Source of the DNA: Alistipes senegalensis
GTDB taxonomy: Bacteria > Bacteroidota > Bacteroidia > Bacteroidales > Rikenellaceae
DNA length: 64,000 nucleotides
Assembly: GCA_023664045.1 (NCBI GenBank)
Contig: JAMPGH010000001.1
Coordinates: forward strand, 56,090 to 120,089
Direction: 5' to 3'
Shown piece by piece: positions 1 through 64,000 of this stretch (its first letter is position 1; every line of letters starts with the position of its first letter). The notes under the pieces were generated by a model. The model had not been told where the DNA came from. It made no database searches and saw only the letters and a program-made list of their open reading frames with translations. A program made the position numbers and the translations under genes.

Positions 1-975
1 CAGCTGGCCGCCCTGACGCCGGCCCAAGCCGCCGCCGCGGATTCGCTCGCAGCCCTGCGGCTGCGGCTGGAACCCCGGCAGGTGGAGTCGACGTTCGACA
101 CCCACGACCTGACGGTAGTCGATACCCTCGAATCGGGCAACGACGCCCTGTTCGTGGTGCTCTACAGCAACAACACGTGGAAATACGTCCGCAACCGGGC
201 CGTAGTGAAAGACGAAACCGTATTCGACAAATACTGGGACACGCGCGACCTCTTTCCCTACAGCGAGGTGGACATGTCGGTCATGCCGGCGTCGGTGGTG
301 ATCGATCTGGTCGACTCGACCAAGAGCTACCACTATCCTTACTTCACGGGCGCCAAGCCCCGCAGCAAATACGGCCCGCGCCGCGGCCGCCGGCATCAGG
401 GCGTCGACCTGCCGCTCCAGACGGGCGACCCGATCTACGCCACGTTCTGCGGCCGCGTACGCATCTCGACCTACAACAACGGAGGCTACGGCAACCTGAT
501 CGTCATCCGCCACGACAACGGACTGGAGACCTACTACGGCCATCTCGCCGAGCGGCTCGTACAACCGGACCAATGGGTCGAAGCGGGGCAGATCATCGGG
601 CTGGGCGGCTCGACGGGCCGCTCGACGGGTCCCCACCTCCACTTCGAGACCCGCTACTACGGGCAGGCCTTCGACCCGGAGCGGCTGATCGACTTCAAGA
701 CCGGCATGCTGTGCCGCGAGACCTTCCTGCTCAAGAAGTCGTTCTTCAGCATCAACTCCAACGCCGGGCAAGATTTCGACGACGAACTCGACATCGAAAA
801 GATCGACCGCGGCGAAGTGCTCCCGGGCGAAATACGCTACCACCGCATCCGCTCGGGCGAGACCCTGAGCTCCATAGCCCGCAAATACGGCACGACGATC
901 AACACCATCTGCCGCCTGAACAACATCAAATCCACGAGCGTGATCCGCTCGGGCACCTCGATCCGGGTGCAATAG
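1..975 (+). CDS. M23 metallopeptidase with C-terminal LysM (5' truncated by window edge)
   Basis: Partial gene: the frame is open from base 1, so the true start lies left of the window; the GTG at 82 is only the first in-frame start-like codon. The visible part carries an M23 (lysostaphin-type) endopeptidase domain with the zinc ligands HQGVD (HxxxD) and GPHLHFE (HxH), followed by a linker and a C-terminal LysM peptidoglycan-binding module (YHRIRSGETLSSIARKYGTT...). M23 enzymes cut peptide cross-links of peptidoglycan, so a periplasmic role in cell-wall remodelling or division is likely. No signal peptide can be judged because the N-terminus is missing. A 19-base tandem array follows the stop, and the first good terminator is about 300 bases downstream. 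Confidence 0.9.
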   Translation, partial: QLAALTPAQAAAADSLAALRLRLEPRQVESTFDTHDLTVVDTLESGNDALFVVLYSNNTWKYVRNRAVVKDETVFDKYWDTRDLFPYSEVDMSVMPASVVIDLVDSTKSYHYPYFTGAKPRSKYGPRRGRRHQGVDLPLQTGDPIYATFCGRVRISTYNNGGYGNLIVIRHDNGLETYYGHLAERLVQPDQWVEAGQIIGLGGSTGRSTGPHLHFETRYYGQAFDPERLIDFKTGMLCRETFLLKKSFFSINSNAGQDFDDELDIEKIDRGEVLPGEIRYHRIRSGETLSSIARKYGTTINTICRLNNIKSTSVIRSGTSIRVQ

Positions 976-999
976 GCGAGAGCCGGGGGCTTGCGAAAG

Positions 1000-1140
1000 T
1001 CGGACGGGCTTTCGGAAATCGAGTGGGTTTTGAGAAGCGGACGAGCTTTCGGGAAGCGAGTAGGTTTTCGGGAAGCGGACGGGCTTTCGGAAAGCGAGTG
1101 GGCTTTCGGAAATCGAGTGGGTTTTCGGAAAGCGGACGGG
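1000..1140. repeat. 19-base tandem array after the M23 gene
   Basis: About seven and a half units of 19 bases (one is 18) occur back to back. Two alternating unit types are seen: gcggacgggctttcggaaa and gcgagtgggttttcggaaa, differing mainly at bases 4-6. Units start near 1000, 1019, 1037, 1056, 1075, 1094, 1113 and 1132. A more degenerate unit may precede at 976-999, so the array begins right behind the stop codon. It lies before the hairpin at 1272, so it is probably transcribed as 3' UTR. Short ORFs read through it on both strands are not supported as genes. Confidence 0.85.
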
Positions 1141-1271
1141 GGAGGCGAAACGAGCGGCACGACATACTTTCGAGGGAGCAGGGCGGAAAGAGGCGCTTTC
1201 GAGGGAATCGGGCGGGCCGCTGCGCTTCGGGAAATTCCGAAGAGTGGCGTTCGCACCGGTCCGACGAAAGA

Positions 1272-1309
1272 ACAGGCCGAAGCATTGTTATGCTTCGGCC
1301 TGTTTATTT
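1272..1309 (+). terminator. Rho-independent terminator
   Basis: Perfect 13-bp stem, acaggccgaagca pairing with tgcttcggcctgt, with a 6-base loop, followed by the T-rich run ttattttc. It would end transcription from the M23 gene after a roughly 300-base 3' region. Confidence 0.8.
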
Positions 1310-1325
1310 TCATGAAGCAGTCGCC

Positions 1326-1390
1326 ATTCTTCGCTGCGTTCAGAATCAGTCCGAAAGATTTCTGAATGATAGATTCTTCGCTGCGTTCAG
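1326..1390. repeat. Duplicated 18-mer attcttcgctgcgttcag
   Basis: Two identical copies at 1326-1343 and 1373-1390, 47 bases apart. The second continues as catgacaaag. The rest of 1310-1460 is AT-rich and holds no gene I can support; it separates the terminator of the M23 gene from the 3' end of the minus-strand YggS gene. Confidence 0.6.
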
Positions 1391-1460
1391 CATGACAAAG
1401 ACCGAAATTCCTCGGGATGACAATTATGTTTGTGCTTCCGAAATTCTTAATTCTTCATTT

Positions 1461-2138
1461 TTAATTCTTAATCGCCCCGTAGTCCCGCTCGCCGAAGATC
1501 GAGGAACCGACGCGGACCATCGTGGCGCCGCACGCGACGGCCAACGGATAGTCGTGCGACATGCCCATCGAGAGGGTGTCGAAATGCGCGCCGAAATAAG
1601 GCTGCAGGAGGTCGAAGCAACGCTTCAACTCGCCGAAATCGCGCCGCACGACCGTCTCGTCGTCGGTGTTGGTGGCGATACCCATGACGCCGCGCACGCG
1701 GAGGGCGGGCATCGAGGCGAAAGGAGCCGAATCGAGGTACCGCATCAGCTCGTCGGCGTCCCAGCCGCTCTTGGTCTCCTCCTGCGCCACATGAATCTCC
1801 AGCAGGATGTCGATCACCCGGCCGCACTTGGCCGCCTCGCGCTGGATCGTCTCGGCCAGTCGTGCGCTGTCGACCGACTGGATCATCCTGACGAACGGCG
1901 CGATGTACTTGACCTTATTGGTCTGCAGGTGGCCGATCATATGCCACTCGATCTCCTCGGGCAGCACCGCGTGCTTGGCGCACAACTCCTGCGGACGGCT
2001 TTCGCCGAAGATGCGCTGTCCGGCCTCGTAGGCCTCGCGTACGGCCTCGGCGGGGTGGGTCTTCGAGACGGCGACCAACGCGGTATCCGCGGGCAACGAA
2101 GCCCTCACGCGCGAAAGATTACAGGCGATTTCCGACAT
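1461..2138 (-). CDS. YggS-family pyridoxal phosphate homeostasis protein
   Basis: A 225-residue protein of the PLPBP/YggS family, which binds pyridoxal 5'-phosphate and helps keep B6 vitamers and amino/keto acid pools balanced rather than catalysing a known reaction. The PLP lysine lies in LVAVSKTHP near the N-terminus, and the family motifs FGESRPQE, EWHMIGHLQTNKVK, GVMGIAT and SMGMSHDYPLA follow, ending with VRVGSSIFGERDY. The open frame extends 16 codons further upstream, but ATG at 2138 gives the usual family N-terminus (MSEIACNLSRV). It is a single minus-strand gene between two plus-strand units. Confidence 0.93.
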   Translation of the reverse strand: MSEIACNLSRVRASLPADTALVAVSKTHPAEAVREAYEAGQRIFGESRPQELCAKHAVLPEEIEWHMIGHLQTNKVKYIAPFVRMIQSVDSARLAETIQREAAKCGRVIDILLEIHVAQEETKSGWDADELMRYLDSAPFASMPALRVRGVMGIATNTDDETVVRRDFGELKRCFDLLQPYFGAHFDTLSMGMSHDYPLAVACGATMVRVGSSIFGERDYGAIKN

Positions 2139-2200
2139 GGCGTTTGCGGTTTTAACGTTGCGTAAAAGTAGGCAAAAAACGGACAAAAAGCAAAAACGGA

Positions 2201-2230
2201 TTGCGGATTGCGAACTATTGCCTATATTTG
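2201..2230 (+). promoter_or_regulatory. Bacteroidetes-type promoter of the C69 dipeptidase
   Basis: TATATTTG (2223-2230) matches the -7 consensus TAnnTTTG, with TTG (2201-2203) 19 bases upstream as the -33 element. The start codon is 21 bases downstream at 2252. Confidence 0.75.
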
Positions 2231-2251
2231 TAGAAAATCAAGCTGCGAAAC

Positions 2252-3946
2252 ATGAAAAAACTTCTGCTTCTGCTGGCAGCGGCCACCGCATCGTACGGGA
2301 CGGCGCGGGCCTGCACCAACTTCATCGTAACCCGCGGAGCTTCGACCGACGGCTCGGTGATGGTCTCCTACGCCGCCGACTCGCATGCGCTCTACGGTGC
2401 GCTCTATCACACGCCCGGCGGCCGACACAAAGCCGGCGAGATGCTCCCCGTCTACGAATGGGACACGGGCCGCTACCTGACCGACATCCCGCAGGCACCC
2501 CGCACGTGGTCGACCGTAGGCAACATGAACGAGCGCTCGCTCGTCATCGGCGAGACGACCTACGGCGGCCGCCACGAACTGGCCGACCCGACGGGCCGGA
2601 TCGACTACGGCTCGCTGATCTACATCACGCTGCAGCGCGCCGCGACGGCCCGCGAAGCGATCCGGACGATCGCCGAACTGGCCGACACCTACGGCTACGC
2701 CTCGGAAGGGGAGTCGTTCTCCATAGCCGATCCCGACGAAGCGTGGATCATGGAACTCATAGGCAAGGGCTTCGAAGACGACGGCCGCGGCGGCAACGCC
2801 CGCAAAGGCATCGTCTGGGTGGCGCGCCGCATTCCGGACGGCTACGTTTCGGCCCACGCCAACCAAGCCCGCATCACGACCTTTCCGAAAGACGATCCCG
2901 AAAACTGTCTCTACGCTCCCGACGTGATCGACTTCGCCCGCGAAATGGGCTACTACGAAGGTCCGGACGAGGAGTTCAGCTTCTCGGACGCCTATGCGCC
3001 GGCCGACTTCGGGGCGCTGCGCGGCTGCGAAGCCCGCGTATGGGCTTTCCTCCGCACGGTGGCCGACGGCATGGACGCCTACACGGACTACGCTTTGGGC
3101 CACAACCCGGCCAACAAGATGCCCCTGTGGGTGAAGCCCCGCGAGAAGGTATCGCCCAAAAAAGTATTCGACTGCATGCGCGACCACTACGAAGGCACGC
3201 CGATGGACATGACCCTCGACTTGGGAGCCGGCCCGCATGCCTGCCCCTACCGCTGGCGCCCGATGTATTTCGAGGTGGACGGCGTGGAGTACTGCAACGA
3301 ACGGGCGACGGCCACGCAGCAGACGGGATTCTGGTTCGTGGCGCAGGCCCGGCCGAACGTGTCGCGCGACATGGGCATCCTGTGGTTCGGCGTGGACGAC
3401 GCGGCGACCTCGTGTCTGACGCCGATCTACTGCTCGACGACGAAAGTGCCGGAGTGCTTCCGCGAAGGCAACGGCTCGATGCTGAGCTATTCGCCCACGT
3501 CGGCGTTCTGGCTCTTCAACCGGATTGCGAACTTCGCCTACCTGCGCTACGACCTGATTGCGGCCGACATCCGCAAAGCGGCGGACGCGTGGGAAAACGA
3601 CGAGCTGGACATTGCGATTCCGCTGGTCGATCTGGAGGCCTCGAAGCTGCCGGCCAAGAAGCGCGCCCGCTACCTGACCGACTATTCGGTCAAGACGGCC
3701 GAAGCGCTCTTCGACCGCTGGGACAAACTGGACAAGTACCTGCTGCTGAAATATATGGACGGCAACGTGAAGAGCGAGCACGCCGATGTGCTGGAATATC
3801 TGGACGGCGCGAAAGGCGCGGCACACTTTGTGGACAACGGCAACGGACGCGACATTCCGGACCGGATCCAGTGGCCCGGCTACAACGAGAAGTGGAAGCG
3901 CGCCGTGGCGGCCGACAACGGAGAGATCCTGCGAGTCCGCAAGTAA
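2252..3946 (+). CDS. C69-family dipeptidase (secreted)
   Basis: A 564-residue Ntn-hydrolase of peptidase family C69. A signal peptide (MKKLLLLLAAATASYG) ends just before Cys21, in ACTNFIVTRGASTDGS; in this family the exposed N-terminal Cys is the nucleophile. Other family marks are LIYITLQRA and the DPDEAWIMELIGKGF segment. C69 enzymes cleave dipeptides with broad specificity, so a periplasmic or outer-surface role in using host or dietary peptides is likely. It has its own promoter. The lpd gene starts 56 bases after the stop, so co-transcription is possible but not functionally obvious. Confidence 0.92.
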   Translation: MKKLLLLLAAATASYGTARACTNFIVTRGASTDGSVMVSYAADSHALYGALYHTPGGRHKAGEMLPVYEWDTGRYLTDIPQAPRTWSTVGNMNERSLVIGETTYGGRHELADPTGRIDYGSLIYITLQRAATAREAIRTIAELADTYGYASEGESFSIADPDEAWIMELIGKGFEDDGRGGNARKGIVWVARRIPDGYVSAHANQARITTFPKDDPENCLYAPDVIDFAREMGYYEGPDEEFSFSDAYAPADFGALRGCEARVWAFLRTVADGMDAYTDYALGHNPANKMPLWVKPREKVSPKKVFDCMRDHYEGTPMDMTLDLGAGPHACPYRWRPMYFEVDGVEYCNERATATQQTGFWFVAQARPNVSRDMGILWFGVDDAATSCLTPIYCSTTKVPECFREGNGSMLSYSPTSAFWLFNRIANFAYLRYDLIAADIRKAADAWENDELDIAIPLVDLEASKLPAKKRARYLTDYSVKTAEALFDRWDKLDKYLLLKYMDGNVKSEHADVLEYLDGAKGAAHFVDNGNGRDIPDRIQWPGYNEKWKRAVAADNGEILRVRK

Positions 3947-4002
3947 AAATTCACGATTCGCAATCGGAAACCGAAATCCGAAATTCTAAATTCGCCAACC
4001 TT

Positions 4003-5376
4003 ATGAAATACGACATACTGGTAGTAGGCAGCGGCCCCGGCGGCTACGTGGCGGCGATCCGCGCGGCCCAGCTGGGCAAGAAAACGGGGCTCGTGGAGCG
4101 GGCCGAGGCGGGCGGCGTATGCCTCAACTGGGGCTGCATACCGACCAAAGCGCTGCTCAAGAGCGCGCAGATATACGCCCACTGCAAGGCGGCGGAACAA
4201 TACGGCGTGGAGATCGCGGGCGACGTACGCCCGGCGCTCGACAAGATGGTGGCCCGCTCGCGCGGAGTGGCCGAGACGATGAACAAAGGGGTGCAGTTCC
4301 TGCTGAAGAAGAACGGCATCGACCTGATCGCCGGATTCGGCCGGCTGGCAGGACCCGGACGTCTGGAGGTGGACGGCACCGTCTACGAAGCCGACCGCAT
4401 CATTCTGGCGACGGGAGCCCGGCCCCGCGAAATGCCCTTCATGCCGGTGGACGGCCGGCGGGTCATCACCTCGCGCGAGGCCCTGACGCTCACGGAGCTG
4501 CCCGAGACGATGATCGTCGTGGGATCGGGAGCCATAGGCAGCGAATTCGCCTGCTTCTATGCGATGCTCGGGGTCAAAGTTACGGTCATCGAATACCTGC
4601 CGCGCATGATGCCCCTCGAAGACGAGGAGGTCTCGAAGACGATGGAGCGCGCGTTCCGCAAACTGCGGGCGACGGTGCTCACGGCGACGACGGTCAAAGG
4701 CGTGAAAGTGGTCGGGGAGCGCTGCGAAGTGGAAATCGAGAGCAAGAAAGGCACGGAGACGCTGACGGCCGACGTGGTGCTCTCGGCCGTGGGCGTGCAA
4801 GCCAACATCGAAGGAATCGGCCTGGAAGAAACGGGCGTCGCGGTGGAACGCGGCAAGGTGAAAGTGGACGAATACTACCGCACCTCGGTGCCGGGCATCT
4901 GCGCCATCGGCGACATCGTGCCGGGTCCGGCGCTGGCCCACGTGGCATCGGCCGAGGCGATCTGCTGCGTGGAGGCCATTTGCGGTCTCGACCCGAAGCC
5001 GGTGGACTATGCGGCCATTCCGTCGTGCATCTTCACGACGCCGGAAGTGGCGTCGGTGGGGCTGACCGAACAACAAGCCGCCGAACGAGGCATTGCCGTG
5101 AAAGTAGGACGCTTTCCTTTCACGGCCTCGGGCAAGGCGACGGCCGCCGGCGACCGAGACGGCTTCGTGAAGCTCCTGTTCGATGAAGAAGAGAAGCTGA
5201 TAGGGGCCCACATGGTGGGTGCCGGCGTTACGGAGATGCTGGCCGAACCGACGCTGGCCCGCACCTTAGGAGCCACGGCCGAAGCGATCGCCCGCACGAT
5301 CCATGCCCACCCGACGATGAACGAGGGCATCATGGAGGCGGCCGAAGCGGCGCTGGGGCATGCCATTCATCTGTAG
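4003..5376 (+). CDS. lpdA: Dihydrolipoyl dehydrogenase (E3)
   Basis: A 457-residue FAD-dependent pyridine nucleotide-disulfide oxidoreductase that reoxidises the dihydrolipoyl group of 2-oxoacid dehydrogenase or glycine-cleavage complexes. The N-terminal FAD motif GSGPGGYVAA is followed by the redox disulfide GGVCLNWGCIPTK (Cys40, Cys45), an NAD-binding GSGAIGSEFA motif, the second FAD motif (AIGDIVPGPALAH) and the C-terminal active-site HAHPTMNE. The open frame runs much further upstream over the dipeptidase gene, but ATG at 4003 (MKYDILVVGSG) gives the standard start. No E1 or E2 genes lie nearby, so it probably serves complexes encoded elsewhere. A strong terminator follows. Confidence 0.95.
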   Translation: MKYDILVVGSGPGGYVAAIRAAQLGKKTGLVERAEAGGVCLNWGCIPTKALLKSAQIYAHCKAAEQYGVEIAGDVRPALDKMVARSRGVAETMNKGVQFLLKKNGIDLIAGFGRLAGPGRLEVDGTVYEADRIILATGARPREMPFMPVDGRRVITSREALTLTELPETMIVVGSGAIGSEFACFYAMLGVKVTVIEYLPRMMPLEDEEVSKTMERAFRKLRATVLTATTVKGVKVVGERCEVEIESKKGTETLTADVVLSAVGVQANIEGIGLEETGVAVERGKVKVDEYYRTSVPGICAIGDIVPGPALAHVASAEAICCVEAICGLDPKPVDYAAIPSCIFTTPEVASVGLTEQQAAERGIAVKVGRFPFTASGKATAAGDRDGFVKLLFDEEEKLIGAHMVGAGVTEMLAEPTLARTLGATAEAIARTIHAHPTMNEGIMEAAEAALGHAIHL

Positions 5377-5398
5377 CGCCGCCGCACGGAACAGAGAG

Positions 5399-5428
5399 AT
5401 CCCCGGTCTTGTCGGACCGGGGATTTTT
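5399..5428 (+). terminator. Terminator after lpdA
   Basis: Stem atccccggtc / gaccggggat with a short loop, followed by five T. It lies 23 bases after the lpdA stop and before the purine-rich array. Confidence 0.85.
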
Positions 5429-5450
5429 CGTGCGATACGGGGCCGGGCGT

Positions 5451-5762
5451 TTTTTTCGAGAGGGTGGAGAGAAAAGGGGCGGGAAGAAACGGGGTTCGAG
5501 AGAGCGGAGAGAAAAAGGGTGGAGAGAAAAAGGAGTGGAAAGGTGGTTTTGCGAGAGAGCGGAGAGGCACGAGTTTCGAGAGAGCAACAAGAAAAGGGAG
5601 TGGAGAAGCGGTTTTGCGAGAGAGCGGAGAGAAAAAGGGTGCAGAGGCGAGGTTCGAGAGGGCGGAGAGAAAAGGGAGTGGAGTGGCGGTTTTTCGAGAG
5701 GGTGGAAAGGCGGTTTTGCGAGAAGGCGGAGAAAAAGGATGACGGATTTCGAGAGGGGTAGC
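5451..5762. repeat. Degenerate purine-rich tandem array
   Basis: Almost entirely A/G on the plus strand. About nine irregular units, each opening with a variant of ggttttgcgagagagcggag, start near 5451, 5491, 5544, 5571, 5608, 5650, 5687, 5711 and 5743 (24-53 bases apart). The bodies are variants of gagaaaaagggtggagag. Both strands have open frames here because the composition avoids stops, but there is no start context or family resemblance, so I do not call a gene. From 5763 to the promoter at 5881 nothing recognisable is seen. Confidence 0.7.
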
Positions 5763-5880
5763 GGGAAATGAAAAACGGTGCCGGAGAGCGAAAAAAGGAA
5801 GAAAAAAGCAGAACGGGCACCCCTGAAAGAGAAGTCGGGATGCAGAGTAATAGGACCTTACGAAAGAAAAGAACCGGATA

Positions 5881-5913
5881 TTTGCAAATTTCGAACCGAA
5901 ATATTTATCTTTG
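5881..5913 (+). promoter_or_regulatory. Promoter of the lipoprotein pair
   Basis: TTTG (5881-5884) and TATCTTTG (5906-5913) with a 21-base spacer match the Bacteroidetes -33/-7 pattern. The start codon at 5964 leaves a leader of about 44 bases. Confidence 0.7.
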
Positions 5914-5963
5914 CGCCCTGATTAGGTTCTTGAAAATTAAGATTATTACAAATCGACCCGACG

Positions 5964-8027
5964 ATGAAGAAAAAATTCACCGCCCCTCTTCTGGCAATGT
6001 TCGGCGCAGCGCTTCTGCTGGCCTCCTGCACCGAAGAGAATCTGAACAACGGGGATGACCGATTCCCCGACGGCCTGCCGATCCGTCTGGCCGTCTCGGA
6101 TTACAACAACCTGAATACCTACTATCTGCTCAACGACGATGAACCGGCCGAGACCTTTTTCGATCCGGGACAACGCAGTTTCTACGTCGATCAGCCGCTG
6201 CAGATGACCCTCGACCAAGATCTCTTCTTCCAGATCCGATTCTACAGTCCCCGGGCCCTGCCCGACGTAACCGTATGGGCCAAAATCGAAGGATACGGCG
6301 AGGAGTTCAAACTGTTCGTATTCGAGAAGATCATGCCCTTCCAGCAGTTCCGCATGCAGCTGCCGTTCCTCACGGAAGACATCATGGCCGTAACGCGCAG
6401 CGGCAAGTCGATCCAAATCATGGCCAATCCGCATCTCTCGCCCGAAGCGCTCACGCTGACGCTGGAGTGCGACGCCCCCTACTACAAAACCCTGCAGTCG
6501 ATCAAGAGCCACTGCCGCATCCGCTTCCAGAACTTCTCTCAGGTCTCCACGGCCACCTACGGGAAATACCCGCTGCGCGTCTATCAGGCCCGCGAGAGCG
6601 CGGCGATCGCCCTGAACATGTTCAGCATGTTCTCCAGCCCGGAATTCGAGGCCGCGCTGAAGGCCTGGGGGCCCCTTTACTCGGACAACAACCAGACCCT
6701 CGTGGACAAGGAGAAGCTGCTCACGCAGGCCCTCGGACACGGCGAACTCAAGTTCGGCAACGTAGGCACCGGAGTCCTCGGTCTGGGCGGGGGGGGGATT
6801 TTCTGCCTCTGCGCCGAGATCTTCTGGTGGCACTACGCCGACGATAAAAGCGATACCGAAACCATCTTCCACGAATACGCCCACTGCATCGGCTACAGCC
6901 ACAGCGGAAACATGACCTACGGCGGCTCGACCGGCTGGACCGCCCTGTGCGACTCGATGTACGTCCGGATGTCGCTGGACAAGAAACTGCCCGTCTACTC
7001 GCGCCGTTTCATGAACACCCGCCGCACGGCGAAGAACCAATACAACCTCGAAAGCAACTACTATCAAACCTCGAAACACGTCATCGAAGACCCCGAACTG
7101 GACGAGATAGACGGCGGACTCGACCGAAGAACGGACTTTCTGGAGACCGACTTCGGCGAGGCGGAAAACGCTCCGGCTCTCTCGTTCAAACTCGACTACG
7201 CCACGGCCGGAGTCGATGCCAAAAACTACATGCCCCGCAGCGTCTCGGTCTACGGAGACAAGATGTATGTGGCCAACGACATCCGTCAGGCCAACTGGAC
7301 GTGGGAGGTCTACGACCTCTCGTCGGGAAAACCCGTGCTCGAAAAGCGATTCACCGAGTGGACGAATCCCGCCAACGGCAATACGATCCAAATCGGCAAG
7401 CCGGACGACATCCTGCGCTCGCGCGACAAGATCTATCTGGCCGGCAGCAACAACTGCCTCTTCGTATTCGACGCCGCAACCTACGAATGCACCGCCATGC
7501 TGAGCCTCGGCGGATTCAACGCCGTAGGCATGGCCGCGACCGACGGCGTTCTGTATGCCTATCGGGGCAACGTCCGCGCTTTCCCCGAACACGATCTCTC
7601 ACACGGATACATGGCCACGAGCGACAACTTCGGAGCCCACTCCGAAAACTCGATGACAGCCGACTATGCGGGCAACGTCTATGCCGTAGACTACCATGCG
7701 AAAAGGATGATCCGGGTAGACTCCAAGTACCTGATGGCATCCAAGCTGGTGGCAGGCGACGAACTGACTTTCGAGGCCAACCCGTTAGGTGCGGCATGGA
7801 GCCCCGACGGACGCCTGTTCGTCTCGTTCGCCAAAACGGAGCAGGCGGGTCCGCGATTCTGCGAAGTCGACCCCAAGACCGGCGCCGTCATCAAGGATTA
7901 CACCGCCATCGGCGACATCGTGCTGCACAATCCGGCCAAATGCCTGATCCGCCGCAACACGCTCTTCGTCATCGACCGCGTGAACGGCCTGTGTCTCTAT
8001 GCCATTCCGCTGAGCCAACTCAACTAA
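5964..8027 (+). CDS. Metzincin-like metalloprotease lipoprotein with C-terminal beta-propeller
   Basis: A 687-residue lipoprotein. MKKKFTAPLLAMFGAALLLASC is a signal peptide ending in a good lipobox (Cys22), so the protein is probably anchored in the outer membrane. Residues 303-313 read HEYAHCIGYSH, the HExxHxxGxxH zinc signature of metzincins, in a region with several aromatic residues (FWWHY). The C-terminal 300 residues contain repeated blade-like segments (SVYGDKMYVANDI, RDKIYLAGSNNCLFVFD, DYAGNVYAVDYHAKRMIRVD), which I read as a beta-propeller. A nine-G run (6789-6797, codons 276-278) precedes the zinc motif, so slippage by one base would remove the protease motif and propeller. It is probably co-transcribed with the next gene (12-base gap). 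Substrate unknown. Confidence 0.8.
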   Translation: MKKKFTAPLLAMFGAALLLASCTEENLNNGDDRFPDGLPIRLAVSDYNNLNTYYLLNDDEPAETFFDPGQRSFYVDQPLQMTLDQDLFFQIRFYSPRALPDVTVWAKIEGYGEEFKLFVFEKIMPFQQFRMQLPFLTEDIMAVTRSGKSIQIMANPHLSPEALTLTLECDAPYYKTLQSIKSHCRIRFQNFSQVSTATYGKYPLRVYQARESAAIALNMFSMFSSPEFEAALKAWGPLYSDNNQTLVDKEKLLTQALGHGELKFGNVGTGVLGLGGGGIFCLCAEIFWWHYADDKSDTETIFHEYAHCIGYSHSGNMTYGGSTGWTALCDSMYVRMSLDKKLPVYSRRFMNTRRTAKNQYNLESNYYQTSKHVIEDPELDEIDGGLDRRTDFLETDFGEAENAPALSFKLDYATAGVDAKNYMPRSVSVYGDKMYVANDIRQANWTWEVYDLSSGKPVLEKRFTEWTNPANGNTIQIGKPDDILRSRDKIYLAGSNNCLFVFDAATYECTAMLSLGGFNAVGMAATDGVLYAYRGNVRAFPEHDLSHGYMATSDNFGAHSENSMTADYAGNVYAVDYHAKRMIRVDSKYLMASKLVAGDELTFEANPLGAAWSPDGRLFVSFAKTEQAGPRFCEVDPKTGAVIKDYTAIGDIVLHNPAKCLIRRNTLFVIDRVNGLCLYAIPLSQLN
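6789..6797 (+). repeat. Nine-G homopolymer within the metzincin-like gene
   Basis: Nine consecutive G encode three of four adjacent glycines (codons 276-278). The frame is intact at this length. Tracts of this size are classical slipped-strand sites; gain or loss of one base would cause early termination upstream of HEYAH. Confidence 0.85.
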
Positions 8028-8039
8028 TCCCACAGAACG

Positions 8040-9212
8040 ATGAAACGTACATTCCTATATATGCTTGCGCTGGCATGCGCCGCGCTGAACGTTCGATGCT
8101 CGGAACAAACGACGGACCCCGCGGACATCGACTACGAAAATGCTCCTTACACGAGCTACTGGTACTACTCCTACGAAGCCGTCGAAGCGATCAACCACGA
8201 AACGATGGGACTGGGGACGACGGCCGAATTCAACCCCTTCACGGTGGCCGACCGCGGCGACACGCTCTTCGTAGCCAATGCCGGCGGCGGATCGAGCCTG
8301 ATCCTCTTTGACAAGAAGAGCAACAAGCCGATCCGGACCATCGCCGCGTGGACGGTCGGAGGTCAGGAAAAGAAATTCGTCTCGCTGATCGAAGCGATGG
8401 CTGCGACCGAAGACCGGCTCTACGTCTCGGAACGCAGCAACATGATCCATGTGTTCGGGCTTCCCGACATGGAGTACATCACCTGCATCGGCACGGGCAA
8501 CTACAATGCTGCGGCATCGCCCGTATGCAACGCCCAGGCTCTGGCCGTAAAGGACGGACTGATCTTCGCCCGCGACAAAACCGGTACCGTCAGCATCTAC
8601 AAGGAAGCGGACGCAACGCCGGAGAACTACCAGAAAGTCAAACGCTACAAACAGACCGGCGCCGGCGCAGACGGTCTGGCGAACAGGGATTTCGCGGCCC
8701 ACTACATGGAAGTCGACGAGGAGGGCCGCATCCTGCTGACGGCCTACGAAGCGCAGGCGATCCGCCTGCTCGACCCCTCGCGAATCGGCGACGACTTCAC
8801 CGACGGCACCGACATCGACATCGCCGACCGGACGTGGGCTCTGCCCTTCAAACCCAAGACCTTCGCGAAGAACACCGACCGTCTCTACGCCACGGGCAGC
8901 AACGACGCCGTCAACGTCTACGACTACGGCAGCAAAGAGTGGGTCAAGACCCTCAAGGCGATCAAAGGTTTCACTTTTACGAATCCCGCCCGCATCTACC
9001 GCGAGAACGACGAGACGTTCTGGGTCTCGGACATCAGCAAGCGCACGCTGGTGAAGATGGGCGTATTCCGGGGCGAAATCCGCGAATACGAAGCGGTGAA
9101 CCGGAACGTCGTCAAGGTACGGTCGGCGCAGACGCGCAGCGGCGAGGAGTGCGGCGGATTCTACGTCGATCTCCGGACGCACGAGATCGTGGAGGAGGCG
9201 GAGATCGAATAA
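8040..9212 (+). CDS. Beta-propeller lipoprotein-like protein
   Basis: A 390-residue protein whose body is made of repeated blade-like motifs (RGDTLFVANAGGGSSLILFD, EDRLYVSERSNMIHVFGL, TDRLYATGSNDAVNVYD, NDETFWVSDISKRTLVKMG), similar in style to the C-terminal half of the upstream lipoprotein but without a zinc motif. The N-terminus (MKRTFLYMLALACAALNVRC) looks like a lipoprotein signal with Cys20, though Arg at -1 is an unusual lipobox. It starts 12 bases after the metzincin-like gene and ends at a terminator, so the two form an operon and may act as surface partners. Function unknown. Confidence 0.72.
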   Translation: MKRTFLYMLALACAALNVRCSEQTTDPADIDYENAPYTSYWYYSYEAVEAINHETMGLGTTAEFNPFTVADRGDTLFVANAGGGSSLILFDKKSNKPIRTIAAWTVGGQEKKFVSLIEAMAATEDRLYVSERSNMIHVFGLPDMEYITCIGTGNYNAAASPVCNAQALAVKDGLIFARDKTGTVSIYKEADATPENYQKVKRYKQTGAGADGLANRDFAAHYMEVDEEGRILLTAYEAQAIRLLDPSRIGDDFTDGTDIDIADRTWALPFKPKTFAKNTDRLYATGSNDAVNVYDYGSKEWVKTLKAIKGFTFTNPARIYRENDETFWVSDISKRTLVKMGVFRGEIREYEAVNRNVVKVRSAQTRSGEECGGFYVDLRTHEIVEEAEIE

Positions 9213-9236
9213 CGGTTTTTATGAAACCGGCAGACG

Positions 9237-9265
9237 AAAGGCGGGAGCGATGAGCTTCCGCCTTT
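9237..9265. terminator. Terminator between the propeller gene and truA
   Basis: Stem aaaggcgg..agc / gctt.ccgccttt with a short loop, followed by a T-rich run. It lies between the convergent ends of the propeller gene and truA and could serve both. Confidence 0.7.
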
Positions 9266-9287
9266 ATTATTGCCGGGAGGTGAGGGG

Positions 9288-10076
9288 CTACGGAAGCGGC
9301 GAGGGCCTTTCGCCGTAGAAAGTCCGGCGCTCGAAGATGTCGGCAGGGTAGCGGACATCGGAGAGGAAGAGCCCCTGAGCGGGCGCCCCGGCGCTCGAAC
9401 GCGAGAGGTCGCGCGCAGCGACGATGGCCCGGAAATCCTCGGGCGCGTAGCGGCCGCGGCCGACGTCGACCAGCGTGCCGACCAACGCCCGGACCATGTT
9501 TCGCAGAAAGCGGTCGGCGCGGATCGTGAAACGCAGAACGCCCTGTGCGTCGACCGTCCAGTCGGCCCGCATGATGCGGCAGCGGTTGGTTCGGTTGTTG
9601 GAATTGAGCTTGGCGAAGGACGTGAAATCGTCGAACTCCGAGAGCATGGCCGCCGCCTCGTTCATCCGGTCGACGTCGAGCGGCACGTAGTACTGCCACG
9701 AGGCATGGCGCGTGAAGGGATTCTTACGGGGTTCGAGGTAGTAACGGTACTCGCGCTCGCAGGCATCGAAACGCGCATGGGCCCCGTCGTCCACGGGCGT
9801 GAGTGAATCGACGGCGATGTCGCCCGGCAACAGGAAGTCGAGCTTGCGAAGCAGCTTCGGGGCATCGGCCACGGGCTGCGCCGCGTCGAAATGCGCCACG
9901 TAATAGGAGGCGCTGACCCCCGTGTCGGTGCGGCCGGCACCGGTCAGAGAGACGGGCTCGCGCAGCAGGGTGGCGAGCGCCTGCTCCAACGTCTGCTGCA
10001 CGGTAGGCATGTCGGGCTGCCGCTGCCACCCGAAGTAAGCGCCGCCGAGATAACGGAGTTCGAGAAAGTAACGCAT
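9288..10076 (-). CDS. truA: tRNA pseudouridine(38-40) synthase
   Basis: A 262-residue TruA, which isomerises uridines 38-40 in the tRNA anticodon stem-loop. The catalytic Asp51 is in GAGRTDTGVSA. Other family marks are RYLGGAYFGWQRQP at the N-terminus, YYLEPRKNPF, FTSFAKLNSNN and the C-terminal FLRNMVRALVGTLVDVGRG. The frame extends 13 codons upstream, but ATG at 10076 gives the conserved start MRYFLELRY. On the minus strand, TACCTTCG (10085-10092) with a TTG 20 bases upstream (10113-10115) is a near-consensus promoter. Confidence 0.95.
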   Translation of the reverse strand: MRYFLELRYLGGAYFGWQRQPDMPTVQQTLEQALATLLREPVSLTGAGRTDTGVSASYYVAHFDAAQPVADAPKLLRKLDFLLPGDIAVDSLTPVDDGAHARFDACEREYRYYLEPRKNPFTRHASWQYYVPLDVDRMNEAAAMLSEFDDFTSFAKLNSNNRTNRCRIMRADWTVDAQGVLRFTIRADRFLRNMVRALVGTLVDVGRGRYAPEDFRAIVAARDLSRSSAGAPAQGLFLSDVRYPADIFERRTFYGERPSPLP

Positions 10077-10188
10077 AGCGAGAACGAAGGTACGAATAAG
10101 CGAGTGCAAAAACAAGTAAATTCGCCTTTGCCCAACGGGGAGTATCCGAAACGAAAGCGAAAATAGGGGAAATTCGGAGAAAAATTCC

Positions 10189-10196
10189 TATTTTTG
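10189..10196 (+). promoter_or_regulatory. Candidate -7 element for the dapB operon
   Basis: TATTTTTG matches TAnnTTTG. No clear -33 TTG is seen. Transcription would start near 10203, exactly where the MITE-like element begins, so the element would form most of a roughly 210-base leader before dapB. Confidence 0.45.
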
Positions 10197-10203
10197 CAAG
10201 GAT

Positions 10204-10389
10204 GATTATATACCTTGATGTACCAACCCTCAAGAAAGTGAACAGTTTCGGCTTTCCGACCGAAGTCCCCTCCGAGGAGGGGATTTCAGGGGAGGGTCGG
10301 ACCTGAATACGCGGCCGAAGGCCGCGAACTACAACGGTCGGATTTGAAAATAAAGGTCGAGAAACACTGGTACATCAAAGCATATAATC
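10204..10389. mobile_element. MITE-like element, copy A
   Basis: A 186-base element without coding capacity. Its ends form terminal inverted repeats: 10204-10225 and 10368-10389. Their core, tatataccttgatgtacca, matches the reverse complement of the right end at 17 of 19 positions. Inside are two hairpins (cccctccgaggagggg and gcggccgaaggccgc). The stretch from about 10296 to 10365 is shared with copy C, and the last 40 bases with copy B. No transposase is present, so it would be non-autonomous. It sits 27 bases upstream of dapB. Confidence 0.65.
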
Positions 10390-10416
10390 GGGTTTGCAAG
10401 AATAACAATCGGAAAA

Positions 10417-11175
10417 ATGAAAGCAGCGATCATAGGCTACGGCAAGATGGGCCGCGAAATCGAACGGATACTCCTCGAACGCGGCCACGAGGCGGCGCTG
10501 ATCGTCGACACGGAGAACGCCGCGGATCTGGATGCGGCCCACTTGGCGGGCATCGACGCGGCGATCGAGTTCACCACGCCGGCGACGGCCTACGGCAACA
10601 TCCGCACCTGTCTGGAAGCGGGCGTGCCCGTGGTGAGCGGCACGACGGGCTGGACCGAGCGGCTGCCCGAGCTGCAGGCGCTCTGCCGCGAGCGGGGAGG
10701 AGCGATGTTCTACGCCTCGAACTACTGTCTGGGCGTGAACCTCCTGTTCCGCCTCAACCGCTCGCTGGCCGCCATGATCGAACGCCTCGATGCGGCCTAC
10801 GACGTGCGGATCGAAGAGGTGCATCACACGCAGAAACTCGATGCCCCGAGCGGCACGGCCATCACGCTGGCCGAAGGGACGATCGGGGAGCTCTCGACCA
10901 AAAACGGCTGGGTGAACCATGCGCCCGGCATAGAACATGCCGCCAACCGGGTGGACGATCCCGCAGAGGCCGCGGCCGACCGGCTGGTCATCCGCTCCGT
11001 ACGCGAAGCGGCCGTGCCGGGAACCCACACGGTCGTCTACGAATCGGCGGACGACATCCTCGAGCTGCGCCACACGATCAAGAACCGCCGCACGCTGGCC
11101 TACGGCGCCGTGGTGGCGGCCGAGTTCCTGCGCGGCAAGAAAGGCGTCTACGGCATGGAAGACCTGATGCAATAA
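10417..11175 (+). CDS. dapB: 4-hydroxy-tetrahydrodipicolinate reductase
   Basis: A 252-residue DapB, the NAD(P)H-dependent reductase in lysine and diaminopimelate synthesis. The N-terminal nucleotide-binding motif is IGYGKMGREIE, and the catalytic region contains EEVHHTQKLDAPSGTA with the active-site His and Lys. The C-terminus ends in the usual RRTLAYGAVVAAEFL-type segment. It heads a same-strand run through lepB, yigZ, uvrA and further genes with short gaps. The MITE-like copy A lies directly upstream. Confidence 0.96.
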   Translation: MKAAIIGYGKMGREIERILLERGHEAALIVDTENAADLDAAHLAGIDAAIEFTTPATAYGNIRTCLEAGVPVVSGTTGWTERLPELQALCRERGGAMFYASNYCLGVNLLFRLNRSLAAMIERLDAAYDVRIEEVHHTQKLDAPSGTAITLAEGTIGELSTKNGWVNHAPGIEHAANRVDDPAEAAADRLVIRSVREAAVPGTHTVVYESADDILELRHTIKNRRTLAYGAVVAAEFLRGKKGVYGMEDLMQ

Positions 11176-11202
11176 AAAACGAGAAATCGCGTTGATTCGA
11201 AC

Positions 11203-12555
11203 ATGGAAAAACTCAGAAAGATACTCCGCAACAAGTGGGTGGGCTTCGGACTGGCCGCCACGCTCTACACGCTCTGGTTCGTGGTCTGGACCGGCAACCT
11301 CTGGCTGCTGCTGGGGCTGCCCCTGATCTACGACTTCTACATCTCGCACTGGTTCTACCGCCGCGTCTGGCACCGCAACGCCGAGCTGTGCGAACGCAGC
11401 AAGCTCTACAAGACCGTCTACGAATGGGTCAACGCCATCGTCTTCGCCACGATCGTGGCGTCGCTGGTGCATCTCTACGTCTTCCAGATGTACGTGATTC
11501 CCACCTCGTCGATGGAGCAGTCGCTGCTGGTGGGCGACTACCTCTACGTGAGCAAGGTAACCTACGGACCCCAGATGCCCAACACGCCGCTCTCGTTTCC
11601 GTTCGTACACCACACCATGCCCTTCTCGCAGACCAAGAAGTCGTTCTCCGACGCGATCCGCTGGGACTACCACCGCCTCAAGGGCCTGCGCAAGATCCGC
11701 CGCAACGACGTGGTGGTCTTCAACTTCCCGGCCGGCGATACCGTGCTGCTGGAGAATCAGGCCGTAACCTACTACGACGTGCTGCGCAGCTACGAAGCCT
11801 CCTTCGGCAAGGAGGAGGGGCGCCGCCAGCTCAACGACAACTACACGATCGTCAGCCGCCCGGTCGACAAACGCGAGAACTACATCAAACGCTGCATCGC
11901 CCTGCCGGGCGACACGCTCGAAGTACGCAACGGCGACGCATGGGTGAACGGAGCGCCGCAGGAACCCGTGCCGGGCACGCAGCACCAATACTTGGTGCAG
12001 GTAACCTCGCCCCTGACGCCCTACGCCATCGACAGGCTCGGCATCCGCGAATACTCGGGCAACCGCGTAGGCTACGACATGTTCCTCACGGAAGAGGCGG
12101 CCGAAGGGCTCCGCCGGCTGGACAACGTAACGATGGTCCGCCGCTACATCTGCCCCCCGAACACCGACGTATTCCCCCAGTGGGACGTTCCCCGCTGGAG
12201 TCAGGACAACTACGGTCCGATCTGGATTCCGCAGAAAGGCGCGACGGTGAAGCTCACGACCGACAACCTGCCCCTCTACCGCCGCATCATCGAAGTATAC
12301 GAAGGCCACACGCTCGACGTGGAGGGCGACGAGATCCGGATCGACGGCGCGACGGCGACGGAGTACACCTTCGAGATGGACTACTACTGGATGATGGGCG
12401 ACAACCGCCACAACTCGGCCGACTCGCGCTTCTGGGGCTTCGTACCCGAAGACCACATCGTGGGCAAGGCCTCGTTCGTGTGGCTGTCGCTCGAAGCCGA
12501 CAAGTCGTTTCCGGCGAACATCCGCTGGCGCCGGCTCTTCAAAAAAGTGAAATAG
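11203..12555 (+). CDS. lepB: Signal peptidase I
   Basis: A 450-residue inner-membrane signal peptidase I (S26), which removes signal peptides from exported proteins. Hydrophobic segments near residues 14-45 and 75-95 anchor it. The catalytic Ser103 is in IPTSSMEQSLLVGD and the general-base Lys229 in KRCIALPGDTLEV. The C-terminal box MMGDNRHNSADSRFWG is intact. It is longer than the enterobacterial enzyme because of inserts between the catalytic boxes, which is usual in Bacteroidetes. It lies 27 bases after dapB and 4 bases before yigZ, so it belongs to the same operon. Confidence 0.94.
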   Translation: MEKLRKILRNKWVGFGLAATLYTLWFVVWTGNLWLLLGLPLIYDFYISHWFYRRVWHRNAELCERSKLYKTVYEWVNAIVFATIVASLVHLYVFQMYVIPTSSMEQSLLVGDYLYVSKVTYGPQMPNTPLSFPFVHHTMPFSQTKKSFSDAIRWDYHRLKGLRKIRRNDVVVFNFPAGDTVLLENQAVTYYDVLRSYEASFGKEEGRRQLNDNYTIVSRPVDKRENYIKRCIALPGDTLEVRNGDAWVNGAPQEPVPGTQHQYLVQVTSPLTPYAIDRLGIREYSGNRVGYDMFLTEEAAEGLRRLDNVTMVRRYICPPNTDVFPQWDVPRWSQDNYGPIWIPQKGATVKLTTDNLPLYRRIIEVYEGHTLDVEGDEIRIDGATATEYTFEMDYYWMMGDNRHNSADSRFWGFVPEDHIVGKASFVWLSLEADKSFPANIRWRRLFKKVK

Positions 12556-12559
12556 GGAA

Positions 12560-13339
12560 GTGGCCGAAGACAGCTACCGGACGATCGAAGCGCCGGCCGA
12601 AGCAGCCTCGCGCGAACGCAGCAGCAAGTTCCTCGCCTACATCTACCCGGTGCAGAACGAGGAGCAGATACGCACGCACCTCGACGCCCTGCGCAAACGC
12701 TACTTCGACGCCACGCACCACTGCTATGCGTGGCGCTTGGGGCCGCGAGGCGAACGCTTCCGCGCCAACGACGACGGCGAACCCTCGGGTACGGCGGGCA
12801 AGCCGATACTGGGGCAGCTGCTGTCGAACGGCCTGACGGAGTGTCTGGTCGTCGTGGTCCGCTACTTCGGGGGCACGAAGTTGGGCGTGCCGGGGCTGAT
12901 CGCCGCCTACCGCGAAGCGGCGGCCGAGGCGATCGCCGCAGCCACGGTGGTCGAACGCACGGTGGACCGGCGGATCACGGTGGATTTCCCCTATGAGGCG
13001 ATGAACGGCATCATGCGGGCGGTCAAGGAGTGTCAGCCCGAGATTCGGGCCCAGCGCTTCGACAACCTCTGCACGCTGGAGCTGGCGATCCGCGAAAGCC
13101 GCGCGGACGAACTGGAAGAGCGGCTGCGAAAAGCCGGAGGCAGCGTCGCGGACGAACTGGAAGAGCGGCTGCGAAAAGCCGGAGGCAGCGTCGCGGACGA
13201 ACTGGAAGAGCGGCTGCGAAAAGCCGGAGGCAGCGTTGCGGACGAACTGGAAGAGCGGCTGCGAAAGGCCGGAGGCAGCGTTGCGGACGAACTGGAAGAG
13301 CGGCTGCGAAAAGCCGGAGGCAGCGTCGCCGACGAATGA
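12560..13339 (+). CDS. YigZ/IMPACT-family protein with a C-terminal 5 x 15-residue repeat tail
   Basis: 259 residues from a GTG start four bases after the lepB stop. The first roughly 180 residues are the YigZ/IMPACT family (SKFLAYIYPVQNEEQI, DDGEPSGTAGKPIL, VVRYFGGTKLGVPGLI), whose molecular role in bacteria is poorly known. From about residue 182 the protein becomes five nearly identical copies of ADELEERLRKAGGSV. They are charged and could form helix, perhaps a coiled coil broken by Gly-Gly. Family members are usually about 200-210 residues, so the tail is an extra. The repeats differ by only a few silent changes in DNA, which points to recent expansion. Confidence 0.85.
   Translation: MAEDSYRTIEAPAEAASRERSSKFLAYIYPVQNEEQIRTHLDALRKRYFDATHHCYAWRLGPRGERFRANDDGEPSGTAGKPILGQLLSNGLTECLVVVVRYFGGTKLGVPGLIAAYREAAAEAIAAATVVERTVDRRITVDFPYEAMNGIMRAVKECQPEIRAQRFDNLCTLELAIRESRADELEERLRKAGGSVADELEERLRKAGGSVADELEERLRKAGGSVADELEERLRKAGGSVADELEERLRKAGGSVADE
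13103..13338 (+). repeat. 45-base in-frame tandem array at the end of yigZ
   Basis: Five full units of exactly 45 bases start at 13103, 13148, 13193, 13238 and 13283, with a partial sixth (gccgacgaa) running into the stop. Units differ at only a few third positions (gtc or gtt at the end; aaaagcc or aaaggcc in the fourth). Because 45 is a multiple of three, copy-number changes keep the frame. Confidence 0.95.
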
Positions 13340-13458
13340 AAAATGAAAAATCAAGAACCGAAAATGTTTATCCCGAAATACGAACTCTTCGAGCCGCAGG
13401 CGGCGACCCGTCCTCGCGATTTTGCGGATAAACAGATCCGAACAAGGCCGTTTTCCCG

Positions 13459-16248
13459 ATGAAACACGAAAACAGCATCCGCATTCAGGGAGCGCGGGTA
13501 CACAACCTCAAGAACATCGACGTCGAGATCCCGCACGACAAGTTGGTCGTGGTAACGGGTCTTTCGGGCTCGGGCAAGTCGACGCTGGCATTCGACACGA
13601 TCTTCGCCGAAGGGCAGCGCCGCTACGTGGAGAGCCTTTCGGCCTACGCGCGGCAATTTCTGGGCAAGATCGGCAAACCCGATGTCGACCTCATCACGGG
13701 CATCGCCCCCGCCATCGCCATCGAACAGAAAGTCAACACGCGCAACCCCCGTTCGACGGTGGGCACGACGACCGAGATATACGACTATCTGAAGCTGCTC
13801 TTCGCCCGCATCGGCCGGACCTGCTCGCCCGTCTCAGGTCAGGAGGTGCGCTGCTACAGCGTCGACGACGTGGCGGCCCGCATCCTGGCACTCGACGAAG
13901 GGAGCCGCGTCGTCATTGCGGCGCCGATTCTTCTCTCCGAAGGGCAGGGGCTGATCGAGAAGCTGACGCTGCTGCTCTCCGACGGACTGATGCGCGTATG
14001 GACCGGCGGCGAAGTGCGCCTGATCGAAGACATACTGCCCGGGATCGGGCCCGAGACGCGGGCCGAAGATCTTTATGCAGTCGTAGACCGCCTGCGCACG
14101 TCGAAAGACGACGACATGCAGACCCGTGTACGCGACTCCGTGGCGAGGGCCTTCTCCTACGGCGACGGACGCTGCCTGCTGATCGGCGAGGGGGGCGTCG
14201 AAGAGTTCTCCTCGCGCTTCGAAGCCGACGGCATCGAATTCGAACCTCCGACGGAGCATCTTTTCAGCTTCAACAACCCGTTGGGAGCCTGTCCCCGCTG
14301 CGAGGGCTACGGCAAGGTGGTGGGCATCGATGAAGATCTCGTCATTCCGGACAAGAGCAAGACCGTATACGAAGACGCCATAGCCTGCTGGCGCGGCGAG
14401 ACGATGCGCCGCTGGAAAGAGAAGCTGGTGGAGAACGCCTGCAAGTTCGATTTCCCGATCCACACGCCGTTCCATGCCCTGACGCCCGAGCAGAAGCGGC
14501 TGCTGTGGCGCGGCAACGAATACTTCCACGGACTGGACGACTTCTTCGCCTACATCGACTCGGAGCGGCGCAAGATCCAGTTCCGCGTGATGAAGGCCCG
14601 CTACACGGGCAAGACCCTCTGTCCCGAGTGCGGCGGCTCGCGCCTGCGCAAGGAAGCGCTCTACGTACGGGTCGGAGACCGCAACATCGCGGAGCTGGCA
14701 GCGATGCCGGTGGACGAGCTGATCGCCTTTTTCGGCGCGCTCGAACTCGACGCCCACGACGCGAAGACCGCAGCCCGCATTCTGGTGGAGATCCGCAACC
14801 GCCTGCAATACCTCTCGGACGTAGGGTTGGGCTACCTGACCCTCGACCGACTGTCGTCGACCCTCTCGGGCGGCGAGAGCCAGCGCATCAACCTCTCGAC
14901 CTCGCTGGGCAGCAACCTCACGGGATCGCTCTACATACTGGACGAACCCTCGATCGGCCTGCACCCGCGCGACACGAACCGCCTGATCAAGGTCCTCGGA
15001 CAACTGCGCGACATGGGCAACACGGTGATCGTGGTGGAACACGAGGAGGAGGTGATCCGCGCGGCCGACTGGATCGTCGACATCGGCCCCCGGGCGGGCG
15101 ACCACGGCGGCGAAGTGGTCTTCAGCGGCCCGATACCGCAGCTGCTGGAAGACCGGAAGAGCCTCACGGCCGACTACCTGACGGGACGCCGCAAAATCGA
15201 ACCTCCCGCCACGGCCCGCGGCTGGAGCCGCTCGATCGTCATACGCGGAGCCCGCGAAAACAACCTCCGCAACATCGACGTCCGCATTCCGTTAGGCGTC
15301 ATGACCTGCATCACGGGCGTGAGCGGCAGCGGCAAGTCGTCGCTGGCCAAAGGAATCCTCTATCCTGCGCTGCGGCGCCAACTTTTCGACACGGGGGCCA
15401 AGCCGGGCGACTTCGACGGACTGGAAGGCGACACGGGGCTGCTCAAGTCGGTGGAGATGGTCGACCAGAACCCCATCGGCCGCTCGTCGCGCTCCAATCC
15501 GGTAACCTACATCAAGGCCTACGACGAAATACGCAAGCTCTTCTCCGACCAACCCTATGCCAAGCACAACGGCCTGACGCCGGCCCACTTCTCGTTCAAC
15601 ACGGCGGGCGGCCGCTGCGAAGAGTGTCAGGGCGAAGGCGTCATCAAGGTCTCGATGCAGTTCATGGCCGACGTGGAGCTGGTGTGCGAAGCGTGCGGCG
15701 GCCGCCGCTTCCGCGACGAAGTGCTCGAAGCCAAATACCGCGGCAAGACGATCTGCGACGTGCTGGAGATGACCGTCGACGAAGCGATCGCCTTTTTCGG
15801 CGCCGACGACAAGCAGGCCACGTGCCGCCGCATCGTCGAACGCCTGCAACCGCTGCAGGACGTGGGGCTGGGCTACATCCGGCTGGGACAGTCGTCGTCG
15901 ACCCTCTCGGGCGGCGAGAGCCAGCGCGTGAAGCTGGCCTCGTTTCTGACCAAAGAGAAGTCGGACGGCAACGTGATGTTCATCTTCGACGAACCGACGA
16001 CGGGTCTTCACTTCCATGATATCTCGAAGCTGCTGGCGGCCTTCGAGGCGCTGATCGCCAAAGGCCACACGATCGTGGTGGTGGAACACAACATGGACAT
16101 CATCAAATGCGCCGACTGGGTGGTCGACCTCGGCCCCGAAGCGGGCACGGGAGGCGGCGATCTGGTATTCGAAGGTACGCCCCGCGAACTGGAGCAGTGC
16201 CCCGCGAGCCATACGGGCCGATATCTTCGGTTACGCACCAAACTGTAA
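13459..16248 (+). CDS. uvrA: Excinuclease ABC subunit A
   Basis: A 929-residue UvrA, the damage-sensing ATPase of nucleotide excision repair. The first Walker A is GLSGSGKST (residues 34-42), followed by [22 protein letters not shown]. Zinc-finger cysteines occur in [10 protein letters not shown] and [10 protein letters not shown]. The second half repeats GVSGSGKSS and a zinc module with [10 protein letters not shown] and CEACGGRRF. Signature LSGGESQR and Walker B segments ([24 protein letters not shown]) appear in both halves. It begins 119 bases after yigZ, the largest gap in this part of the run, so it may also have its own start site. Confidence 0.97.
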
Positions 16249-16251
16249 ATC

Positions 16252-17466
16252 ATGGAGTTCTCCACTTACACGCTGCCGAACGGCATTCGGGGCATCCACC
16301 GTCAGGTGCGGGGTGCGGTAGCCCACTGCGCGCTGGTCATCGGCGCCGGCAGCCGCGACGAACGCCCCGGCGAGTACGGGCTGGCCCACCTGACGGAACA
16401 CGCCTTTTTCAAGGGGACTCAGCGCCGCCGGGCCTGGCAGGTCAACTGCCGGCTGGAGAATCTGGGCGGCGAGCTGAACGCCTTCACGACCAAAGAAGAG
16501 ACGACGATTCATGCCACGACGCTGCGCGGCGACTTCGTGCGGGCGGCGGAACTCATTGCCGACGTGGCGTTCCGCTCGACCTATCCCGAGCATGAACTGG
16601 AACGCGAAAAGGAGGTGATCGTCGACGAGATCAACACCTACAAGGATTCGCCGGCCGACCTGATTTACGACACGTTCGAAGATCTGATTTTCGAAGGTTC
16701 GGAACTGGGACACAACATCTTGGGCAACAAATCCTCCCTGATGCGCCACGACGGCGACGCCATTCGCGCCTTCACGGCCCGCACCCACACGACCGACCGC
16801 ATGGTCTTCTCGTCGATCGGCAACTTCTCGGCCCGCACGGCCGAAGCCGTAGCCCTGCGCTACTTCGGGGAGCAGGGAGCCACGGTACGCGGATTTGAAA
16901 GGATAGCGCCGCCGCCGGTGGCGCCGTTCGAGAAGAGCGCAACCAAACATACCCACCAGAGCCACTGCATCATCGGCAACCGCGCCTGCGGCATCGACGA
17001 CGAAAGGCGGTTACCTTTATCCCTATTGGTCAACCTGTTAGGCGGTCCCTCGGCCAACTCGCTGCTCAACGTCGAGATCCGCGAAAAACACGGCCTTTCG
17101 TACAACATCGAAGCCACCTACACGCCCTACGGCGACAGCGGGGTCGTGGCAATTTACTTCAGCTCGGAGCATGCCAACGAAGCGCAGTGCATCGAACTGA
17201 TAGAGAAGCAACTGCGGCGTCTGCGCACCGAACCGCTCTCGCCGCGCCGCCTCTCGATGGCCAAAAAACAATTCATCGCCCAGCTGGCGATTTCGAGCGA
17301 GAGCAACGAGAGCTACATGCTCAGCGCCGGCAAGAGCCTGCTGACGCACGGCGAGGTAGACACGATGGAGCAGGTCTACGCCAAGATCCGCGCCCTGACG
17401 GCCGCACAACTCACCGAAGCGGCCGAAGCGGTATTCACGGGAATGTCTCGACTAATTTACAGATAG
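16252..17466 (+). CDS. M16-family zinc peptidase
   Basis: A 404-residue single-unit M16 (processing-peptidase-like) protease. The inverted zinc motif HLTEH is at residues 46-50 and the third ligand is likely in EREKEVIVDEINTYKD. The C-terminal half contains the usual GGPSANSLLNVEIREKHGLSY segment. No signal peptide is visible, so it is probably cytoplasmic. It starts 3 bases after uvrA and is followed 2 bases later by the PfpI-like gene. Confidence 0.93.
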   Translation: MEFSTYTLPNGIRGIHRQVRGAVAHCALVIGAGSRDERPGEYGLAHLTEHAFFKGTQRRRAWQVNCRLENLGGELNAFTTKEETTIHATTLRGDFVRAAELIADVAFRSTYPEHELEREKEVIVDEINTYKDSPADLIYDTFEDLIFEGSELGHNILGNKSSLMRHDGDAIRAFTARTHTTDRMVFSSIGNFSARTAEAVALRYFGEQGATVRGFERIAPPPVAPFEKSATKHTHQSHCIIGNRACGIDDERRLPLSLLVNLLGGPSANSLLNVEIREKHGLSYNIEATYTPYGDSGVVAIYFSSEHANEAQCIELIEKQLRRLRTEPLSPRRLSMAKKQFIAQLAISSESNESYMLSAGKSLLTHGEVDTMEQVYAKIRALTAAQLTEAAEAVFTGMSRLIYR

Positions 17467-17468
17467 TT

Positions 17469-18062
17469 ATGAAAGAAGTTATTGTGGTACTGCTGGACCG
17501 GTTCGCCGACTGGGAAGCGGCCTTTCTGGCCCCGGCGCTGCGCGGAGGCACGATGCCGAGACGCCAGGGATATTGCGAAGTGAAATACCTGACGCCCGAC
17601 GGCCGGGCGGTCCGTTCGATCGGCGGCCTGCAGGCGACGCCGGACTATGCGGCGGGCGAGCTGCCGGCTGCATGCGCGGGGCTGATCCTTGCGGGCGGCA
17701 TGGGCTGGGATGCCCCCGAAGCCGCGAAGATCGTCCCGCTGGTCGAAGAAGCGCGGCGACGCGGCCTGCTGGTAGGGGCGATCTGCAACGCCGTTTCGTT
17801 TCTGGCGGCGCACGGCTTTCTGAACGACGCACGCCACACGGGCAACACGCTGGAAATGTTGCAACAGTGGGGCGGCGACAACTACACGGGAGCGGCGCGC
17901 TACGAAGAGAAGCAAGCCGTACGCGACGGCAACCTCGTAACGGCCAACGGCTCGGGCTATCTGGAATTCACGCGCGAATGTCTGCTGGCCTTAGGCGCCG
18001 ACACGCCCGAAGCGATCGCATCGTCGTATGCGTTCAACAAACACGGATTCTACAAGGAGTAG
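17469..18062 (+). CDS. DJ-1/PfpI-family protein
   Basis: A 197-residue member of the class I glutamine-amidotransferase-like DJ-1/PfpI superfamily. The nucleophile-elbow Cys is in VGAICNAVSFLAAHG and the N-terminal half has the KEVIVVLLDRFADWE strand and acidic residue typical of the group. Members act as chaperones, glyoxalases or amidases, so the reaction cannot be assigned. ATG at 17469 is chosen because the longer open frame overlaps the M16 gene. It starts 2 bases after that gene and ends one base before the methyltransferase start. Confidence 0.87.
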   Translation: MKEVIVVLLDRFADWEAAFLAPALRGGTMPRRQGYCEVKYLTPDGRAVRSIGGLQATPDYAAGELPAACAGLILAGGMGWDAPEAAKIVPLVEEARRRGLLVGAICNAVSFLAAHGFLNDARHTGNTLEMLQQWGGDNYTGAARYEEKQAVRDGNLVTANGSGYLEFTRECLLALGADTPEAIASSYAFNKHGFYKE

Positions 18063-18063
18063 C

Positions 18064-18711
18064 ATGGACGCCCTCGAACGCTACGTCCGCGAACACACGG
18101 AGCCCGAAGAGGAGTTGCTCCGGGAGCTCGAGCGCGAGACGCACCAACGCATGATCGCCCCGCGAATGCTCTCGGGGCATGTGCAGGGACGCTTGCTGAA
18201 AATGCTTGTGCGCATGCTCCGGCCGCAACGCGTGCTGGAGATCGGCACCTTCACGGGTTACTCGGCGCTCTCGATGGCGGCAGGGCTGGAAGAAGGGGCG
18301 CAGCTGGAGACGATCGAGGTGGACGACGAACTGGAAGAACTGGCGCAGAGCTACTTCGACCGCTCGCCCCACGGCCCGAAAATCCGTCTCCACATCGGCT
18401 CGGCGCTCGACGTCGCGCCGACCTTAGGCACGCGATTCGACCTTGTATTCATAGACGGCGACAAACGCGAATACCCGGCCTACTACCGGATGCTGATGGG
18501 CGACGACGGAGGCGAGGCGCTGGTACGCAGCGGAACGATCCTTATAGCCGACAACATCCTGTGGTCGGGTAAAGTAGCGGAACCCGTGGCGCACAACGAC
18601 CGCCACACGCAAGCCTTGCTGGAGTTCAACCGCATGGTGGCGGACGATCCGCGGGTGGAGAATGTGATCGTGCCGATCCGCGACGGACTGAACTTGATCC
18701 GGGTGAAATAG
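18064..18711 (+). CDS. Class I SAM-dependent O-methyltransferase
   Basis: A 215-residue member of the caffeoyl-CoA/catechol O-methyltransferase-like family. The SAM-binding motif VLEIGTFTGYSALSMA is followed by the acidic ETIEVDDELEE strand, the metal-binding FIDGDKREYPAYY and the IADNILWSGKV motif. Family members methylate hydroxyl groups using a divalent cation. ATG at 18064 lies one base after the PfpI stop and is preferred over an in-frame start 36 bases upstream. Substrate unknown. Confidence 0.9.
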   Translation: MDALERYVREHTEPEEELLRELERETHQRMIAPRMLSGHVQGRLLKMLVRMLRPQRVLEIGTFTGYSALSMAAGLEEGAQLETIEVDDELEELAQSYFDRSPHGPKIRLHIGSALDVAPTLGTRFDLVFIDGDKREYPAYYRMLMGDDGGEALVRSGTILIADNILWSGKVAEPVAHNDRHTQALLEFNRMVADDPRVENVIVPIRDGLNLIRVK

Positions 18712-18906
18712 GGGAGTGCGCCCGGAATGGAGCGTTCGCGGCGGCCGGACGCAGCCTGCGGAGCGAGCGATGGCGATGTCCGCGCCGGAAGGAGACTGCG
18801 GCTCGTCCCGTTAAGAACGAGGTTTTATAAATTGACACTTGCCCTGCAGATTACGGCTTTGCCGGGGAGAGGCGGCGGAAGTGGTTGGAAGCAAAAACGA
18901 ACAGAG

Positions 18907-19239
18907 ATGGAAATCAAGGAATTGCAAGAGAGGGTCGACGCGTGGATCAAGGAGTACGGCGTACGCTACTTTTCGGAGCTGACCAACATGGCGTGTCTTA
19001 CCGAAGAAGTGGGGGAGCTGGCCCGCGTGGTGGCGCGCCGTTACGGCGACCAGTCGTTCAAGGCGGGCGAGAACGAGAATCCGGCCGACGAAATGGCCGA
19101 CGTGCTGTGGGTGTTGGTCTGCCTGGCGAACCAGACGGGCGTAGACCTCACGGCCGCCCTCGAAGCCAACTTCGCCAAGAAAACCGCCCGCGACAAGGAA
19201 CGCCACAAGGCGAACGAGAAGCTGGGGTCCCGAAATTGA
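18907..19239 (+). CDS. MazG-like nucleotide pyrophosphohydrolase
   Basis: 110 residues, the size of single-domain MazG-like all-alpha NTP pyrophosphatases. The metal-binding pattern is visible as EEVGELARVV followed by ADEMADVLWVLVCLA (ExxE...ExxD). Such enzymes hydrolyse (d)NTPs to monophosphates and may clean the nucleotide pool. ATG at 18907 gives the family N-terminus MEIKELQERVDAW; the frame extends upstream without support. The 195 bases separating it from the methyltransferase gene hold nothing I recognise. Confidence 0.88.
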   Translation: MEIKELQERVDAWIKEYGVRYFSELTNMACLTEEVGELARVVARRYGDQSFKAGENENPADEMADVLWVLVCLANQTGVDLTAALEANFAKKTARDKERHKANEKLGSRN

Positions 19240-19296
19240 CTGCCCCGATATAGGGTTTGCGAACACGGCCGTTCAACCCGACTTGCCGCAACGAGA

Positions 19297-19336
19297 AGCC
19301 CCGTCCGAAGCCGAGAGCATTCGGACGGGGCTTTTT
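19297..19336. terminator. Terminator between the MazG gene and blaR1-like gene
   Basis: Stem agccccgtccgaa / ttcggacggggct with a 10-base loop, followed by five T. It lies between convergent genes and can act at least on the plus strand. Confidence 0.88.
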
Positions 19337-19356
19337 GGATCGGGAAAGCGGCGGAA

Positions 19357-21177
19357 TCAACCGTTTCGAGCCGGTTGCCCGAGTGTCGAAATCTCCACGA
19401 TCTTCAACGGCACGACCCGCTCGAAGAAGCGCCGATCGGCCTCGGAGAGCTTGGCGTAGGGGATTCCGGTCTGCTGCTCGGCCCATGCAACGCGTGCCTG
19501 TCGGAATCCCTCCTCCAACGACTGCTGCACCTGAAGATAGACCCCGTAGGGAGCATTCGACGCAACCGCCAACGACACCACGCCCTCGCTGACGGGGCAA
19601 GTTACCGTCGTGCCGTCGCGCTCGAAGTCGACCGGCCGCCGGTCGGCACCCTCCGTTATGAAACACCCGACGAGCGCCGTCAGCTCCTCGGCATCGACCG
19701 CCAACTGCCGGTTCAACGGCCCGGCCATCATCCTCCCCTCGTCATCGACCGACACCAACAGGAGATTCCGCCTCCGAACGGCGATCTTACCGGGGTCGGC
19801 GGGGAACTCTGCATCGTCCGCCACGGCCACGACCTCCGTGGCGACCCGAATGCCGCCGACCGCAACCTGTGGCTTGGGCGGCAGCAAGCGACCGACCCGC
19901 TGCGCCTCGGTTACGTACGACACCCGAAACAACGAAACCCGTCGCAGCACCTCCTTCACGGCGGAGATCAGTTCGAGGGGAGTTCGCGGAGCCGCCGCAA
20001 GGCAGACGCATAACCGGGAACGTTCCTCGGCGGAGCGTGCATCGCGGAACTCCGTCAGCCGCTTTTCGAGTTCGGAAAAAGAGAGCGACTTCGGATCGTC
20101 GTCCACCGAGACCGAATGATCGGAGCCGATGAAGAGAGTCAGCGTGTCGCTGCGGAACTGCGAACCGATAAGCCGGATCCCGGAATCCCCGGAAGCAGAA
20201 AGTTTCGCCCGCACTTCCGAGACGGGAACTTCCGGATCGGCCGCAGAGCCCTGCTCATCGGGCCCGGGCATCCGGACCGTGAAACTGCATAGCATCATCA
20301 TGCCCGCCACCACGGGGAGGGCTGCACCGAGCCGCCAAGCGGCATAAGGGCGCTTCTGAAATCGAGTCATCATGGCAAATCTGTTTTTAGTGAGTGAATG
20401 ATTCAACCCGCAGGCCATATCCGGATTATAGCCGAAGAGCTGATGGAACAGGACGGATCGGTATTCGGTCAGGTCGCAGCCCGAGTCGAGGGCGTCGCGG
20501 TCGGCCTCCCACTCGTGGACCTCCGCGAGCCATCGTCCGGCCGCCCGGATGAACGGATCGAACCACCAGACGCACCTTACGGCCTCGACCGCGAGCCGCT
20601 CCAGCGAATGACGATGCCGCACGTGGCTTGCCTCGTGGCACAGCACGATCGCACGCCGCCGGCCCTCGTACCCGTCGCCCAAATAGATCGTGCGCAGGAA
20701 CGAGAAAGGGGTTTCGATCGCCGGACTTTCGGCCAGCACGTAGGCCCCGCAAGCGGTGAGCCGCGCACTCCGACGCAGCCGGACGATGGCGACGATCCGG
20801 CGGACGAAAGCCCCGACGGAGAACAAGACGACGAGGAAGTATGCTCCGATGAAAAAGCTGCGACCGAGCCGCGGCCATGCGATGCTCCGGGATGCCGGCA
20901 GATCCTGTGCCGGAGCGGACGATCGGAACGTCTGCGCGGGCAGCGTTGCGACCGTGAGCTCCGGTCGGACGATCGGCACTCTCTTTTCAACCCCCGGGCG
21001 GGAAGGGTATACGGGGATTCGCAATGCCGGAATCAGCACCGCCAACACAACGGCGCCGACCAGATAGCGGCGGCTCCACGCAAAAGAGATTTTGCGGTGC
21101 AGCGCCAGCCGGTAGAACGACATCAGCAAGCAACTGCAAAAGAGCGTTTCCAGCAGATAGAGCAGGGGCGATTTCAT
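19357..21177 (-). CDS. BlaR1/MecR1-like M56 sensor protease
   Basis: A 606-residue membrane protein. N-terminal transmembrane segments surround an M56 zinc site, HEASHVRHRH (His181, Glu182, His185), with downstream VHEWEADRDAL giving a further acidic ligand. A later hydrophobic segment (WRLGAALPVVAGMMML) leads to a roughly 300-residue periplasmic C-terminal region that lacks a recognisable penicillin-binding sensor domain. In the classical system the sensor cleaves, or triggers cleavage of, the BlaI repressor encoded next to it. ATG at 21177 is chosen; a longer open frame overlaps blaI. The BlaI-like gene starts just upstream, giving a two-gene operon. Confidence 0.88.
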   Translation of the reverse strand: MKSPLLYLLETLFCSCLLMSFYRLALHRKISFAWSRRYLVGAVVLAVLIPALRIPVYPSRPGVEKRVPIVRPELTVATLPAQTFRSSAPAQDLPASRSIAWPRLGRSFFIGAYFLVVLFSVGAFVRRIVAIVRLRRSARLTACGAYVLAESPAIETPFSFLRTIYLGDGYEGRRRAIVLCHEASHVRHRHSLERLAVEAVRCVWWFDPFIRAAGRWLAEVHEWEADRDALDSGCDLTEYRSVLFHQLFGYNPDMACGLNHSLTKNRFAMMTRFQKRPYAAWRLGAALPVVAGMMMLCSFTVRMPGPDEQGSAADPEVPVSEVRAKLSASGDSGIRLIGSQFRSDTLTLFIGSDHSVSVDDDPKSLSFSELEKRLTEFRDARSAEERSRLCVCLAAAPRTPLELISAVKEVLRRVSLFRVSYVTEAQRVGRLLPPKPQVAVGGIRVATEVVAVADDAEFPADPGKIAVRRRNLLLVSVDDEGRMMAGPLNRQLAVDAEELTALVGCFITEGADRRPVDFERDGTTVTCPVSEGVVSLAVASNAPYGVYLQVQQSLEEGFRQARVAWAEQQTGIPYAKLSEADRRFFERVVPLKIVEISTLGQPARNG

Positions 21178-21188
21178 ATCCCGAAAGA

Positions 21189-21572
21189 TTATTTGCGCTC
21201 GCGAAGCATTTCGAGAATGGCATCGGTCTCCTCGACGGAGAGCGCCCGGTTCTCCGAGAAAAACGACACCAGCCGGCTCACCGAACCGCCGAAAAAGTCG
21301 TTCAACACCGTATTCATGTAACGGCGCGCATAGTCGTTCTTCGAGATAGTGGGGTAGTACTCGTAAGTTTTGCCATAGGCCTTGTGATCCGCGAAGCCTT
21401 TCTTTTCGAGAATGCGGACGATAGTCGAAACCGTATTGTAGGCCGGGCGGGGTTCCTCCAGCGAGGCGAGAATGTCGTGCACCACGGCGGCTCCGCGGCT
21501 CCACAATACCTGCATGATCTCCAGCTCGGCACGCGTAAGCTCCTGCGGACGATTTTTTGAAACGGATACCAT
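21189..21572 (-). CDS. BlaI/MecI-family transcriptional repressor
   Basis: A 127-residue winged-helix repressor. LTRAELEIMQVLWSRG and YNTVSTIVRILEKKGFADHK are the DNA-binding region, and GKTYEYYPTISKNDY is the usual link to the dimerisation/cleavage half. It is the first gene of a pair with the M56 sensor (11-base gap). Clear palindromic operators lie at its promoter, so autoregulation is expected. No beta-lactamase gene is next to it, so the regulated target is unknown. Confidence 0.93.
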   Translation of the reverse strand: MVSVSKNRPQELTRAELEIMQVLWSRGAAVVHDILASLEEPRPAYNTVSTIVRILEKKGFADHKAYGKTYEYYPTISKNDYARRYMNTVLNDFFGGSVSRLVSFFSENRALSVEETDAILEMLRERK

Positions 21573-21636
21573 AACTATATTTTTAGTTGATTATCGTACC
21601 GCAAACATACAACTAATATTTTAGTTATACAACTAA
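21573..21636 (-). promoter_or_regulatory. blaI promoter with overlapping palindromic operators
   Basis: On the minus strand TATGTTTG (21602-21609) is the -7 box and TTG (21630-21632) the -33 element. Three palindromes with aactaa/ttagtt half-sites overlap or flank it: 21573-21588, 21611-21626 and 21621-21636. This arrangement fits BlaI-type repression, in which dimers cover both promoter elements. Confidence 0.75.
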
Positions 21637-21884
21637 AAACATAATATTTTTCGTCGGAGAACAAAAATCCCCCTCGCAAGGGGATAGGAGCGGGGCTGGA
21701 CCGAGCGCGCACAAGGGAGAAACGGGCAGGCGGGCAGGGCAAAGCGAGCGAACAGAGGTCGAAGCGATAGAAAAGGAGCGGGGGGGGGTAAGGGAAAGAA
21801 AGCAGGTCAGATGAAAAGAAGGGAGTAAAGCAAGAGCCGGAGAGGGGCAGGAAAATAGCGGACCGGACCGACGATCGGGCCGAA
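21637..21884. other. Purine-rich gap with a nine-G run
   Basis: No gene is supported. The plus strand is strongly A/G-rich from about 21700. A run of nine G occupies 21780-21788. The short palindromic segment ccccctcgcaagggg lies near 21670. No tandem period is clear, unlike the other purine-rich arrays in the window. Confidence 0.6.
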
Positions 21885-21920
21885 AAGCGACGAAGCCGGA
21901 ATTACCCGGCTTCGTCGCTT
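21885..21920 (-). terminator. Terminator of the HsdR_N-type gene
   Basis: Perfect 15-bp stem aagcgacgaagccgg / ccggcttcgtcgctt with a 6-base loop, 14 bases beyond the stop of the minus-strand gene; the minus strand continues with a short T run. Confidence 0.85.
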
Positions 21921-21933
21921 GTGAATACTCTTA

Positions 21934-23016
21934 CTATTTCAAATAATTTTGCACGACGGCAACGATCGGTTCGGACAATTTATAGATGTCGCTCAACGAT
22001 TCGATGAGATGCTTGGTGCCGACCTTGTTTTCATCGAAAGTCTCGACATATTTTTTCCCGCCATTGAAATGCAAGCGGCAAATCGGTTTGCGATTGTTGT
22101 CGTCGAAGAGAATACCGAAGTATGAAATCGTATCCCGATCTACCACGCGATTCAGATCGACGATATTGCAAAGTATCGCCCGAACGATATAAAAACCCTG
22201 CAACTCCTCCTCGGTCGTTACGATGCGATTCTCCTCGGCAGGAGCGTCATTTTCGACAACAGCACCCGTTTCCGTCTTTGCCTCGGTCTTATTATCGACA
22301 ACGGTATCCGAAGAGATAGCCGATTTAAGCCGATCGTTCATATAATCGTTCGTATACTGGATGAACGCCTGTTTGACGATAGCCCGGAATTGTTCGAGAA
22401 TGGCATCGGTAAAACGCCCCGGATATACCGGACGAGCGAAGTACTTTACGAACTCGTCCGTCGGCTCATTCACCTCCCGGACGATCGCATTGCGAATTTC
22501 ATTGGTATATTTCAGTTCGCTGGCCGTATTGAGGATGGAATCGACATCGAAATAACTTTTGTGGAATTCCCGAAGTTTCTCGACCTGAGTTTCCCGGTAA
22601 CGCTCCATGTTGAACTCGAAAAACGGTTTCTCATCCATTTTATTCTGCTCGACCAAATCGGTATAGAAGCGGTAAACGATGCCATTCGTCAAGATACCGA
22701 AACGCGCTTTCGAGACATGGAAATACCGAAACAACTGTCCGTTGTGGGAATTCAAATCCTCTTTCCAATGCTTGCATTCAACGAGAATAGCCGGTGCGCC
22801 GTCCTTATGAATGGCATAGTCGATCTTCTCGCCTTTCTTGATTCCGACATCGCAAGTGAATTCCGGAATGACTTCCGTCGGATCGAAAACATCGTATCCT
22901 AACGTCTGAATAAAGGGCATTATGAATGCCGTCTTCGTAGCTTCTTCGGTCGAGATGTTATCCTTCAACTTGATAACACGTTCGCTCAAAAGTTTGATCT
23001 GGTCTTTGAAATCCAT
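21934..23016 (-). CDS. HsdR_N-type (type I restriction subunit R N-terminal) nuclease-like protein
   Basis: A 360-residue protein. Its N-terminal half resembles the HSDR_N nuclease fold: EEATKTAFIMPFIQTLGYDVF, then EKIDYAIHKDGAPAILVECKHW, which supplies a PD-(D/E)xK-type Asp, Glu and Lys. The C-terminal part has an acidic linker (about residues 235-270) and an unassigned domain of about 90 residues. No HsdM, HsdS or helicase motor is present nearby, so it is a solitary protein. Such stand-alone genes are common and often labelled restriction enzymes, but the function is not known. Lower GC than its neighbours suggests acquisition. Confidence 0.75.
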   Translation of the reverse strand: MDFKDQIKLLSERVIKLKDNISTEEATKTAFIMPFIQTLGYDVFDPTEVIPEFTCDVGIKKGEKIDYAIHKDGAPAILVECKHWKEDLNSHNGQLFRYFHVSKARFGILTNGIVYRFYTDLVEQNKMDEKPFFEFNMERYRETQVEKLREFHKSYFDVDSILNTASELKYTNEIRNAIVREVNEPTDEFVKYFARPVYPGRFTDAILEQFRAIVKQAFIQYTNDYMNDRLKSAISSDTVVDNKTEAKTETGAVVENDAPAEENRIVTTEEELQGFYIVRAILCNIVDLNRVVDRDTISYFGILFDDNNRKPICRLHFNGGKKYVETFDENKVGTKHLIESLSDIYKLSEPIVAVVQNYLK

Positions 23017-23044
23017 GATTGCGTTTGGGTTGATTTATCCAAAA

Positions 23045-23074
23045 CAAATATAAATAAAAAATTGGATAATGCAA
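23045..23074 (-). promoter_or_regulatory. Promoter of the HsdR_N-type gene
   Basis: Minus-strand TATATTTG (23045-23052) with TTG (23072-23074) 19 bases upstream. The -33 element overlaps the T run of the terminator of the preceding phosphomutase gene. Confidence 0.72.
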
Positions 23075-23104
23075 AAAAACGGCACCCTCCTTTCGGAGGG
23101 TGCC
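23073..23104 (-). terminator. Terminator of the phosphohexomutase gene
   Basis: Stem ggcaccctcc / ggagggtgcc with a 4-base loop, followed on the minus strand by seven T. Confidence 0.88.
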
Positions 23105-23125
23105 GGAGAGAAACAAGGACGCCGA

Positions 23126-24868
23126 CTATTCGAGCTTGAGGTCCTTTTTGATGCCCTCGATCTTGGCGTCGAGGGAGGCGAGGGTAGCGTCGAAGTCGTC
23201 GACGGAAGCCAGAGGAGCCTTGACGCCGAAGTAGAACTTGATCTTGGGCTCGGTGCCCGACGGGCGGACGGAGACGAGCGTACCGTCCTCGGTGAACCAC
23301 TGCAAGACGTTGCTCTTGTCCTGCTCGATAGGCGTCTTCGAACCGCTCTTCAGATCGGTCTGCTCGAGCGAGAGGAAGTCGTTGATCCGCACGACGGGCG
23401 AGCCGAGGATCGTCTTGGGCGGGGTAGCGCGGAAGTCGACCATCATCTTCTGGATCAGCTCGGCGCCCTCCTTGCCCTTGCGGACGACCGAAACGAGGCC
23501 CTCGCGGAAGAAGCCGTACTTGACGTAGAGCTCCTGCAACCACTCGTAGAGCGTGAGGCCCATCGTATCCATAGCCCAGGCGGCCGCCTCGGCCGCGAGC
23601 GAACAAGCCGACACGGCGTCCTTGTCGCGGACGTAGTCGCCGGCGAGGTAACCGAACGACTCCTCGCCGCCGCCGATATACTTGGCTTTGCCCTCGTTCT
23701 CGCGGATGATCTTGGCGATGTACTTGAAGCCCGTGAGGCAGTCGTAGCACTTGACGCCGAAATGCTGGGCGACGGCGTTGGCCATCTGCGAAGTAACGAT
23801 GGTCTTGACGACGTACTGCTTGCCGTCGAGTTTGCCGAGCTCGGCCCAGCGGGTGAGCTGGTAGCTCATCAACAAAACGAGGGTCTGGTTGCCGTTCAGA
23901 AGGACGTATTCGCCCTTCTTGTTGCGCAAAGCGACGCCGATACGGTCGGAGTCGGGGTCGGTGGCCAACACGAGGTCGGCACCCTCCTTCGCGGCGAGGT
24001 CGATGGCCATCGACATGGTTTTGCGCTCCTCGGGGTTGGGCGACTCGACGGTGGGGAAGTTGCCGTCGACGACCGACTGCTCCTTGACCATGATGACGTT
24101 GGTGAAGCCGAACTTCTTCAAGGAAGCGGGCACGAGGCGCACGCCGGCGCCGTGCATGGGCGAATAGACGATCTTCATGTCGTGGTGCTTGCGGACGCAC
24201 TCGGGCGAGAGGGAGAGCTCGTGGACCTTATCGAGATAGATCTCGTCGAACTTCTCGTCGAGGATGGTGATGTTGCCGGGGTTCTTGCCGGTGAGGATCA
24301 TGTCGACGTCGGTGATCTTCTCGACCTCGGCGATGATGTTCTTGTCGTGCGGCGCGGTAACCTGCGAACCGTCGGTCCAGTAAGCCTTGTAACCGTTGTA
24401 CTCCTTAGGGTTGTGCGATGCGGTAACGACGACGCCCGAGTGGCATTTCAACTCGCGGATGGCGAAGCTCAACTCGGGCGTGGGACGCAAGGCGTCGAAG
24501 AGGAAGACGTCGAAGTCGTTCGAAGCGAAGATATCGGCGACGCGCTCGGCGAACATGCGCGAATTGTTGCGGCTGTCGTGCGCGACGGCGACGCGGATGC
24601 GCTCGCCCGCGAAGTTCTTCCTCAAGTAGTTGGCCAGACCCTGCGTGGCGGCGCCCACCGTATAGATATTCATGCGGTTGGAACCCACGCCCATGATGCC
24701 GCGAAGACCGCCCGTACCGAATTCCAAATCCTTGTAAAAGGATTCCACGAGCTCCTTCATGTCGTTGTCGATCAAATATTTGACCTGCTTCTTGGTCTCC
24801 TCGTCGTAGTGTCCGTCGAGCCAACCCTGTGCTTTTTCGAGCACCAATCGTTCTACTTCGTTTGCCAT
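23126..24868 (-). CDS. Phosphoglucomutase/phosphomannomutase-type phospho-sugar mutase
   Basis: A 580-residue alpha-D-phosphohexomutase. The phosphoserine loop is VVTASHNP (Ser151), the metal loop ATDPDSDRIGVA, the sugar-binding loop GGEESFGYLAG and the phosphate-binding C-terminal RPSGTEPKIKFY. The length fits the Bacteroidetes/Firmicutes PgcA-like subgroup that interconverts glucose-1-P and glucose-6-P, feeding nucleotide-sugar synthesis. ATG at 24868 gives MANEVERLV; another ATG lies 9 bases upstream. It is a single-gene unit with its own promoter and terminator. Confidence 0.94.
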   Translation of the reverse strand: MANEVERLVLEKAQGWLDGHYDEETKKQVKYLIDNDMKELVESFYKDLEFGTGGLRGIMGVGSNRMNIYTVGAATQGLANYLRKNFAGERIRVAVAHDSRNNSRMFAERVADIFASNDFDVFLFDALRPTPELSFAIRELKCHSGVVVTASHNPKEYNGYKAYWTDGSQVTAPHDKNIIAEVEKITDVDMILTGKNPGNITILDEKFDEIYLDKVHELSLSPECVRKHHDMKIVYSPMHGAGVRLVPASLKKFGFTNVIMVKEQSVVDGNFPTVESPNPEERKTMSMAIDLAAKEGADLVLATDPDSDRIGVALRNKKGEYVLLNGNQTLVLLMSYQLTRWAELGKLDGKQYVVKTIVTSQMANAVAQHFGVKCYDCLTGFKYIAKIIRENEGKAKYIGGGEESFGYLAGDYVRDKDAVSACSLAAEAAAWAMDTMGLTLYEWLQELYVKYGFFREGLVSVVRKGKEGAELIQKMMVDFRATPPKTILGSPVVRINDFLSLEQTDLKSGSKTPIEQDKSNVLQWFTEDGTLVSVRPSGTEPKIKFYFGVKAPLASVDDFDATLASLDAKIEGIKKDLKLE

Positions 24869-24925
24869 AAGAATCATTAGTTTTATTTATAGTTCATGGT
24901 CGAATCGCTCCAAAAAATTTATATG

Positions 24926-24956
24926 CAAATATAAGAAATAAAATTCGATTATTCAA
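24926..24956 (-). promoter_or_regulatory. Promoter of the phosphohexomutase gene
   Basis: Minus-strand TATATTTG (24926-24933) with TTG (24954-24956) 20 bases upstream. The start codon is 57 bases further on. Confidence 0.7.
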
Positions 24957-25052
24957 TATCAGCGAGTTAAAATTTCGGGGCCGGAAAACGTTGTTTTTCT
25001 ATATATAAAAAAAGAACATATGCAACCGATTTCCGAAGATTTTTCTGCGAAT

Positions 25053-25061
25053 TTATTCACA
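25053..25061 (+). promoter_or_regulatory. Candidate DnaA box upstream of dnaA
   Basis: TTATTCACA fits the DnaA-box consensus TTATNCACA exactly and lies 37 bases before the chosen dnaA start. It could mediate autoregulation. I see no cluster of further boxes here. Confidence 0.5.
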
Positions 25062-25097
25062 ACTTTGTCGCATCAAAAACAGTGCAACACCCCGATC

Positions 25098-26507
25098 ATG
25101 CTCGACAACCCGCAGACATATAACGATATGTGGCAAAACTGTCTGGACCGCATCCGAACGCAGACCTCCGCCGAAGAGTTCCGCAAGTGGTTCCAGCCCA
25201 TCGTACCGCTCGAATTCGACGGCACGACCCTGCGTCTGCGGGTACCCAACGAGAGCTACGTGCATCAGATCGAGAAGAACTACATTCCCTTTCTGAAGCC
25301 GATCATTTCGCAACTCTACGGTCAGCAGACCCGGCTCCACTACGCCGTGCCGCGTGCTGCGGCGCCCGTAGCCGTGGCGGCCGACGCCGACACGACGGCG
25401 ATCTCGCGATTCAATACGCAGACCGACACCGCAAATATAAAGAATCCTTTCGTGATTCCGGGTCTGAAGAAGATAATCATCGACCCGCAGCTCAATCCGA
25501 ACCTCACGTTCGGCAGCTTCATCGAAGGAGAATGCAACCGCCTGGCCCGCTCGGCGGGCATGTCCGTGGCGGTGAATCCGGGCAACACGCCCTTCAACCC
25601 CCTATATATATATGGAGATTCGGGGCTGGGAAAGACCCACATCGTACAAGCCATCGGCCACGAAGTGCGGCAACGCCACCCGGAACTGCAGGTGCTCTAC
25701 GTCTCGATGAACAAGTTCCAAGCCCAGTTCCAGACGGCCTACAAGAACGGCGAGATTCCGGACTTCATCCATTTCTACCAGATGATCGACGTGCTGATCA
25801 TCGACGACATTCAGGAACTGACGGGCAAGACGGGCACGCAGAACGCGTTCTTCAACATCTTCAACCACCTGCAGCTGGCGGGCAAGCAGCTGATTCTGAC
25901 GTCGGACAAGCCCCCCGTGGAGCTGAAAGACATCGAACAACGTCTGCTGACCCGCTTCAAGTGGGGACTTTCGGCGCGCCTCGACACCCCCGACTACGAG
26001 ACGAAGCTCAAGATCATACGCGCCAAAGCCCAACGTCTCGGAGCCCAGATCTCGGACGAAGTGGCGGCCTACCTTGCGGACAACATTTCGGCCAACGTCC
26101 GCGAAATAGAAGGAGCCCTCTCGTCGTTGGTGGCCAACGCCTCGTTTCTGGGCCGCAAAATCACCCCGACGCTGGCCAAAGAGATCCTGAAAGTCTACGT
26201 GAAACTCTACCAAAAAGAGATCACCATAGACCACATCATCGACGTGGTATGCAAGCACCTGAACCTTGATTTCGACCGTTTCAACTCCACGGAGCGGACC
26301 CGCGAAATCGCGCAGGCCCGGCAAATCGCGATGTACCTTGCCAAACAACACACCAAAGCGCCCCTGACGACCATCGGCGCCTCGATCGGCGGCCGCAACC
26401 ATGCCACGGTGCTCCACTCGTGCAAGGCGGTAACGAACCTGCTGGAAACCGACAAGAACTTCCGCCACCAAGTGGAAGAGATCGAGAAAAAAGTACTGGC
26501 CCACTAA
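25098..26507 (+). CDS. dnaA: Chromosomal replication initiator protein DnaA
   Basis: A 469-residue AAA+ initiator that opens the replication origin. Domain I covers about residues 1-85 (YNDMWQNCLDRIRTQ, EEFRKWFQPI), a short linker follows, then the AAA+ domain with Walker A YGDSGLGKTH (173-180) and Walker B VLIIDDIQEL. The C-terminal DNA-binding domain has the signature GGRNHATVLHSCKAV. The frame is open from an ATG at 25020, but ATG at 25098 gives the usual N-terminus and leaves a DnaA box in the leader. A 41-base repeat array follows the stop. Confidence 0.96.
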   Translation: MLDNPQTYNDMWQNCLDRIRTQTSAEEFRKWFQPIVPLEFDGTTLRLRVPNESYVHQIEKNYIPFLKPIISQLYGQQTRLHYAVPRAAAPVAVAADADTTAISRFNTQTDTANIKNPFVIPGLKKIIIDPQLNPNLTFGSFIEGECNRLARSAGMSVAVNPGNTPFNPLYIYGDSGLGKTHIVQAIGHEVRQRHPELQVLYVSMNKFQAQFQTAYKNGEIPDFIHFYQMIDVLIIDDIQELTGKTGTQNAFFNIFNHLQLAGKQLILTSDKPPVELKDIEQRLLTRFKWGLSARLDTPDYETKLKIIRAKAQRLGAQISDEVAAYLADNISANVREIEGALSSLVANASFLGRKITPTLAKEILKVYVKLYQKEITIDHIIDVVCKHLNLDFDRFNSTERTREIAQARQIAMYLAKQHTKAPLTTIGASIGGRNHATVLHSCKAVTNLLETDKNFRHQVEEIEKKVLAH

Positions 26508-26533
26508 AAGGGGCCCGAGCGAGGGGGGGGGCT

Positions 26534-26738
26534 GAGACGAGACCCATGCGAGGGACCGAGAGCAGGGGGAGCATGAGACGGACCCATGCGAAGGACCGAA
26601 AGCAGGGGGAGCATGAGACGAGACCCATGCGAAGAACCGAGAGCAAGGGGAGCATGAGACGAGACCCATGCGAAGAACCGAGAGCAAGGGGAGCATGAGA
26701 CGGACCCATGCAAAGAACCGAGAGCAGGGGGGGGGCAT
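26534..26738. repeat. 41-base tandem array after dnaA, flanked by nine-G runs
   Basis: Five units, starting near 26534, 26575, 26615, 26656 and 26697, are 40-42 bases long and close variants of gagacgagacccatgcgaag plus aaccgagagcaaggggagcat. The period is not a multiple of three. Nine-G runs at 26523-26531 and 26727-26735 mark both ends. Open frames through the array on both strands arise from the repetition. The gap from dnaA to the WYL gene (26508-26855) holds nothing else that I recognise. Confidence 0.85.
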
Positions 26739-26855
26739 AGAAAAGAAGCTGAACCGAAGCCCGGAAATCTTGAAAAAGGCTCCCCGAGCCCCCGTGAACG
26801 AAAAAAACGAAAGGTTGCGACGCGAGAGTTGCGACCTTTTTTGTAACTTCGGGGC

Positions 26856-27749
26856 ATGGATCAACCCAAGATCGAACGTCTGCTGCGCCTGATGAAGCTC
26901 CTGACGGCCAACACGACCTACACGGTCGACCAGTTGGCCGCACGTCTTGCGATGTCGCGCCGCACGATCTACCGCTACATAGACACCTTTCGCGAAGCTG
27001 GCTTCGTGATTAAGAAAACGGGCGACTGCATCCGCCTGGACAAAGAATCGCCCCATTTCCGCGACATCTCCCAACTGGTCCATTTCACGGAAGAAGAAGC
27101 CGTGATTCTGAAGAGTGCGATCGAGAATATCGACGACACGAACCTCCTGAAACAAAACCTCAAGCGCAAACTATACTCGGTCTACGACAACAAGACGCTG
27201 GCCGACACCGTCGTACGAGGCAAAAACGCACCCAACATCCGCCACCTGCTCGAAGCGATCGAAGAGGGGCGCCAAGCGATACTGCACGGCTACCAATCGG
27301 CCCACGGAGGAGAAGTCCGCGACCGCTGCGTCGAGCCCTTCGCCTTTACGACCAACTATCTGCAAGTGTGGTGCTACGACCCCGAAGACGGACGCAACAA
27401 ACTGTTCAAGACCTCGCGCATCGGCGCGGTAACTTTGGGCGACGCGTGGCGACACGGCCCGGAACACCGCGAAGGCTTCATCGACGCGTTCCGCCTGCAC
27501 GGCGAACGCCGCACGCGGGTACGTCTCGAATTAGGGATGCTGGCCTACAATCTGCTGTGCGAAGAGTACCCGCTGGCCGAACGAGACGTCCGACAGGCAG
27601 GGGAGGGACGCTGGCTTCTGGACACCGAAGTAGCGGGCATGGCGGGCATCGGGCGCTTCGCGGTGGGGCTGCTGGACGACATCCGCCTGATCGACGCTCC
27701 GGAACTGGAAGCCTATCTGCGCCGCTACATGACCGAAAACGCCCTCTGA
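26856..27749 (+). CDS. HTH/WYL-domain transcriptional regulator
   Basis: A 297-residue DeoR-like regulator. An N-terminal winged helix (ERLLRLMKLLTANTTYTVDQ, then LAMSRRTIYRYIDTFREAGF) is followed by a WYL domain (GYQSAHGGEVRDRCVEPFAF, LQVWCYDPEDGRNKLFKTSRI) and a C-terminal dimer segment. WYL domains bind nucleic-acid or other ligands and often control stress or defence genes. The 10-base gap to the GNAT gene suggests an operon. The ligand is unknown. Confidence 0.88.
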   Translation: MDQPKIERLLRLMKLLTANTTYTVDQLAARLAMSRRTIYRYIDTFREAGFVIKKTGDCIRLDKESPHFRDISQLVHFTEEEAVILKSAIENIDDTNLLKQNLKRKLYSVYDNKTLADTVVRGKNAPNIRHLLEAIEEGRQAILHGYQSAHGGEVRDRCVEPFAFTTNYLQVWCYDPEDGRNKLFKTSRIGAVTLGDAWRHGPEHREGFIDAFRLHGERRTRVRLELGMLAYNLLCEEYPLAERDVRQAGEGRWLLDTEVAGMAGIGRFAVGLLDDIRLIDAPELEAYLRRYMTENAL

Positions 27750-27759
27750 AACCTGCCTT

Positions 27760-28611
27760 ATGGAGATCCGCTCACTGGCCCATACCGATTTCGACACGCT
27801 CTACGAAGCGTTCGCCGCGGCATTCGCCGACTATGAGATTCACCCGGGTCGCGAAGAACTGCGCAAGATGCTCCGACGCCGCGGCTTCGTCCCCGAACTT
27901 TCGTACGCGGCATTCGACGGCGACCGCATCGCCGCCTTCACGTTCAACGGCATCGGCCTGCGCGACGGTCTGCCGACCGCCTACGACACGGGAACGGGCA
28001 CGCTGCCGGCCTACCGCGGACAAGGACTGGCATCGCGGATCTTCACCGACTCGATCCCGCATCTGCGGGCGGCGAAGATCGCCCGCTACCTTCTGGAAGT
28101 GCTCCGACACAACCCGGCGGCCCTTGCCGTATACCGCAAAATGGGATTCGAAACGACGCGCGAATTCCACTATTTCCGTCAAGAAAAACGGCTGGTAACA
28201 CGGCCGTCGAAATCTCCGGCATTTCCCAGCACGATCCGCCCGCTGGATCCTGTCGCAGCGTGCCGGATGTCCGAGTTCCGCGATTTCCGCCCCTCGTGGC
28301 AAAACGACGACGATTCGATCGTCCGGGCAGGCAGCGACCTGCTCGGCTTCGGTCTTTACCGCGACGATCGGCCGCTGGGCTACTGCATCTGCGAACCCGC
28401 GACGGGCGACATCGCGCAACTGGCCGTGGATCCCCGCTACCGCCGGCAAGGCATCGCCTCGGCGCTTCTCCGCCACGCCCTCGACGCGATCGAAGCCGAG
28501 ACGATCAAGATAATCAACACGGAGACCGCCTACGAACCGCTCGCCCGATTTCTCCGCACGCTGAACATCCCGCTTGCCGGAAACCAATACGAGATGATGC
28601 GGGAACTCTGA
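27760..28611 (+). CDS. Tandem GNAT N-acetyltransferase
   Basis: 283 residues with two GNAT domains. The first has the acetyl-CoA loop TLPAYRGQGLASRIF (about residues 85-99), the second LAVDPRYRRQGIASALLRHAL (about 222-242). Duplicated GNATs usually acetylate small amines or aminoglycoside-like compounds; the substrate cannot be read from sequence. It lies 10 bases after the WYL regulator, which may control it. Confidence 0.85.
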   Translation: MEIRSLAHTDFDTLYEAFAAAFADYEIHPGREELRKMLRRRGFVPELSYAAFDGDRIAAFTFNGIGLRDGLPTAYDTGTGTLPAYRGQGLASRIFTDSIPHLRAAKIARYLLEVLRHNPAALAVYRKMGFETTREFHYFRQEKRLVTRPSKSPAFPSTIRPLDPVAACRMSEFRDFRPSWQNDDDSIVRAGSDLLGFGLYRDDRPLGYCICEPATGDIAQLAVDPRYRRQGIASALLRHALDAIEAETIKIINTETAYEPLARFLRTLNIPLAGNQYEMMREL

Positions 28612-28797
28612 CTTGGCGGTCGGGAGGATTTTTCATTTTTATTCCAAATTTTTTCAAGCCGTGTCATAACCTGACACGCAGAGGCCGTTCCTTTGCAACG
28701 TGAAAGGTTTCGGAAAGCCGAAGCGGAGGCGAACCGGTCGCCTGCCGCCGAGACGAGAAACCGCGAGAAAAACGAACCTGAAAAAAGAGACGAAACG

Positions 28798-29010
28798 ATG
28801 GGAACAGCCTACAAAATCCGATGCCGCCACTGCGGCGCCCGATTCGACCACTACACCCAACCCGGCTACGGCCTGCTGGCCCCCTGCACGGGATGCGGCG
28901 AATATGTCGAAACCCAGACGGCGATCCGCTGTCCTGCATGCCGCAAGAAACTCAACGCCACGCAAGAAGAGTTCAACGCACAAGTGGAAGTAACCTACGA
29001 ATGGGATTGA
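28798..29010 (+). CDS. Small zinc-ribbon protein
   Basis: 70 residues with three Cys pairs: IRCRHCGARFDHY, APCTGCGEYVE and IRCPACRKKLN. This pattern suggests one or two zinc ribbons. ATG at 28798 is chosen because the six-cysteine core starts eight residues later, and the upstream open frame is highly charged and unsupported. Function unknown. The 186-base gap before it includes the short inverted repeat cgtgtca/tgacacg near 28664-28681. Confidence 0.7.
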   Translation: MGTAYKIRCRHCGARFDHYTQPGYGLLAPCTGCGEYVETQTAIRCPACRKKLNATQEEFNAQVEVTYEWD

Positions 29011-29058
29011 ACCGCAAAAAAGTGGGACGCGACACGACGGACGAAAAAGAATTTTTAT

Positions 29059-29066
29059 TACCTTTG
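29059..29066 (+). promoter_or_regulatory. Candidate -7 element for bcp-recA-rel
   Basis: TACCTTTG fits TAnnTTTG; no good -33 element is seen. It lies about 90 bases before the peroxidase start. Confidence 0.45.
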
Positions 29067-29155
29067 TAAAAGGTGGGGTATGCTTCGACCGCTCCGAAAA
29101 AAACTCGGACGACGAGCCCGCCCCGGCCGAACGAACCCGTTTTTTGTCGACGACC

Positions 29156-29632
29156 ATGATGAAACTGCAACCGGGAGACCAAGCTCCCGACTTCCGATCG
29201 ACCACGCAAGAGGGAGAACCCCTGACGCTGGCCGACCTGCGCGGAGAGCGGACGATCCTCTACTTCTACCCGAAAGACGACACCCCGGGCTGCACGCTCG
29301 AAGCGAAGAGCCTGCGCGACGGTCGCGAAGAACTGGCACGGCATGGATTCCGCATCGTGGGCGTAAGCCCCGACAGCGAGAAGTCGCACCGGAACTTCTG
29401 CGCCAAGCACGACCTGAACTTCACGCTGCTGGCCGACACGGACCACTCGGTGGCCGAAGCCTACGGCGTATGGGGCGAGAAGTCGATGTACGGCCGCAAG
29501 TACATGGGCATCCTGCGCACGACCTTCGTCCTCGACGCCGAAGGCCGCATCGAGAAGATATTCGACAAGGTGGACACCAAGAACCACTACCGACAGATTC
29601 TGGACTCGTATCTCCAGCTGAATCTGAAGTAG
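29156..29632 (+). CDS. bcp: Thioredoxin-dependent thiol peroxidase (BCP-type peroxiredoxin)
   Basis: 158 residues. The peroxidatic Cys is in YFYPKDDTPGCTLEAKSLRD, the standard PxxxTxxC-type motif of BCP/PrxQ proteins. The resolving position five residues later is Lys here, so the enzyme is probably of the 1-Cys type. It reduces hydroperoxides with thioredoxin as electron donor. ATG at 29156 and 29159 are both possible; an in-frame GTG lies at 29144. recA starts 39 bases after the stop, so oxidative-stress defence and recombination repair may be co-transcribed. Confidence 0.92.
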   Translation: MMKLQPGDQAPDFRSTTQEGEPLTLADLRGERTILYFYPKDDTPGCTLEAKSLRDGREELARHGFRIVGVSPDSEKSHRNFCAKHDLNFTLLADTDHSVAEAYGVWGEKSMYGRKYMGILRTTFVLDAEGRIEKIFDKVDTKNHYRQILDSYLQLNLK

Positions 29633-29671
29633 ACGAAAAAAACGACGAACAATCAAAAAAAAGGAACGATA

Positions 29672-30685
29672 ATGGCAGAAAAAACACAAGCGAACCCGGA
29701 CAAGCTGAAAGTCTTGAACGCGGTAATGGAGAAGATAGAAAAAGACTTCGGCAAGGGGTCGATCATGCGCATGAACAGCACCGAGGTGAACGACATCCCC
29801 GTCATTCCGACGGGCTCGATCACCCTCGACATGGCGCTGGGCGTAGGCGGCTATCCGAAAGGCCGCGTGATCGAGATCTACGGTCCCGAGTCATCGGGCA
29901 AGACGACGCTGGCGATCCATGCCATCGCCGAAGCGCAGAAGACGGGCGGCATCGCAGCGTTCATCGACGCGGAACATGCGTTCGACAGCTTCTATGCCCA
30001 GAAACTGGGCGTCGACGTGGACAACCTGCTGATCTCGCAGCCCGACAACGGCGAACAGGCCCTCGAAATCGCCGACTCGCTGATCCGCTCGAGCGCCATC
30101 GACATCATCGTCATCGACTCCGTGGCGGCGCTCACGCCCAAAGCCGAAATCGAAGGCGAGATGGGCGACTCGAAGATGGGCCTGCAGGCCCGCCTCATGT
30201 CGCAGGCCCTGCGCAAGCTGACGTCGAGCATCTCGAAGACCAAGACGGTCTGCATCTTCATCAACCAGCTGCGCGACAAGATCGGCATCGTCTACGGCAA
30301 CCCCGAGACGACGACTGGCGGCAACGCCCTGAAGTTCTATGCCAGCGTCCGCATCGACATCCGCCGCATGTCGGTAATCAAAGACGGCGAAGAACAGCTG
30401 GGCACGCGCACGAAAGTCAAGGTGGTGAAGAACAAGGTGGCGCCCCCGTTCAAGCGCGCGGAGTTCGACATCATGTTCGGCGAGGGAATCTCGAAGATCG
30501 GTGAAATAATCGACTTGGGCGTCGACTACGGCGTAATCAAGAAAGCCGGCTCGTGGTTCTCCTACGGCGACAAGAAGATCGGTCAGGGCCGCGATGCCGT
30601 GAAGGAGCTGCTGAAGACCGACGAAGCGCTGGCGGCCGAAATCGAAGCAAAGGTTCGCGACGCCATGAAGAACGCAAAGGAATAA
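29672..30685 (+). CDS. recA: Recombinase RecA
   Basis: A 337-residue RecA: strand exchange in homologous recombination and co-protease in the SOS response. Walker [10 protein letters not shown] is at residues 71-79 and Walker [11 protein letters not shown] further on. The DNA-binding L2 region ([26 protein letters not shown]) is intact. No LexA-like operator could be identified in the short gap to bcp. The rel gene starts 4 bases after the stop. Confidence 0.98.
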
Positions 30686-30689
30686 CCCT

Positions 30690-32906
30690 ATGGGATATAC
30701 TGCCGAGGATGAAGCCCTGATCCGGGAAAAATGGGATGAACTGCTCCTCTCCTGCACGAAGATCTGCAAGAACGACGAGGACTGGAATTTCATCAAACGA
30801 GCCTTTTTTCTGGCCAAAGAAGCACACGAGGGGGTACGGCGCCGCAGCGGCGAGCCGTATCTCCTCCATCCTATTGCAGTAGCCCGCATCGTGGTGGACG
30901 AAATCGGGCTGGGCGTGAAGTCGGTCGTCGCGGCCCTGCTGCACGACGTGGTGGAAGACACGGAGTATACCGTGGAAGACATGCAGCGCATCTTCGGCGA
31001 GAAGATCGCCTCGATGGTCGACGGACTGACGAAGATGTCGGGGGTCTTCAACGCCGACACCTCGGAGCAGGCCGAGTACTTCCGCAAGGTCCTGCTGACC
31101 CTCTCGGACGACGTACGCGTAATACTTATCAAGATCGCCGACCGCCTGCACAACATGCGCACGCTGGGGGCGATGCCCTTGAACAAGCAGATCAAGATCA
31201 CGGGCGAGACGATCTACCTTTTCGCGCCGCTGGCCTACCGGCTGGGGCTCTACTCGATCAAGAGCGAGCTGGAAGATCTCTGCATGAAGTACCGCTTTCC
31301 GCAACAATATGCCGAAATCACGCAGAAGCTGCAGGAGAGCGAAGCCGTCCGCAAGGAGTTCATCGACAAGTTCTGCGCCCCGATCGTCGAAGCCCTCGAC
31401 CGCGACCACTTCAACTACGAGATCTCGGGCCGCGTGAAGAGCATCTACTCGATCTGGAGCAAGATGCAGCGCAAGCAGATCCCCTTCGAAGAGATCTACG
31501 ACCTCTTCGCGATCCGCATCGTCTTCAAGCCGCTGCCGTTCCCCTCGGAGAAGACCCAGTGCTGGCAGATATACTCGACGATCACGGACATCTACACCCC
31601 CAAGCCGGACCGCCTGCGCGACTGGATCTCGATGCCCAAAGCCAACGGCTACGAAGCCCTGCACTCGACGGTGATGGGACCCGACGGCGTATGGGTCGAG
31701 GTGCAGATCCGCACCCAACGCATGGAAGACATCGCCGAACGCGGATTCGCGGCCCACTGGAAATACAAGCAGGCGACGATCACGCAGGACGAAGACGAAT
31801 TCGACAAGTGGCTCAAGCAGATCCGCGCGGCCCTGAACAGCCCGACGGAGAGCGCCGTGGATTTTCTGGACAACTTCAAGCTCTCGCTCTACACCTCCGA
31901 GATCGTGGTCTTCACGCCGAAAGGGGAGTCGAGGAAGATGCCCTACGGAGCCACGGCCCTCGACTTCGCCTACGACATCCACTCCAAGATCGGCAACAGC
32001 GCCATCAGCGCCAAGATCAACCACAAACTCGAACCGATCACCACGCAGATCAACAACGGCGATCAGATCGAAATCATCACGGCCGACAACGCGCGACCCA
32101 AAGCCGAGTGGCTCGAATCGGTAACGACGGGAAAGGCCAAGCAGGCGATCAAGAGCTTCCTGAAGCGCGAACGCCAAAACAACATCGAGCGGGGCATGCA
32201 GCTGCTCGGCGAAAAAATGAAGTCGCTGAATATCAACCTCAGCGGCCGGGTGCTGCAAAAGATCGTTCCTCTCTACAAATGCAACAACAAGGAGGAGTTC
32301 TACAGCAAGATCGGCGCCGGAATCATCGAACTCGACGATCTGGAAAAAGCTCTCAAGGTCAACTCCAAGAGCAAGATGCTCAAATTCTGGACGCTCTTCA
32401 TACCCTCCTCCAAAACGCAGGAGGACGACGGCGAAAACCCCGCGGACGACATCATGCCGCAAGAACCGCAGGCGCAGGAGCAACAGTTCAAGATCGCCGA
32501 GTGCTGCAAACCGATTCCGGGCGACAAGGTGGTGGGGTATCGCGACCCGGCGACGGGCGACATCATCGTACACAAGGCCTCGTGCGACGAGCTGAACCGG
32601 CTGGCATCGCAATACGGCAAAAATATCGTCAAGGAGGAGATCAAGTGGTCGCAATACAAATCGCGCTCCTATCTGGTAACGATCGGCCTGCGCGGCATCG
32701 ACCGCACGGGGCTGCTGCTGGACTTGGCCAAAGTGGTCAGCAGCGATTTCAACATCAATATCCGCGAAGTGAACATCCACAGCCACGACGGCATTTTCGA
32801 GGGCGACGTAAGTCTCTATGTCCCCAATGCCGAGAGCCTGAGCGCCGTGATGGACAAACTGCGCAAAATCAAAGGCATAGAGAGCGTCAAACGCACCATA
32901 AACTGA
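30690..32906 (+). CDS. rel: Bifunctional (p)ppGpp synthetase/hydrolase (RelA/SpoT)
   Basis: A 738-residue Rel-type alarmone enzyme controlling the stringent response. Order: HD hydrolase domain (YLLHPIAVARIV, AALLHDVVEDT, ILIKIADRLHNM), synthetase domain (EIYDLFAIRIVF, GYEALHSTVMGP), TGS domain (VVFTPKGESRKMPYGATALD), helical region, then a C-terminal ACT domain (RTGLLLDLAKVVSSDFNINI). Both hydrolase and synthetase motifs look intact. It starts 4 bases after recA and is followed 7 bases later by a small membrane protein gene, so translation is probably coupled in one operon. Confidence 0.95.
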   Translation: MGYTAEDEALIREKWDELLLSCTKICKNDEDWNFIKRAFFLAKEAHEGVRRRSGEPYLLHPIAVARIVVDEIGLGVKSVVAALLHDVVEDTEYTVEDMQRIFGEKIASMVDGLTKMSGVFNADTSEQAEYFRKVLLTLSDDVRVILIKIADRLHNMRTLGAMPLNKQIKITGETIYLFAPLAYRLGLYSIKSELEDLCMKYRFPQQYAEITQKLQESEAVRKEFIDKFCAPIVEALDRDHFNYEISGRVKSIYSIWSKMQRKQIPFEEIYDLFAIRIVFKPLPFPSEKTQCWQIYSTITDIYTPKPDRLRDWISMPKANGYEALHSTVMGPDGVWVEVQIRTQRMEDIAERGFAAHWKYKQATITQDEDEFDKWLKQIRAALNSPTESAVDFLDNFKLSLYTSEIVVFTPKGESRKMPYGATALDFAYDIHSKIGNSAISAKINHKLEPITTQINNGDQIEIITADNARPKAEWLESVTTGKAKQAIKSFLKRERQNNIERGMQLLGEKMKSLNINLSGRVLQKIVPLYKCNNKEEFYSKIGAGIIELDDLEKALKVNSKSKMLKFWTLFIPSSKTQEDDGENPADDIMPQEPQAQEQQFKIAECCKPIPGDKVVGYRDPATGDIIVHKASCDELNRLASQYGKNIVKEEIKWSQYKSRSYLVTIGLRGIDRTGLLLDLAKVVSSDFNINIREVNIHSHDGIFEGDVSLYVPNAESLSAVMDKLRKIKGIESVKRTIN

Positions 32907-32913
32907 GATCGTC

Positions 32914-33366
32914 ATGGAAGAACTGACCTCCATACTGGGACTTGTCGTCGCGGCCGGCATCCTGCTGGCGAAATCCGCGATCCGAACCAAAGCGGCCAAA
33001 GCGGCGAAAAAGCACGACGTCGGTTCCTCGGACGAAGCATGGCCCGCATGGAACCCGGAGCCAGCTTCGGCATCCCGGAAACAATCGCAGAAAAACGACC
33101 GTCCCGAACCGGCACGCGAAAAATCCGTATTCCAACCGGTCGTACAAAAAGCGACGGCTGCGAGAAGAGATAACGACCGCTCCCGGAAAAGGAAACAGCC
33201 TGCCGCTTCGGCACAAGCTGCACGCGTGCAACCTGCGGCCGACGCAACGGAAACCGCGCATACGTCGAAAAATGTCCTGCATGGCAAAACGGGCGGAACA
33301 GAGGGATTCGATCTGCGGCAGGCCGTGATCGCATCCGAAATTCTCCGGCCCAAATTCGACGAATAA
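32914..33366 (+). CDS. Small membrane-anchored hypothetical protein
   Basis: 150 residues. An N-terminal hydrophobic segment (LTSILGLVVAAGILLAKSAI) is followed by a long basic, Ala/Lys/Pro-rich and probably disordered tail. I do not recognise a family. It begins 7 bases after rel and ends directly against the next gene, which supports it being real despite low complexity. Confidence 0.65.
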   Translation: MEELTSILGLVVAAGILLAKSAIRTKAAKAAKKHDVGSSDEAWPAWNPEPASASRKQSQKNDRPEPAREKSVFQPVVQKATAARRDNDRSRKRKQPAASAQAARVQPAADATETAHTSKNVLHGKTGGTEGFDLRQAVIASEILRPKFDE

Positions 33367-33648
33367 ATGGCCGGAAACCCGCAACTCCTGCAGCGGCCGC
33401 CGTCGCGCCTCTTCGGGCGATGGCGCCGCAACGCTTCCGATCCGGAAAAAGCAGCCAGAAACCGGAGACGTCTCTATGGGCTGCTGACTCTCTGGAGCGC
33501 AGCAACGATCGGCTGGACAATCCTGATCCTGCTGAAATCCATATCCTTCAACTGGGCCGGCACGATCGTATTGGCCATCGGATATATCAACCTTGCGCTC
33601 GGCATCGCGAACTGCAAGCGCATAATCTCCGGCACAAAGCCGCGATAA
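33367..33648 (+). CDS. Two-helix membrane protein, hypothetical
   Basis: 93 residues, starting immediately after the preceding stop codon. A basic N-terminal third (RLFGRWRRNASDPEKAARNRRR) is followed by two transmembrane segments (LYGLLTLWSAATIGWTILIL and TIVLAIGYINLALGIA) with a short loop. No family recognised. Position suggests it is the last gene of the bcp-recA-rel run. Confidence 0.6.
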   Translation: MAGNPQLLQRPPSRLFGRWRRNASDPEKAARNRRRLYGLLTLWSAATIGWTILILLKSISFNWAGTIVLAIGYINLALGIANCKRIISGTKPR

Positions 33649-33774
33649 AAGAGTTTTCCGAACTTAGGCTGAAAAGGGCAAAAATCGGCCGATAAGAGGC
33701 CGCAAGCAACTCAGACAAACAAATTCCCCAATCCGGGGCTCGAGACGCAAAACGACAACCGAAACAATAAAATC

Positions 33775-34161
33775 ATGGCATCCGTTTTTTCACGAATCAT
33801 CGCGGGGGAGATTCCCTCGTACAAAGTTGCGGAAGACGACAACTATTACGCATTCCTCGACATCAATCCACTGACGAAAGGGCACACACTGGTAGTGCCG
33901 AAACAGGAAGTCGACTACATTTTCGACCTCGACGACCGGACCCTTGCGGGCATGATGCTCTTTGCAAAGCAGGTAGCGGCCCGAATCAAACGCGAAATAG
34001 CGTGCAAAAGGGTGGCGATCGTGGTTTTAGGGCTCGAAGTACCGCATGCGCACATCCATTTGATACCCATTCAGAGCGAAAACGACGTCGATTTCCAGCG
34101 CGAAAAGCTCCGTTTTTCTCCGGAAGAGTTCCGGAAAATAGCGGATAAGCTATCGAAATAA
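33775..34161 (+). CDS. HIT-family nucleotide hydrolase
   Basis: A 128-residue HIT-domain protein. The histidine triad is in VPHAHIHLIPI near the C-terminus, and FSRIIAGEIPSYKVAEDD and LVVPKQEVDYIFDL are typical of the HINT branch. These proteins hydrolyse adenylated or other nucleotidyl substrates. It stands alone, 126 bases after the rel operon, and is ended by a perfect palindromic hairpin. Confidence 0.93.
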   Translation: MASVFSRIIAGEIPSYKVAEDDNYYAFLDINPLTKGHTLVVPKQEVDYIFDLDDRTLAGMMLFAKQVAARIKREIACKRVAIVVLGLEVPHAHIHLIPIQSENDVDFQREKLRFSPEEFRKIADKLSK

Positions 34162-34195
34162 ACCGGATTTTACATTTCTTAAATAACTGACAGAC

Positions 34196-34232
34196 AAGAT
34201 ATAGCGGACGATATCGTCCGCTATATCTTTTA
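34196..34232 (+). terminator. Perfect 34-base palindromic terminator after the HIT gene
   Basis: Bases 34196-34229 are a perfect palindrome (17-base arms, aagatatagcggacgat and its complement), followed by TTTT overlap and an AT-rich run. Confidence 0.75.
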
Positions 34233-34329
34233 TTATTTTACATAATATACGCAAGGATTTAAAAACGATCCTACACGAATGTCCTGTAGTTGAGACGGCA
34301 AAAAAATCGCTTCGAAAATCGCATGGCAG

Positions 34330-34806
34330 GGTAGTTATATTACAAATGTAAAAGTGTTAAATTCAATATTTTTCCAAATGTAATTACATTTGGAAAGTAA
34401 ACGAAACCGTACTTCTTGTTAATTGATACAAATGTAAATATTACACCTATTGGCTGTCAAAGCGATCGCGATCCCGGAATACACAAAATCAAACCGTTAA
34501 ACATTGTCAAAATATATATTGATTATCAGCAGTTTTATAACTTCATCTAAAGTAAAATACAGCGAAATCGGGCTATAAATGCAGGATTTCAGTCAATACG
34601 GGATCATGCCGGAAATATCGAATATGATATCTGTAAAAATCAGTATTTTATGACGAATTACTTAAACTAATGCTAATATAACGATGGTGAGCGAGTTTTA
34701 ACCATAACTAAATTTTTACACTTGTAAACATCTCGACGAATTATTAACATTTTGCAAATGTAAATTTTTTGTTGCTTTACAAAAGAAAACTTTTTATATT
34801 TGTAAA
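34330..34806 (+). promoter_or_regulatory. AT-rich regulatory region with repeated TTTACA/TGTAAA operators
   Basis: No gene lies in 34230-34817. The region is AT-rich and carries repeated palindromes of the type TTTACA-NN-TGTAAA: ttacaaatgtaa (34340-34351), a perfect 26-base palindrome centred on tgtaattaca (34371-34396), tacaaatgta (34427-34436), tttacacttgtaaa (34715-34728), a half-site aaatgtaaa (34756-34764) and tttgtaaa overlapping the -7 box (34799-34806). The downstream XRE regulator is the obvious candidate ligand. Confidence 0.6.
34768..34802 (+). promoter_or_regulatory. Promoter of the XRE regulator gene
   Basis: TATATTTG (34795-34802) with TTG (34772-34774) 20 bases upstream. The start codon at 34818 leaves a leader of only about ten bases. 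An operator half-site overlaps the -7 box. Confidence 0.75.
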
Positions 34807-34817
34807 AAATTACGCCG

Positions 34818-35303
34818 ATGAGGGACAAATTGCTCGATCTGATGAAAAGCGAAGGTTTGAAACCGAGCCAACTTGCCGATATGCTCGGAATAAACCCGGC
34901 CGGAATTTCCCATATTCTGGCCGGACGCAACAAACCCGGGTTCGATCTGCTCCAAAAGATTCTCCGTCGTTTTCCCCGGATCAGTCCCGATTGGCTGCTG
35001 CTCGACGACGGCCCCATGTACCGGAACTCGGACGATGCCGCGGCCCGTCCGGCTGCGGGCAAAGAACCCGCGGTAGTCCGAACCGACATAGCCGAACAAA
35101 ATTTCATGCCCGGAGAACTTTTCGCTTCGAACCCGGCAAGTGCAGCCTCCGCATCGGAAATCAAAACCACGGCACCGACGGCGGAAATGGTCCCGCCGAA
35201 ACAGACACCGAACCGGAGCGGGAATAATTCGGCGACGGTCAAACGGATTGTGGTTCTCTACGACGACGACACATTCGAGGCGTACTTCCCGACAGTGCGA
35301 TGA
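34818..35303 (+). CDS. XRE-family phage-repressor-like transcriptional regulator
   Basis: 161 residues. The N-terminal helix-turn-helix (MRDKLLDLMKSEGLKPSQLA, DMLGINPAGISHILAGRNKP) and the following LLQKILRRFPRISPDWLLLDDGPMY segment match a common Bacteroidetes regulator type. The middle is Ala/Pro-rich linker, and the C-terminus ends in the conserved VKRIVVLYDDDTFEAYFP. The upstream operator array suggests autoregulation. The function of the group is not known. Confidence 0.88.
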   Translation: MRDKLLDLMKSEGLKPSQLADMLGINPAGISHILAGRNKPGFDLLQKILRRFPRISPDWLLLDDGPMYRNSDDAAARPAAGKEPAVVRTDIAEQNFMPGELFASNPASAASASEIKTTAPTAEMVPPKQTPNRSGNNSATVKRIVVLYDDDTFEAYFPTVR

Positions 35304-36297
35304 ATTTTTTCGTCAAGGACCGAGTCCGAAATATCGCAAGCTCCCGAAGCAAAAAACGTCGGGGATCAAAGTTCGAATCCGAAATAGCCCGAACGGCCTG
35401 TCGGATTTTCTCCTATGGTGTACGTACCGATCCGCGCCATACCTTAAAAAGCGGATCGCCGGAGCGGAGCGCTGGGCGGGGCAACTGCATATGAATGCTC
35501 CGAAGAGCATACCTATATATAGAATCCGATTCCGGGACGATCGGATTTCGGGGAACCGACTTCCCGGACCTGAATAACGACACCGACAGCCTCGCAATTC
35601 GGCACAAAACCGAAAAGCGATATCGACGCAACGCCGATCTCCTCAATCCGGAACTCGGATCATGCCACAGGCAACTTCCGGCTTCCGGCGTTCTGTTTTC
35701 TTCGGCCGTTCTCTTGACCGTTGACCGTTTCTCAAATCGCTCTCTTTAGCGCGACTGCGAATCAGGAAGAATGCGCCTTCTTCAGCAGCACCTTTCGGCG
35801 ATAAGAGAAAAACGCGGGAACACCAAAATAGCATTGGTATTTTTATTTATTCCGAAATTTATTCCGAGCCGACAAGCGTGGAGGAATGCCTTTTGCAGTC
35901 CGGTTGCAGATGAGGGATAATTTGAAATAATATTGCTATTATGTTAAATAATATACTGGGATGGGGATTACATTACCGGGAATTATTCCGGAATCGGCGC
36001 TATGCTCCTGACAGAGAATCCTCGTCTGGCGGAGAATCTTCGCCGCAACGCAGAGAAATCCGGAAAGAAGAATTACGCTGAAGAAAAAAAATTGTCGATT
36101 GCAGAATGTCGGTGTCCGGCCTTTCGCAAGTCCTTGCGAAAACAACAAGCGAGAAGCTGAGTTTTTCGAAACCGACCGGCAAATGATTGGCTACTTTTCT
36201 GATTACCAAAAACTTTGACTTGGGAAACGGCTGGAAATCATTTCGCGCACGCGAGCGACGAAATTCAGAACTTCGTTTGGAGAATCAAATATTCCCC
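35304..36297. other. About 1 kb without a recognisable gene
   Basis: Several short open frames occur on both strands, but none has a family resemblance, promoter or consistent codon use. Small hairpins such as atgctccgaagagcat (about 35492-35507) are present. Composition is lower in GC than neighbouring genes and shifts along the stretch, which fits decayed mobile or accessory DNA. A MITE-like copy follows at 36298. Confidence 0.5.
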
Positions 36298-36583
36298 GAT
36301 TATATACATCGATGTACCGACTTCCCGAAAGTCCATTTCATGCACATTCTCTCGCCTCCGCAGAATTCGGACAAGCTCGGCTCTGCTTTCGGCTTATCGA
36401 AAAGGCTTCTGCTGTGGCGGTTCGAGACTTCGAGCAAGCCCGATCGCTCTCGCCTCCCGCCGCCGTTCAGGGAAGGACGAGAGTTATTCATAGAACCCAG
36501 CTAAGAAGCGAGGCCCCCGGCTGCGAGCTGCCGTGGTCGGATTCGGAATAAGGGTCGAGAAATATCCGTACATATATGTCGGT
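36298..36583. mobile_element. MITE-like element, copy B, carrying an inverted 74-base-family repeat
   Basis: The left end gattatatacatcgatgtac (36298-36317) matches copies A and C. The right part, about 36536-36575 (tggtcggattcggaataagg, then gtcgagaaatat and cgtacat), matches the right part of copy A. The interior at about 36335-36410 is the reverse complement of the 74-base repeat found at 49281. Total about 286 bases, longer than A and C, which fits an insertion. Confidence 0.55.
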
Positions 36584-36705
36584 CTTTCGCGAATCATTAG
36601 CGAGGTTTCACGAAAGGCCGAGTTTTTCGGGAACACGGTAAAACCGCGATGAAGATTTACCGAAATACAAACGCCGTATTGCGATTTTTTCCGCACTTTA
36701 TTTCT

Positions 36706-36713
36706 TACATTTG
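36706..36713 (+). promoter_or_regulatory. Candidate -7 element at the znuA-like gene
   Basis: TACATTTG fits TAnnTTTG but lies only 5 bases before the ATG, and no properly spaced -33 element is seen. Either the message is nearly leaderless or transcription begins elsewhere. Confidence 0.4.
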
Positions 36714-36717
36714 CAAC

Positions 36718-37632
36718 ATGATGGATTTCGACGATTTTATCAAAGACGACCTGTCGCCTCGCCGCAGAACGAAGAACAACCGAACCCGGACGCACCTGTT
36801 GATCCTTGCGGCATGGATGCTCGGAAGCTGTGCGGAACAGACTCTAACACAAGAAGAAACGCTGTACGTTTCCATTGCGCCGCTGCAAGAACTGGTTGCC
36901 GGAATCGTGGGCGACGACTACCCTATCGGCATACTGGTGCCTGCCGGAGCGAGCCCGGAGACCTACGAACCGACGCCCCGCCAGATTGTGGAACTGAACC
37001 GGACGCAACTGATTTTCAATGTGGGACTTATAGACTTCGAACAAGCGCTGCTGCAAAAGATCGGCGACCGGAATAAAATCGTGGATCTGAGCGTCGGCAT
37101 CGAACCCATCGCAGGCAGCTGCTCGCACGCCCACGCCGGGCACGCCCATGCGCACGGCATAGATCCGCACATTTGGACATCGCCCCGGGCGCTGCAACGC
37201 ATGGCGGCGAATGCCTACGAAGCGATCCGCACCCGCTACCCCGACTCGACGAAGTATGCGGCGAACTACGAAACGCTGCGACGACGGCTGCGGGAACTCG
37301 ATGCGCGGACGGCCGAAAAAATCGAACGCAGCGGTGTGAAATACATAGTGATCTATCACCCTGCCCTCGCCTACTACGCCCGCGACTACGGACTGGAACA
37401 GGCGGCGATCGAAGCGGACGGCAAAGAACCCTCGGCCCGAAAACTGGGCGAAACGATCCGCGAAGCACGCGCGAAAGGAGTGAGCAAGGTGTTCTATCAG
37501 AGCCAGTTTCCGGCGTCGGTCGTCGAGACGGCGGCGCGCGACATCGGAGCCCGGGTCGTGCGGATCGACCCCCTGCGGGCGGATGCGATCGCCAACATAG
37601 ACAAGATAACCGACTTAATCACAAGCGAATGA
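36718..37632 (+). CDS. Zinc/manganese ABC transporter substrate-binding lipoprotein (ZnuA-like)
   Basis: 304 residues. After a charged start, RTHLLILAAWMLGSC is a lipoprotein signal with the Cys in a good lipobox, so the protein is membrane-anchored. The ZnuA/TroA-type solute-binding fold is shown by YVSIAPLQELVAGIVGDDYP, VPAGASPETYEPTP, a His-rich loop (CSHAHAGHAHAHGIDPHIW), YIVIYHPALAYYARDYGL and FYQSQFPASVVE. The His-rich loop favours zinc. ATG at 36718 or 36721 is the start; an upstream in-frame ATG at 36649 lies before the promoter-like motif. Its stop overlaps the ATPase start (ATGA). Confidence 0.88.
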   Translation: MMDFDDFIKDDLSPRRRTKNNRTRTHLLILAAWMLGSCAEQTLTQEETLYVSIAPLQELVAGIVGDDYPIGILVPAGASPETYEPTPRQIVELNRTQLIFNVGLIDFEQALLQKIGDRNKIVDLSVGIEPIAGSCSHAHAGHAHAHGIDPHIWTSPRALQRMAANAYEAIRTRYPDSTKYAANYETLRRRLRELDARTAEKIERSGVKYIVIYHPALAYYARDYGLEQAAIEADGKEPSARKLGETIREARAKGVSKVFYQSQFPASVVETAARDIGARVVRIDPLRADAIANIDKITDLITSE

Positions 37633-38399
37633 ATCTGGTAACACTGCACGACGTCGGGGTAACGTACGACGACTGCGAAGCGCTGAGGCATGCGGATCTG
37701 GAGATCGCCGACGGCGATTTCTTAGGTGTAATCGGGCCGAACGGCGGCGGCAAGACGACCCTTGTGAAGGCGATTCTGGGAACGGTGCCGCACACGGGAA
37801 CGATCGATTATGCCCCGGAGCTGTACCGCGGCAAGGAACGCCTGATCGGCTACATGCCCCAGCAGTCCGATTTCGATCGGAGATTCCCGATTTCGGTGCT
37901 GGAAACGGTCCTGTCGGGACTGCAGGGAAGCCGCGGATTCGGCTCGCGCTACACGGCCGCAGACCGTGCCAAAGCGCAGGCATTGCTCGAAACGGCCGGA
38001 ATAGCGGCGACGGCCCGCCGCCCGATCGGCGAAGTCTCGGGCGGCCAGCTGCAACGGGCGCTGCTGTGTCGGGCCGTGATCTCCGATCCGCGGCTGCTGA
38101 TTCTGGACGAACCGGCCAACTTCGTGGACAACAAATTCGAAAACGAACTCTACCGTATGCTGCGCGAACTGAACACGCGAATGGCGATCATGATGGTTTC
38201 GCACGACGTCGGGACGATCACGAGCGTAGTGAAAGAGATCGTCTGCGTGAACCGGCAGGTGCACCGGCATCGTTCGAACTACCTGACGGAAGAACAGTTG
38301 CGAAACTACGACTGCCCCATTCAGATCGTGTCGCACGGCCATGTGCCCCACACGGTGCTGGAGCATCACCCGGGCGACTGCTGCTGCGATCACGAATAA
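37629..38399 (+). CDS. Metal ABC transporter ATP-binding protein (ZnuC-like)
   Basis: 256 residues. Walker A is GPNGGGKTT, the signature EVSGGQLQRALL, and Walker B LLILDEPANFVD, with the switch His in MVSHDVGT. The C-terminal tail (HGHVPHTVLEHHPGDCCCDHE) is rich in His and Cys and may bind metal. Start overlaps the znuA stop by four bases, so translation is coupled. No ZnuB-like permease gene follows: a terminator and convergent genes come next. Confidence 0.9.
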   Translation: MNLVTLHDVGVTYDDCEALRHADLEIADGDFLGVIGPNGGGKTTLVKAILGTVPHTGTIDYAPELYRGKERLIGYMPQQSDFDRRFPISVLETVLSGLQGSRGFGSRYTAADRAKAQALLETAGIAATARRPIGEVSGGQLQRALLCRAVISDPRLLILDEPANFVDNKFENELYRMLRELNTRMAIMMVSHDVGTITSVVKEIVCVNRQVHRHRSNYLTEEQLRNYDCPIQIVSHGHVPHTVLEHHPGDCCCDHE

Positions 38400-38423
38400 A
38401 GCGGCGGCGAACGCAGACAGACA

Positions 38424-38457
38424 AAACCCCCTGTTCTCATCAGAGAACAGGGGGTTT
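38424..38457. terminator. Terminator after the znuC-like gene
   Basis: Stem aaaccccctgttctc / gagaacagggggttt with a 4-base loop, between convergent genes. Confidence 0.85.
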
Positions 38458-38568
38458 ACGTATCAAAGCGAGGTTATCGAGAGTTTTATCGGGAGCAGCA
38501 TGTGCGCCTCTCCCCCGCGCCTCTCGTTCCGGCTCTCTCATCCTCCCCCGCTGCTCCGGCGCAGGGAC

Positions 38569-38859
38569 TTACTTCTTCTCGCCGTTGATCTTGCTCAGCT
38601 TGCCGAAAAGCTCCTCGAAAGAAGCGGCCATTTCGGCGCGCAGGGCAGCGTAGTGCTTGCGGACGAGCGACTTGTTGTGCGGCTCGGCCGGATTCATCGC
38701 CTTAGCGAACAACGTATTGCGAAGAGCGACGGCCTCCTGCATCACGGCGAAGATCTCCTGCTCCTTCGACGGCTGGAAGCACATAGCCATATCGCAATCG
38801 AAAACGACCTCTTCGAGGCAATAGTCGATCTCCTTTTTCAGCGTTCTTAAATTAGCCAT
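38569..38859 (-). CDS. Small conserved hypothetical protein
   Basis: 96 residues, probably all-helical and cytoplasmic (NLRTLKKEIDYCLEEVVFDC, EIFAVMQEAVALRNTLFAKA, YAALRAEMAASFEELFGKLS). I recognise the style of a small Bacteroidetes-conserved protein but no named family. It has its own promoter. Between its stop (38569) and the terminator at 38457 nothing else is seen. Confidence 0.75.
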   Translation of the reverse strand: MANLRTLKKEIDYCLEEVVFDCDMAMCFQPSKEQEIFAVMQEAVALRNTLFAKAMNPAEPHNKSLVRKHYAALRAEMAASFEELFGKLSKINGEKK

Positions 38860-38884
38860 ACTCAGATTGAAATTTTATTCGCGA

Positions 38885-38915
38885 CAAAGGTAATAAAAGT
38901 TTCGGATTATCGCAA
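38885..38915 (-). promoter_or_regulatory. Promoter of the 96-residue protein gene
   Basis: Minus-strand TACCTTTG (38885-38892) with TTG (38913-38915) 20 bases upstream; the start codon is 25 bases downstream. Confidence 0.75.
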
Positions 38916-39055
38916 TAAAAACGGTCGTTCCGCGATCGTTGCGCCGCACCCGATCGTGGCACGAGAAAGAGACGGCCGGACAGCACAACGGTCGCCGCTA
39001 CAAAGACCCGCGTCGTCGGAAGAAACGAGCCTTATGCGGAGAACATCGACCGAAG

Positions 39056-39086
39056 AAAAGCGGGGCCTTCGACAGGTCCCGCTTTT
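39056..39086 (-). terminator. Terminator of the OmpA-like gene
   Basis: Stem aaaagcggg / cccgctttt around a 13-base loop; the minus strand runs into a T-rich segment. It lies 34 bases beyond the stop. Confidence 0.7.
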
Positions 39087-39120
39087 CGGAGTACGTATGT
39101 TCGATGCGGCATCGGGCGCC

Positions 39121-40158
39121 CTACCGGCCCATCTCGCGGGCGATCTTGCGGGAAGCCTTGTCGGCCTTTCTGGCGGCCTTAGCCTCCTTTTTGGCGATCT
39201 TCCGTTCGGCTTTCTCCGCCTCGCGGTCGATACGCTCGGCCTCGCGCGAATCGCGGGCGAAAGTCTCCCGATCGGCCCGGATGTCGCGACGTGCGGCCTT
39301 GCGGACATGGTGCGCGTTTCCGGAATAGGCCGACGCATCGGGATCGGGCATCTCGACGATGATGCCGGTGATCGACTCGTCGATCCGGTCGCAACAACAA
39401 GGCTCGGCGGGCGGACAAGGCTGCTCGACGACAGGCTGAGGTGCGGGAGCAGGAACCGGCTTGGGCCGGACGATGCGGGTACGCTGCTCGACGACGCTGC
39501 CCTGATCGTAATTGATCGTCATGGCGACGCGGCGCACGGGCGGCAGGATATGCTCGGCCATGTAATTCCAAGCCGCAGGCATCTGCTTGAGCGCATGCTC
39601 CTTAGCCTCGGACGACTGCGGTCCGTCCATCACGCGCAGCACGGCCTGCTTGTCGGGCATGGAGGATTCGGCCACCAGCCGGCGGCACATGGCCCAATCC
39701 TCGGCGACGGACTCCGTGCGGACGTCGAACTTCTTGGAGAAACCGTACTTGCTGTCGACGTAGCTGCGGAAGTCGCGGGCGCGGTTGCGGGCCAGCTGCT
39801 CGTTGAACGCGGCAGGACCGTCGGGCGAAGCGTAACCGGTGATGACGACCGAATTGACCTTCAGGAGCGAATCGTTCATCATGGCGGAGACGAACGCATT
39901 CAACTCGTCGAGCTCGCGCGGATTGCCGCCCAACGCAGCGTTGAGCGTAGAGAGATTGATGAGATAACGCACCGAATAATCGGAATCGGCCCGGCGCTCG
40001 ACGATCCCCCTGCGCACGACATAATCCCCGTCGGTGGTCTCCGACAACATGACGGTATCGGCCTGCGCCTCGACCGTCGCTCTCCGCGTCTGGGCCGAAG
40101 CACCGACGGCCGCGCACAACGCCAGAGAGAAAACGAATGTAGTAAAGATTGTTTTCAC
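39121..40158 (-). CDS. OmpA-like C-terminal-domain protein with charged tail
   Basis: 345 residues. A signal peptide (MKTIFTTFVFSLALCAAVGASAQ) is followed by a region resembling the OmpA_C peptidoglycan-binding fold (VNSVVITGYASPDGPAAFNE, QLARNRARDFRSYV). After a Pro-rich linker and a CCCD cluster, the last 70 residues are highly charged Arg/Lys/Ala/Glu repeats (EAEKAERKIAKKEAKAARKA), probably helical. Likely periplasmic or outer-membrane-associated. No beta-barrel is evident. It is a single gene. Confidence 0.78.
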   Translation of the reverse strand: MKTIFTTFVFSLALCAAVGASAQTRRATVEAQADTVMLSETTDGDYVVRRGIVERRADSDYSVRYLINLSTLNAALGGNPRELDELNAFVSAMMNDSLLKVNSVVITGYASPDGPAAFNEQLARNRARDFRSYVDSKYGFSKKFDVRTESVAEDWAMCRRLVAESSMPDKQAVLRVMDGPQSSEAKEHALKQMPAAWNYMAEHILPPVRRVAMTINYDQGSVVEQRTRIVRPKPVPAPAPQPVVEQPCPPAEPCCCDRIDESITGIIVEMPDPDASAYSGNAHHVRKAARRDIRADRETFARDSREAERIDREAEKAERKIAKKEAKAARKADKASRKIAREMGR

Positions 40159-40318
40159 GCTAAAATAATATTGGTCATTGCTGCCCTACCCGTTCGCAAG
40201 ATTCGTACCACGATTGGCGGAACGGCGAAACCGAAAAATCGGGACTTTTCGAAACAAGAACGCAACTATTTTGTATATTTACGCCATAAACGAAGTTCAA
40301 CCCTCAAATGATCCATCC

Positions 40319-41182
40319 ATGCAATCCAACGAAAAATTCACGCTGCCCCGGCTGAACGCCCGGTATGTAAAACCCCTGCTGGCAGGCATTCTGCTGGCAG
40401 GCATCCTCTATTCGAGCTGCACGACCATCGACAGCGGATCGGTGGGCATCCGTTTCAAGAAATGGTCGTCCGACGCGAGCCAGTACGGCGGCGTGCTGGG
40501 CACGTGCAAGGGCTGGGTATGGTACAACCCCATCACGCAGAAGATCTTCGAATACCCGATCTACGTGCAGCGCAAGACCTACGAACCTTTCCGCGTGAAT
40601 GCCAAAGACGCCTCGGAATTCACGATGGACCCCACGATCGCCTACCGGCTCGATCCGGACAAGGCGACGACCGTATTCACGAAGTACCGCAAGACGCTCG
40701 CCGAGATCGAAGACGGCTACATCCGCACCTGCATCTACGAAGCCTACCGCACCTGCGCCAACCAATACACGTCGGACTACCTGATGTCGCACCGCGGAGA
40801 ATTCGAATCGGAAGTGCGCAAGCGGCTGGAGGTGAGCCTCTCGTCGGAAGGATTTCTGGTAGAAGAGTTCACCTCGCAGATCACGCCGCCCCAGTCGCTG
40901 GCCGAAGCGATCAACGCCAAGAACGAAGCGGTGCAGAACGCCCTGAAAGCCGAAAACAAGGTGAAGGAAGCCGAAGCGAACGCCAAGATCGAGATTGCCA
41001 AAGCTCAAGGCGAGGCGCAAGCGCTGCGCATCAAAGGCGACGGCGAAGCCTACTACAACCGCGTAGTGGCGCAGTCGCTGAGCCCGCTGCTGGTACAGCA
41101 GGGCGCCATCGACAAATGGGACGGCAAGCTGCCGACCTACTCGGGCGGCGGAGCCCTGCCCTTCATCAACATCGGGAAATAA
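40319..41182 (+). CDS. Prohibitin/SPFH-domain protein
   Basis: 287 residues. An N-terminal membrane segment (YVKPLLAGILLAGILYSSC) may double as a lipoprotein signal. The SPFH domain follows (SVGIRFKKWSSDASQY, YVQRKTYEPFRVNAKDASEF), then a coiled-coil region rich in Ala/Glu (EAINAKNEAVQNALKAENKV) and the conserved GEAQALRIKGDGEAYYN. Such proteins form large membrane-associated rings and organise membrane protease quality control. ATG at 40319 is chosen; TATATTTA at about 40274 may be a weak -7 box. Confidence 0.88.
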   Translation: MQSNEKFTLPRLNARYVKPLLAGILLAGILYSSCTTIDSGSVGIRFKKWSSDASQYGGVLGTCKGWVWYNPITQKIFEYPIYVQRKTYEPFRVNAKDASEFTMDPTIAYRLDPDKATTVFTKYRKTLAEIEDGYIRTCIYEAYRTCANQYTSDYLMSHRGEFESEVRKRLEVSLSSEGFLVEEFTSQITPPQSLAEAINAKNEAVQNALKAENKVKEAEANAKIEIAKAQGEAQALRIKGDGEAYYNRVVAQSLSPLLVQQGAIDKWDGKLPTYSGGGALPFINIGK

Positions 41183-41280
41183 TCCGGGCCTCCGCGGGGA
41201 GGTTCGAAAAGGAGGCCCGGAGAATGGTCCGAGGAATGGTCCGGAACCTCGAGCTGCGAGCCGCGAGCCGCGAGCCGAAA

Positions 41281-41309
41281 AAAGGCCGGAGAAAAATTCT
41301 CCGGCCTTT
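41281..41309. terminator. Terminator between the prohibitin gene and argS
   Basis: Stem aaaggccggagaa / ttctccggccttt with a short A loop, between convergent genes. The preceding bases contain a short direct repeat, gagccgc x3. Confidence 0.88.
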
Positions 41310-41329
41310 CTCTTTATAGGAAGCGGTCT

Positions 41330-43111
41330 TTACATCCGCTCGGGGACGTCGATACCGAGCAAACTCATGCCGCGGCGGATGACCCGGGCGACCTGAGCGG
41401 CCAGCTGCAAGCGCAGGCGCCGCACCTCGGAATTCGTCTCCTTGAGGATGGAGTGGTCGTGGTAATATCCGTTGAAGAGTTTGGCGAGCTCGTAAACGTA
41501 GGCTCCGACGATCGAGGGAGCGAAGCTCTCGCCGGCGGCCCGGACCGTGGCGGGATAGTCGGCCAACATCTTCACGAGGTCGATCTCCTCGGGGAGCCAA
41601 TCGGCCTGCACGGCACCGGCGAAGTCGATGCCGGCCTCGGCAGCCTTGCGCAGAATGGAACGGATGCGTGCGTGGGTATACTGGATGAAAGGTCCCGTGT
41701 TGCCGTTGAAGTCGATCGACTCGCGCGGATCGAAGAGCATGGTTTTCTTGGGATCGACCTTGAGGATGAAGTACTTCAGAGCCCCGAGGCCCACCATCGC
41801 GGAGACGGCATCGGCCTCCTCGTCGGAGCAGCCGTCGAGCTTGCCCAGCTCGGCGGACATCTCGCGGGCGGTCTTCACCATGTCGGCGATCAGATCGTCG
41901 GCATCGACGACGGTGCCCTCGCGCGACTTCATTTTACCCTCAGGCAGTTCGACCATGCCGTAAGAGAGGTGGGTGATGTGGTCGCTCCAGTCGGCGTAGC
42001 CCAGTTTCTTGAGGACGAGCTTGAGGACCTGAAAGTGGTAGTTCTGCTCGTTGCCCACGACGTAAATCATGTCGTCGAGGCGGTTGTCCTCGAAGCGGCG
42101 GAACGCGGTGCCGAGGTCCTGCGTCATATAGACCGACGTGCCGTCGCCGCGCAGCAGGAGTTTCTCGTCCAGTCCGTCGCCCGTGAGGTCGATCCAGACG
42201 GAGTTGTCGTCGCGCCGGTAGAAAACGCCTTTCCTGAGCCCCTCCTCGACGAGCGATTTGCCCAGCAGGTAGGTCTGCGACTCGTAGTAGACCTTGTCGA
42301 AGTCGACGCCCAGCGCCTTGTAGGTAACGTCGAAACCCTCGTAGACCCAGCCGTTCATGGTCTCCCACAACGAATAGACCTCGGGGTCTTTGGCCTCCCA
42401 CCGGCGCAGCATCTCCTGGGCCTGCAACAGAATGGGCGCCTGCTTCTTGGCCTCCTCCTCGGAGAGGCCCTGCGCCATGAGCTCCTTGATTTCGGCCTTG
42501 TAGTGCTTGTCGAACTCGACATAGTATTTGCCCACGAGGTGGTCGCCTTTCATGCCCGACGAAGCGGGCGTCTCGCCTCCTCCGTAGAGCTTCCACGCGA
42601 GCATCGACTTGCAGATGTGGATGCCGCGGTCGTTGACCAGGTTGGCCTTGACGACCTTGTGGCCGTTGGCGGCGAGGATCCGCGCGACGGAGTAACCCAG
42701 CAGGTTGTTGCGGATATGGCCCAGATGGAGCGGCTTGTTGGTATTGGGAGACGAATACTCGATCATCACGGTACGCCCCGACGGAGCGGCCTGGCCGAAC
42801 TGCTCGTCATCCGCGATTTCGGCGAAGCGCGCGGCCCAGAACGACGCGTCGAGCGAGAGGTTCAGGAAACCCTTGACGACGTTGAACGACTTGATTTCAG
42901 GAACGTTGGCCGTGAGGTACTCTCCGATTTCGGCGGCGGTGGCTTCGGGCGACTTGCGGCTTCGCTTCAAGAGCGGAAAGGTAACGAGCGTATAGTCGCC
43001 CTCGAACTCCCGGCGGGTCTTCTGAATCTGCAGCTGCTCGCCGTCGAGCGGGCCGTAAAGCGCCTCCGCCGCACGGCGGACCGCCTCCGAAATAAAGGTC
43101 TCGATATTCAT
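41330..43111 (-). CDS. argS: Arginyl-tRNA synthetase
   Basis: A 593-residue class I synthetase that charges tRNA-Arg. The HIGH-type motif is NKPLHLGHIRNNLLG and the KMSKS-type region is KMKSREGTVVDADDL. The C-terminal anticodon-binding domain ends in RRGMSLLGIDVPERM, and the N-terminal Arg-S add-on domain (IQKTRREFEGDYTLVTFPLL) is present. Its promoter lies back to back with that of dusB. Confidence 0.97.
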   Translation of the reverse strand: MNIETFISEAVRRAAEALYGPLDGEQLQIQKTRREFEGDYTLVTFPLLKRSRKSPEATAAEIGEYLTANVPEIKSFNVVKGFLNLSLDASFWAARFAEIADDEQFGQAAPSGRTVMIEYSSPNTNKPLHLGHIRNNLLGYSVARILAANGHKVVKANLVNDRGIHICKSMLAWKLYGGGETPASSGMKGDHLVGKYYVEFDKHYKAEIKELMAQGLSEEEAKKQAPILLQAQEMLRRWEAKDPEVYSLWETMNGWVYEGFDVTYKALGVDFDKVYYESQTYLLGKSLVEEGLRKGVFYRRDDNSVWIDLTGDGLDEKLLLRGDGTSVYMTQDLGTAFRRFEDNRLDDMIYVVGNEQNYHFQVLKLVLKKLGYADWSDHITHLSYGMVELPEGKMKSREGTVVDADDLIADMVKTAREMSAELGKLDGCSDEEADAVSAMVGLGALKYFILKVDPKKTMLFDPRESIDFNGNTGPFIQYTHARIRSILRKAAEAGIDFAGAVQADWLPEEIDLVKMLADYPATVRAAGESFAPSIVGAYVYELAKLFNGYYHDHSILKETNSEVRRLRLQLAAQVARVIRRGMSLLGIDVPERM

Positions 43112-43133
43112 GTCGATCTTGGAATTTAATGCG

Positions 43134-43172
43134 CAAATTTAACGTTTTATTGCCAAATAACAACTACCTTTG
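43134..43172. promoter_or_regulatory. Back-to-back promoters of argS and dusB
   Basis: For argS (minus) TAAATTTG at 43134-43141 with TTG at 43161-43163, 19-base spacer. For dusB (plus) TACCTTTG at 43165-43172. The argS -33 element ends one base before the dusB -7 box, so polymerases would compete for the same 40 bases. Confidence 0.65.
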
Positions 43173-43193
43173 CAGCCAAAATCGACCCCCGCC

Positions 43194-44216
43194 ATGAAGA
43201 TCGCCGACATAGATCTGGGAGAACGCCCGCTGCTGCTGGCGCCGATGGAAGACGTAACCGACCCCTCGTTCCGCTACATGTGCAAGCGCTTCGGGGCCGA
43301 CATGGTCTACACGGAGTTCATCTCGTCGGACGGCCTGATCCGCGATGCGGCGAAGTCGCTCAAGAAACTGGAGATCGACGAGGCGGAGCGCCCCGTGGGC
43401 ATTCAGATCTACGGCCACCTGATCGAACCGATGGTCGAGGCGGCCCGCATGGCCGAAGCGGCGAATCCCGACGTGATAGACATCAACTTCGGCTGCCCGG
43501 TGAAGAAGATCGCGGGTCGCGGAGCCGGCTCGGGGATGATGCGCGACGTGCCGACGATGGTCGAAATGACGCGCCGCATCGTCGAAGCCGTACGCAAGCC
43601 GGTAACGGTGAAGACGCGCCTGGGCTGGGACGAGGAGACGAAGAACATCGAAGAGATCGCCCTGCGCCTGCAAGACGCAGGGATTGCGGCGCTGACGATC
43701 CACGGCCGCACGCGGGCCCAGATGTACCGCGGCGAAGCGGACTGGACGCTGATCGGCCGCGTGAAGAACGACCCGCGGATCCATATCCCGATCATCGGAA
43801 ACGGCGACGTGGATTCGGGACCCCGGGCGGCGGAGATGTTCGACCGCTACGGAGTGGACGGCGTGATGATCGGCCGGGCGACCTACGGCCGCCCGTGGAT
43901 CTTCCGCGAAGCGAGACACTTTCTTGAGACGGGCGAAGTGCTGCCGCAGCCGTCGGTCGCGGAACGTGTGGCGATCGCGAAAGAACACTTGCGGAAGTCG
44001 CTGGAGATCAAGGGCGACCACGTAGGCATACTGGAGATGCGGCGCCACCTGACGAACTACTTCAAGGGACTGCCGAATTTCAAGGAGACGCGCCTGAAGC
44101 TGGTAACGTCGCTGGACGTCGAAGAACTCTTCGCGACGCTCGACCGGATCGCCGAACGCTGGGGCGACTACGATCTGAGCGACGCCGTGCCGGCACCCCT
44201 GTCGCACAACCTTTGA
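43194..44216 (+). CDS. dusB: tRNA-dihydrouridine synthase
   Basis: A 340-residue FMN-dependent Dus enzyme that reduces uridine in the tRNA D-loop. Marks: LLLAPMEDVTDPSFRYMCKR, VIDINFGCPVKKI with the catalytic Cys, LTIHGRTRAQMYRGEADW, and the FMN phosphate-binding GNGDVDSG and DGVMIGRATYGRPWIF. ATG at 43194 is the standard start. The S41-like gene follows after 72 bases, with no terminator between. Confidence 0.94.
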   Translation: MKIADIDLGERPLLLAPMEDVTDPSFRYMCKRFGADMVYTEFISSDGLIRDAAKSLKKLEIDEAERPVGIQIYGHLIEPMVEAARMAEAANPDVIDINFGCPVKKIAGRGAGSGMMRDVPTMVEMTRRIVEAVRKPVTVKTRLGWDEETKNIEEIALRLQDAGIAALTIHGRTRAQMYRGEADWTLIGRVKNDPRIHIPIIGNGDVDSGPRAAEMFDRYGVDGVMIGRATYGRPWIFREARHFLETGEVLPQPSVAERVAIAKEHLRKSLEIKGDHVGILEMRRHLTNYFKGLPNFKETRLKLVTSLDVEELFATLDRIAERWGDYDLSDAVPAPLSHNL

Positions 44217-44288
44217 AACGCATTCGGGCCGCCGAAGCAATATTTCCGGGAAAAAGCCGTTCGTAAAGGGACAGAATCCCGAAACGAC

Positions 44289-45713
44289 ATGAAAATCATC
44301 CGCATCGCGCTGTCGCTGCTGCTGGCGGCGAGCAGTCTCGGTGTCCGGGCCGAAGAACCCGACACGCTTCAGGTATCCAGCATCCGCATTGCCGACCGCT
44401 GTTTTGCCATTCTCGACACCCGCATGCCGCGGGCCCGCGTGGGGCGGAAACTCCACACGATTCCGAACCACCCGGGGCTCGATTCGCTGCTTACGCCGGC
44501 CGAAAGAGCCGAAGTACTGGCCGAGATCGCAGCCCGCTGCGATGCGCTGGGCAAAGATTCGCTGCTGACCTCCGACCTATTCTGGGTCATGCGTCCCTAC
44601 TATGACCGGCTCCGCCACGAAGATCCCCACTACCGCATCACGATGGTGAACTACGGCGACTCCGAAGTCTACCGCAAGAAGAGCGATCAACGACGCATCG
44701 GCCGCGAACTGCGGATGCCGGCATTCAGTCTGCTGCAGATCCGCGACACGCTGCTGATCGACCGCTCGCTCGACCCGCAGTTCCGGCGCGGCGACCGCGT
44801 GATGGCGATCAACGGCGTGGCGGCGGCCCAATATCTGAAATACGGCTACGGCGACCGCTACACGACGCCCTCGGCGATGATGGTCCGCTACTATTACAGT
44901 CAGATTACGGACAAATTCCGCATCGACCTGCTCCGCGACGGCGAAGCGCTGACGGTCGAGACGGCGGGACAACCGGCGACGAAGACCCATTTCCTGCTCG
45001 CCAAAGCCGAAGAGACCGACGCCAACATCCGCACCTATCCCAATGCCGGAAGCGGCTACATAGCCATTCCCAAATTCTTCCCCGACAACAGCCGCCTGAT
45101 CCGCATCGTTCGCCGGGCGATCGAAGACTTCAAAAAACAAGGACTGCGCAACGTGATTCTCGACCTGCGCCGCAACCCCGGCGGCAACGGCCATGCCTTC
45201 GACGAGCTGCTGTCGATCTTCATCGACAAACCCGTAGCGGAATACTGCACGGGCCAGCGGGTCAAGGCCTCGAAAGAAGCGATGCGATACTATGATTTTC
45301 TGACCGAAGAACAGCTGGGTCAAGTGGTCGAACTGCCTGAAACGGAATATGTCCGCACGTTCGAGACGAACCCGAAGATGTATGTCGGCGGCATGAACTG
45401 CTACGTACTGGTGAGCCGCGACACGGGATCGATCGCCGCGTCGTTCGTCAACATGCTGCAATACCACGGAGCGGCGCAACTGGTCGGCGAACCGCTGCTG
45501 CACAATGCCCTGAAATACGGAGAAGTGCTGGAGGGACGCATGCTCCGCCCCTCGCAGCTGGCGGAAACGGCCGTTTCGATGGTCGAGATCGACGAATGCA
45601 CACGCCGCGACGACGGTTACGTAGTACCCGACATCGCGATACCCTACGTAGCGGCCGACTACCTGATGGGAGGCGATGCCATGCTGGAAAAACTGCTCGA
45701 CATGCTGCGATGA
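44289..45713 (+). CDS. S41-family peptidase-like secreted protein
   Basis: 474 residues with a signal peptide (MKIIRIALSLLLAASSLGVRA). The central part has a PDZ-like segment (RRGDRVMAINGVAAAQYLKY). The C-terminal half is a C-terminal-processing-peptidase (S41) fold: VILDLRRNPGGNGHAFDEL and the likely Ser nucleophile in SRDTGSIAASFVNML. The Lys of the Ser-Lys dyad could not be placed. Likely periplasmic; substrate unknown. Confidence 0.82.
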   Translation: MKIIRIALSLLLAASSLGVRAEEPDTLQVSSIRIADRCFAILDTRMPRARVGRKLHTIPNHPGLDSLLTPAERAEVLAEIAARCDALGKDSLLTSDLFWVMRPYYDRLRHEDPHYRITMVNYGDSEVYRKKSDQRRIGRELRMPAFSLLQIRDTLLIDRSLDPQFRRGDRVMAINGVAAAQYLKYGYGDRYTTPSAMMVRYYYSQITDKFRIDLLRDGEALTVETAGQPATKTHFLLAKAEETDANIRTYPNAGSGYIAIPKFFPDNSRLIRIVRRAIEDFKKQGLRNVILDLRRNPGGNGHAFDELLSIFIDKPVAEYCTGQRVKASKEAMRYYDFLTEEQLGQVVELPETEYVRTFETNPKMYVGGMNCYVLVSRDTGSIAASFVNMLQYHGAAQLVGEPLLHNALKYGEVLEGRMLRPSQLAETAVSMVEIDECTRRDDGYVVPDIAIPYVAADYLMGGDAMLEKLLDMLR

Positions 45714-45715
45714 AA

Positions 45716-45746
45716 AAGGGGCTCTCGATACCGAGGCCCCTTATCA
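45716..45746. terminator. Terminator between the S41-like gene and mgsA
   Basis: Imperfect stem aaggggctctcg / cgaggcccctt with a 4-base loop, followed by an AT-rich run, between convergent genes. Confidence 0.65.
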
Positions 45747-45763
45747 TATAAGGAATCGTGCGG

Positions 45764-46237
45764 CTATTTCAACACGCGCTCGACGTACTCGCGATAGTCC
45801 TTGACGACGGGCTCGTACTCCTCGTCCGTGAAGAGCGGCGACGAGATGAGGAAGTCGGCCGAGGCGCGGTTGATCGCCGTAGGCACGTTGTAGAGCGAAG
45901 CCAGACGCAGCAGCGCCTTGACGTCGACGTCGTGGGGCTGCGCAGCCATCGGGTCGCAGAAAAAGATCAGGGCGCTGATCTGCCCGGAGACGATCAGCGA
46001 ACCCAGCTGCTGGTCGCCGCCCAACGGACCCGACTTGAGCAACGTGATATGCAGATCGTCGACGTTGCAATCCTCCGTCGTATGATTCTTCAGGGTCTTT
46101 TCGACCATTTTACCCGTCGTACCGGTACACACCAGCGAATGGGTGGACAACACGGAACAGTTCCAGTCGACCCATTCGGCCAGATCGCGTTTCATGTTGT
46201 CATGCGCCACGAGCGCCACCATTTTCTTCTTGTCCAT
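45764..46237 (-). CDS. mgsA: Methylglyoxal synthase
   Basis: 157 residues. Converts dihydroxyacetone phosphate to methylglyoxal, a bypass of lower glycolysis under phosphate limitation. Marks: VALVAHDNMKRDL, CTGTTGKM, LKSGPLGGDQQLG with the catalytic Asp75, and FFCDPMAAQPHDVDVKALLR. ATG at 46237 gives the conserved start; the frame extends further upstream. Minus-strand TATCTTTG at 46304-46311 is the probable -7 box. Confidence 0.94.
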   Translation of the reverse strand: MDKKKMVALVAHDNMKRDLAEWVDWNCSVLSTHSLVCTGTTGKMVEKTLKNHTTEDCNVDDLHITLLKSGPLGGDQQLGSLIVSGQISALIFFCDPMAAQPHDVDVKALLRLASLYNVPTAINRASADFLISSPLFTDEEYEPVVKDYREYVERVLK

Positions 46238-46303
46238 AACTTTGCATCTGTGGGAACCGCCCATCGGCTCCCGATTTCGAAATACTACTCGGTTTATCGG
46301 CGA

Positions 46304-46311
46304 CAAAGATA
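46304..46311 (-). promoter_or_regulatory. -7 element of mgsA
   Basis: Minus-strand TATCTTTG fits TAnnTTTG and lies 66 bases before the start codon. No clear -33 element. The rest of 46312-46540 shows nothing recognisable. Confidence 0.5.
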
Positions 46312-46540
46312 ATGCAAAAGTTGTGAATTATTAAAATTATTTACTAATTTATTCAAATTATTTTGTTTGGTGCCGACCGGCGGAATGCACAAGACCGGCA
46401 GAGAAACGAGCACAGAACAGACCGGAAGCCGGGGAACAGCCTCCGAAGCGGAAAAGCCCGATCCCAGAAAACGATACCGCCCAAAGCCCTCCGGAAAACG
46501 CTCTCCCCGAGAGGGTTTGCACTCGGAGAAAACGGGCACG

Positions 46541-46570
46541 AAAAAAGGTCCCGACATTTGTCGGGACCTT
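46541..46570 (-). terminator. Terminator of the DUF5606 gene
   Basis: Stem aaggtcccgac / gtcgggacctt around a 4-base loop, followed on the minus strand by a T run. Confidence 0.85.
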
Positions 46571-46617
46571 CGATCCGTTGCAACCGGACGCTGCGATCGA
46601 AATAAGCGCACGGCGCG

Positions 46618-47025
46618 CTATTCGGCCTCCTCCTCGGGGAGCTTGAACTCGGTGAAGCCGGCGGCGACGAGCGTATTGTACCAAGCGAAGCACTTCTTGA
46701 TGTCGGAGACATGCACGCGCTCGCGGTCGTACTCGGGCAACACCTCGGCGAAAGCAGCCTTCAACTTCTCGGGCGATTCCTTATGGGAGACGGCCTCCTT
46801 GCCGCCGGTATGGGCGTAGATCTTGGTGAAGACCTCGGCCAAAGGCATGTCGTCGCCCTCGGTATACATCGAAATTTCGGTAAGCGCACTGACCTTCGAC
46901 GAAGCCGAAGCGTTCATGCGCCGTCCGTCGAGGAGCGATTCGACGATCACGCCGCGCGTCGACTGCGCGACGTACTTGTACAAACCGGGCTGGCCCGAAA
47001 TGGCCAAAATCTCTCTGAGTTCCAT
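46618..47025 (-). CDS. DUF5606 family protein
   Basis: 135 residues. LREILAISGQPGLYKYVAQ, then STRGVIVESLLDGRRM and SSKVSALTEISMYTEGDDMP match the conserved start of the Bacteroidetes DUF5606 family, of unknown function. The C-terminal half (HVSDIKKCFAWYNTLVAAGF) is probably helical. It is cytoplasmic. The MscS-type channel gene ends 24 bases away on the same strand, so the two are probably co-transcribed. Confidence 0.85.
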   Translation of the reverse strand: MELREILAISGQPGLYKYVAQSTRGVIVESLLDGRRMNASASSKVSALTEISMYTEGDDMPLAEVFTKIYAHTGGKEAVSHKESPEKLKAAFAEVLPEYDRERVHVSDIKKCFAWYNTLVAAGFTEFKLPEEEAE

Positions 47026-47049
47026 AGGTTGATTCTTTATATATAGTAA

Positions 47050-47967
47050 CTACTCTTTCTTCATGTGGACGTCCATCTGCGGGAACGGGAAGCTGATGCC
47101 GTGCTCGGGCAGTCGGTCGTAGAAACGCTCGTTGTTCTGGAAGAAGACGTCCCAGTAATCGGCGTTGCGGACCCATGCGCGGACGGTGAGGTTGACCGAC
47201 GAATCGGCCAAAGCAGCGACCCACACGACGGGTGCGGGATCGGTCAATACGCGGCTGTCGGCGGCGAGGATGTCGAGCAGAGCCTTGCGGGCGGTATCGA
47301 TGCTGTCGCCGTAAGAGATGCTGACGGTCCAGTCGACGCGCCGCAACGGAGCGGTGGAATAGTTGTCGACGATGGCCGTGGCGATGGAGTTGTTGGGGAT
47401 GTAGATGGTCTGGTTGTCGCCCGTGGTGATGACCGTGGAGAACAACTTGATGTCGCGGACCGTGCCCGACTGCCCCTGAGCCGAAATGAAGTCGCCGACG
47501 CGGTAAGGTTTCATCAACAGGATCATGATGCCGCCGGCGAAGTTCTGCGCCGTACCGCTCCAAGCCATACCGATAGCCAGCGTGGCGGCGGAGAAGAGAG
47601 CGATGATCGAAGTAACGTTGACGCCCAACGTCTGCACGACGATGAGGATCAAGATGACCGTGAAGATGATCTTGACGGTATGGCGCATGAACGACCGCAA
47701 CGAGACGTCGACCTTACGCTTCTCGAAAGCCAGATCGAGCAGGGCGATCAGACGCCGCACGATCCACCGTCCGACGAAGTAGATGGCCAGCGCGACCAAG
47801 AGCTTCAGGGCGATCCACACCATGTCGCCGAGCATGTCGGAGAAGAACTGGCGGTAGTCCGTATTGATGACCTTCTCGATCGTTTGTGCGAGGTTGGCTT
47901 TCTGCACGCTATCGGGCAGGATCAGCGGCTCGGCAGGGGCCGTCTGGGCGAAAAAGTTCCAAAACAT
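47050..47967 (-). CDS. MscS-family small-conductance mechanosensitive channel
   Basis: 305 residues. Three transmembrane segments are followed by the pore-lining helix (IALFSAATLAIGMAWSGTAQ), the beta domain (VGDFISAQGQSGTVRDIKLF and IYIPNNSIATAIVDNYS) and an alpha/beta C-terminal domain. It protects against hypo-osmotic shock. ATG at 47967 gives MFWNFFAQT and is preferred to a longer frame with a non-membrane-like N-terminus. Minus-strand TATTTTTG at 48006-48013 may be the -7 box. Confidence 0.92.
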   Translation of the reverse strand: MFWNFFAQTAPAEPLILPDSVQKANLAQTIEKVINTDYRQFFSDMLGDMVWIALKLLVALAIYFVGRWIVRRLIALLDLAFEKRKVDVSLRSFMRHTVKIIFTVILILIVVQTLGVNVTSIIALFSAATLAIGMAWSGTAQNFAGGIMILLMKPYRVGDFISAQGQSGTVRDIKLFSTVITTGDNQTIYIPNNSIATAIVDNYSTAPLRRVDWTVSISYGDSIDTARKALLDILAADSRVLTDPAPVVWVAALADSSVNLTVRAWVRNADYWDVFFQNNERFYDRLPEHGISFPFPQMDVHMKKE

Positions 47968-48300
47968 AAGATTTCCGTTTATTTGTGTTTGCGATTTCCG
48001 GAGTGCAAAAATAGTCAAAATCCGGTGAATACGAAAATAATCGATCGACAGATCGGCGGCGGAACCGGACGAAGCGGCAGCACGAACTCGGGCCGAGGCC
48101 CCGCCGAAACCCGCCACGAGCTGCCACTACCCGCGTTCTGGCCCCACTGCCCTATTGGCTGCAGGCTGTCCGCAACACGAAAACAGGCGACATACGCAGA
48201 AGGTTTCCTACGGCATCTCCAGTCTGACAGCGATCTATTGCAAGATACCCGGGCGGGCGACGGTGGGTACGGAAACATTATCTGACTGAAATTTTTCAGA
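47968..48300. other. Gap upstream of the MscS gene
   Basis: Apart from the candidate -7 box at 48006-48013 I see nothing: no gene, no strong hairpin and no repeat. A MITE-like copy follows at 48301. Confidence 0.45.
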
Positions 48301-48460
48301 CGTTTATATACATCGATGTACCTGCTTTCCGACTTAAATTTCATCTTCGGAGGGCACTTAGGAGAGGATCGGACCTCAATACGCGGCAAAAATCCGCGAG
48401 TTACAATGATCGGATTTGAGAATCCGGGTCGAAAATGCCGGTACATAAAGATATGCAATC
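48301..48460. mobile_element. MITE-like element, copy C
   Basis: The left end tttatatacatcgatgtacc (48303-48322) matches copy B almost exactly. The interior ggatcggacctcaatacgcgg, a short gcgg..ccgc hairpin, and acaatgatcggatttgagaa match copy A. The right end ggtacataaagatatgcaatc (48440-48460) is inverted relative to the left with several mismatches. About 160 bases. The promoter of the next gene begins within 15 bases of its right end. Confidence 0.6.
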
Positions 48461-48473
48461 GGACTATTTTTAT

Positions 48474-48481
48474 TATATTTG
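48474..48481 (+). promoter_or_regulatory. -7 element of the membrane-protein gene
   Basis: TATATTTG fits TAnnTTTG. The -33 region would fall inside the right end of the MITE-like copy C, so the element may supply or alter the promoter. Confidence 0.6.
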
Positions 48482-48510
48482 TAATCGATTAACCCCTTAA
48501 AAAAACCGAT

Positions 48511-49122
48511 ATGGAGACAAAGAAACTCGATTTTGCCGAAACTTTCAAAGACGCGTTCTCGATCGGCGTGAAAAACGCACCGTCGATCATCGCCGCCGTA
48601 GCGCTGTGGCTCGTAACGATCTGGATTCCCTATCTGAACGTAGGCACCACGATCGCCATCTCGCTGCTGCCCACCGAACTGGCCAAAGGCAACGTCATCA
48701 ACCCGCTGGGAATCTTCGCCAGCAAATACCGCCGCTACATGGGCGAATATTTCATCACGCTGGGCCTGATGGTCATTCCGACTTTTGCCGGCATCCTCTT
48801 CGGATTCGTCCCGGCGATCGTTCTCTCCATCGCCTGGTCGCTCTCCTACTACTTCCTGATCGAAAAAGGCAAGAACCCCATCGAAGCCATCAAGGCCTCC
48901 AACGACGCGACCTACGGCAGCAAGTGGACGATGTTCGGCGTCTCGATCGTGTTCGGTATTGCGATCAGCATCGTATTCGGCATTCTGAGAGCCATCTGCA
49001 ATGTGATCGACGTGGAGTTCATCACGTTCGTGGTCATGCTGGTATTCGCCGTGCTGGTATCGTCGATCTCGATGGCGATCAACGCCTCGTACTGGAAGCA
49101 ACTCAAAGACAACGTACAATAA
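48511..49122 (+). CDS. Polytopic membrane protein of unknown function
   Basis: 203 residues with about five transmembrane segments (SIIAAVALWLVTIWIPYLNV, YFITLGLMVIPTFAGILFGF, PAIVLSIAWSLSYYFLIE, GVSIVFGIAISIVFGILRAI, FITFVVMLVFAVLVSSISMA). The layout resembles membrane proteins of the glycerophosphodiester-phosphodiesterase-membrane-domain or DUF975 type, but I cannot assign it firmly. It is a single gene with its own promoter and terminator. Confidence 0.72.
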   Translation: METKKLDFAETFKDAFSIGVKNAPSIIAAVALWLVTIWIPYLNVGTTIAISLLPTELAKGNVINPLGIFASKYRRYMGEYFITLGLMVIPTFAGILFGFVPAIVLSIAWSLSYYFLIEKGKNPIEAIKASNDATYGSKWTMFGVSIVFGIAISIVFGILRAICNVIDVEFITFVVMLVFAVLVSSISMAINASYWKQLKDNVQ

Positions 49123-49139
49123 ACGGTTGCGATAATCGT

Positions 49140-49165
49140 AAAGACGGTCTTCGGATCGTCTTTTT
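49140..49165 (+). terminator. Terminator of the membrane-protein gene
   Basis: Stem aaagacggtc / gatcgtcttt (one mismatch) around a ttcg loop, followed by seven T. Confidence 0.8.
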
Positions 49166-49207
49166 TTATGTACGAAATGCGATTTTATCGAAAAACGATA
49201 AATATTA

Positions 49208-49237
49208 TTTGTTTTTCAGAAATAAATCGTATCTTTG
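49208..49237 (+). promoter_or_regulatory. Promoter of the DUF2975/YozG operon
   Basis: TTTG (49208-49211) and TATCTTTG (49230-49237) with an 18-base spacer. The start codon is at 49538, giving a leader of almost 300 bases filled by a 74-base repeat array. Confidence 0.65.
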
Positions 49238-49280
49238 CCCTATCCGAACTACCCTCCGGGGAAAGGAGAGAAGAATGCGA

Positions 49281-49470
49281 ATGACCGTTTTCGATAAGCC
49301 GAAAGCTGAGCCGAGCTTGCTCGAGCTATGCCGAGGCTAGAAAAGGTGCATGGAATGACCGTTTTCGATAAGCCGAAAGCAGAGCCGAACTTGTTCGAGC
49401 TATGCGAAGGCGAGAAAAGGTGCATGAAGTAACCGTTTTCGACAAGCCGAAAGCAGAGCCGAAACCTTTT
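49281..49470. repeat. 74-base direct repeat array
   Basis: Two full units (49281-49354, 49355-49428) and a partial third (49429-49470). Core: gaccgttttcgataagccga, aagcagagccgagcttg, ttcgagctatgccgaggcga and gaaaaggtgcatga. Units differ at about 10% of positions. The same sequence occurs inverted at about 36335-36410. It lies in the probable 5' leader of the DUF2975 gene. Confidence 0.85.
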
Positions 49471-49537
49471 TCGCAACACCACCACGCACCTGCTTTAGCG
49501 GGGCGAGGCGAAAAACCTGCGAGAAATCGAACGAAAA

Positions 49538-50254
49538 ATGCAAAATAAAAAGAGATTTCTACAACGCCTGCTGGCGATCTACATCGCCTTTTTCCTTGTG
49601 ATCGTCGCGGGGCTCGCGCTCGAAGTCCTGCCGGGATTCGCACGAGGATTCGTCGAAGGCAACGAAATGGGAACGGACATGACCCGAAACTGGGCGCTGG
49701 GCGCCCCGCGCATGATCTACATGCTGGAAGGCGTCCGCATCGTCGAAAGCCCCGAAGATGTCATTCCGACGCCGGAACTGGCGCAAGGCATCGACGTCAA
49801 GACCCACATCCGCAAAATCGGTCTTACGGTGGAAGAAGAAGCCCCCGGAGCCTCGATCTTCACGCTCTCGTTCCGCTCGGTAGGCGGCAGCGGCTGGATC
49901 TATCTGGCGATCATGCTCTGCTCGCTGGCCTATCTTGCGATCATCGTCCTGATGTTCCTGATAATCCACTCGCTGCGCCGTTCGATCCGCGAAGAACATC
50001 CGCTCGAACGCCGCAACGTGGGACTTCTGCGCATCATCGGACTGCTGGCGATCGTTACCGAACTGCTCCACGACACGATGGACTGGACGATGAGCTCCCG
50101 GGCCGCCGAACTGCTCTCCGGAAGCGGCTATGTCGTCGACACGGCATTCCATGTCTCCTACTCGACGATCCTGATGGGCGTGCTGATTCTTTTCGCGGCC
50201 GAAGTATTCGCCGTAGGACGGAATCTGAGCGAAGAACAGAAACTGACCATCTAA
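49538..50254 (+). CDS. DUF2975-domain membrane protein
   Basis: 238 residues with four transmembrane segments (RLLAIYIAFFLVIVAGLALE, WIYLAIMLCSLAYLAIIVLM, VGLLRIIGLLAIVTELLHDT, YSTILMGVLILFAAEVFAVG). The LRRSIREEHPLERRNVGLLR segment and the C-terminal GRNLSEEQKLTI fit the DUF2975 family, typically encoded next to a YozG-type XRE regulator, as here. A large extracytoplasmic loop separates helices 1 and 2. Function unknown. Confidence 0.85.
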   Translation: MQNKKRFLQRLLAIYIAFFLVIVAGLALEVLPGFARGFVEGNEMGTDMTRNWALGAPRMIYMLEGVRIVESPEDVIPTPELAQGIDVKTHIRKIGLTVEEEAPGASIFTLSFRSVGGSGWIYLAIMLCSLAYLAIIVLMFLIIHSLRRSIREEHPLERRNVGLLRIIGLLAIVTELLHDTMDWTMSSRAAELLSGSGYVVDTAFHVSYSTILMGVLILFAAEVFAVGRNLSEEQKLTI

Positions 50255-50294
50255 AACCTCAACCATGATAACGACAAGCTGCATGACTACGAAA

Positions 50295-50303
50295 GGGGGG
50301 GGG
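50295..50303 (+). repeat. Nine-G run at the YozG ribosome-binding position
   Basis: Nine G two bases before the ATG of the XRE regulator, in the place of a ribosome-binding site. A change in length would alter the spacing and G-rich complementarity at the start. Confidence 0.8.
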
Positions 50304-50305
50304 AA

Positions 50306-50542
50306 ATGGCTATAATCATCAACATAGACGTCATGATGGCCCGCCGCAAGATGTCGCTCGGCGAACTGGCGGAACGGGTGGACATCACGCCCGCGAACCT
50401 TTCGATCCTCAAGAACGGCAAAGCCAAAGCGATCCGCTTCTCGACGCTCGAAGCGATCTGCCGCGAATTGGCGTGTCAACCGGGCGACATCATCGAATAC
50501 CGTCCGGAAACGGAAGACGAAAAACGACAGAACACCTTATAA
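50306..50542 (+). CDS. YozG-like XRE transcriptional regulator
   Basis: 78 residues, almost only a helix-turn-helix: MMARRKMSLGELAERVDITP, NLSILKNGKAKAIRFSTLEA, ICRELACQPGDIIEYRPE. This small Cro/CI type with a DUF2975 partner is a recurrent pair in Firmicutes and Bacteroidetes. It starts 51 bases after the DUF2975 gene and ends 3 bases before the M16 protease start, so the three genes may be one transcript. A nine-G run precedes the start. Confidence 0.9.
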   Translation: MAIIINIDVMMARRKMSLGELAERVDITPANLSILKNGKAKAIRFSTLEAICRELACQPGDIIEYRPETEDEKRQNTL

Positions 50543-50545
50543 ACA

Positions 50546-53380
50546 ATGCGTATGAAGAAAAAAATGATGCTCTTGCTGCTTGCGGTACTGACCGCAGGGA
50601 GCATGACGGCCCAACCCGGCATGATGCAGCCGATTCCGGCCGACGAAGCGACGCGCGTAGGCAAGCTCGAAAACGGCATGACCTACTACATCCGCCACAA
50701 CGAAAAGCCCAAAGGGCAGGCGGACTTCTACATTCTGCACGATGTAGGCGCCATTCAGGAGAACGACGACCAGCAGGGTCTGGCCCACTTTCTGGAACAC
50801 ATGGCCTTCAACGGCACGAAGAACCTCCCGGGCAAGATGCTTACGGAGTATCTGGAGACCGTGGGCGTGAAGTTCGGCTACAACCTCAACGCCGCGACGG
50901 GCTGGGATCAGACGACTTATCAGATCAAGGACGTGCCGACGGCCCGCGAAGGAGTGATCGACTCGGCACTGCTGATTCTGCACGACTGGTCGCACTTCAT
51001 CGCCCTCGAAGGCGACGAGATCGACTCGGAGCGCGGCGTGATCTGCGAAGAACTCCGCACGCGCGACGGTGCTTCGTGGCGCTCGATGATGGCGATGATC
51101 AAGGCGCTGGGCAAGGATACGAAGTATGAACACCGCAATCTGATCGGCTATCTGGACTACCTGAAGAACTTCGATCATCAGGTGCTGCGCGACTTCTACC
51201 ATCAGTGGTATCGTCCGGATTATCAAGCCGTCATCATTGTCGGCGACATCGATGTGGACACGATCGAAAACAAGGTGAAGACGCTGATGAGCGACATTCC
51301 GGCTCCGGATGCCGAAGCCTCGCACAAGGAGACGATCGTGGTGCCCGACAACGAAGAACCGATCGTCAGCATCATGACCGACCCGGAGATGCAGGGCTCG
51401 CGGATCCAGCTGTTCATCAAACGTCCGGCCCTGCCCAAGGAGTTCAACAACACGGTACAGGCCGAAGTTCTTGACGTGGTGCAGGCCTACATGACGACGA
51501 TGACCAACGCCCGGCTGCAGGAGATCGCCATGCAGCCCGATGCGCCGTTCCTCGGTGCCGGCATGAGCGCAGGCGACATTCTGGGTGTCATCCCGACGAT
51601 GAATCTGACAGTGTTCGTTGCCATGACGCAGGACGGCAAGCTCCCCGAAGGCTTCGAAGCGATCTACGGCGAAATGGAGAAGATCCGCCGCCACGGATTC
51701 ACGCAGGGCGAGTTCGAACGTGCGCAAAACGACCTGCTGCGCAGTGCCGAACGCCAATACACCAACCGCAACGACCGCACGAACAACGAATACGTACACA
51801 CCTATCTGGACAACTTCAGCAAGAACACGCCCATGCCCTCGGCCGAGACCGAATGGCAGATCGACAGCATGCTGCTGAAATCCATCGACGTGAATGCCGT
51901 CAACGCGGTAGCTCAGCAACTGATCACGCCGAAAAATCAGGTAATTACGATCACGGCACCTGAAAAAGAGGGTCTGGCGACGCCGACCGAGGCCGAAATT
52001 CTGGCCATCCGCGACAAGGTGCTCGGCGCTGAGCTGGAAGCCTACGAAGATACGGCCGTAAAAGAACCGCTGCTGCCGGCAGGCACCAAGCTGAAAGGTT
52101 CGCCCGTCAAGACGACGAAGAACGACGAGACATACGGCACGACGGAATGGACGCTGAAAAACGGCGTGAAGATCGTGGTGAAACCCACTGCATTCAAAGC
52201 AGACGAAGTACGCATGACGGCGGTAGCGGAAGGCGGACTCTCGGTTCTGGGCGACGACGAACTGCTGATGGCCGAGTGGCTGCCCACGATCGGCTCGATG
52301 TCGGGCGTCGGCAAGTTCTCGGCAACGGAGCTGCGCAAGCAGCTTGCCGGCATCTCGGCCTCGGTAGAAACCGACGTGGACAACTATCTTAGCAAGATTC
52401 AGGGTGTCTGCTCGCCCAAAGACATCGAGACGATGCTCCAGCTGCTCTACCTCAACTTCACGCAGCCGCGATTCGACGAGACGGACTACAACACGCTGAT
52501 GAAGATGCTGCGCGCACAGCTGGAGAACGCCGAGTCAAACCCCGACTTCGTGATGGCGAAACGCTTCACAGACGTAGCTTACGGACACAACCCCCGCCGT
52601 CAGGTAACGACCGCCGCGACGCTCGACAACTTCAAGTTCGAGGCGCTCCCGACCATCCACAAGAAGCTCTATCCGGGAGCCGACAGCTTCACCTTCCTGT
52701 TCGTGGGCAACGTGGATCCGGCGACGCTCAAGCCGCTGGTAGAGAAATACATCGGTTCGCTGCCCGTAAGCAAGAAGAAGCTGGCGGCCGCAGACGACCG
52801 CTGCGCACCCGTCGCAGGCGAAGTAACCGAAGATTTCCGGACGCCGATGCAGCAGCCCAAAGTTTCGGTACGCTACCTCTTCTCGGGCGAGCTGCCCTAC
52901 ACGTTCGCCAACCGCATGGCTATGACGTTCCTTACGCAGGCCCTCGATTCGCGCTATCTGATCTCGATCCGCGAAGAGAAAGGCGGCACCTACGGCGTGA
53001 GCGTATACGGCTCGACGGACTACCTGCCCAACGAGACTTACAAAATGAACATCGTCTTCGACACCAACGAAGAGATGGCCGACGAACTGCTGGAGATCGT
53101 GATGCAGGAGATCGAGAAGATCGCCGAAGAAGGCCCGCTGACCGAAGATATCGAGAAGAATCGCGAATTCATGCTCAAGAGCTGGGCCAACAGTCTGGAA
53201 CAGAACAACAGCTGGATGCGCTATCTGCAGTCGAAGTATCTGCCGGGCGACGACTACCTTGCAGACTACGAAAAAGCGCTTCGCGAAGTATCGAACGCCG
53301 ACGTACAGGCGCTGGCCAAGAAGATTCTGGAAGACGGCAATCTTGTGAAAGTCGTCATGCGCCCCGAGAAGGCGGAGTAA
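50546..53380 (+). CDS. Secreted M16-family (pitrilysin-type) zinc protease
   Basis: 944 residues. A signal peptide (KKKMMLLLLAVLTAGSMTAQ) is followed by an active M16 unit with the inverted zinc motif HFLEH (81-85) and a probable third ligand in EIDSERGVICEEL. A second, inactive-type M16 half fills the C-terminus (RYLISIREEKGGTYGVSVYG). Such two-domain proteases degrade peptides in the periplasm. ATG at 50546 or 50552 may start it. A bidirectional-type terminator follows. Confidence 0.93.
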   Translation: MRMKKKMMLLLLAVLTAGSMTAQPGMMQPIPADEATRVGKLENGMTYYIRHNEKPKGQADFYILHDVGAIQENDDQQGLAHFLEHMAFNGTKNLPGKMLTEYLETVGVKFGYNLNAATGWDQTTYQIKDVPTAREGVIDSALLILHDWSHFIALEGDEIDSERGVICEELRTRDGASWRSMMAMIKALGKDTKYEHRNLIGYLDYLKNFDHQVLRDFYHQWYRPDYQAVIIVGDIDVDTIENKVKTLMSDIPAPDAEASHKETIVVPDNEEPIVSIMTDPEMQGSRIQLFIKRPALPKEFNNTVQAEVLDVVQAYMTTMTNARLQEIAMQPDAPFLGAGMSAGDILGVIPTMNLTVFVAMTQDGKLPEGFEAIYGEMEKIRRHGFTQGEFERAQNDLLRSAERQYTNRNDRTNNEYVHTYLDNFSKNTPMPSAETEWQIDSMLLKSIDVNAVNAVAQQLITPKNQVITITAPEKEGLATPTEAEILAIRDKVLGAELEAYEDTAVKEPLLPAGTKLKGSPVKTTKNDETYGTTEWTLKNGVKIVVKPTAFKADEVRMTAVAEGGLSVLGDDELLMAEWLPTIGSMSGVGKFSATELRKQLAGISASVETDVDNYLSKIQGVCSPKDIETMLQLLYLNFTQPRFDETDYNTLMKMLRAQLENAESNPDFVMAKRFTDVAYGHNPRRQVTTAATLDNFKFEALPTIHKKLYPGADSFTFLFVGNVDPATLKPLVEKYIGSLPVSKKKLAAADDRCAPVAGEVTEDFRTPMQQPKVSVRYLFSGELPYTFANRMAMTFLTQALDSRYLISIREEKGGTYGVSVYGSTDYLPNETYKMNIVFDTNEEMADELLEIVMQEIEKIAEEGPLTEDIEKNREFMLKSWANSLEQNNSWMRYLQSKYLPGDDYLADYEKALREVSNADVQALAKKILEDGNLVKVVMRPEKAE

Positions 53381-53396
53381 CCCTCCGACCCGAAAC

Positions 53397-53435
53397 AAGC
53401 GAGCCGCCTTTATAGGGCGGCTCGCTTTTTATAGA
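53397..53435. terminator. Shared terminator of the M16 gene and the polysaccharide operon
   Basis: Stem aagcgagccgcc / ggcggctcgctt with a 7-base loop and five T on the plus strand, between convergent transcripts. Confidence 0.88.
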
Positions 53436-53451
53436 ATCATCGAAAAACGCT

Positions 53452-54696
53452 CTATCCGAGGATATTCTTGTTGATATGGTCGACGATATAAACAACATCC
53501 TCCTCCGTTACGCAAGGACCAGCCGGAAGACAAAGACCCTGCTGGAAAAGGCTCTCAGAAATACCGTTGACATACGCGGGATTATCACGATACACCGGTT
53601 GGAGATGCATCGGCTTCCACAACGGACGCGATTCGATACCTGCGGCATCCAATGCCATGCGCATTGCTTCGACATTGCGATTCGGCTCGCTGTCGGTATG
53701 TAACGAAGCAGCGGCATGCATAACTCCGGCAGCTCCACCCACAGCACTCTGCACGGCAACTTCATAAGCATGCTCTTCACCCCGGACATGCAACGACGGA
53801 TCGAGCGTGAGCGTAACGAGCCAATAATTGCTGTCGTAACGCGAAGACGGGTTTTCGTGCAAAACGACACCATCGATTCCGGCAAGCAACTTCTTATAAA
53901 GAGAACATAGGTGCTTATGATGCCCGATATGATCGTCGACGATCGTCATCTGACCTCGACCGATGCCGGCACAGATATTCGACATCCGATAATTATAACC
54001 GATCTCTTCGTGCTGGTAATAGGGATAGGACTCCCGAGCCTGCGTTGCGAAGAACATGATCCGTCTTTTCGATTCGGCATCGGGGCAGATAAGCGCGCCG
54101 CCCCCCGAAGTAGTAATCATCTTATTGCCGTTGAATGACAGAATGCCGAACTTTCCGAACGTGCCGCAAACCTGCCCGTCGAACTTGCTGCCGAATCCTT
54201 CGGCCGCATCCTCGATCACGGGAATATCGTATTTGTCTGCAACTGCCATGATTTCGTCGATCCGGGCGGGCATGCCATAAAGATAAACGGGCACGATGGC
54301 TTTAGGCTTGCGGCCGGTCTTAGCGATACGGTCCAAGATCGCCTCCTCGAGCAAGGCGGGATCCATATTCCAACTTTCGGCTTCGGAATCGACGAAAACG
54401 GGGGTAGCACCCAGATAAGTTACCGGATGCGACGATGCGCAGAACGTAAAACTCTGCACGATGACCTCGTCTCCCGGGCCAACGCCGCAAGCCAATAATG
54501 CCAGATGAACGGCCGCCGTGCCGGAAGACAAGGCGACGACATGCTTATTCTGTCCGACAAATGCTTCGAGATCGGCCTCGAAACCGTTCACATTGGGTCC
54601 GAGAGGGACTACCCAATTCGTATCGAAAGCCTCCTTGATAAAATCCTGCTCTCTGCCGCTCATGTGAGCCAAACAAAGATAAATTCGTTTCTCCAT
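53452..54696 (-). CDS. DegT/DnrJ/EryC1/StrS-family sugar aminotransferase
   Basis: 414 residues. The PLP-binding Lys is in FGILSFNGNKMITTSGGGAL, preceded by IEDAAEGFGSKFDGQ and, near the N-terminus, LSSGTAAVHLALLACGVGPG. These enzymes aminate keto-sugars bound to nucleotides, for example in bacillosamine-type sugars. It is the last gene of the polysaccharide operon, next to the initiating sugar transferase, a pairing that suggests the first sugar of the repeat unit is an amino-deoxysugar. ATG at 54696 is preferred to one at 54702. Confidence 0.93.
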   Translation of the reverse strand: MEKRIYLCLAHMSGREQDFIKEAFDTNWVVPLGPNVNGFEADLEAFVGQNKHVVALSSGTAAVHLALLACGVGPGDEVIVQSFTFCASSHPVTYLGATPVFVDSEAESWNMDPALLEEAILDRIAKTGRKPKAIVPVYLYGMPARIDEIMAVADKYDIPVIEDAAEGFGSKFDGQVCGTFGKFGILSFNGNKMITTSGGGALICPDAESKRRIMFFATQARESYPYYQHEEIGYNYRMSNICAGIGRGQMTIVDDHIGHHKHLCSLYKKLLAGIDGVVLHENPSSRYDSNYWLVTLTLDPSLHVRGEEHAYEVAVQSAVGGAAGVMHAAASLHTDSEPNRNVEAMRMALDAAGIESRPLWKPMHLQPVYRDNPAYVNGISESLFQQGLCLPAGPCVTEEDVVYIVDHINKNILG

Positions 54697-54708
54697 AACC
54701 ATAATATA

Positions 54709-55299
54709 CTACAAACTTTTACCGAGAACGGTACAAACGATGATCTTCAGGTCGCTCCAGAACGACCGTTGTTCCAAATATTGCAGATTGATCCGGACCT
54801 TGTCCGGAAAAAGCACCTCGTCATTGTATCTCTGCGGATCGCTCTGCTGCGCCAGCAAAACCTCTTCATCGCGATATTTCAGGCTGGCAGGTCCCGTGAT
54901 TCCCGGCCTCAACGAAAGAATCCTCCGGCTTTCGCCCTCCAGCCTGTCCGCATAACCGGGAACATCGGGCCGCGGCCCCACGAAACTCATGTCGCCGATC
55001 AATACGTTCCAAAGCTCGGGAAGCTCATCCAATTTATATTTCCGAAGTACGGCTCCCAGCGGCGTAATACGACTTTCTCCCTGCACGGAAACCGAACTGC
55101 CGGAATGATCGACGATCATCGATCGGAACTTGTACATGGTAAACAGCCGCCCATGCCGCCCCACTCTTTTCTGTTTGAAAATCACGGGACCGCCCGGCAT
55201 CCTGATCCGGATCAACAAGGCGACAATCAATAACAACGGCCACAATGCCAATAACCCGATAAGGGCCATTATCCGGTCGAACAAAAACTTGGCAATCAT
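54709..55299 (-). CDS. Initiating sugar-1-phosphate transferase
   Basis: 196 residues of the bacterial sugar transferase (PglC-type small) family. One N-terminal membrane helix (RIMALIGLLALWPLLLIVALL) leads to the catalytic part: GPVIFKQKRVGRHGRLFTMY, KFRSMIVD, DELPELWNVLIGDMSFVGPR and RPGITGPASLKYRD. It transfers a sugar phosphate to undecaprenyl phosphate and so starts repeat-unit synthesis. It is next to last in its operon, unlike most loci where it leads or ends together with processing genes. Confidence 0.95.
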   Translation of the reverse strand: MIAKFLFDRIMALIGLLALWPLLLIVALLIRIRMPGGPVIFKQKRVGRHGRLFTMYKFRSMIVDHSGSSVSVQGESRITPLGAVLRKYKLDELPELWNVLIGDMSFVGPRPDVPGYADRLEGESRRILSLRPGITGPASLKYRDEEVLLAQQSDPQRYNDEVLFPDKVRINLQYLEQRSFWSDLKIIVCTVLGKSL

Positions 55300-55305
55300 C
55301 AGAAT

Positions 55306-56118
55306 TTATCTTAAATAACGGTAAGCCAATCGTGTCAAACGAGGCATGGGAAATGAAAAAAAGAGGAAACGGCCGAAAGCCAACAGGTAATTGAGCGGCG
55401 AAAGGCTCAACGAACGAATGATAATACATCGATTCTTCATGTCTGCCCAACTTTTAGCGAATCCATTGCGGCGACAATAGAAATCGTCGTTCACACGAAC
55501 ACGCACCAAAGATACTCCGACATTGGCGAATACACATCCGGATAAAAAACCTTTCAGCCAAAACATCGTATCTTCATCCTTGTTCGTATCCGTCGGATAA
55601 AGTCCGGCCTTGTCGAAGTAAGATCTCCGAAACATTACCGACATATGAGCCAGCGGATTCCTTCGTCCGAAAAATGCTTTCATCGCGTCATGTTCCAATG
55701 GGTATTCCACGACTCCCGCCGACGCTCCGGATTCATCCGTTTCCTCGATGAAACTCCCGCAAATATCGCACTGCGGATGAGCCTCCATGAATTCGATTTG
55801 TCGTCGGAATCGATCAGGCATACACTCATCGTCCGCATCCATGCGGGCGATATAACGATATTCCTTTTGCAAAACTTCTCCCAGCAACTCGTTCAGCGAA
55901 CAAGCAAGCCCTCGATTTTCGGATCTTTTCCGAACAAAAATATGCTCATTATTCAAACCGGCAAGATAGGTCCCGATCGAATCGGAAACAACGCCATCGA
56001 ATTGAATCCAAATATCTGCTCCGGAATAAGTCTGATTCAGCAAACTTTCGATACACGGCTGAAAATACTCAATCTTATCGTTCTTGTAGACTGAAAGAAT
56101 AACTGCTAATGCGCTCAT
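55306..56118 (-). CDS. Family 2 glycosyltransferase
   Basis: 270 residues, GT-A fold: ALAVILSVYKNDKIEYFQPC at the N-terminus, the Mn-binding YIARMDADDECMPDRFRRQI and DICGSFIEE. A C-terminal hydrophobic segment (NYLLAFGRFLFFSFPMPRLT) may associate with the membrane. It transfers one sugar of the repeat unit; donor and linkage are unknown. It overlaps the end of the Stealth gene by four bases. Confidence 0.93.
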   Translation of the reverse strand: MSALAVILSVYKNDKIEYFQPCIESLLNQTYSGADIWIQFDGVVSDSIGTYLAGLNNEHIFVRKRSENRGLACSLNELLGEVLQKEYRYIARMDADDECMPDRFRRQIEFMEAHPQCDICGSFIEETDESGASAGVVEYPLEHDAMKAFFGRRNPLAHMSVMFRRSYFDKAGLYPTDTNKDEDTMFWLKGFLSGCVFANVGVSLVRVRVNDDFYCRRNGFAKSWADMKNRCIIIRSLSLSPLNYLLAFGRFLFFSFPMPRLTRLAYRYLR

Positions 56119-57146
56119 TTTTCAAAAGACGATTTCTCGGGAAGAATCATATCCAAAATACCGGTCAACTCTTGCTTGATTTTCACATAATCCGCCTCGG
56201 AAATACTGGGGCTATCGTTAGGGCAGAAAAAACGCGCCCGATATATCTTATCCCTATTCTTGCGGAAATTCTTATAACTGCTCAAAACCATGGAATAGGT
56301 ATCATTCGGCTCGTAAGGCACAAATTCACCTTTGGCCAAACGAACATAGCGATACAAATATTGATTAACATCATGCCGCTGTCGGAAGCGGCTCGACGAA
56401 GTCAAATCCATCGTTTTTCCATAAAGATCGTAGGTTTCCTGCAACTCACTTTTCAAATAAGGCTGTTGGAAATGATAATTCGAAAACCAATAATATTTTG
56501 GAAACAGATTGAAGAACCTATTCATCAATCTGCTCGACAGACTATATTGCCGGCTATAAAAAAGCGATGGATTCGCTTTCAACAACTGTTTCTTGGAGAA
56601 CGACTCATTGATCAGTCTCAAATTATTGGACATCGTATATACATACGAATCGTTCGAAATAAGGAGCTTATACAAAAAACCCTGTCGCGGGATACCTTGA
56701 ATCAGAAAATCCAGAGGTTTTCCATTATCGAAAAAACGGGAAACCGGAGTCTCTTTCAAAACGAGGGTATCATCGTTGAAATAAATAAACCGATCTGCGA
56801 GCCCTTCAATCCCCAACAAATTCATTTCGATCGACTGAGAGTTGAACGTGGGCAGGTGTAACGGATTGAGATAAAAATCCGCATGCCGGACGACATGCAG
56901 CTTCTCGGCCTGCACATCAAGCCACTCCGGAACGTGTCCGTAAGTCAGCAGATGGACCTTATCAACCCAAGGCATGAACTTTTCGATCCCGCGAAAGACA
57001 TAAAGCAGCGTATTCCAATCCCGGAAAAATTTATCCAAACTTTCCGGTTTATCTATAAAATCCGAAGAATGACGTCGACGTTCCTGTCGCCACTTCGGAT
57101 CACGGTCGTCCACCCACGGAATAACCACATCGATGTTTTGCTCCAT
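56115..57146 (-). CDS. Stealth-family capsular polysaccharide phosphotransferase
   Basis: 343 residues. The N-terminal IDVVIPWVDDRDPKW is Stealth region CR1; RDWNTLLYVFRGIEKFMPWV with DKVHLLTYGHVPEWLD and FIYFNDDTLVLKETPVSRFF correspond to CR2, and a later HF/QPYLK-containing region to CR3. Stealth enzymes transfer hexose-1-phosphate units, giving phosphodiester-linked surface glycans, so the polymer encoded here may contain phosphodiester bonds. It lies within the operon between wzy and a GT2. Confidence 0.9.
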   Translation of the reverse strand: MEQNIDVVIPWVDDRDPKWRQERRRHSSDFIDKPESLDKFFRDWNTLLYVFRGIEKFMPWVDKVHLLTYGHVPEWLDVQAEKLHVVRHADFYLNPLHLPTFNSQSIEMNLLGIEGLADRFIYFNDDTLVLKETPVSRFFDNGKPLDFLIQGIPRQGFLYKLLISNDSYVYTMSNNLRLINESFSKKQLLKANPSLFYSRQYSLSSRLMNRFFNLFPKYYWFSNYHFQQPYLKSELQETYDLYGKTMDLTSSSRFRQRHDVNQYLYRYVRLAKGEFVPYEPNDTYSMVLSSYKNFRKNRDKIYRARFFCPNDSPSISEADYVKIKQELTGILDMILPEKSSFEK

Positions 57147-57161
57147 GTCAGCCTAAAATAT

Positions 57162-58415
57162 TCAACCTAACTGAGTTTTCTGCTTTACGGGCAAAGCCAT
57201 CGGCAAAAAACAGATGAATAAAATTACATAATAGAACCTGCTTATACCCATCAAATCCCCCTTATAATGAGCGACCAAAGTATACAAAAGCACGATAAAC
57301 AGAAACCGGCGCTCATTGCGATTTTCCCGATTCATCCGCCACGGGCGGGCGAAAAACCGAAGCGAACAAAAAAAACTGATGACGGACCCGACGATACCCC
57401 AATACAGCACCTGACGCAGATAACCGGCATCCACATGCTTGTAGTAACTCCCGTCGCTATTGACGTATTTGCCGGCTCCCACGATCCATTCCTGCGTAGT
57501 GATCCGAACCGTTTCGTACATTTCATTCAAAGTATTGAATGAATAACTTTGCTCCGTACTACCTGTTTGGCAAACTGCAATGAAAACATCGAAAACCCAC
57601 GGCAGAAGAACCTCGTTGATGAATTCGAGAATCTCACCGGGAAGCAAGACGATACAAACAAACACGGCTCCCAGCAAACAGAGCAAAAAACGATACGCAA
57701 ACTTAATCTTCATCCGACGGCTCGGTCGATAGATCAACAACAATCCGAATGCGAATATCAAACCGACCAATGAAGTACGCCCGGCGAAAAAACCGCAGAC
57801 GATCAAAAGAAAGAGTTCGACCAACCGGTAATAAGACACCTTGTTTTCGTCGAGAATCCGTTTCATCTGAATGATGACCACCAACCCGCAAGTCGCAGCG
57901 AATTCGAAATAAAGTCGTCCGGATACAGCCAAACCACGGATACCGGAATAAGATTCCGAAGCCAATTCCGCATCATCCTTGAACTGAAAAAGCGAAACGA
58001 TCTCCCGAAAAGCCGGAGAACCGAACGCCGATATGGAAATCAAAGCCTGCAGCAAAAACACCCCTACGATCATCTTCTCCATAAAGGCTCGATCATCGGC
58101 ATCGACAGAAAGCGAAGAATAGACGACAACGGTCAGAACGAGTCCGATCAGTAACGAAATCAATGCGATCGTCCGAGAAAAATCGTAAGCACTCGTTGCG
58201 ACGGTAATCAAAAAAGAATACAGGATCAATAAAAAGACCGACGAAAAGACCGCGACAGCATATCTGGAACACAAATGGCGATACAACAGCGAAAAACGTC
58301 CCTGACATGCGATTTTGCAAAGCGCCACCGCCATAGCTACCCAGACGGAATTGCCGATACCGGGTATCGGGAAACAAAAGAACAGGAGAAAAAGGACAAT
58401 TATATTATACAACAT
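57162..58415 (-). CDS. O-antigen/capsule polymerase (Wzy-like)
   Basis: About 417 residues and at least ten hydrophobic helices, with a larger loop near residues 275-330. Weak sequence conservation is normal for Wzy; the assignment rests on topology and position in the locus. ATG at 58415 lies just past the stop of the upstream GT2 gene (58417) and gives a hydrophobic N-terminus (MLYNIIVLFLLFFCFPIPGI); another start 30 bases upstream would overlap that gene. Confidence 0.78.
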   Translation of the reverse strand: MLYNIIVLFLLFFCFPIPGIGNSVWVAMAVALCKIACQGRFSLLYRHLCSRYAVAVFSSVFLLILYSFLITVATSAYDFSRTIALISLLIGLVLTVVVYSSLSVDADDRAFMEKMIVGVFLLQALISISAFGSPAFREIVSLFQFKDDAELASESYSGIRGLAVSGRLYFEFAATCGLVVIIQMKRILDENKVSYYRLVELFLLIVCGFFAGRTSLVGLIFAFGLLLIYRPSRRMKIKFAYRFLLCLLGAVFVCIVLLPGEILEFINEVLLPWVFDVFIAVCQTGSTEQSYSFNTLNEMYETVRITTQEWIVGAGKYVNSDGSYYKHVDAGYLRQVLYWGIVGSVISFFCSLRFFARPWRMNRENRNERRFLFIVLLYTLVAHYKGDLMGISRFYYVILFICFLPMALPVKQKTQLG

Positions 58416-58416
58416 A

Positions 58417-59433
58417 TCACAACAATCGCGGAACGATCGTAGCATTGAAATGCTTCAGCACGATAATGACGAACCGTCGCAATTTATAGGGGATCCGGAG
58501 ATAATCGCCAGACCTCAGAAACAGCCATAAACTGGAGCCTGAATACTTCGAAAGCGAATAGTACAAGAGCCGGCGGATGCAATTCATCGCGATACGGAAC
58601 TCACGTTTCCGATCATCGGAAAATCCATCGCTGCGACATACCGTTTTCTCATAACGATAATTCTCCCGCAACGCATCGGCCGAAACGACGGAGGGCAGAG
58701 CCGGAAGTGCAAACTTCGCATAATACCAATCGATAAGTTCGCGCCGGATTCGTGTCGTCAGATCCGTCTGCTCGCGGCCGAACTTAGAGGTGATCTGCTG
58801 CGCCGAAATCCGATACTTCAACAGATACCTGTCCACGTTGCCGATAGTCCCGACTTTCAACATGTCGGCCGCCAACTTATAATCCTGGGAATAACGGAAA
58901 TCTTCGTTATAACGAAGGCCGAAAGATTCCAAAGATTTGCGCCGCATCATCAATAAAGGATGCACGAACGGCGAAGAAGTGAACGAATAATAGAGGATCT
59001 CGGGATAAGCGATGGGGCGAGACATCTTTCCGGTTACGGTCCTTCCGTCCCAAAGATAAGCGAGCCCACTGCAAGCGATACAATCCGGATGTTCCTGCAT
59101 ATACCGCAGCTGCACGGCAAAACGATCCGGAAACGAAAAATCGTCCGCATCCATCCGGGCGATGTACTCGCCTTGTGCAACCTGCAACCCGATGTTCAAG
59201 GATTTTGTCAGACCCAAATTTTCGGCATTCCGGATAATGCGGATTCGATCGTCTTTCTTCTGATATTCCAGCAGCAAGGCATCATTCTCCAGCCGGGCCG
59301 GATTATCATTGATGATGATAAATTCGAAATCCGAAACAGTTTGCCTAAGAATCGAATCGACGGATGAACGAATCCATGCTTCCGGCTCCTTGTAAACGCT
59401 CATCACAACGGATATACGGGGACGCCTCTCCAT
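58417..59433 (-). CDS. Family 2 glycosyltransferase
   Basis: 338 residues. PRISVVMSVYKEPEAWIRSS, the Mn-binding ARMDADDFSFPDRFAVQL and the acceptor-side SYSQDYKLAADML-type segment (YSQDYKLA) define a GT-A family 2 enzyme. The C-terminal 100 residues are basic and amphipathic. It transfers a sugar of unknown identity to the lipid-linked repeat unit. Confidence 0.93.
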   Translation of the reverse strand: MERRPRISVVMSVYKEPEAWIRSSVDSILRQTVSDFEFIIINDNPARLENDALLLEYQKKDDRIRIIRNAENLGLTKSLNIGLQVAQGEYIARMDADDFSFPDRFAVQLRYMQEHPDCIACSGLAYLWDGRTVTGKMSRPIAYPEILYYSFTSSPFVHPLLMMRRKSLESFGLRYNEDFRYSQDYKLAADMLKVGTIGNVDRYLLKYRISAQQITSKFGREQTDLTTRIRRELIDWYYAKFALPALPSVVSADALRENYRYEKTVCRSDGFSDDRKREFRIAMNCIRRLLYYSLSKYSGSSLWLFLRSGDYLRIPYKLRRFVIIVLKHFNATIVPRLL

Positions 59434-59438
59434 CGCGG

Positions 59439-60374
59439 TTACTTGTTAAGATCCAACAATTCGCCGTATTTCAAATCATATCGGGACGGAGTAAAAACAT
59501 CGAACCCGCTACCGTGATACAACGTAATTTCACCGAAATACAATTTTCCGTCTACATCATAAAAATCGACCCGAACATATTTGAAATTTCGAGCCACTTC
59601 GGAACCGATCGCTTTCATGGTTTCGAATGTTGCAGGAGCCTCGATCTCAGCACCGCGCACGTCGCTCGATCCTTTCTCCACCCATGTAAAATCAAGCGGC
59701 ATCCAATTCTCGTCATAAATATTGCGCTTGTTGGCTCCCTCTCTGTCGATAGAAACATAGACGAACTGCAATTCGCCATTGATATAATGCAATTTGTAAT
59801 CATTGGGGATACGCCCGGTTTCGGTCTGCAATAACTTCTCGACAACGATCCTGCGTTTGATATTTTTATACTGCCACTCTTGCGATACGGCATAATAATC
59901 CTTTTTAAGCCACCATTTGCATTTGAGCCTCAATTCTTTCCAATCGATATTATCCGGACTGCGGAGAATGACATAATCGCCTGAAGTATGATTGGCCTTG
60001 ACGATACAGGGATAGCAAGTTATATGTTCCGGAGTTATATCGCGCCAGTCGTCGGTCTGGTAAACGAGCGGGATCAAATACTCCGCCCCGAATACTCCCG
60101 ACAGATAATCGCGAACTGCATACTTATCGGCACAAATCGTATAAAAATCTTTTCTGTCGTTGAGTTTCAACCATTGAAGTTTTTCGTTCAATGTCCGAGG
60201 AGCAGACAAGTCGGGAGTATAACCGAAGATCCGCTTATACTTCTTGAGAAGAATCGTCCGATCGCTGTAAAGCCGGAATTTAAAGAACACCCGAATTTCA
60301 TAAGCCGCTCGGCTCAAAAAAAAACAAAAGTTATTTCGAAAGCGGATTTTCGCAAAAAAACTCCTTATTCCCAT
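59439..60374 (-). CDS. TupA-like ATP-grasp protein
   Basis: 311 residues matching the TupA-type ATP-grasp family found in polysaccharide loci. Marks: LNEKLQWLKLNDRKD, CADKYAVRDYL, CYPCIVKANHTSGDYVILR (ATP-grasp lysine), IVVEKLLQTETGRIPNDYKL and the metal-binding YVRVDFYDVDGKLYFGEITL. Such enzymes probably form an amide or similar bond using ATP to decorate a sugar. Substrate unknown. It overlaps the end of the HAD gene by 10 bases. Confidence 0.88.
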   Translation of the reverse strand: MGIRSFFAKIRFRNNFCFFLSRAAYEIRVFFKFRLYSDRTILLKKYKRIFGYTPDLSAPRTLNEKLQWLKLNDRKDFYTICADKYAVRDYLSGVFGAEYLIPLVYQTDDWRDITPEHITCYPCIVKANHTSGDYVILRSPDNIDWKELRLKCKWWLKKDYYAVSQEWQYKNIKRRIVVEKLLQTETGRIPNDYKLHYINGELQFVYVSIDREGANKRNIYDENWMPLDFTWVEKGSSDVRGAEIEAPATFETMKAIGSEVARNFKYVRVDFYDVDGKLYFGEITLYHGSGFDVFTPSRYDLKYGELLDLNK

Positions 60375-61045
60375 ATCAATTCTTTTAAATTATAATTCTT
60401 GTTCCACTCCTGAGAGTGGCCCTTCGAAACGACATATCCCTCCGTAGCCATCAGCAAAAGCGGCAAGTCCGAACGGCTGTCCGAATAAGCCACGCTTTCC
60501 TGTTCGGACAACGCTTCGGCCATTCGGGATCGCAACAACACGACCTTATTTTCATACATGCAATCCACTCCGCAAATCGTACCCGAACAAATTTTGCTGT
60601 CCGAAAACGCGATTTCCGTACTGATGTAACCCGCAAGTCCGAAAGCCTCGACAAAATACTTGATATAAATATCATATCCCCCCGATACGATCCAAACCGA
60701 ATCTCCAGCTTCCACATGCTTCTGAAGACGCATGACCATCATCGGGATGATGGAAGGTTTCAAACACTGTTCGTAATATGCTTTCGCCAACCGATCGAGC
60801 TCGGCATAACTTAATCCTTTCAACTGGCTAAGAATCATCCGCTTGCGCATCGTATTGCCCGGCAACAACCGATCCAAAAACCAAAAGAGCTGCAATCGCG
60901 TCAAAATCGAAACGACACACTGCAACAGACGCATTCGAGTCTTCCGAAGTCGCTCGCGACAAAAATCCACGTATCGGTCGGCAGTCTGAAACGAAATCAG
61001 CGTTTCGCAAAAATCGAAAAAGACCAGTTTACTCCCTTCCGGCAT
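60365..61045 (-). CDS. HAD-IB family phosphatase-like protein with an altered motif I
   Basis: 226 residues, HAD superfamily subfamily IB (SerB-like). Motif I reads FFDFCET (residues 9-15): the nucleophile Asp11 is present but position +2, usually Asp as general acid/base, is Cys13. Motif II Ser/Gly (WIVSGGYD), the motif III Lys (ENKVVLL) and motif IV (YSDSRSDLPLL) are intact. It overlaps the HisC-like gene by 17 bases, so the two products may act in sequence on a phosphorylated amine. Its activity is uncertain. Confidence 0.82.
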   Translation of the reverse strand: MPEGSKLVFFDFCETLISFQTADRYVDFCRERLRKTRMRLLQCVVSILTRLQLFWFLDRLLPGNTMRKRMILSQLKGLSYAELDRLAKAYYEQCLKPSIIPMMVMRLQKHVEAGDSVWIVSGGYDIYIKYFVEAFGLAGYISTEIAFSDSKICSGTICGVDCMYENKVVLLRSRMAEALSEQESVAYSDSRSDLPLLLMATEGYVVSKGHSQEWNKNYNLKELIWE

Positions 61046-62159
61046 AATAATATTCTATCACTCCGACTACCCGCTGCATCTGTTCGAGAGTTCCGATCGT
61101 CATTCGGAAACAATTATAAACGATCGGATCCTGTGTGGTATCGCGTACGAAAATATTGTTCTCCGCCAAGAAATCAAACAATTTCCGCTTTGCCTCCGGC
61201 GACGGGAACTTCATCAATAAGAAATTGCCGTAACCCGGATAAACCTGCAGATATTTATCGTAATCACGCATCTTTTCCACGAAAAACTTCTTCGCCACTT
61301 GCACCTCCTCCACATAACGGTGCATGTATTCCACATCGCTCAAAGCACCGATGGCAGCCTCCTGCGCTATGGTACTGAGATTCTTAGGATTTCTTACTCT
61401 GTTGATAAATTGGACGTTATCTTTCGAAGCTATCAAATACCCCACTCTGAAATTCGCGATAGCGAATGCCTTGGACATGGTACGAGAAATCAACAGATTG
61501 TCATACTGCAACACCAGATCTTTCACCGTATGTCCCGAAAACTCGAAATAAGCCTCGTCGATCAAAAACAAAGTATCCGCGAACTCGTTCAACAAATGCT
61601 CGATATATTCCTTGGTATGCACATTTCCCGTAGGATTGTTCGGATTGCACATATACACGACAGCCGGTTCTTTTTTTGTAATGTCCTCTTCGAACTTCCG
61701 GGCGTCGAACTTGAAATCCTCCGTATAGTTCGAATAAAAAACCTCGGCGCCGTTGGCCTGACACGTCAAACGAAAATTATCGTAAGACGGGCCCAATATA
61801 ATTATCGGATCACCCACACTGATATATACCTTACAGATATACTCATGAAGCGCATCGGAACTCCCGAAATACTGCACATTTTCTTCGGGCAATCCGACAT
61901 AGGCCGATAACAACTCCAACAACTCTTTATTATAAGTCGTGGGATAAAGATTGAAAAAATTGGGTTCTTCCAAAATGCGCTGCAATCGCTCCTTAACCCG
62001 AGGACTGGGCGGAATCGTAGCTTCGTTCCAATCCAATTTCAAAATATCGGAACGATCCTGCGGCGTTACGGTCCAAATTTTGTGCGAAGCCAATTTGTAA
62101 GGCTTGAGATTCCTCAAATATTTATTAGGAAATTTCATAAAACGATGATCTTTTTTCAA
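61029..62159 (-). CDS. HisC-like aminotransferase in a polysaccharide locus
   Basis: 376 residues of the class I/II fold, resembling histidinol-phosphate aminotransferase: LKLDWNEATIPPSP, the substrate/PLP phosphate region YFGSSDALHEYI, YMCNPNNPTGNVH, LFLIDEAYFEF and the PLP lysine in SRTMSKAFAIANFRVGY. In this operon it is more likely to make an amino-alcohol or amino-sugar precursor than histidine. Paired with the HAD gene it overlaps. An alternative start is 21 bases downstream. Confidence 0.85.
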   Translation of the reverse strand: MKKDHRFMKFPNKYLRNLKPYKLASHKIWTVTPQDRSDILKLDWNEATIPPSPRVKERLQRILEEPNFFNLYPTTYNKELLELLSAYVGLPEENVQYFGSSDALHEYICKVYISVGDPIIILGPSYDNFRLTCQANGAEVFYSNYTEDFKFDARKFEEDITKKEPAVVYMCNPNNPTGNVHTKEYIEHLLNEFADTLFLIDEAYFEFSGHTVKDLVLQYDNLLISRTMSKAFAIANFRVGYLIASKDNVQFINRVRNPKNLSTIAQEAAIGALSDVEYMHRYVEEVQVAKKFFVEKMRDYDKYLQVYPGYGNFLLMKFPSPEAKRKLFDFLAENNIFVRDTTQDPIVYNCFRMTIGTLEQMQRVVGVIEYYYAGRE

Positions 62160-62172
62160 ATATGCAATACGT

Positions 62173-63456
62173 TCAACAACCGGCTAAAGAGCGATTTTCC
62201 TTTTTTATGATTTTACAAGCAATCATTATGCGATAAAACAATTCACCCAGATAAGAAAGCAGAGTAATAACAACGAACGACACGACCGAAGTCAGCCATC
62301 CGTTGAAATACACGATACCCAGCAACGCCAGATAAATACCGGTCGTTACGAAAATGCTGTAAAGCAAATATTTGTTATACCCGAACGCTATCATCAAATT
62401 GGACGCAATAAAAACGCTTACACCCAAAAAGACAGGAGCCAGCGAATACAACCGAAGCGGAAACAACTCGATCTCCTCCTCGAAAAAAAACCGGACTATT
62501 TCGGGCAGGAAAATATTCAACAAACCGACCGATATGCAAACAAGTACGAATAACCCGCCGACAACGATTTTGAATACCCGAACATTTTTTTCCTTAGCGA
62601 TTTTAGGTAACAAGACAGTACTCAATATTTCGGAAGGTTTGGAAAGAAGAGTGGTGATTTTGGAACCCAAATCATAAACCACCATTTGGTTCATCGTAAT
62701 GAAATGCCCCAACAAAATATAATTTAATTTATCCTTTATCGTACACACGATATTGGTCAAAAAAATTAACGAAGCATCTTTGAAATAGTATTTCAGCACC
62801 CCGAAAGACGGAATCTTATAAACGATGCGATCATGCCCGAAGATAATGCAAAGGGACCAGAATCCACCGACCAGATACCCCGCACTCATCAATACGGGAA
62901 CTAACAAATAATTGTCCGCACTTTTGATGCACAAAAAGATCAAGACTATGGAAACGGAACGTATCGCAATATTCAAAATCGTAATATACCGCATTTTTTC
63001 AATCCCCTGAAAATAGAACTGAGGAAACAACAATTCGTTCAACGTCAAACCAAAAGAAAAAACGAACAGCCAAAAATGCTCTCTATATGTCGTAGCTGCA
63101 TAAACGATGGCGACATACAAAAACAAGCAACATATCCACAACAAAAACCGAATGGTCAGTATAGACGACATGATCTCCGACAATTTCTCGTGATTGTTGC
63201 GATTTATGGCAATATGCTTAGCACTCACCGCATTGAACCCGAAATCTACGATGAGAGAACAATAGCTCGCGACGATTTGAGCCAAAATAACCCATCCATA
63301 CAATTCGGCACCCAATGTACGAATCAAATAAGGATATGTTATCAGCGGAGCTGCCAAAACGAATAGCTGCAAGACAGAAATATAGGAAAAATTCTTGAAC
63401 AGCGTAGCATTCTTTTTAACAATCTCCTTACCATGCTGCAAATAGAATCCGATCAT
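62173..63456 (-). CDS. Polysaccharide flippase (Wzx-like)
   Basis: 427 residues with about 12 transmembrane segments. The N-terminus (FKNFSYISVLQLFVLAAPLI, TYPYLIRTLGAELYGWVILA) is typical of the MATE-like polysaccharide transporter family that flips undecaprenyl-linked repeat units. It is the first complete gene of the operon in the window, after ugd. Confidence 0.92.
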   Translation of the reverse strand: MIGFYLQHGKEIVKKNATLFKNFSYISVLQLFVLAAPLITYPYLIRTLGAELYGWVILAQIVASYCSLIVDFGFNAVSAKHIAINRNNHEKLSEIMSSILTIRFLLWICCLFLYVAIVYAATTYREHFWLFVFSFGLTLNELLFPQFYFQGIEKMRYITILNIAIRSVSIVLIFLCIKSADNYLLVPVLMSAGYLVGGFWSLCIIFGHDRIVYKIPSFGVLKYYFKDASLIFLTNIVCTIKDKLNYILLGHFITMNQMVVYDLGSKITTLLSKPSEILSTVLLPKIAKEKNVRVFKIVVGGLFVLVCISVGLLNIFLPEIVRFFFEEEIELFPLRLYSLAPVFLGVSVFIASNLMIAFGYNKYLLYSIFVTTGIYLALLGIVYFNGWLTSVVSFVVITLLSYLGELFYRIMIACKIIKKENRSLAGC

Positions 63457-63700
63457 ATTCCGTCATCGCCGCATTCACCCATCCGTGGCCGAACCCTATC
63501 AGGGACAAGTCGAATTTTCATTTTATAAACATAGGAAGAGAGCGACAAGATAATACATAAAATACTTACCAAGTAAAATGCGTTATCGGGCTACTTCCTC
63601 CAATCTATAATAAACCATCGATATCTCTTAAAATGCCCAGAAGATTACAAATACTGAAAATGAATTTCAGCATATCGAGATATTCGAACATACGATCGGC
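63457..63700. other. AT-rich gap between ugd and wzx
   Basis: 244 bases without a gene. A small hairpin ctgaaaatgaatttcag sits near 63655-63671. No clear promoter consensus was found on the minus strand, so wzx may be transcribed from upstream or by a promoter I cannot recognise. Confidence 0.4.
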
Positions 63701-64000
63701 TTACTTTCCGATGCAGGAATAGGCGAATCCCGCGTCGAGGAGTTCATGCCGGTCGTAGATATTGCGACCGTCGAGCACAAGGGCCTGCCGCATCGTTTTT
63801 TTGAGGATACCCCAACTGGGTACGCGGAACTCTTTCCATTCGGTAACCACCATCAAGGCATCCGCCTCCGACACGGCATCGTACATATCTTCGGCATAGA
63901 GCACCTTGTCGCCGATCCTACGCCGGCACTCCTCCATCGCAATCGGATCGTAGACCTTGACGGTCGCACCGGCCTCGAGCAACCGATCGATCAAAACCAA
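63701..64000 (-). CDS. UDP-glucose/GDP-mannose 6-dehydrogenase family, C-terminal fragment
   Basis: Only the last 100 codons are in the window; the gene continues past base 64000. LLEAGATVKVYDPIAMEECR, EADALMVVTEWKEFRVPSW and VLDGRNIYDRHELLDAGFAY match the C-terminal NAD-binding domain of UDP-glucose 6-dehydrogenase. The complete enzyme would supply uronic-acid sugar nucleotides to the polysaccharide. It is separated from wzx by 244 bases. Confidence 0.9.
   Translation of the reverse strand: MVLIDRLLEAGATVKVYDPIAMEECRRRIGDKVLYAEDMYDAVSEADALMVVTEWKEFRVPSWGILKKTMRQALVLDGRNIYDRHELLDAGFAYSCIGK

Follow-up and report, generated by a model that had tools for sequence, protein, structure and literature searches.

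The window analyzed here is a 64,000-nucleotide stretch of the Alistipes senegalensis genome, and it includes a gene for a predicted lipoprotein with an in-phase run of nine G residues (G9) in its coding region (Table 1). The gene is preceded by a promoter-like site that lacks a G tract of its own; sites of this type (TTTG-N21-TATCTTTG) occur five times in the window, where 0.49 are expected. It is followed closely by a second gene with which it is probably co-transcribed, and whose lipoprotein-like product matches no Pfam family above its cut-off. We considered an invertible promoter for the metzincin gene and rejected it: a search of positions 5300–6100 for inverted repeats with arms of at least 12 nt yields two, neither of which flanks the promoter-like site. 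Purine-rich degenerate repeats are present at 5380–5760, 3′ of a gene that we take to encode a dihydrolipoamide-dehydrogenase-like protein, and elsewhere in the window the C-terminal end of the ORF at 12560–13339 consists of five in-frame repeats with ADELEERLRKAGGSV.

Table 1. Features of the window that bear on the G9 tract of the predicted metzincin gene.
Feature	Position	Strand	Basis
Bacteroidales-type promoter-like site, TTTG-N21-TATCTTTG	5881..5913	+	50 nt upstream of ATG
687-aa lipoprotein: lipobox LLASC, metzincin-like domain, putatively beta-propeller-like C-terminal part	5964..8027	+	ORF, alignment, profile match
G9 tract, codons 276–278 (GGG GGG GGG)	6789..6797	+	sequence read, glycines 276–278
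HExxHxxGxxH zinc-binding motif HEYAHCIGYSH	6870..6902	+	translation
Next gene, 390-aa lipoprotein-like protein	8040..9212	+	ORF; 12 nt gap after metzincin gene
Further G9 of the class, intergenic	21780..21788	+	run search
Further G9, 15 nt past stop of presumed DnaA-like gene	26523..26531	+	run search
Further G9, intergenic	26727..26735	+	run search
Further G9, intergenic, 2 nt 5′ of the ATG of a small helix-turn-helix-like ORF	50295..50303	+	run search

The lipoprotein is a predicted metzincin metallopeptidase, an assignment supported at the level of sequence and in agreement with the metzincin-like identity proposed in an earlier note on this DNA. A profile of 17 relatives matches the solved PDB chain 9tpb, named a metallopeptidase/metzincin by its depositors, with an E value of 1.6e-31 over 307 positions, and the alignment takes in both GLGGG and HExxHxxGxxH; residues H303, E304, H307, G310, and H313 of the zinc motif are invariant in 17 of 17 aligned relatives. 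Pfam matches are much fainter: Peptidase_M10 is found at E values up to 0.1 in nine of the 17 family members (best 0.0043), the window protein not being among them, and DUF5074 matches the window protein below its family cut-off (E = 0.019). The GLGGG and HExxHxxGxxH region is common to the window protein and the 9tpb/9tpc metzincin, whereas the window protein has a long additional C-terminal part, which the earlier note read as a beta-propeller and which may indeed be propeller-like.

The tract is bordered by a C on its 5′ side and an A on its 3′ side and is in phase with the ORF, filling its three codons completely. The zinc motif begins at codon 303 (position 6870), 25 codons past the tract, such that the order given previously, nine G ahead of HEYAHCIGYSH, is correct. 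It had also been claimed that loss of frame would cut the product short of the zinc site and propeller, and this too is confirmed: past the tract the two alternative frames reach stops after 38 or 16 codons, these stops precede the zinc motif coding, and a gain or loss of one unit thus alters the product so that neither the zinc site nor the propeller would be made. Glycines 276 and 277, both encoded by the tract, are invariant in the 17 aligned proteins, and because the tract occupies codons of a conserved glycine loop, synonymous change could create it here. GGG accounts for 9.8% of the glycine codons in 30 window genes, and three successive GGG codons would therefore arise through codon choice alone with a probability of about 0.001.

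Runs of this length are also in excess in the window as a whole. G runs of 5, 6, 7, 8, and 9 number 14, 1, 0, 0, and 5, and all five runs of at least seven (beginning at 6789, 21780, 26523, 26727, and 50295) are exactly nine long, against a first-order Markov expectation of 0.13 runs of nine. A dinucleotide shuffle of G seven-mers (15 observed, 7.4 expected, with 6 of 100 shuffles reaching 15) is a weaker test because run length is not used. The gene 5′ of the tract at 26523 is presumably DnaA-like.

Relatives of the metzincin protein are present in 28 of 151 genus genomes, the source genome included; a related-locus scan of genome contigs with the lipoprotein recovered no relative. Conservation of the tract at codon 276 was rejected, as relatives have the same glycines in mixed codons without a run. 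Seven close orthologs, with 58–76% identity, all have a G9 near the gene start, within the signal peptide in six (L071, L072, L073, L074, L075, and L077) and just past the lipobox in L070; with G9 near the start in these orthologs and at codon 276 here, the gene keeps its G9 while the position moves. Retention is thus 8 of 8 close-clade copies at the level of the gene and zero among the relatives found at codon 276. The loci L069–L075 and L077 each have exactly one G/C run of at least eight, always a G9 and always within the gene, and the other 21 metzincin loci have no such run (120,143 bases searched), the 20 more distant relatives (L076 and L078–L096) being tract-free. All eight close-clade copies have their G9 in frame with an ATG and are in the on frame, with no length difference among them. 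In a tree that leaves out L073 and L077, the window protein and L070 pair as sisters (99/100) and adjoin L071 and L072 (87/87), with L074 and L075 outside these four, placing the window protein inside the group with signal-peptide tracts. The simplest history would be an ancestral signal-peptide tract that was lost in the line leading to the window gene and L070 and regained elsewhere in each. This inferred relocation is the strongest sign that selection to carry a switch acts on the gene and not on the site.

Tracts of nine are a genome- and genus-wide class. The source genome (G000; 1.97 Mb, five contigs) has 8 G7, 23 G8, 62 G9, and 1 G10 runs, and every one of the 61 presumed Alistipes genomes searched contains G9, the number of starts per genome ranging from 1 to 153; the first 27 tracts listed for the one-contig genome G128 comprise 21 G9, five G8, and one G10. 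Within 327,496 bases of relatives' loci, which were retrieved on the basis of their proteins irrespective of any tract (two of the three genes used for retrieval being tract genes themselves), G/C runs of 5, 6, 7, 8, 9, and 10 number 293, 21, 1, 4, 44, and 3. Across the order a run of at least nine is found in 130 of 159 genomes, and longer runs are frequent among the places listed. Loss of mismatch repair is not supported as the cause, as mutS1 is present in G000, and mutS scores above its family cut-off in 57 of the 61 genus genomes. Our guess is that biased slippage holds the length at nine.

We examined 61 of the 62 G9, 18 of the 23 G8, and three of the eight G7 runs of G000, excluding one G9 and one G8 at C1:365,769–366,096 whose flanks are identical to those of a neighbor. 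Nineteen of the 61 G9 lie inside ORFs (18 by scoring, together with L025), and G is on the sense strand in 14 of the 18 scored. The coding tracts include those in five genes with TonB-receptor Plug and CarbopepD domains (L016, L025, L034, L048, and L053) and in two hybrid or histidine-kinase sensors (L010 and L056), as well as in genes for an AraC-type regulator, a sulfatase-domain protein, a DUF3575 protein, a glycosyltransferase, and an endonuclease, in an FtsA tail, and in proteins with no Pfam assignment (L008, L012, and L018). The other 42, about two thirds, are outside any ORF and mostly without an evident switching role, indicating that tracts also arise without being used. Where such a tract has a neighbor on its 5′ side it usually lies 3′ of a co-oriented gene (34 of 40, a count that excludes L025, which is in fact inside a SusC ORF), and 15 of these 34 fall no more than 25 nt from the stop. 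Fifteen intergenic G9 of G000 are located 2–23 nt past a same-strand stop codon, often in purine-rich DNA, and a role at the mRNA 3′ end is possible. At L013 (C1:365,769–366,096) there are near-tandem units of ~80 nt, each with one G tract of 8 or 9, and the tracts of this genome also show an apparent strand bias by replichore.

Orthologs of two of the tract genes were compared, using the best 30 matching loci for each and not all matches. For the SusC gene L016, 18 of the 30 have a run of 8–10 where the signal peptide ends, and 12 have no G9 either at the start or 5′ of it. In 14 of the 18 tract-bearing orthologs the signal peptide shares the frame of the body, and in four it is out of frame: L326 has a G10, L329 a G8, and L327 and L330 a G9 with a neighboring base missing. 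The bodies of all four stay open for 971–994 codons, although each case is from a single assembly and could be an assembly error. A sixth SusC gene in G000 (L062) has a G8 and is split across two frames, its pieces matching positions 2–303 and 298–861 of the TIGR04056 model. For the DUF3575 gene L055 a G9 is present in eight of the best 30 loci, in the signal peptide in two, 79–165 nt 5′ of the estimated start in five, and early in the coding region in one; the remaining 22 have no G9 either at the start or 5′ of it.

A second setting for the tracts is the spacer of promoters. Among 180 genus genomes, 73 together have 120 sites that match the pattern TTTG-N(0–10)-G8-N(2–12)-TAnnTTTG, with a single match to the reversed control pattern; 107 of the 180 have no such site. 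Outside the genus, in 197 genomes of the order, the same pattern has one site and its reverse three. A narrower pattern was searched in the contigs of 84,980 species and matches at least 80 loci; the 80 listed comprise 29 from Alistipes, 10 from Rikenellaceae, 14 from other Bacteroidales, and 27 from others. The 120 spacers are 18, 19, 20, and 21 nt long in 65, 12, 7, and 16 sites, 100 of them thus falling at 18–21 nt, and their G tracts have lengths of 8, 9, 10, 11, and 12 in 11, 89, 15, 4, and 1. Tract-free promoter-like pairs (495,358 bases) peak at 19 nt (18 pairs) and 20 nt (29 pairs), with seven pairs at 18 nt. Several promoters are alike except for the number of G, among them a set from four species with 9, 10, 11, and 11 in G154, G012, G115, and G060, respectively.

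Among 30 spacer-tract sites (29 loci), 24 lead within 130 nt to an ATG-initiated ORF of at least 80 residues, L101 having been left out as a repeat of L028. A signal-like start is present in 24 of these 24 ORFs, some of which are mutual orthologs, compared with 10 of 30 window genes. For 20 of the ORFs domains were determined: four have OMP_b-brl_3 plus CarbopepD, three OMP_b-brl (two below cut-off), five other families, and eight none. G000 itself has two promoters with a G9 spacer, both on the minus strand (L028, C1:796414–796443, and L043, C1:1348065–1348094). They lead into similar short stretches that have GAGCTGGGATGATGACGCAACTC in common, with a hairpin followed by T residues and no evident ORF; neither stretch has an Rfam or tRNA match, and each could possibly specify a small RNA under switch control. 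Two to three copies of promoters of this kind are present in some relatives.

Slipped-strand phase variation, as part of a contingency system extending through the genus, is in our judgment the best explanation of these observations and probably the correct one. The G9 at 6789–6797 would be a simple-sequence contingency element of the metzincin lipoprotein gene: a slip within the nine Gs would turn the metzincin off by shifting its frame, and a further slip would restore the frame and turn it on again, with tract lengths changing within populations and expression switching as a result. The dozens of G9 in each Alistipes genome would make up the contingency system, with the coding tracts acting mostly in genes that specify surface receptors or sensors or are related to glycans, and the promoter switches separating the −33 and −7 elements ahead of genes whose products are exported. 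The metzincin switch would be old and its place would not, being in the signal peptide in relatives, past the lipobox in the sister species, and 25 codons before the zinc site here. The on/off control by slippage that the earlier note proposed is therefore upheld in part: recurrence in orthologs, the out-of-frame SusC genes, and the spacer tracts speak for it, and the eight metzincin copies, all G9 and all in frame, speak against it. More tentatively, and with slightly more doubt than confidence, we suggest an Alistipes phasome built on G9 of set length, in which either the reading frame or the promoter spacing switches dozens of surface and exported proteins per genome, nine is maintained by biased slippage, genes retain a switch whose place changes, and promoter tracts usually give a spacer of 18 nt, one base off the usual 19–20 nt of tract-free promoters, so that a single slip would raise expression.

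The tracts could instead reflect mutation alone, if copying of the DNA in this genus pushes G runs to a length of nine, with the metzincin tract as a by-product on glycine codons. That most examined G9 are outside ORFs (42 of 61) and 3′ of co-oriented genes (34 of 40 with neighbors) would be expected under such a process, as would the same length peak within and outside genes and the location of the window tract on family-conserved glycines, where only synonymous changes are needed. It fails, however, to explain a G9 in all eight close-clade copies at three kinds of position with no other run of at least eight in the loci compared, or the placement of tracts in promoter spacers, and we consider it unlikely. 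Still less probable is an action at the level of RNA, with polymerase or ribosome slipping on the G run to give mixed products in each cell from unchanged DNA. Transcription slippage at homopolymers is a published subject (PMC5574713), and the predominance of sense-strand G in coding tracts (14 of 18) fits with it, but neither the promoter-spacer tracts nor the SusC orthologs that are out of frame in the DNA can be accounted for in this way. Least probable of all, and very improbable, is that homopolymers were mis-sized in sequencing or assembly and have other true lengths. The sharp cut-off at nine is odd, and some tracts of G013 are at or near contig ends; however, assemblies ranging from a single contig, as for G128, to hundreds show the peak at nine, the same search gives longer runs in other genera of the order, and coding nine-G tracts preserve their reading frames.

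The preferred reading, slipped-strand switching, has parallels in the contingency loci of Campylobacter, Neisseria, and Helicobacter, which likewise have G runs of about 8–11 in or upstream of surface genes, where a change of one base switches the frame or the promoter. The Alistipes tracts differ in their Bacteroidales host, probably in a length peak at nine with few tens, in the many tracts outside genes, in their placement in the −33/−7 spacer particular to Bacteroidota promoters, and in turnover of the tract position within one gene. At Neisseria fetA and porA, as at H. pylori sabA, expression depends on the length of a homopolymer within or beside the promoter. For H. pylori this is described in PMC4081817, and PMC8355987 describes phase variation in Campylobacter through both intergenic and intragenic G/C tracts. 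Relative to sabA, fetA, and porA, the G9 here is between TTTG and TAnnTTTG, and is found at many genes and in 73 of 180 genomes. Within the order to which Alistipes belongs, the Bacteroides surface receptors and capsules are described (PMC11868660 and PMC12632263) as phase-varying by invertible promoters, with invertase switching of SusC/SusD. Both cases concern phase-variable surface structures in one order, whereas the changing element here is a homopolymer, and neither inverted repeat at 5300–6100 flanks the metzincin promoter-like site. We found no report of homopolymer switching in Alistipes or Bacteroidales among open-access papers searched by title and start of abstract.

If this reading is correct, a common gut genus would vary its surface by slipped-strand switching and not by the DNA inversions known from its order alone. 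Resistance to phages, the use of glycans, and recognition by the immune system would all be touched by this, and consensus genomes would conceal whether many surface genes are on or off. Two questions would also become testable: what keeps a homopolymer at one length with mutS present, and how a gene retains its switch while the position of the switch shifts.
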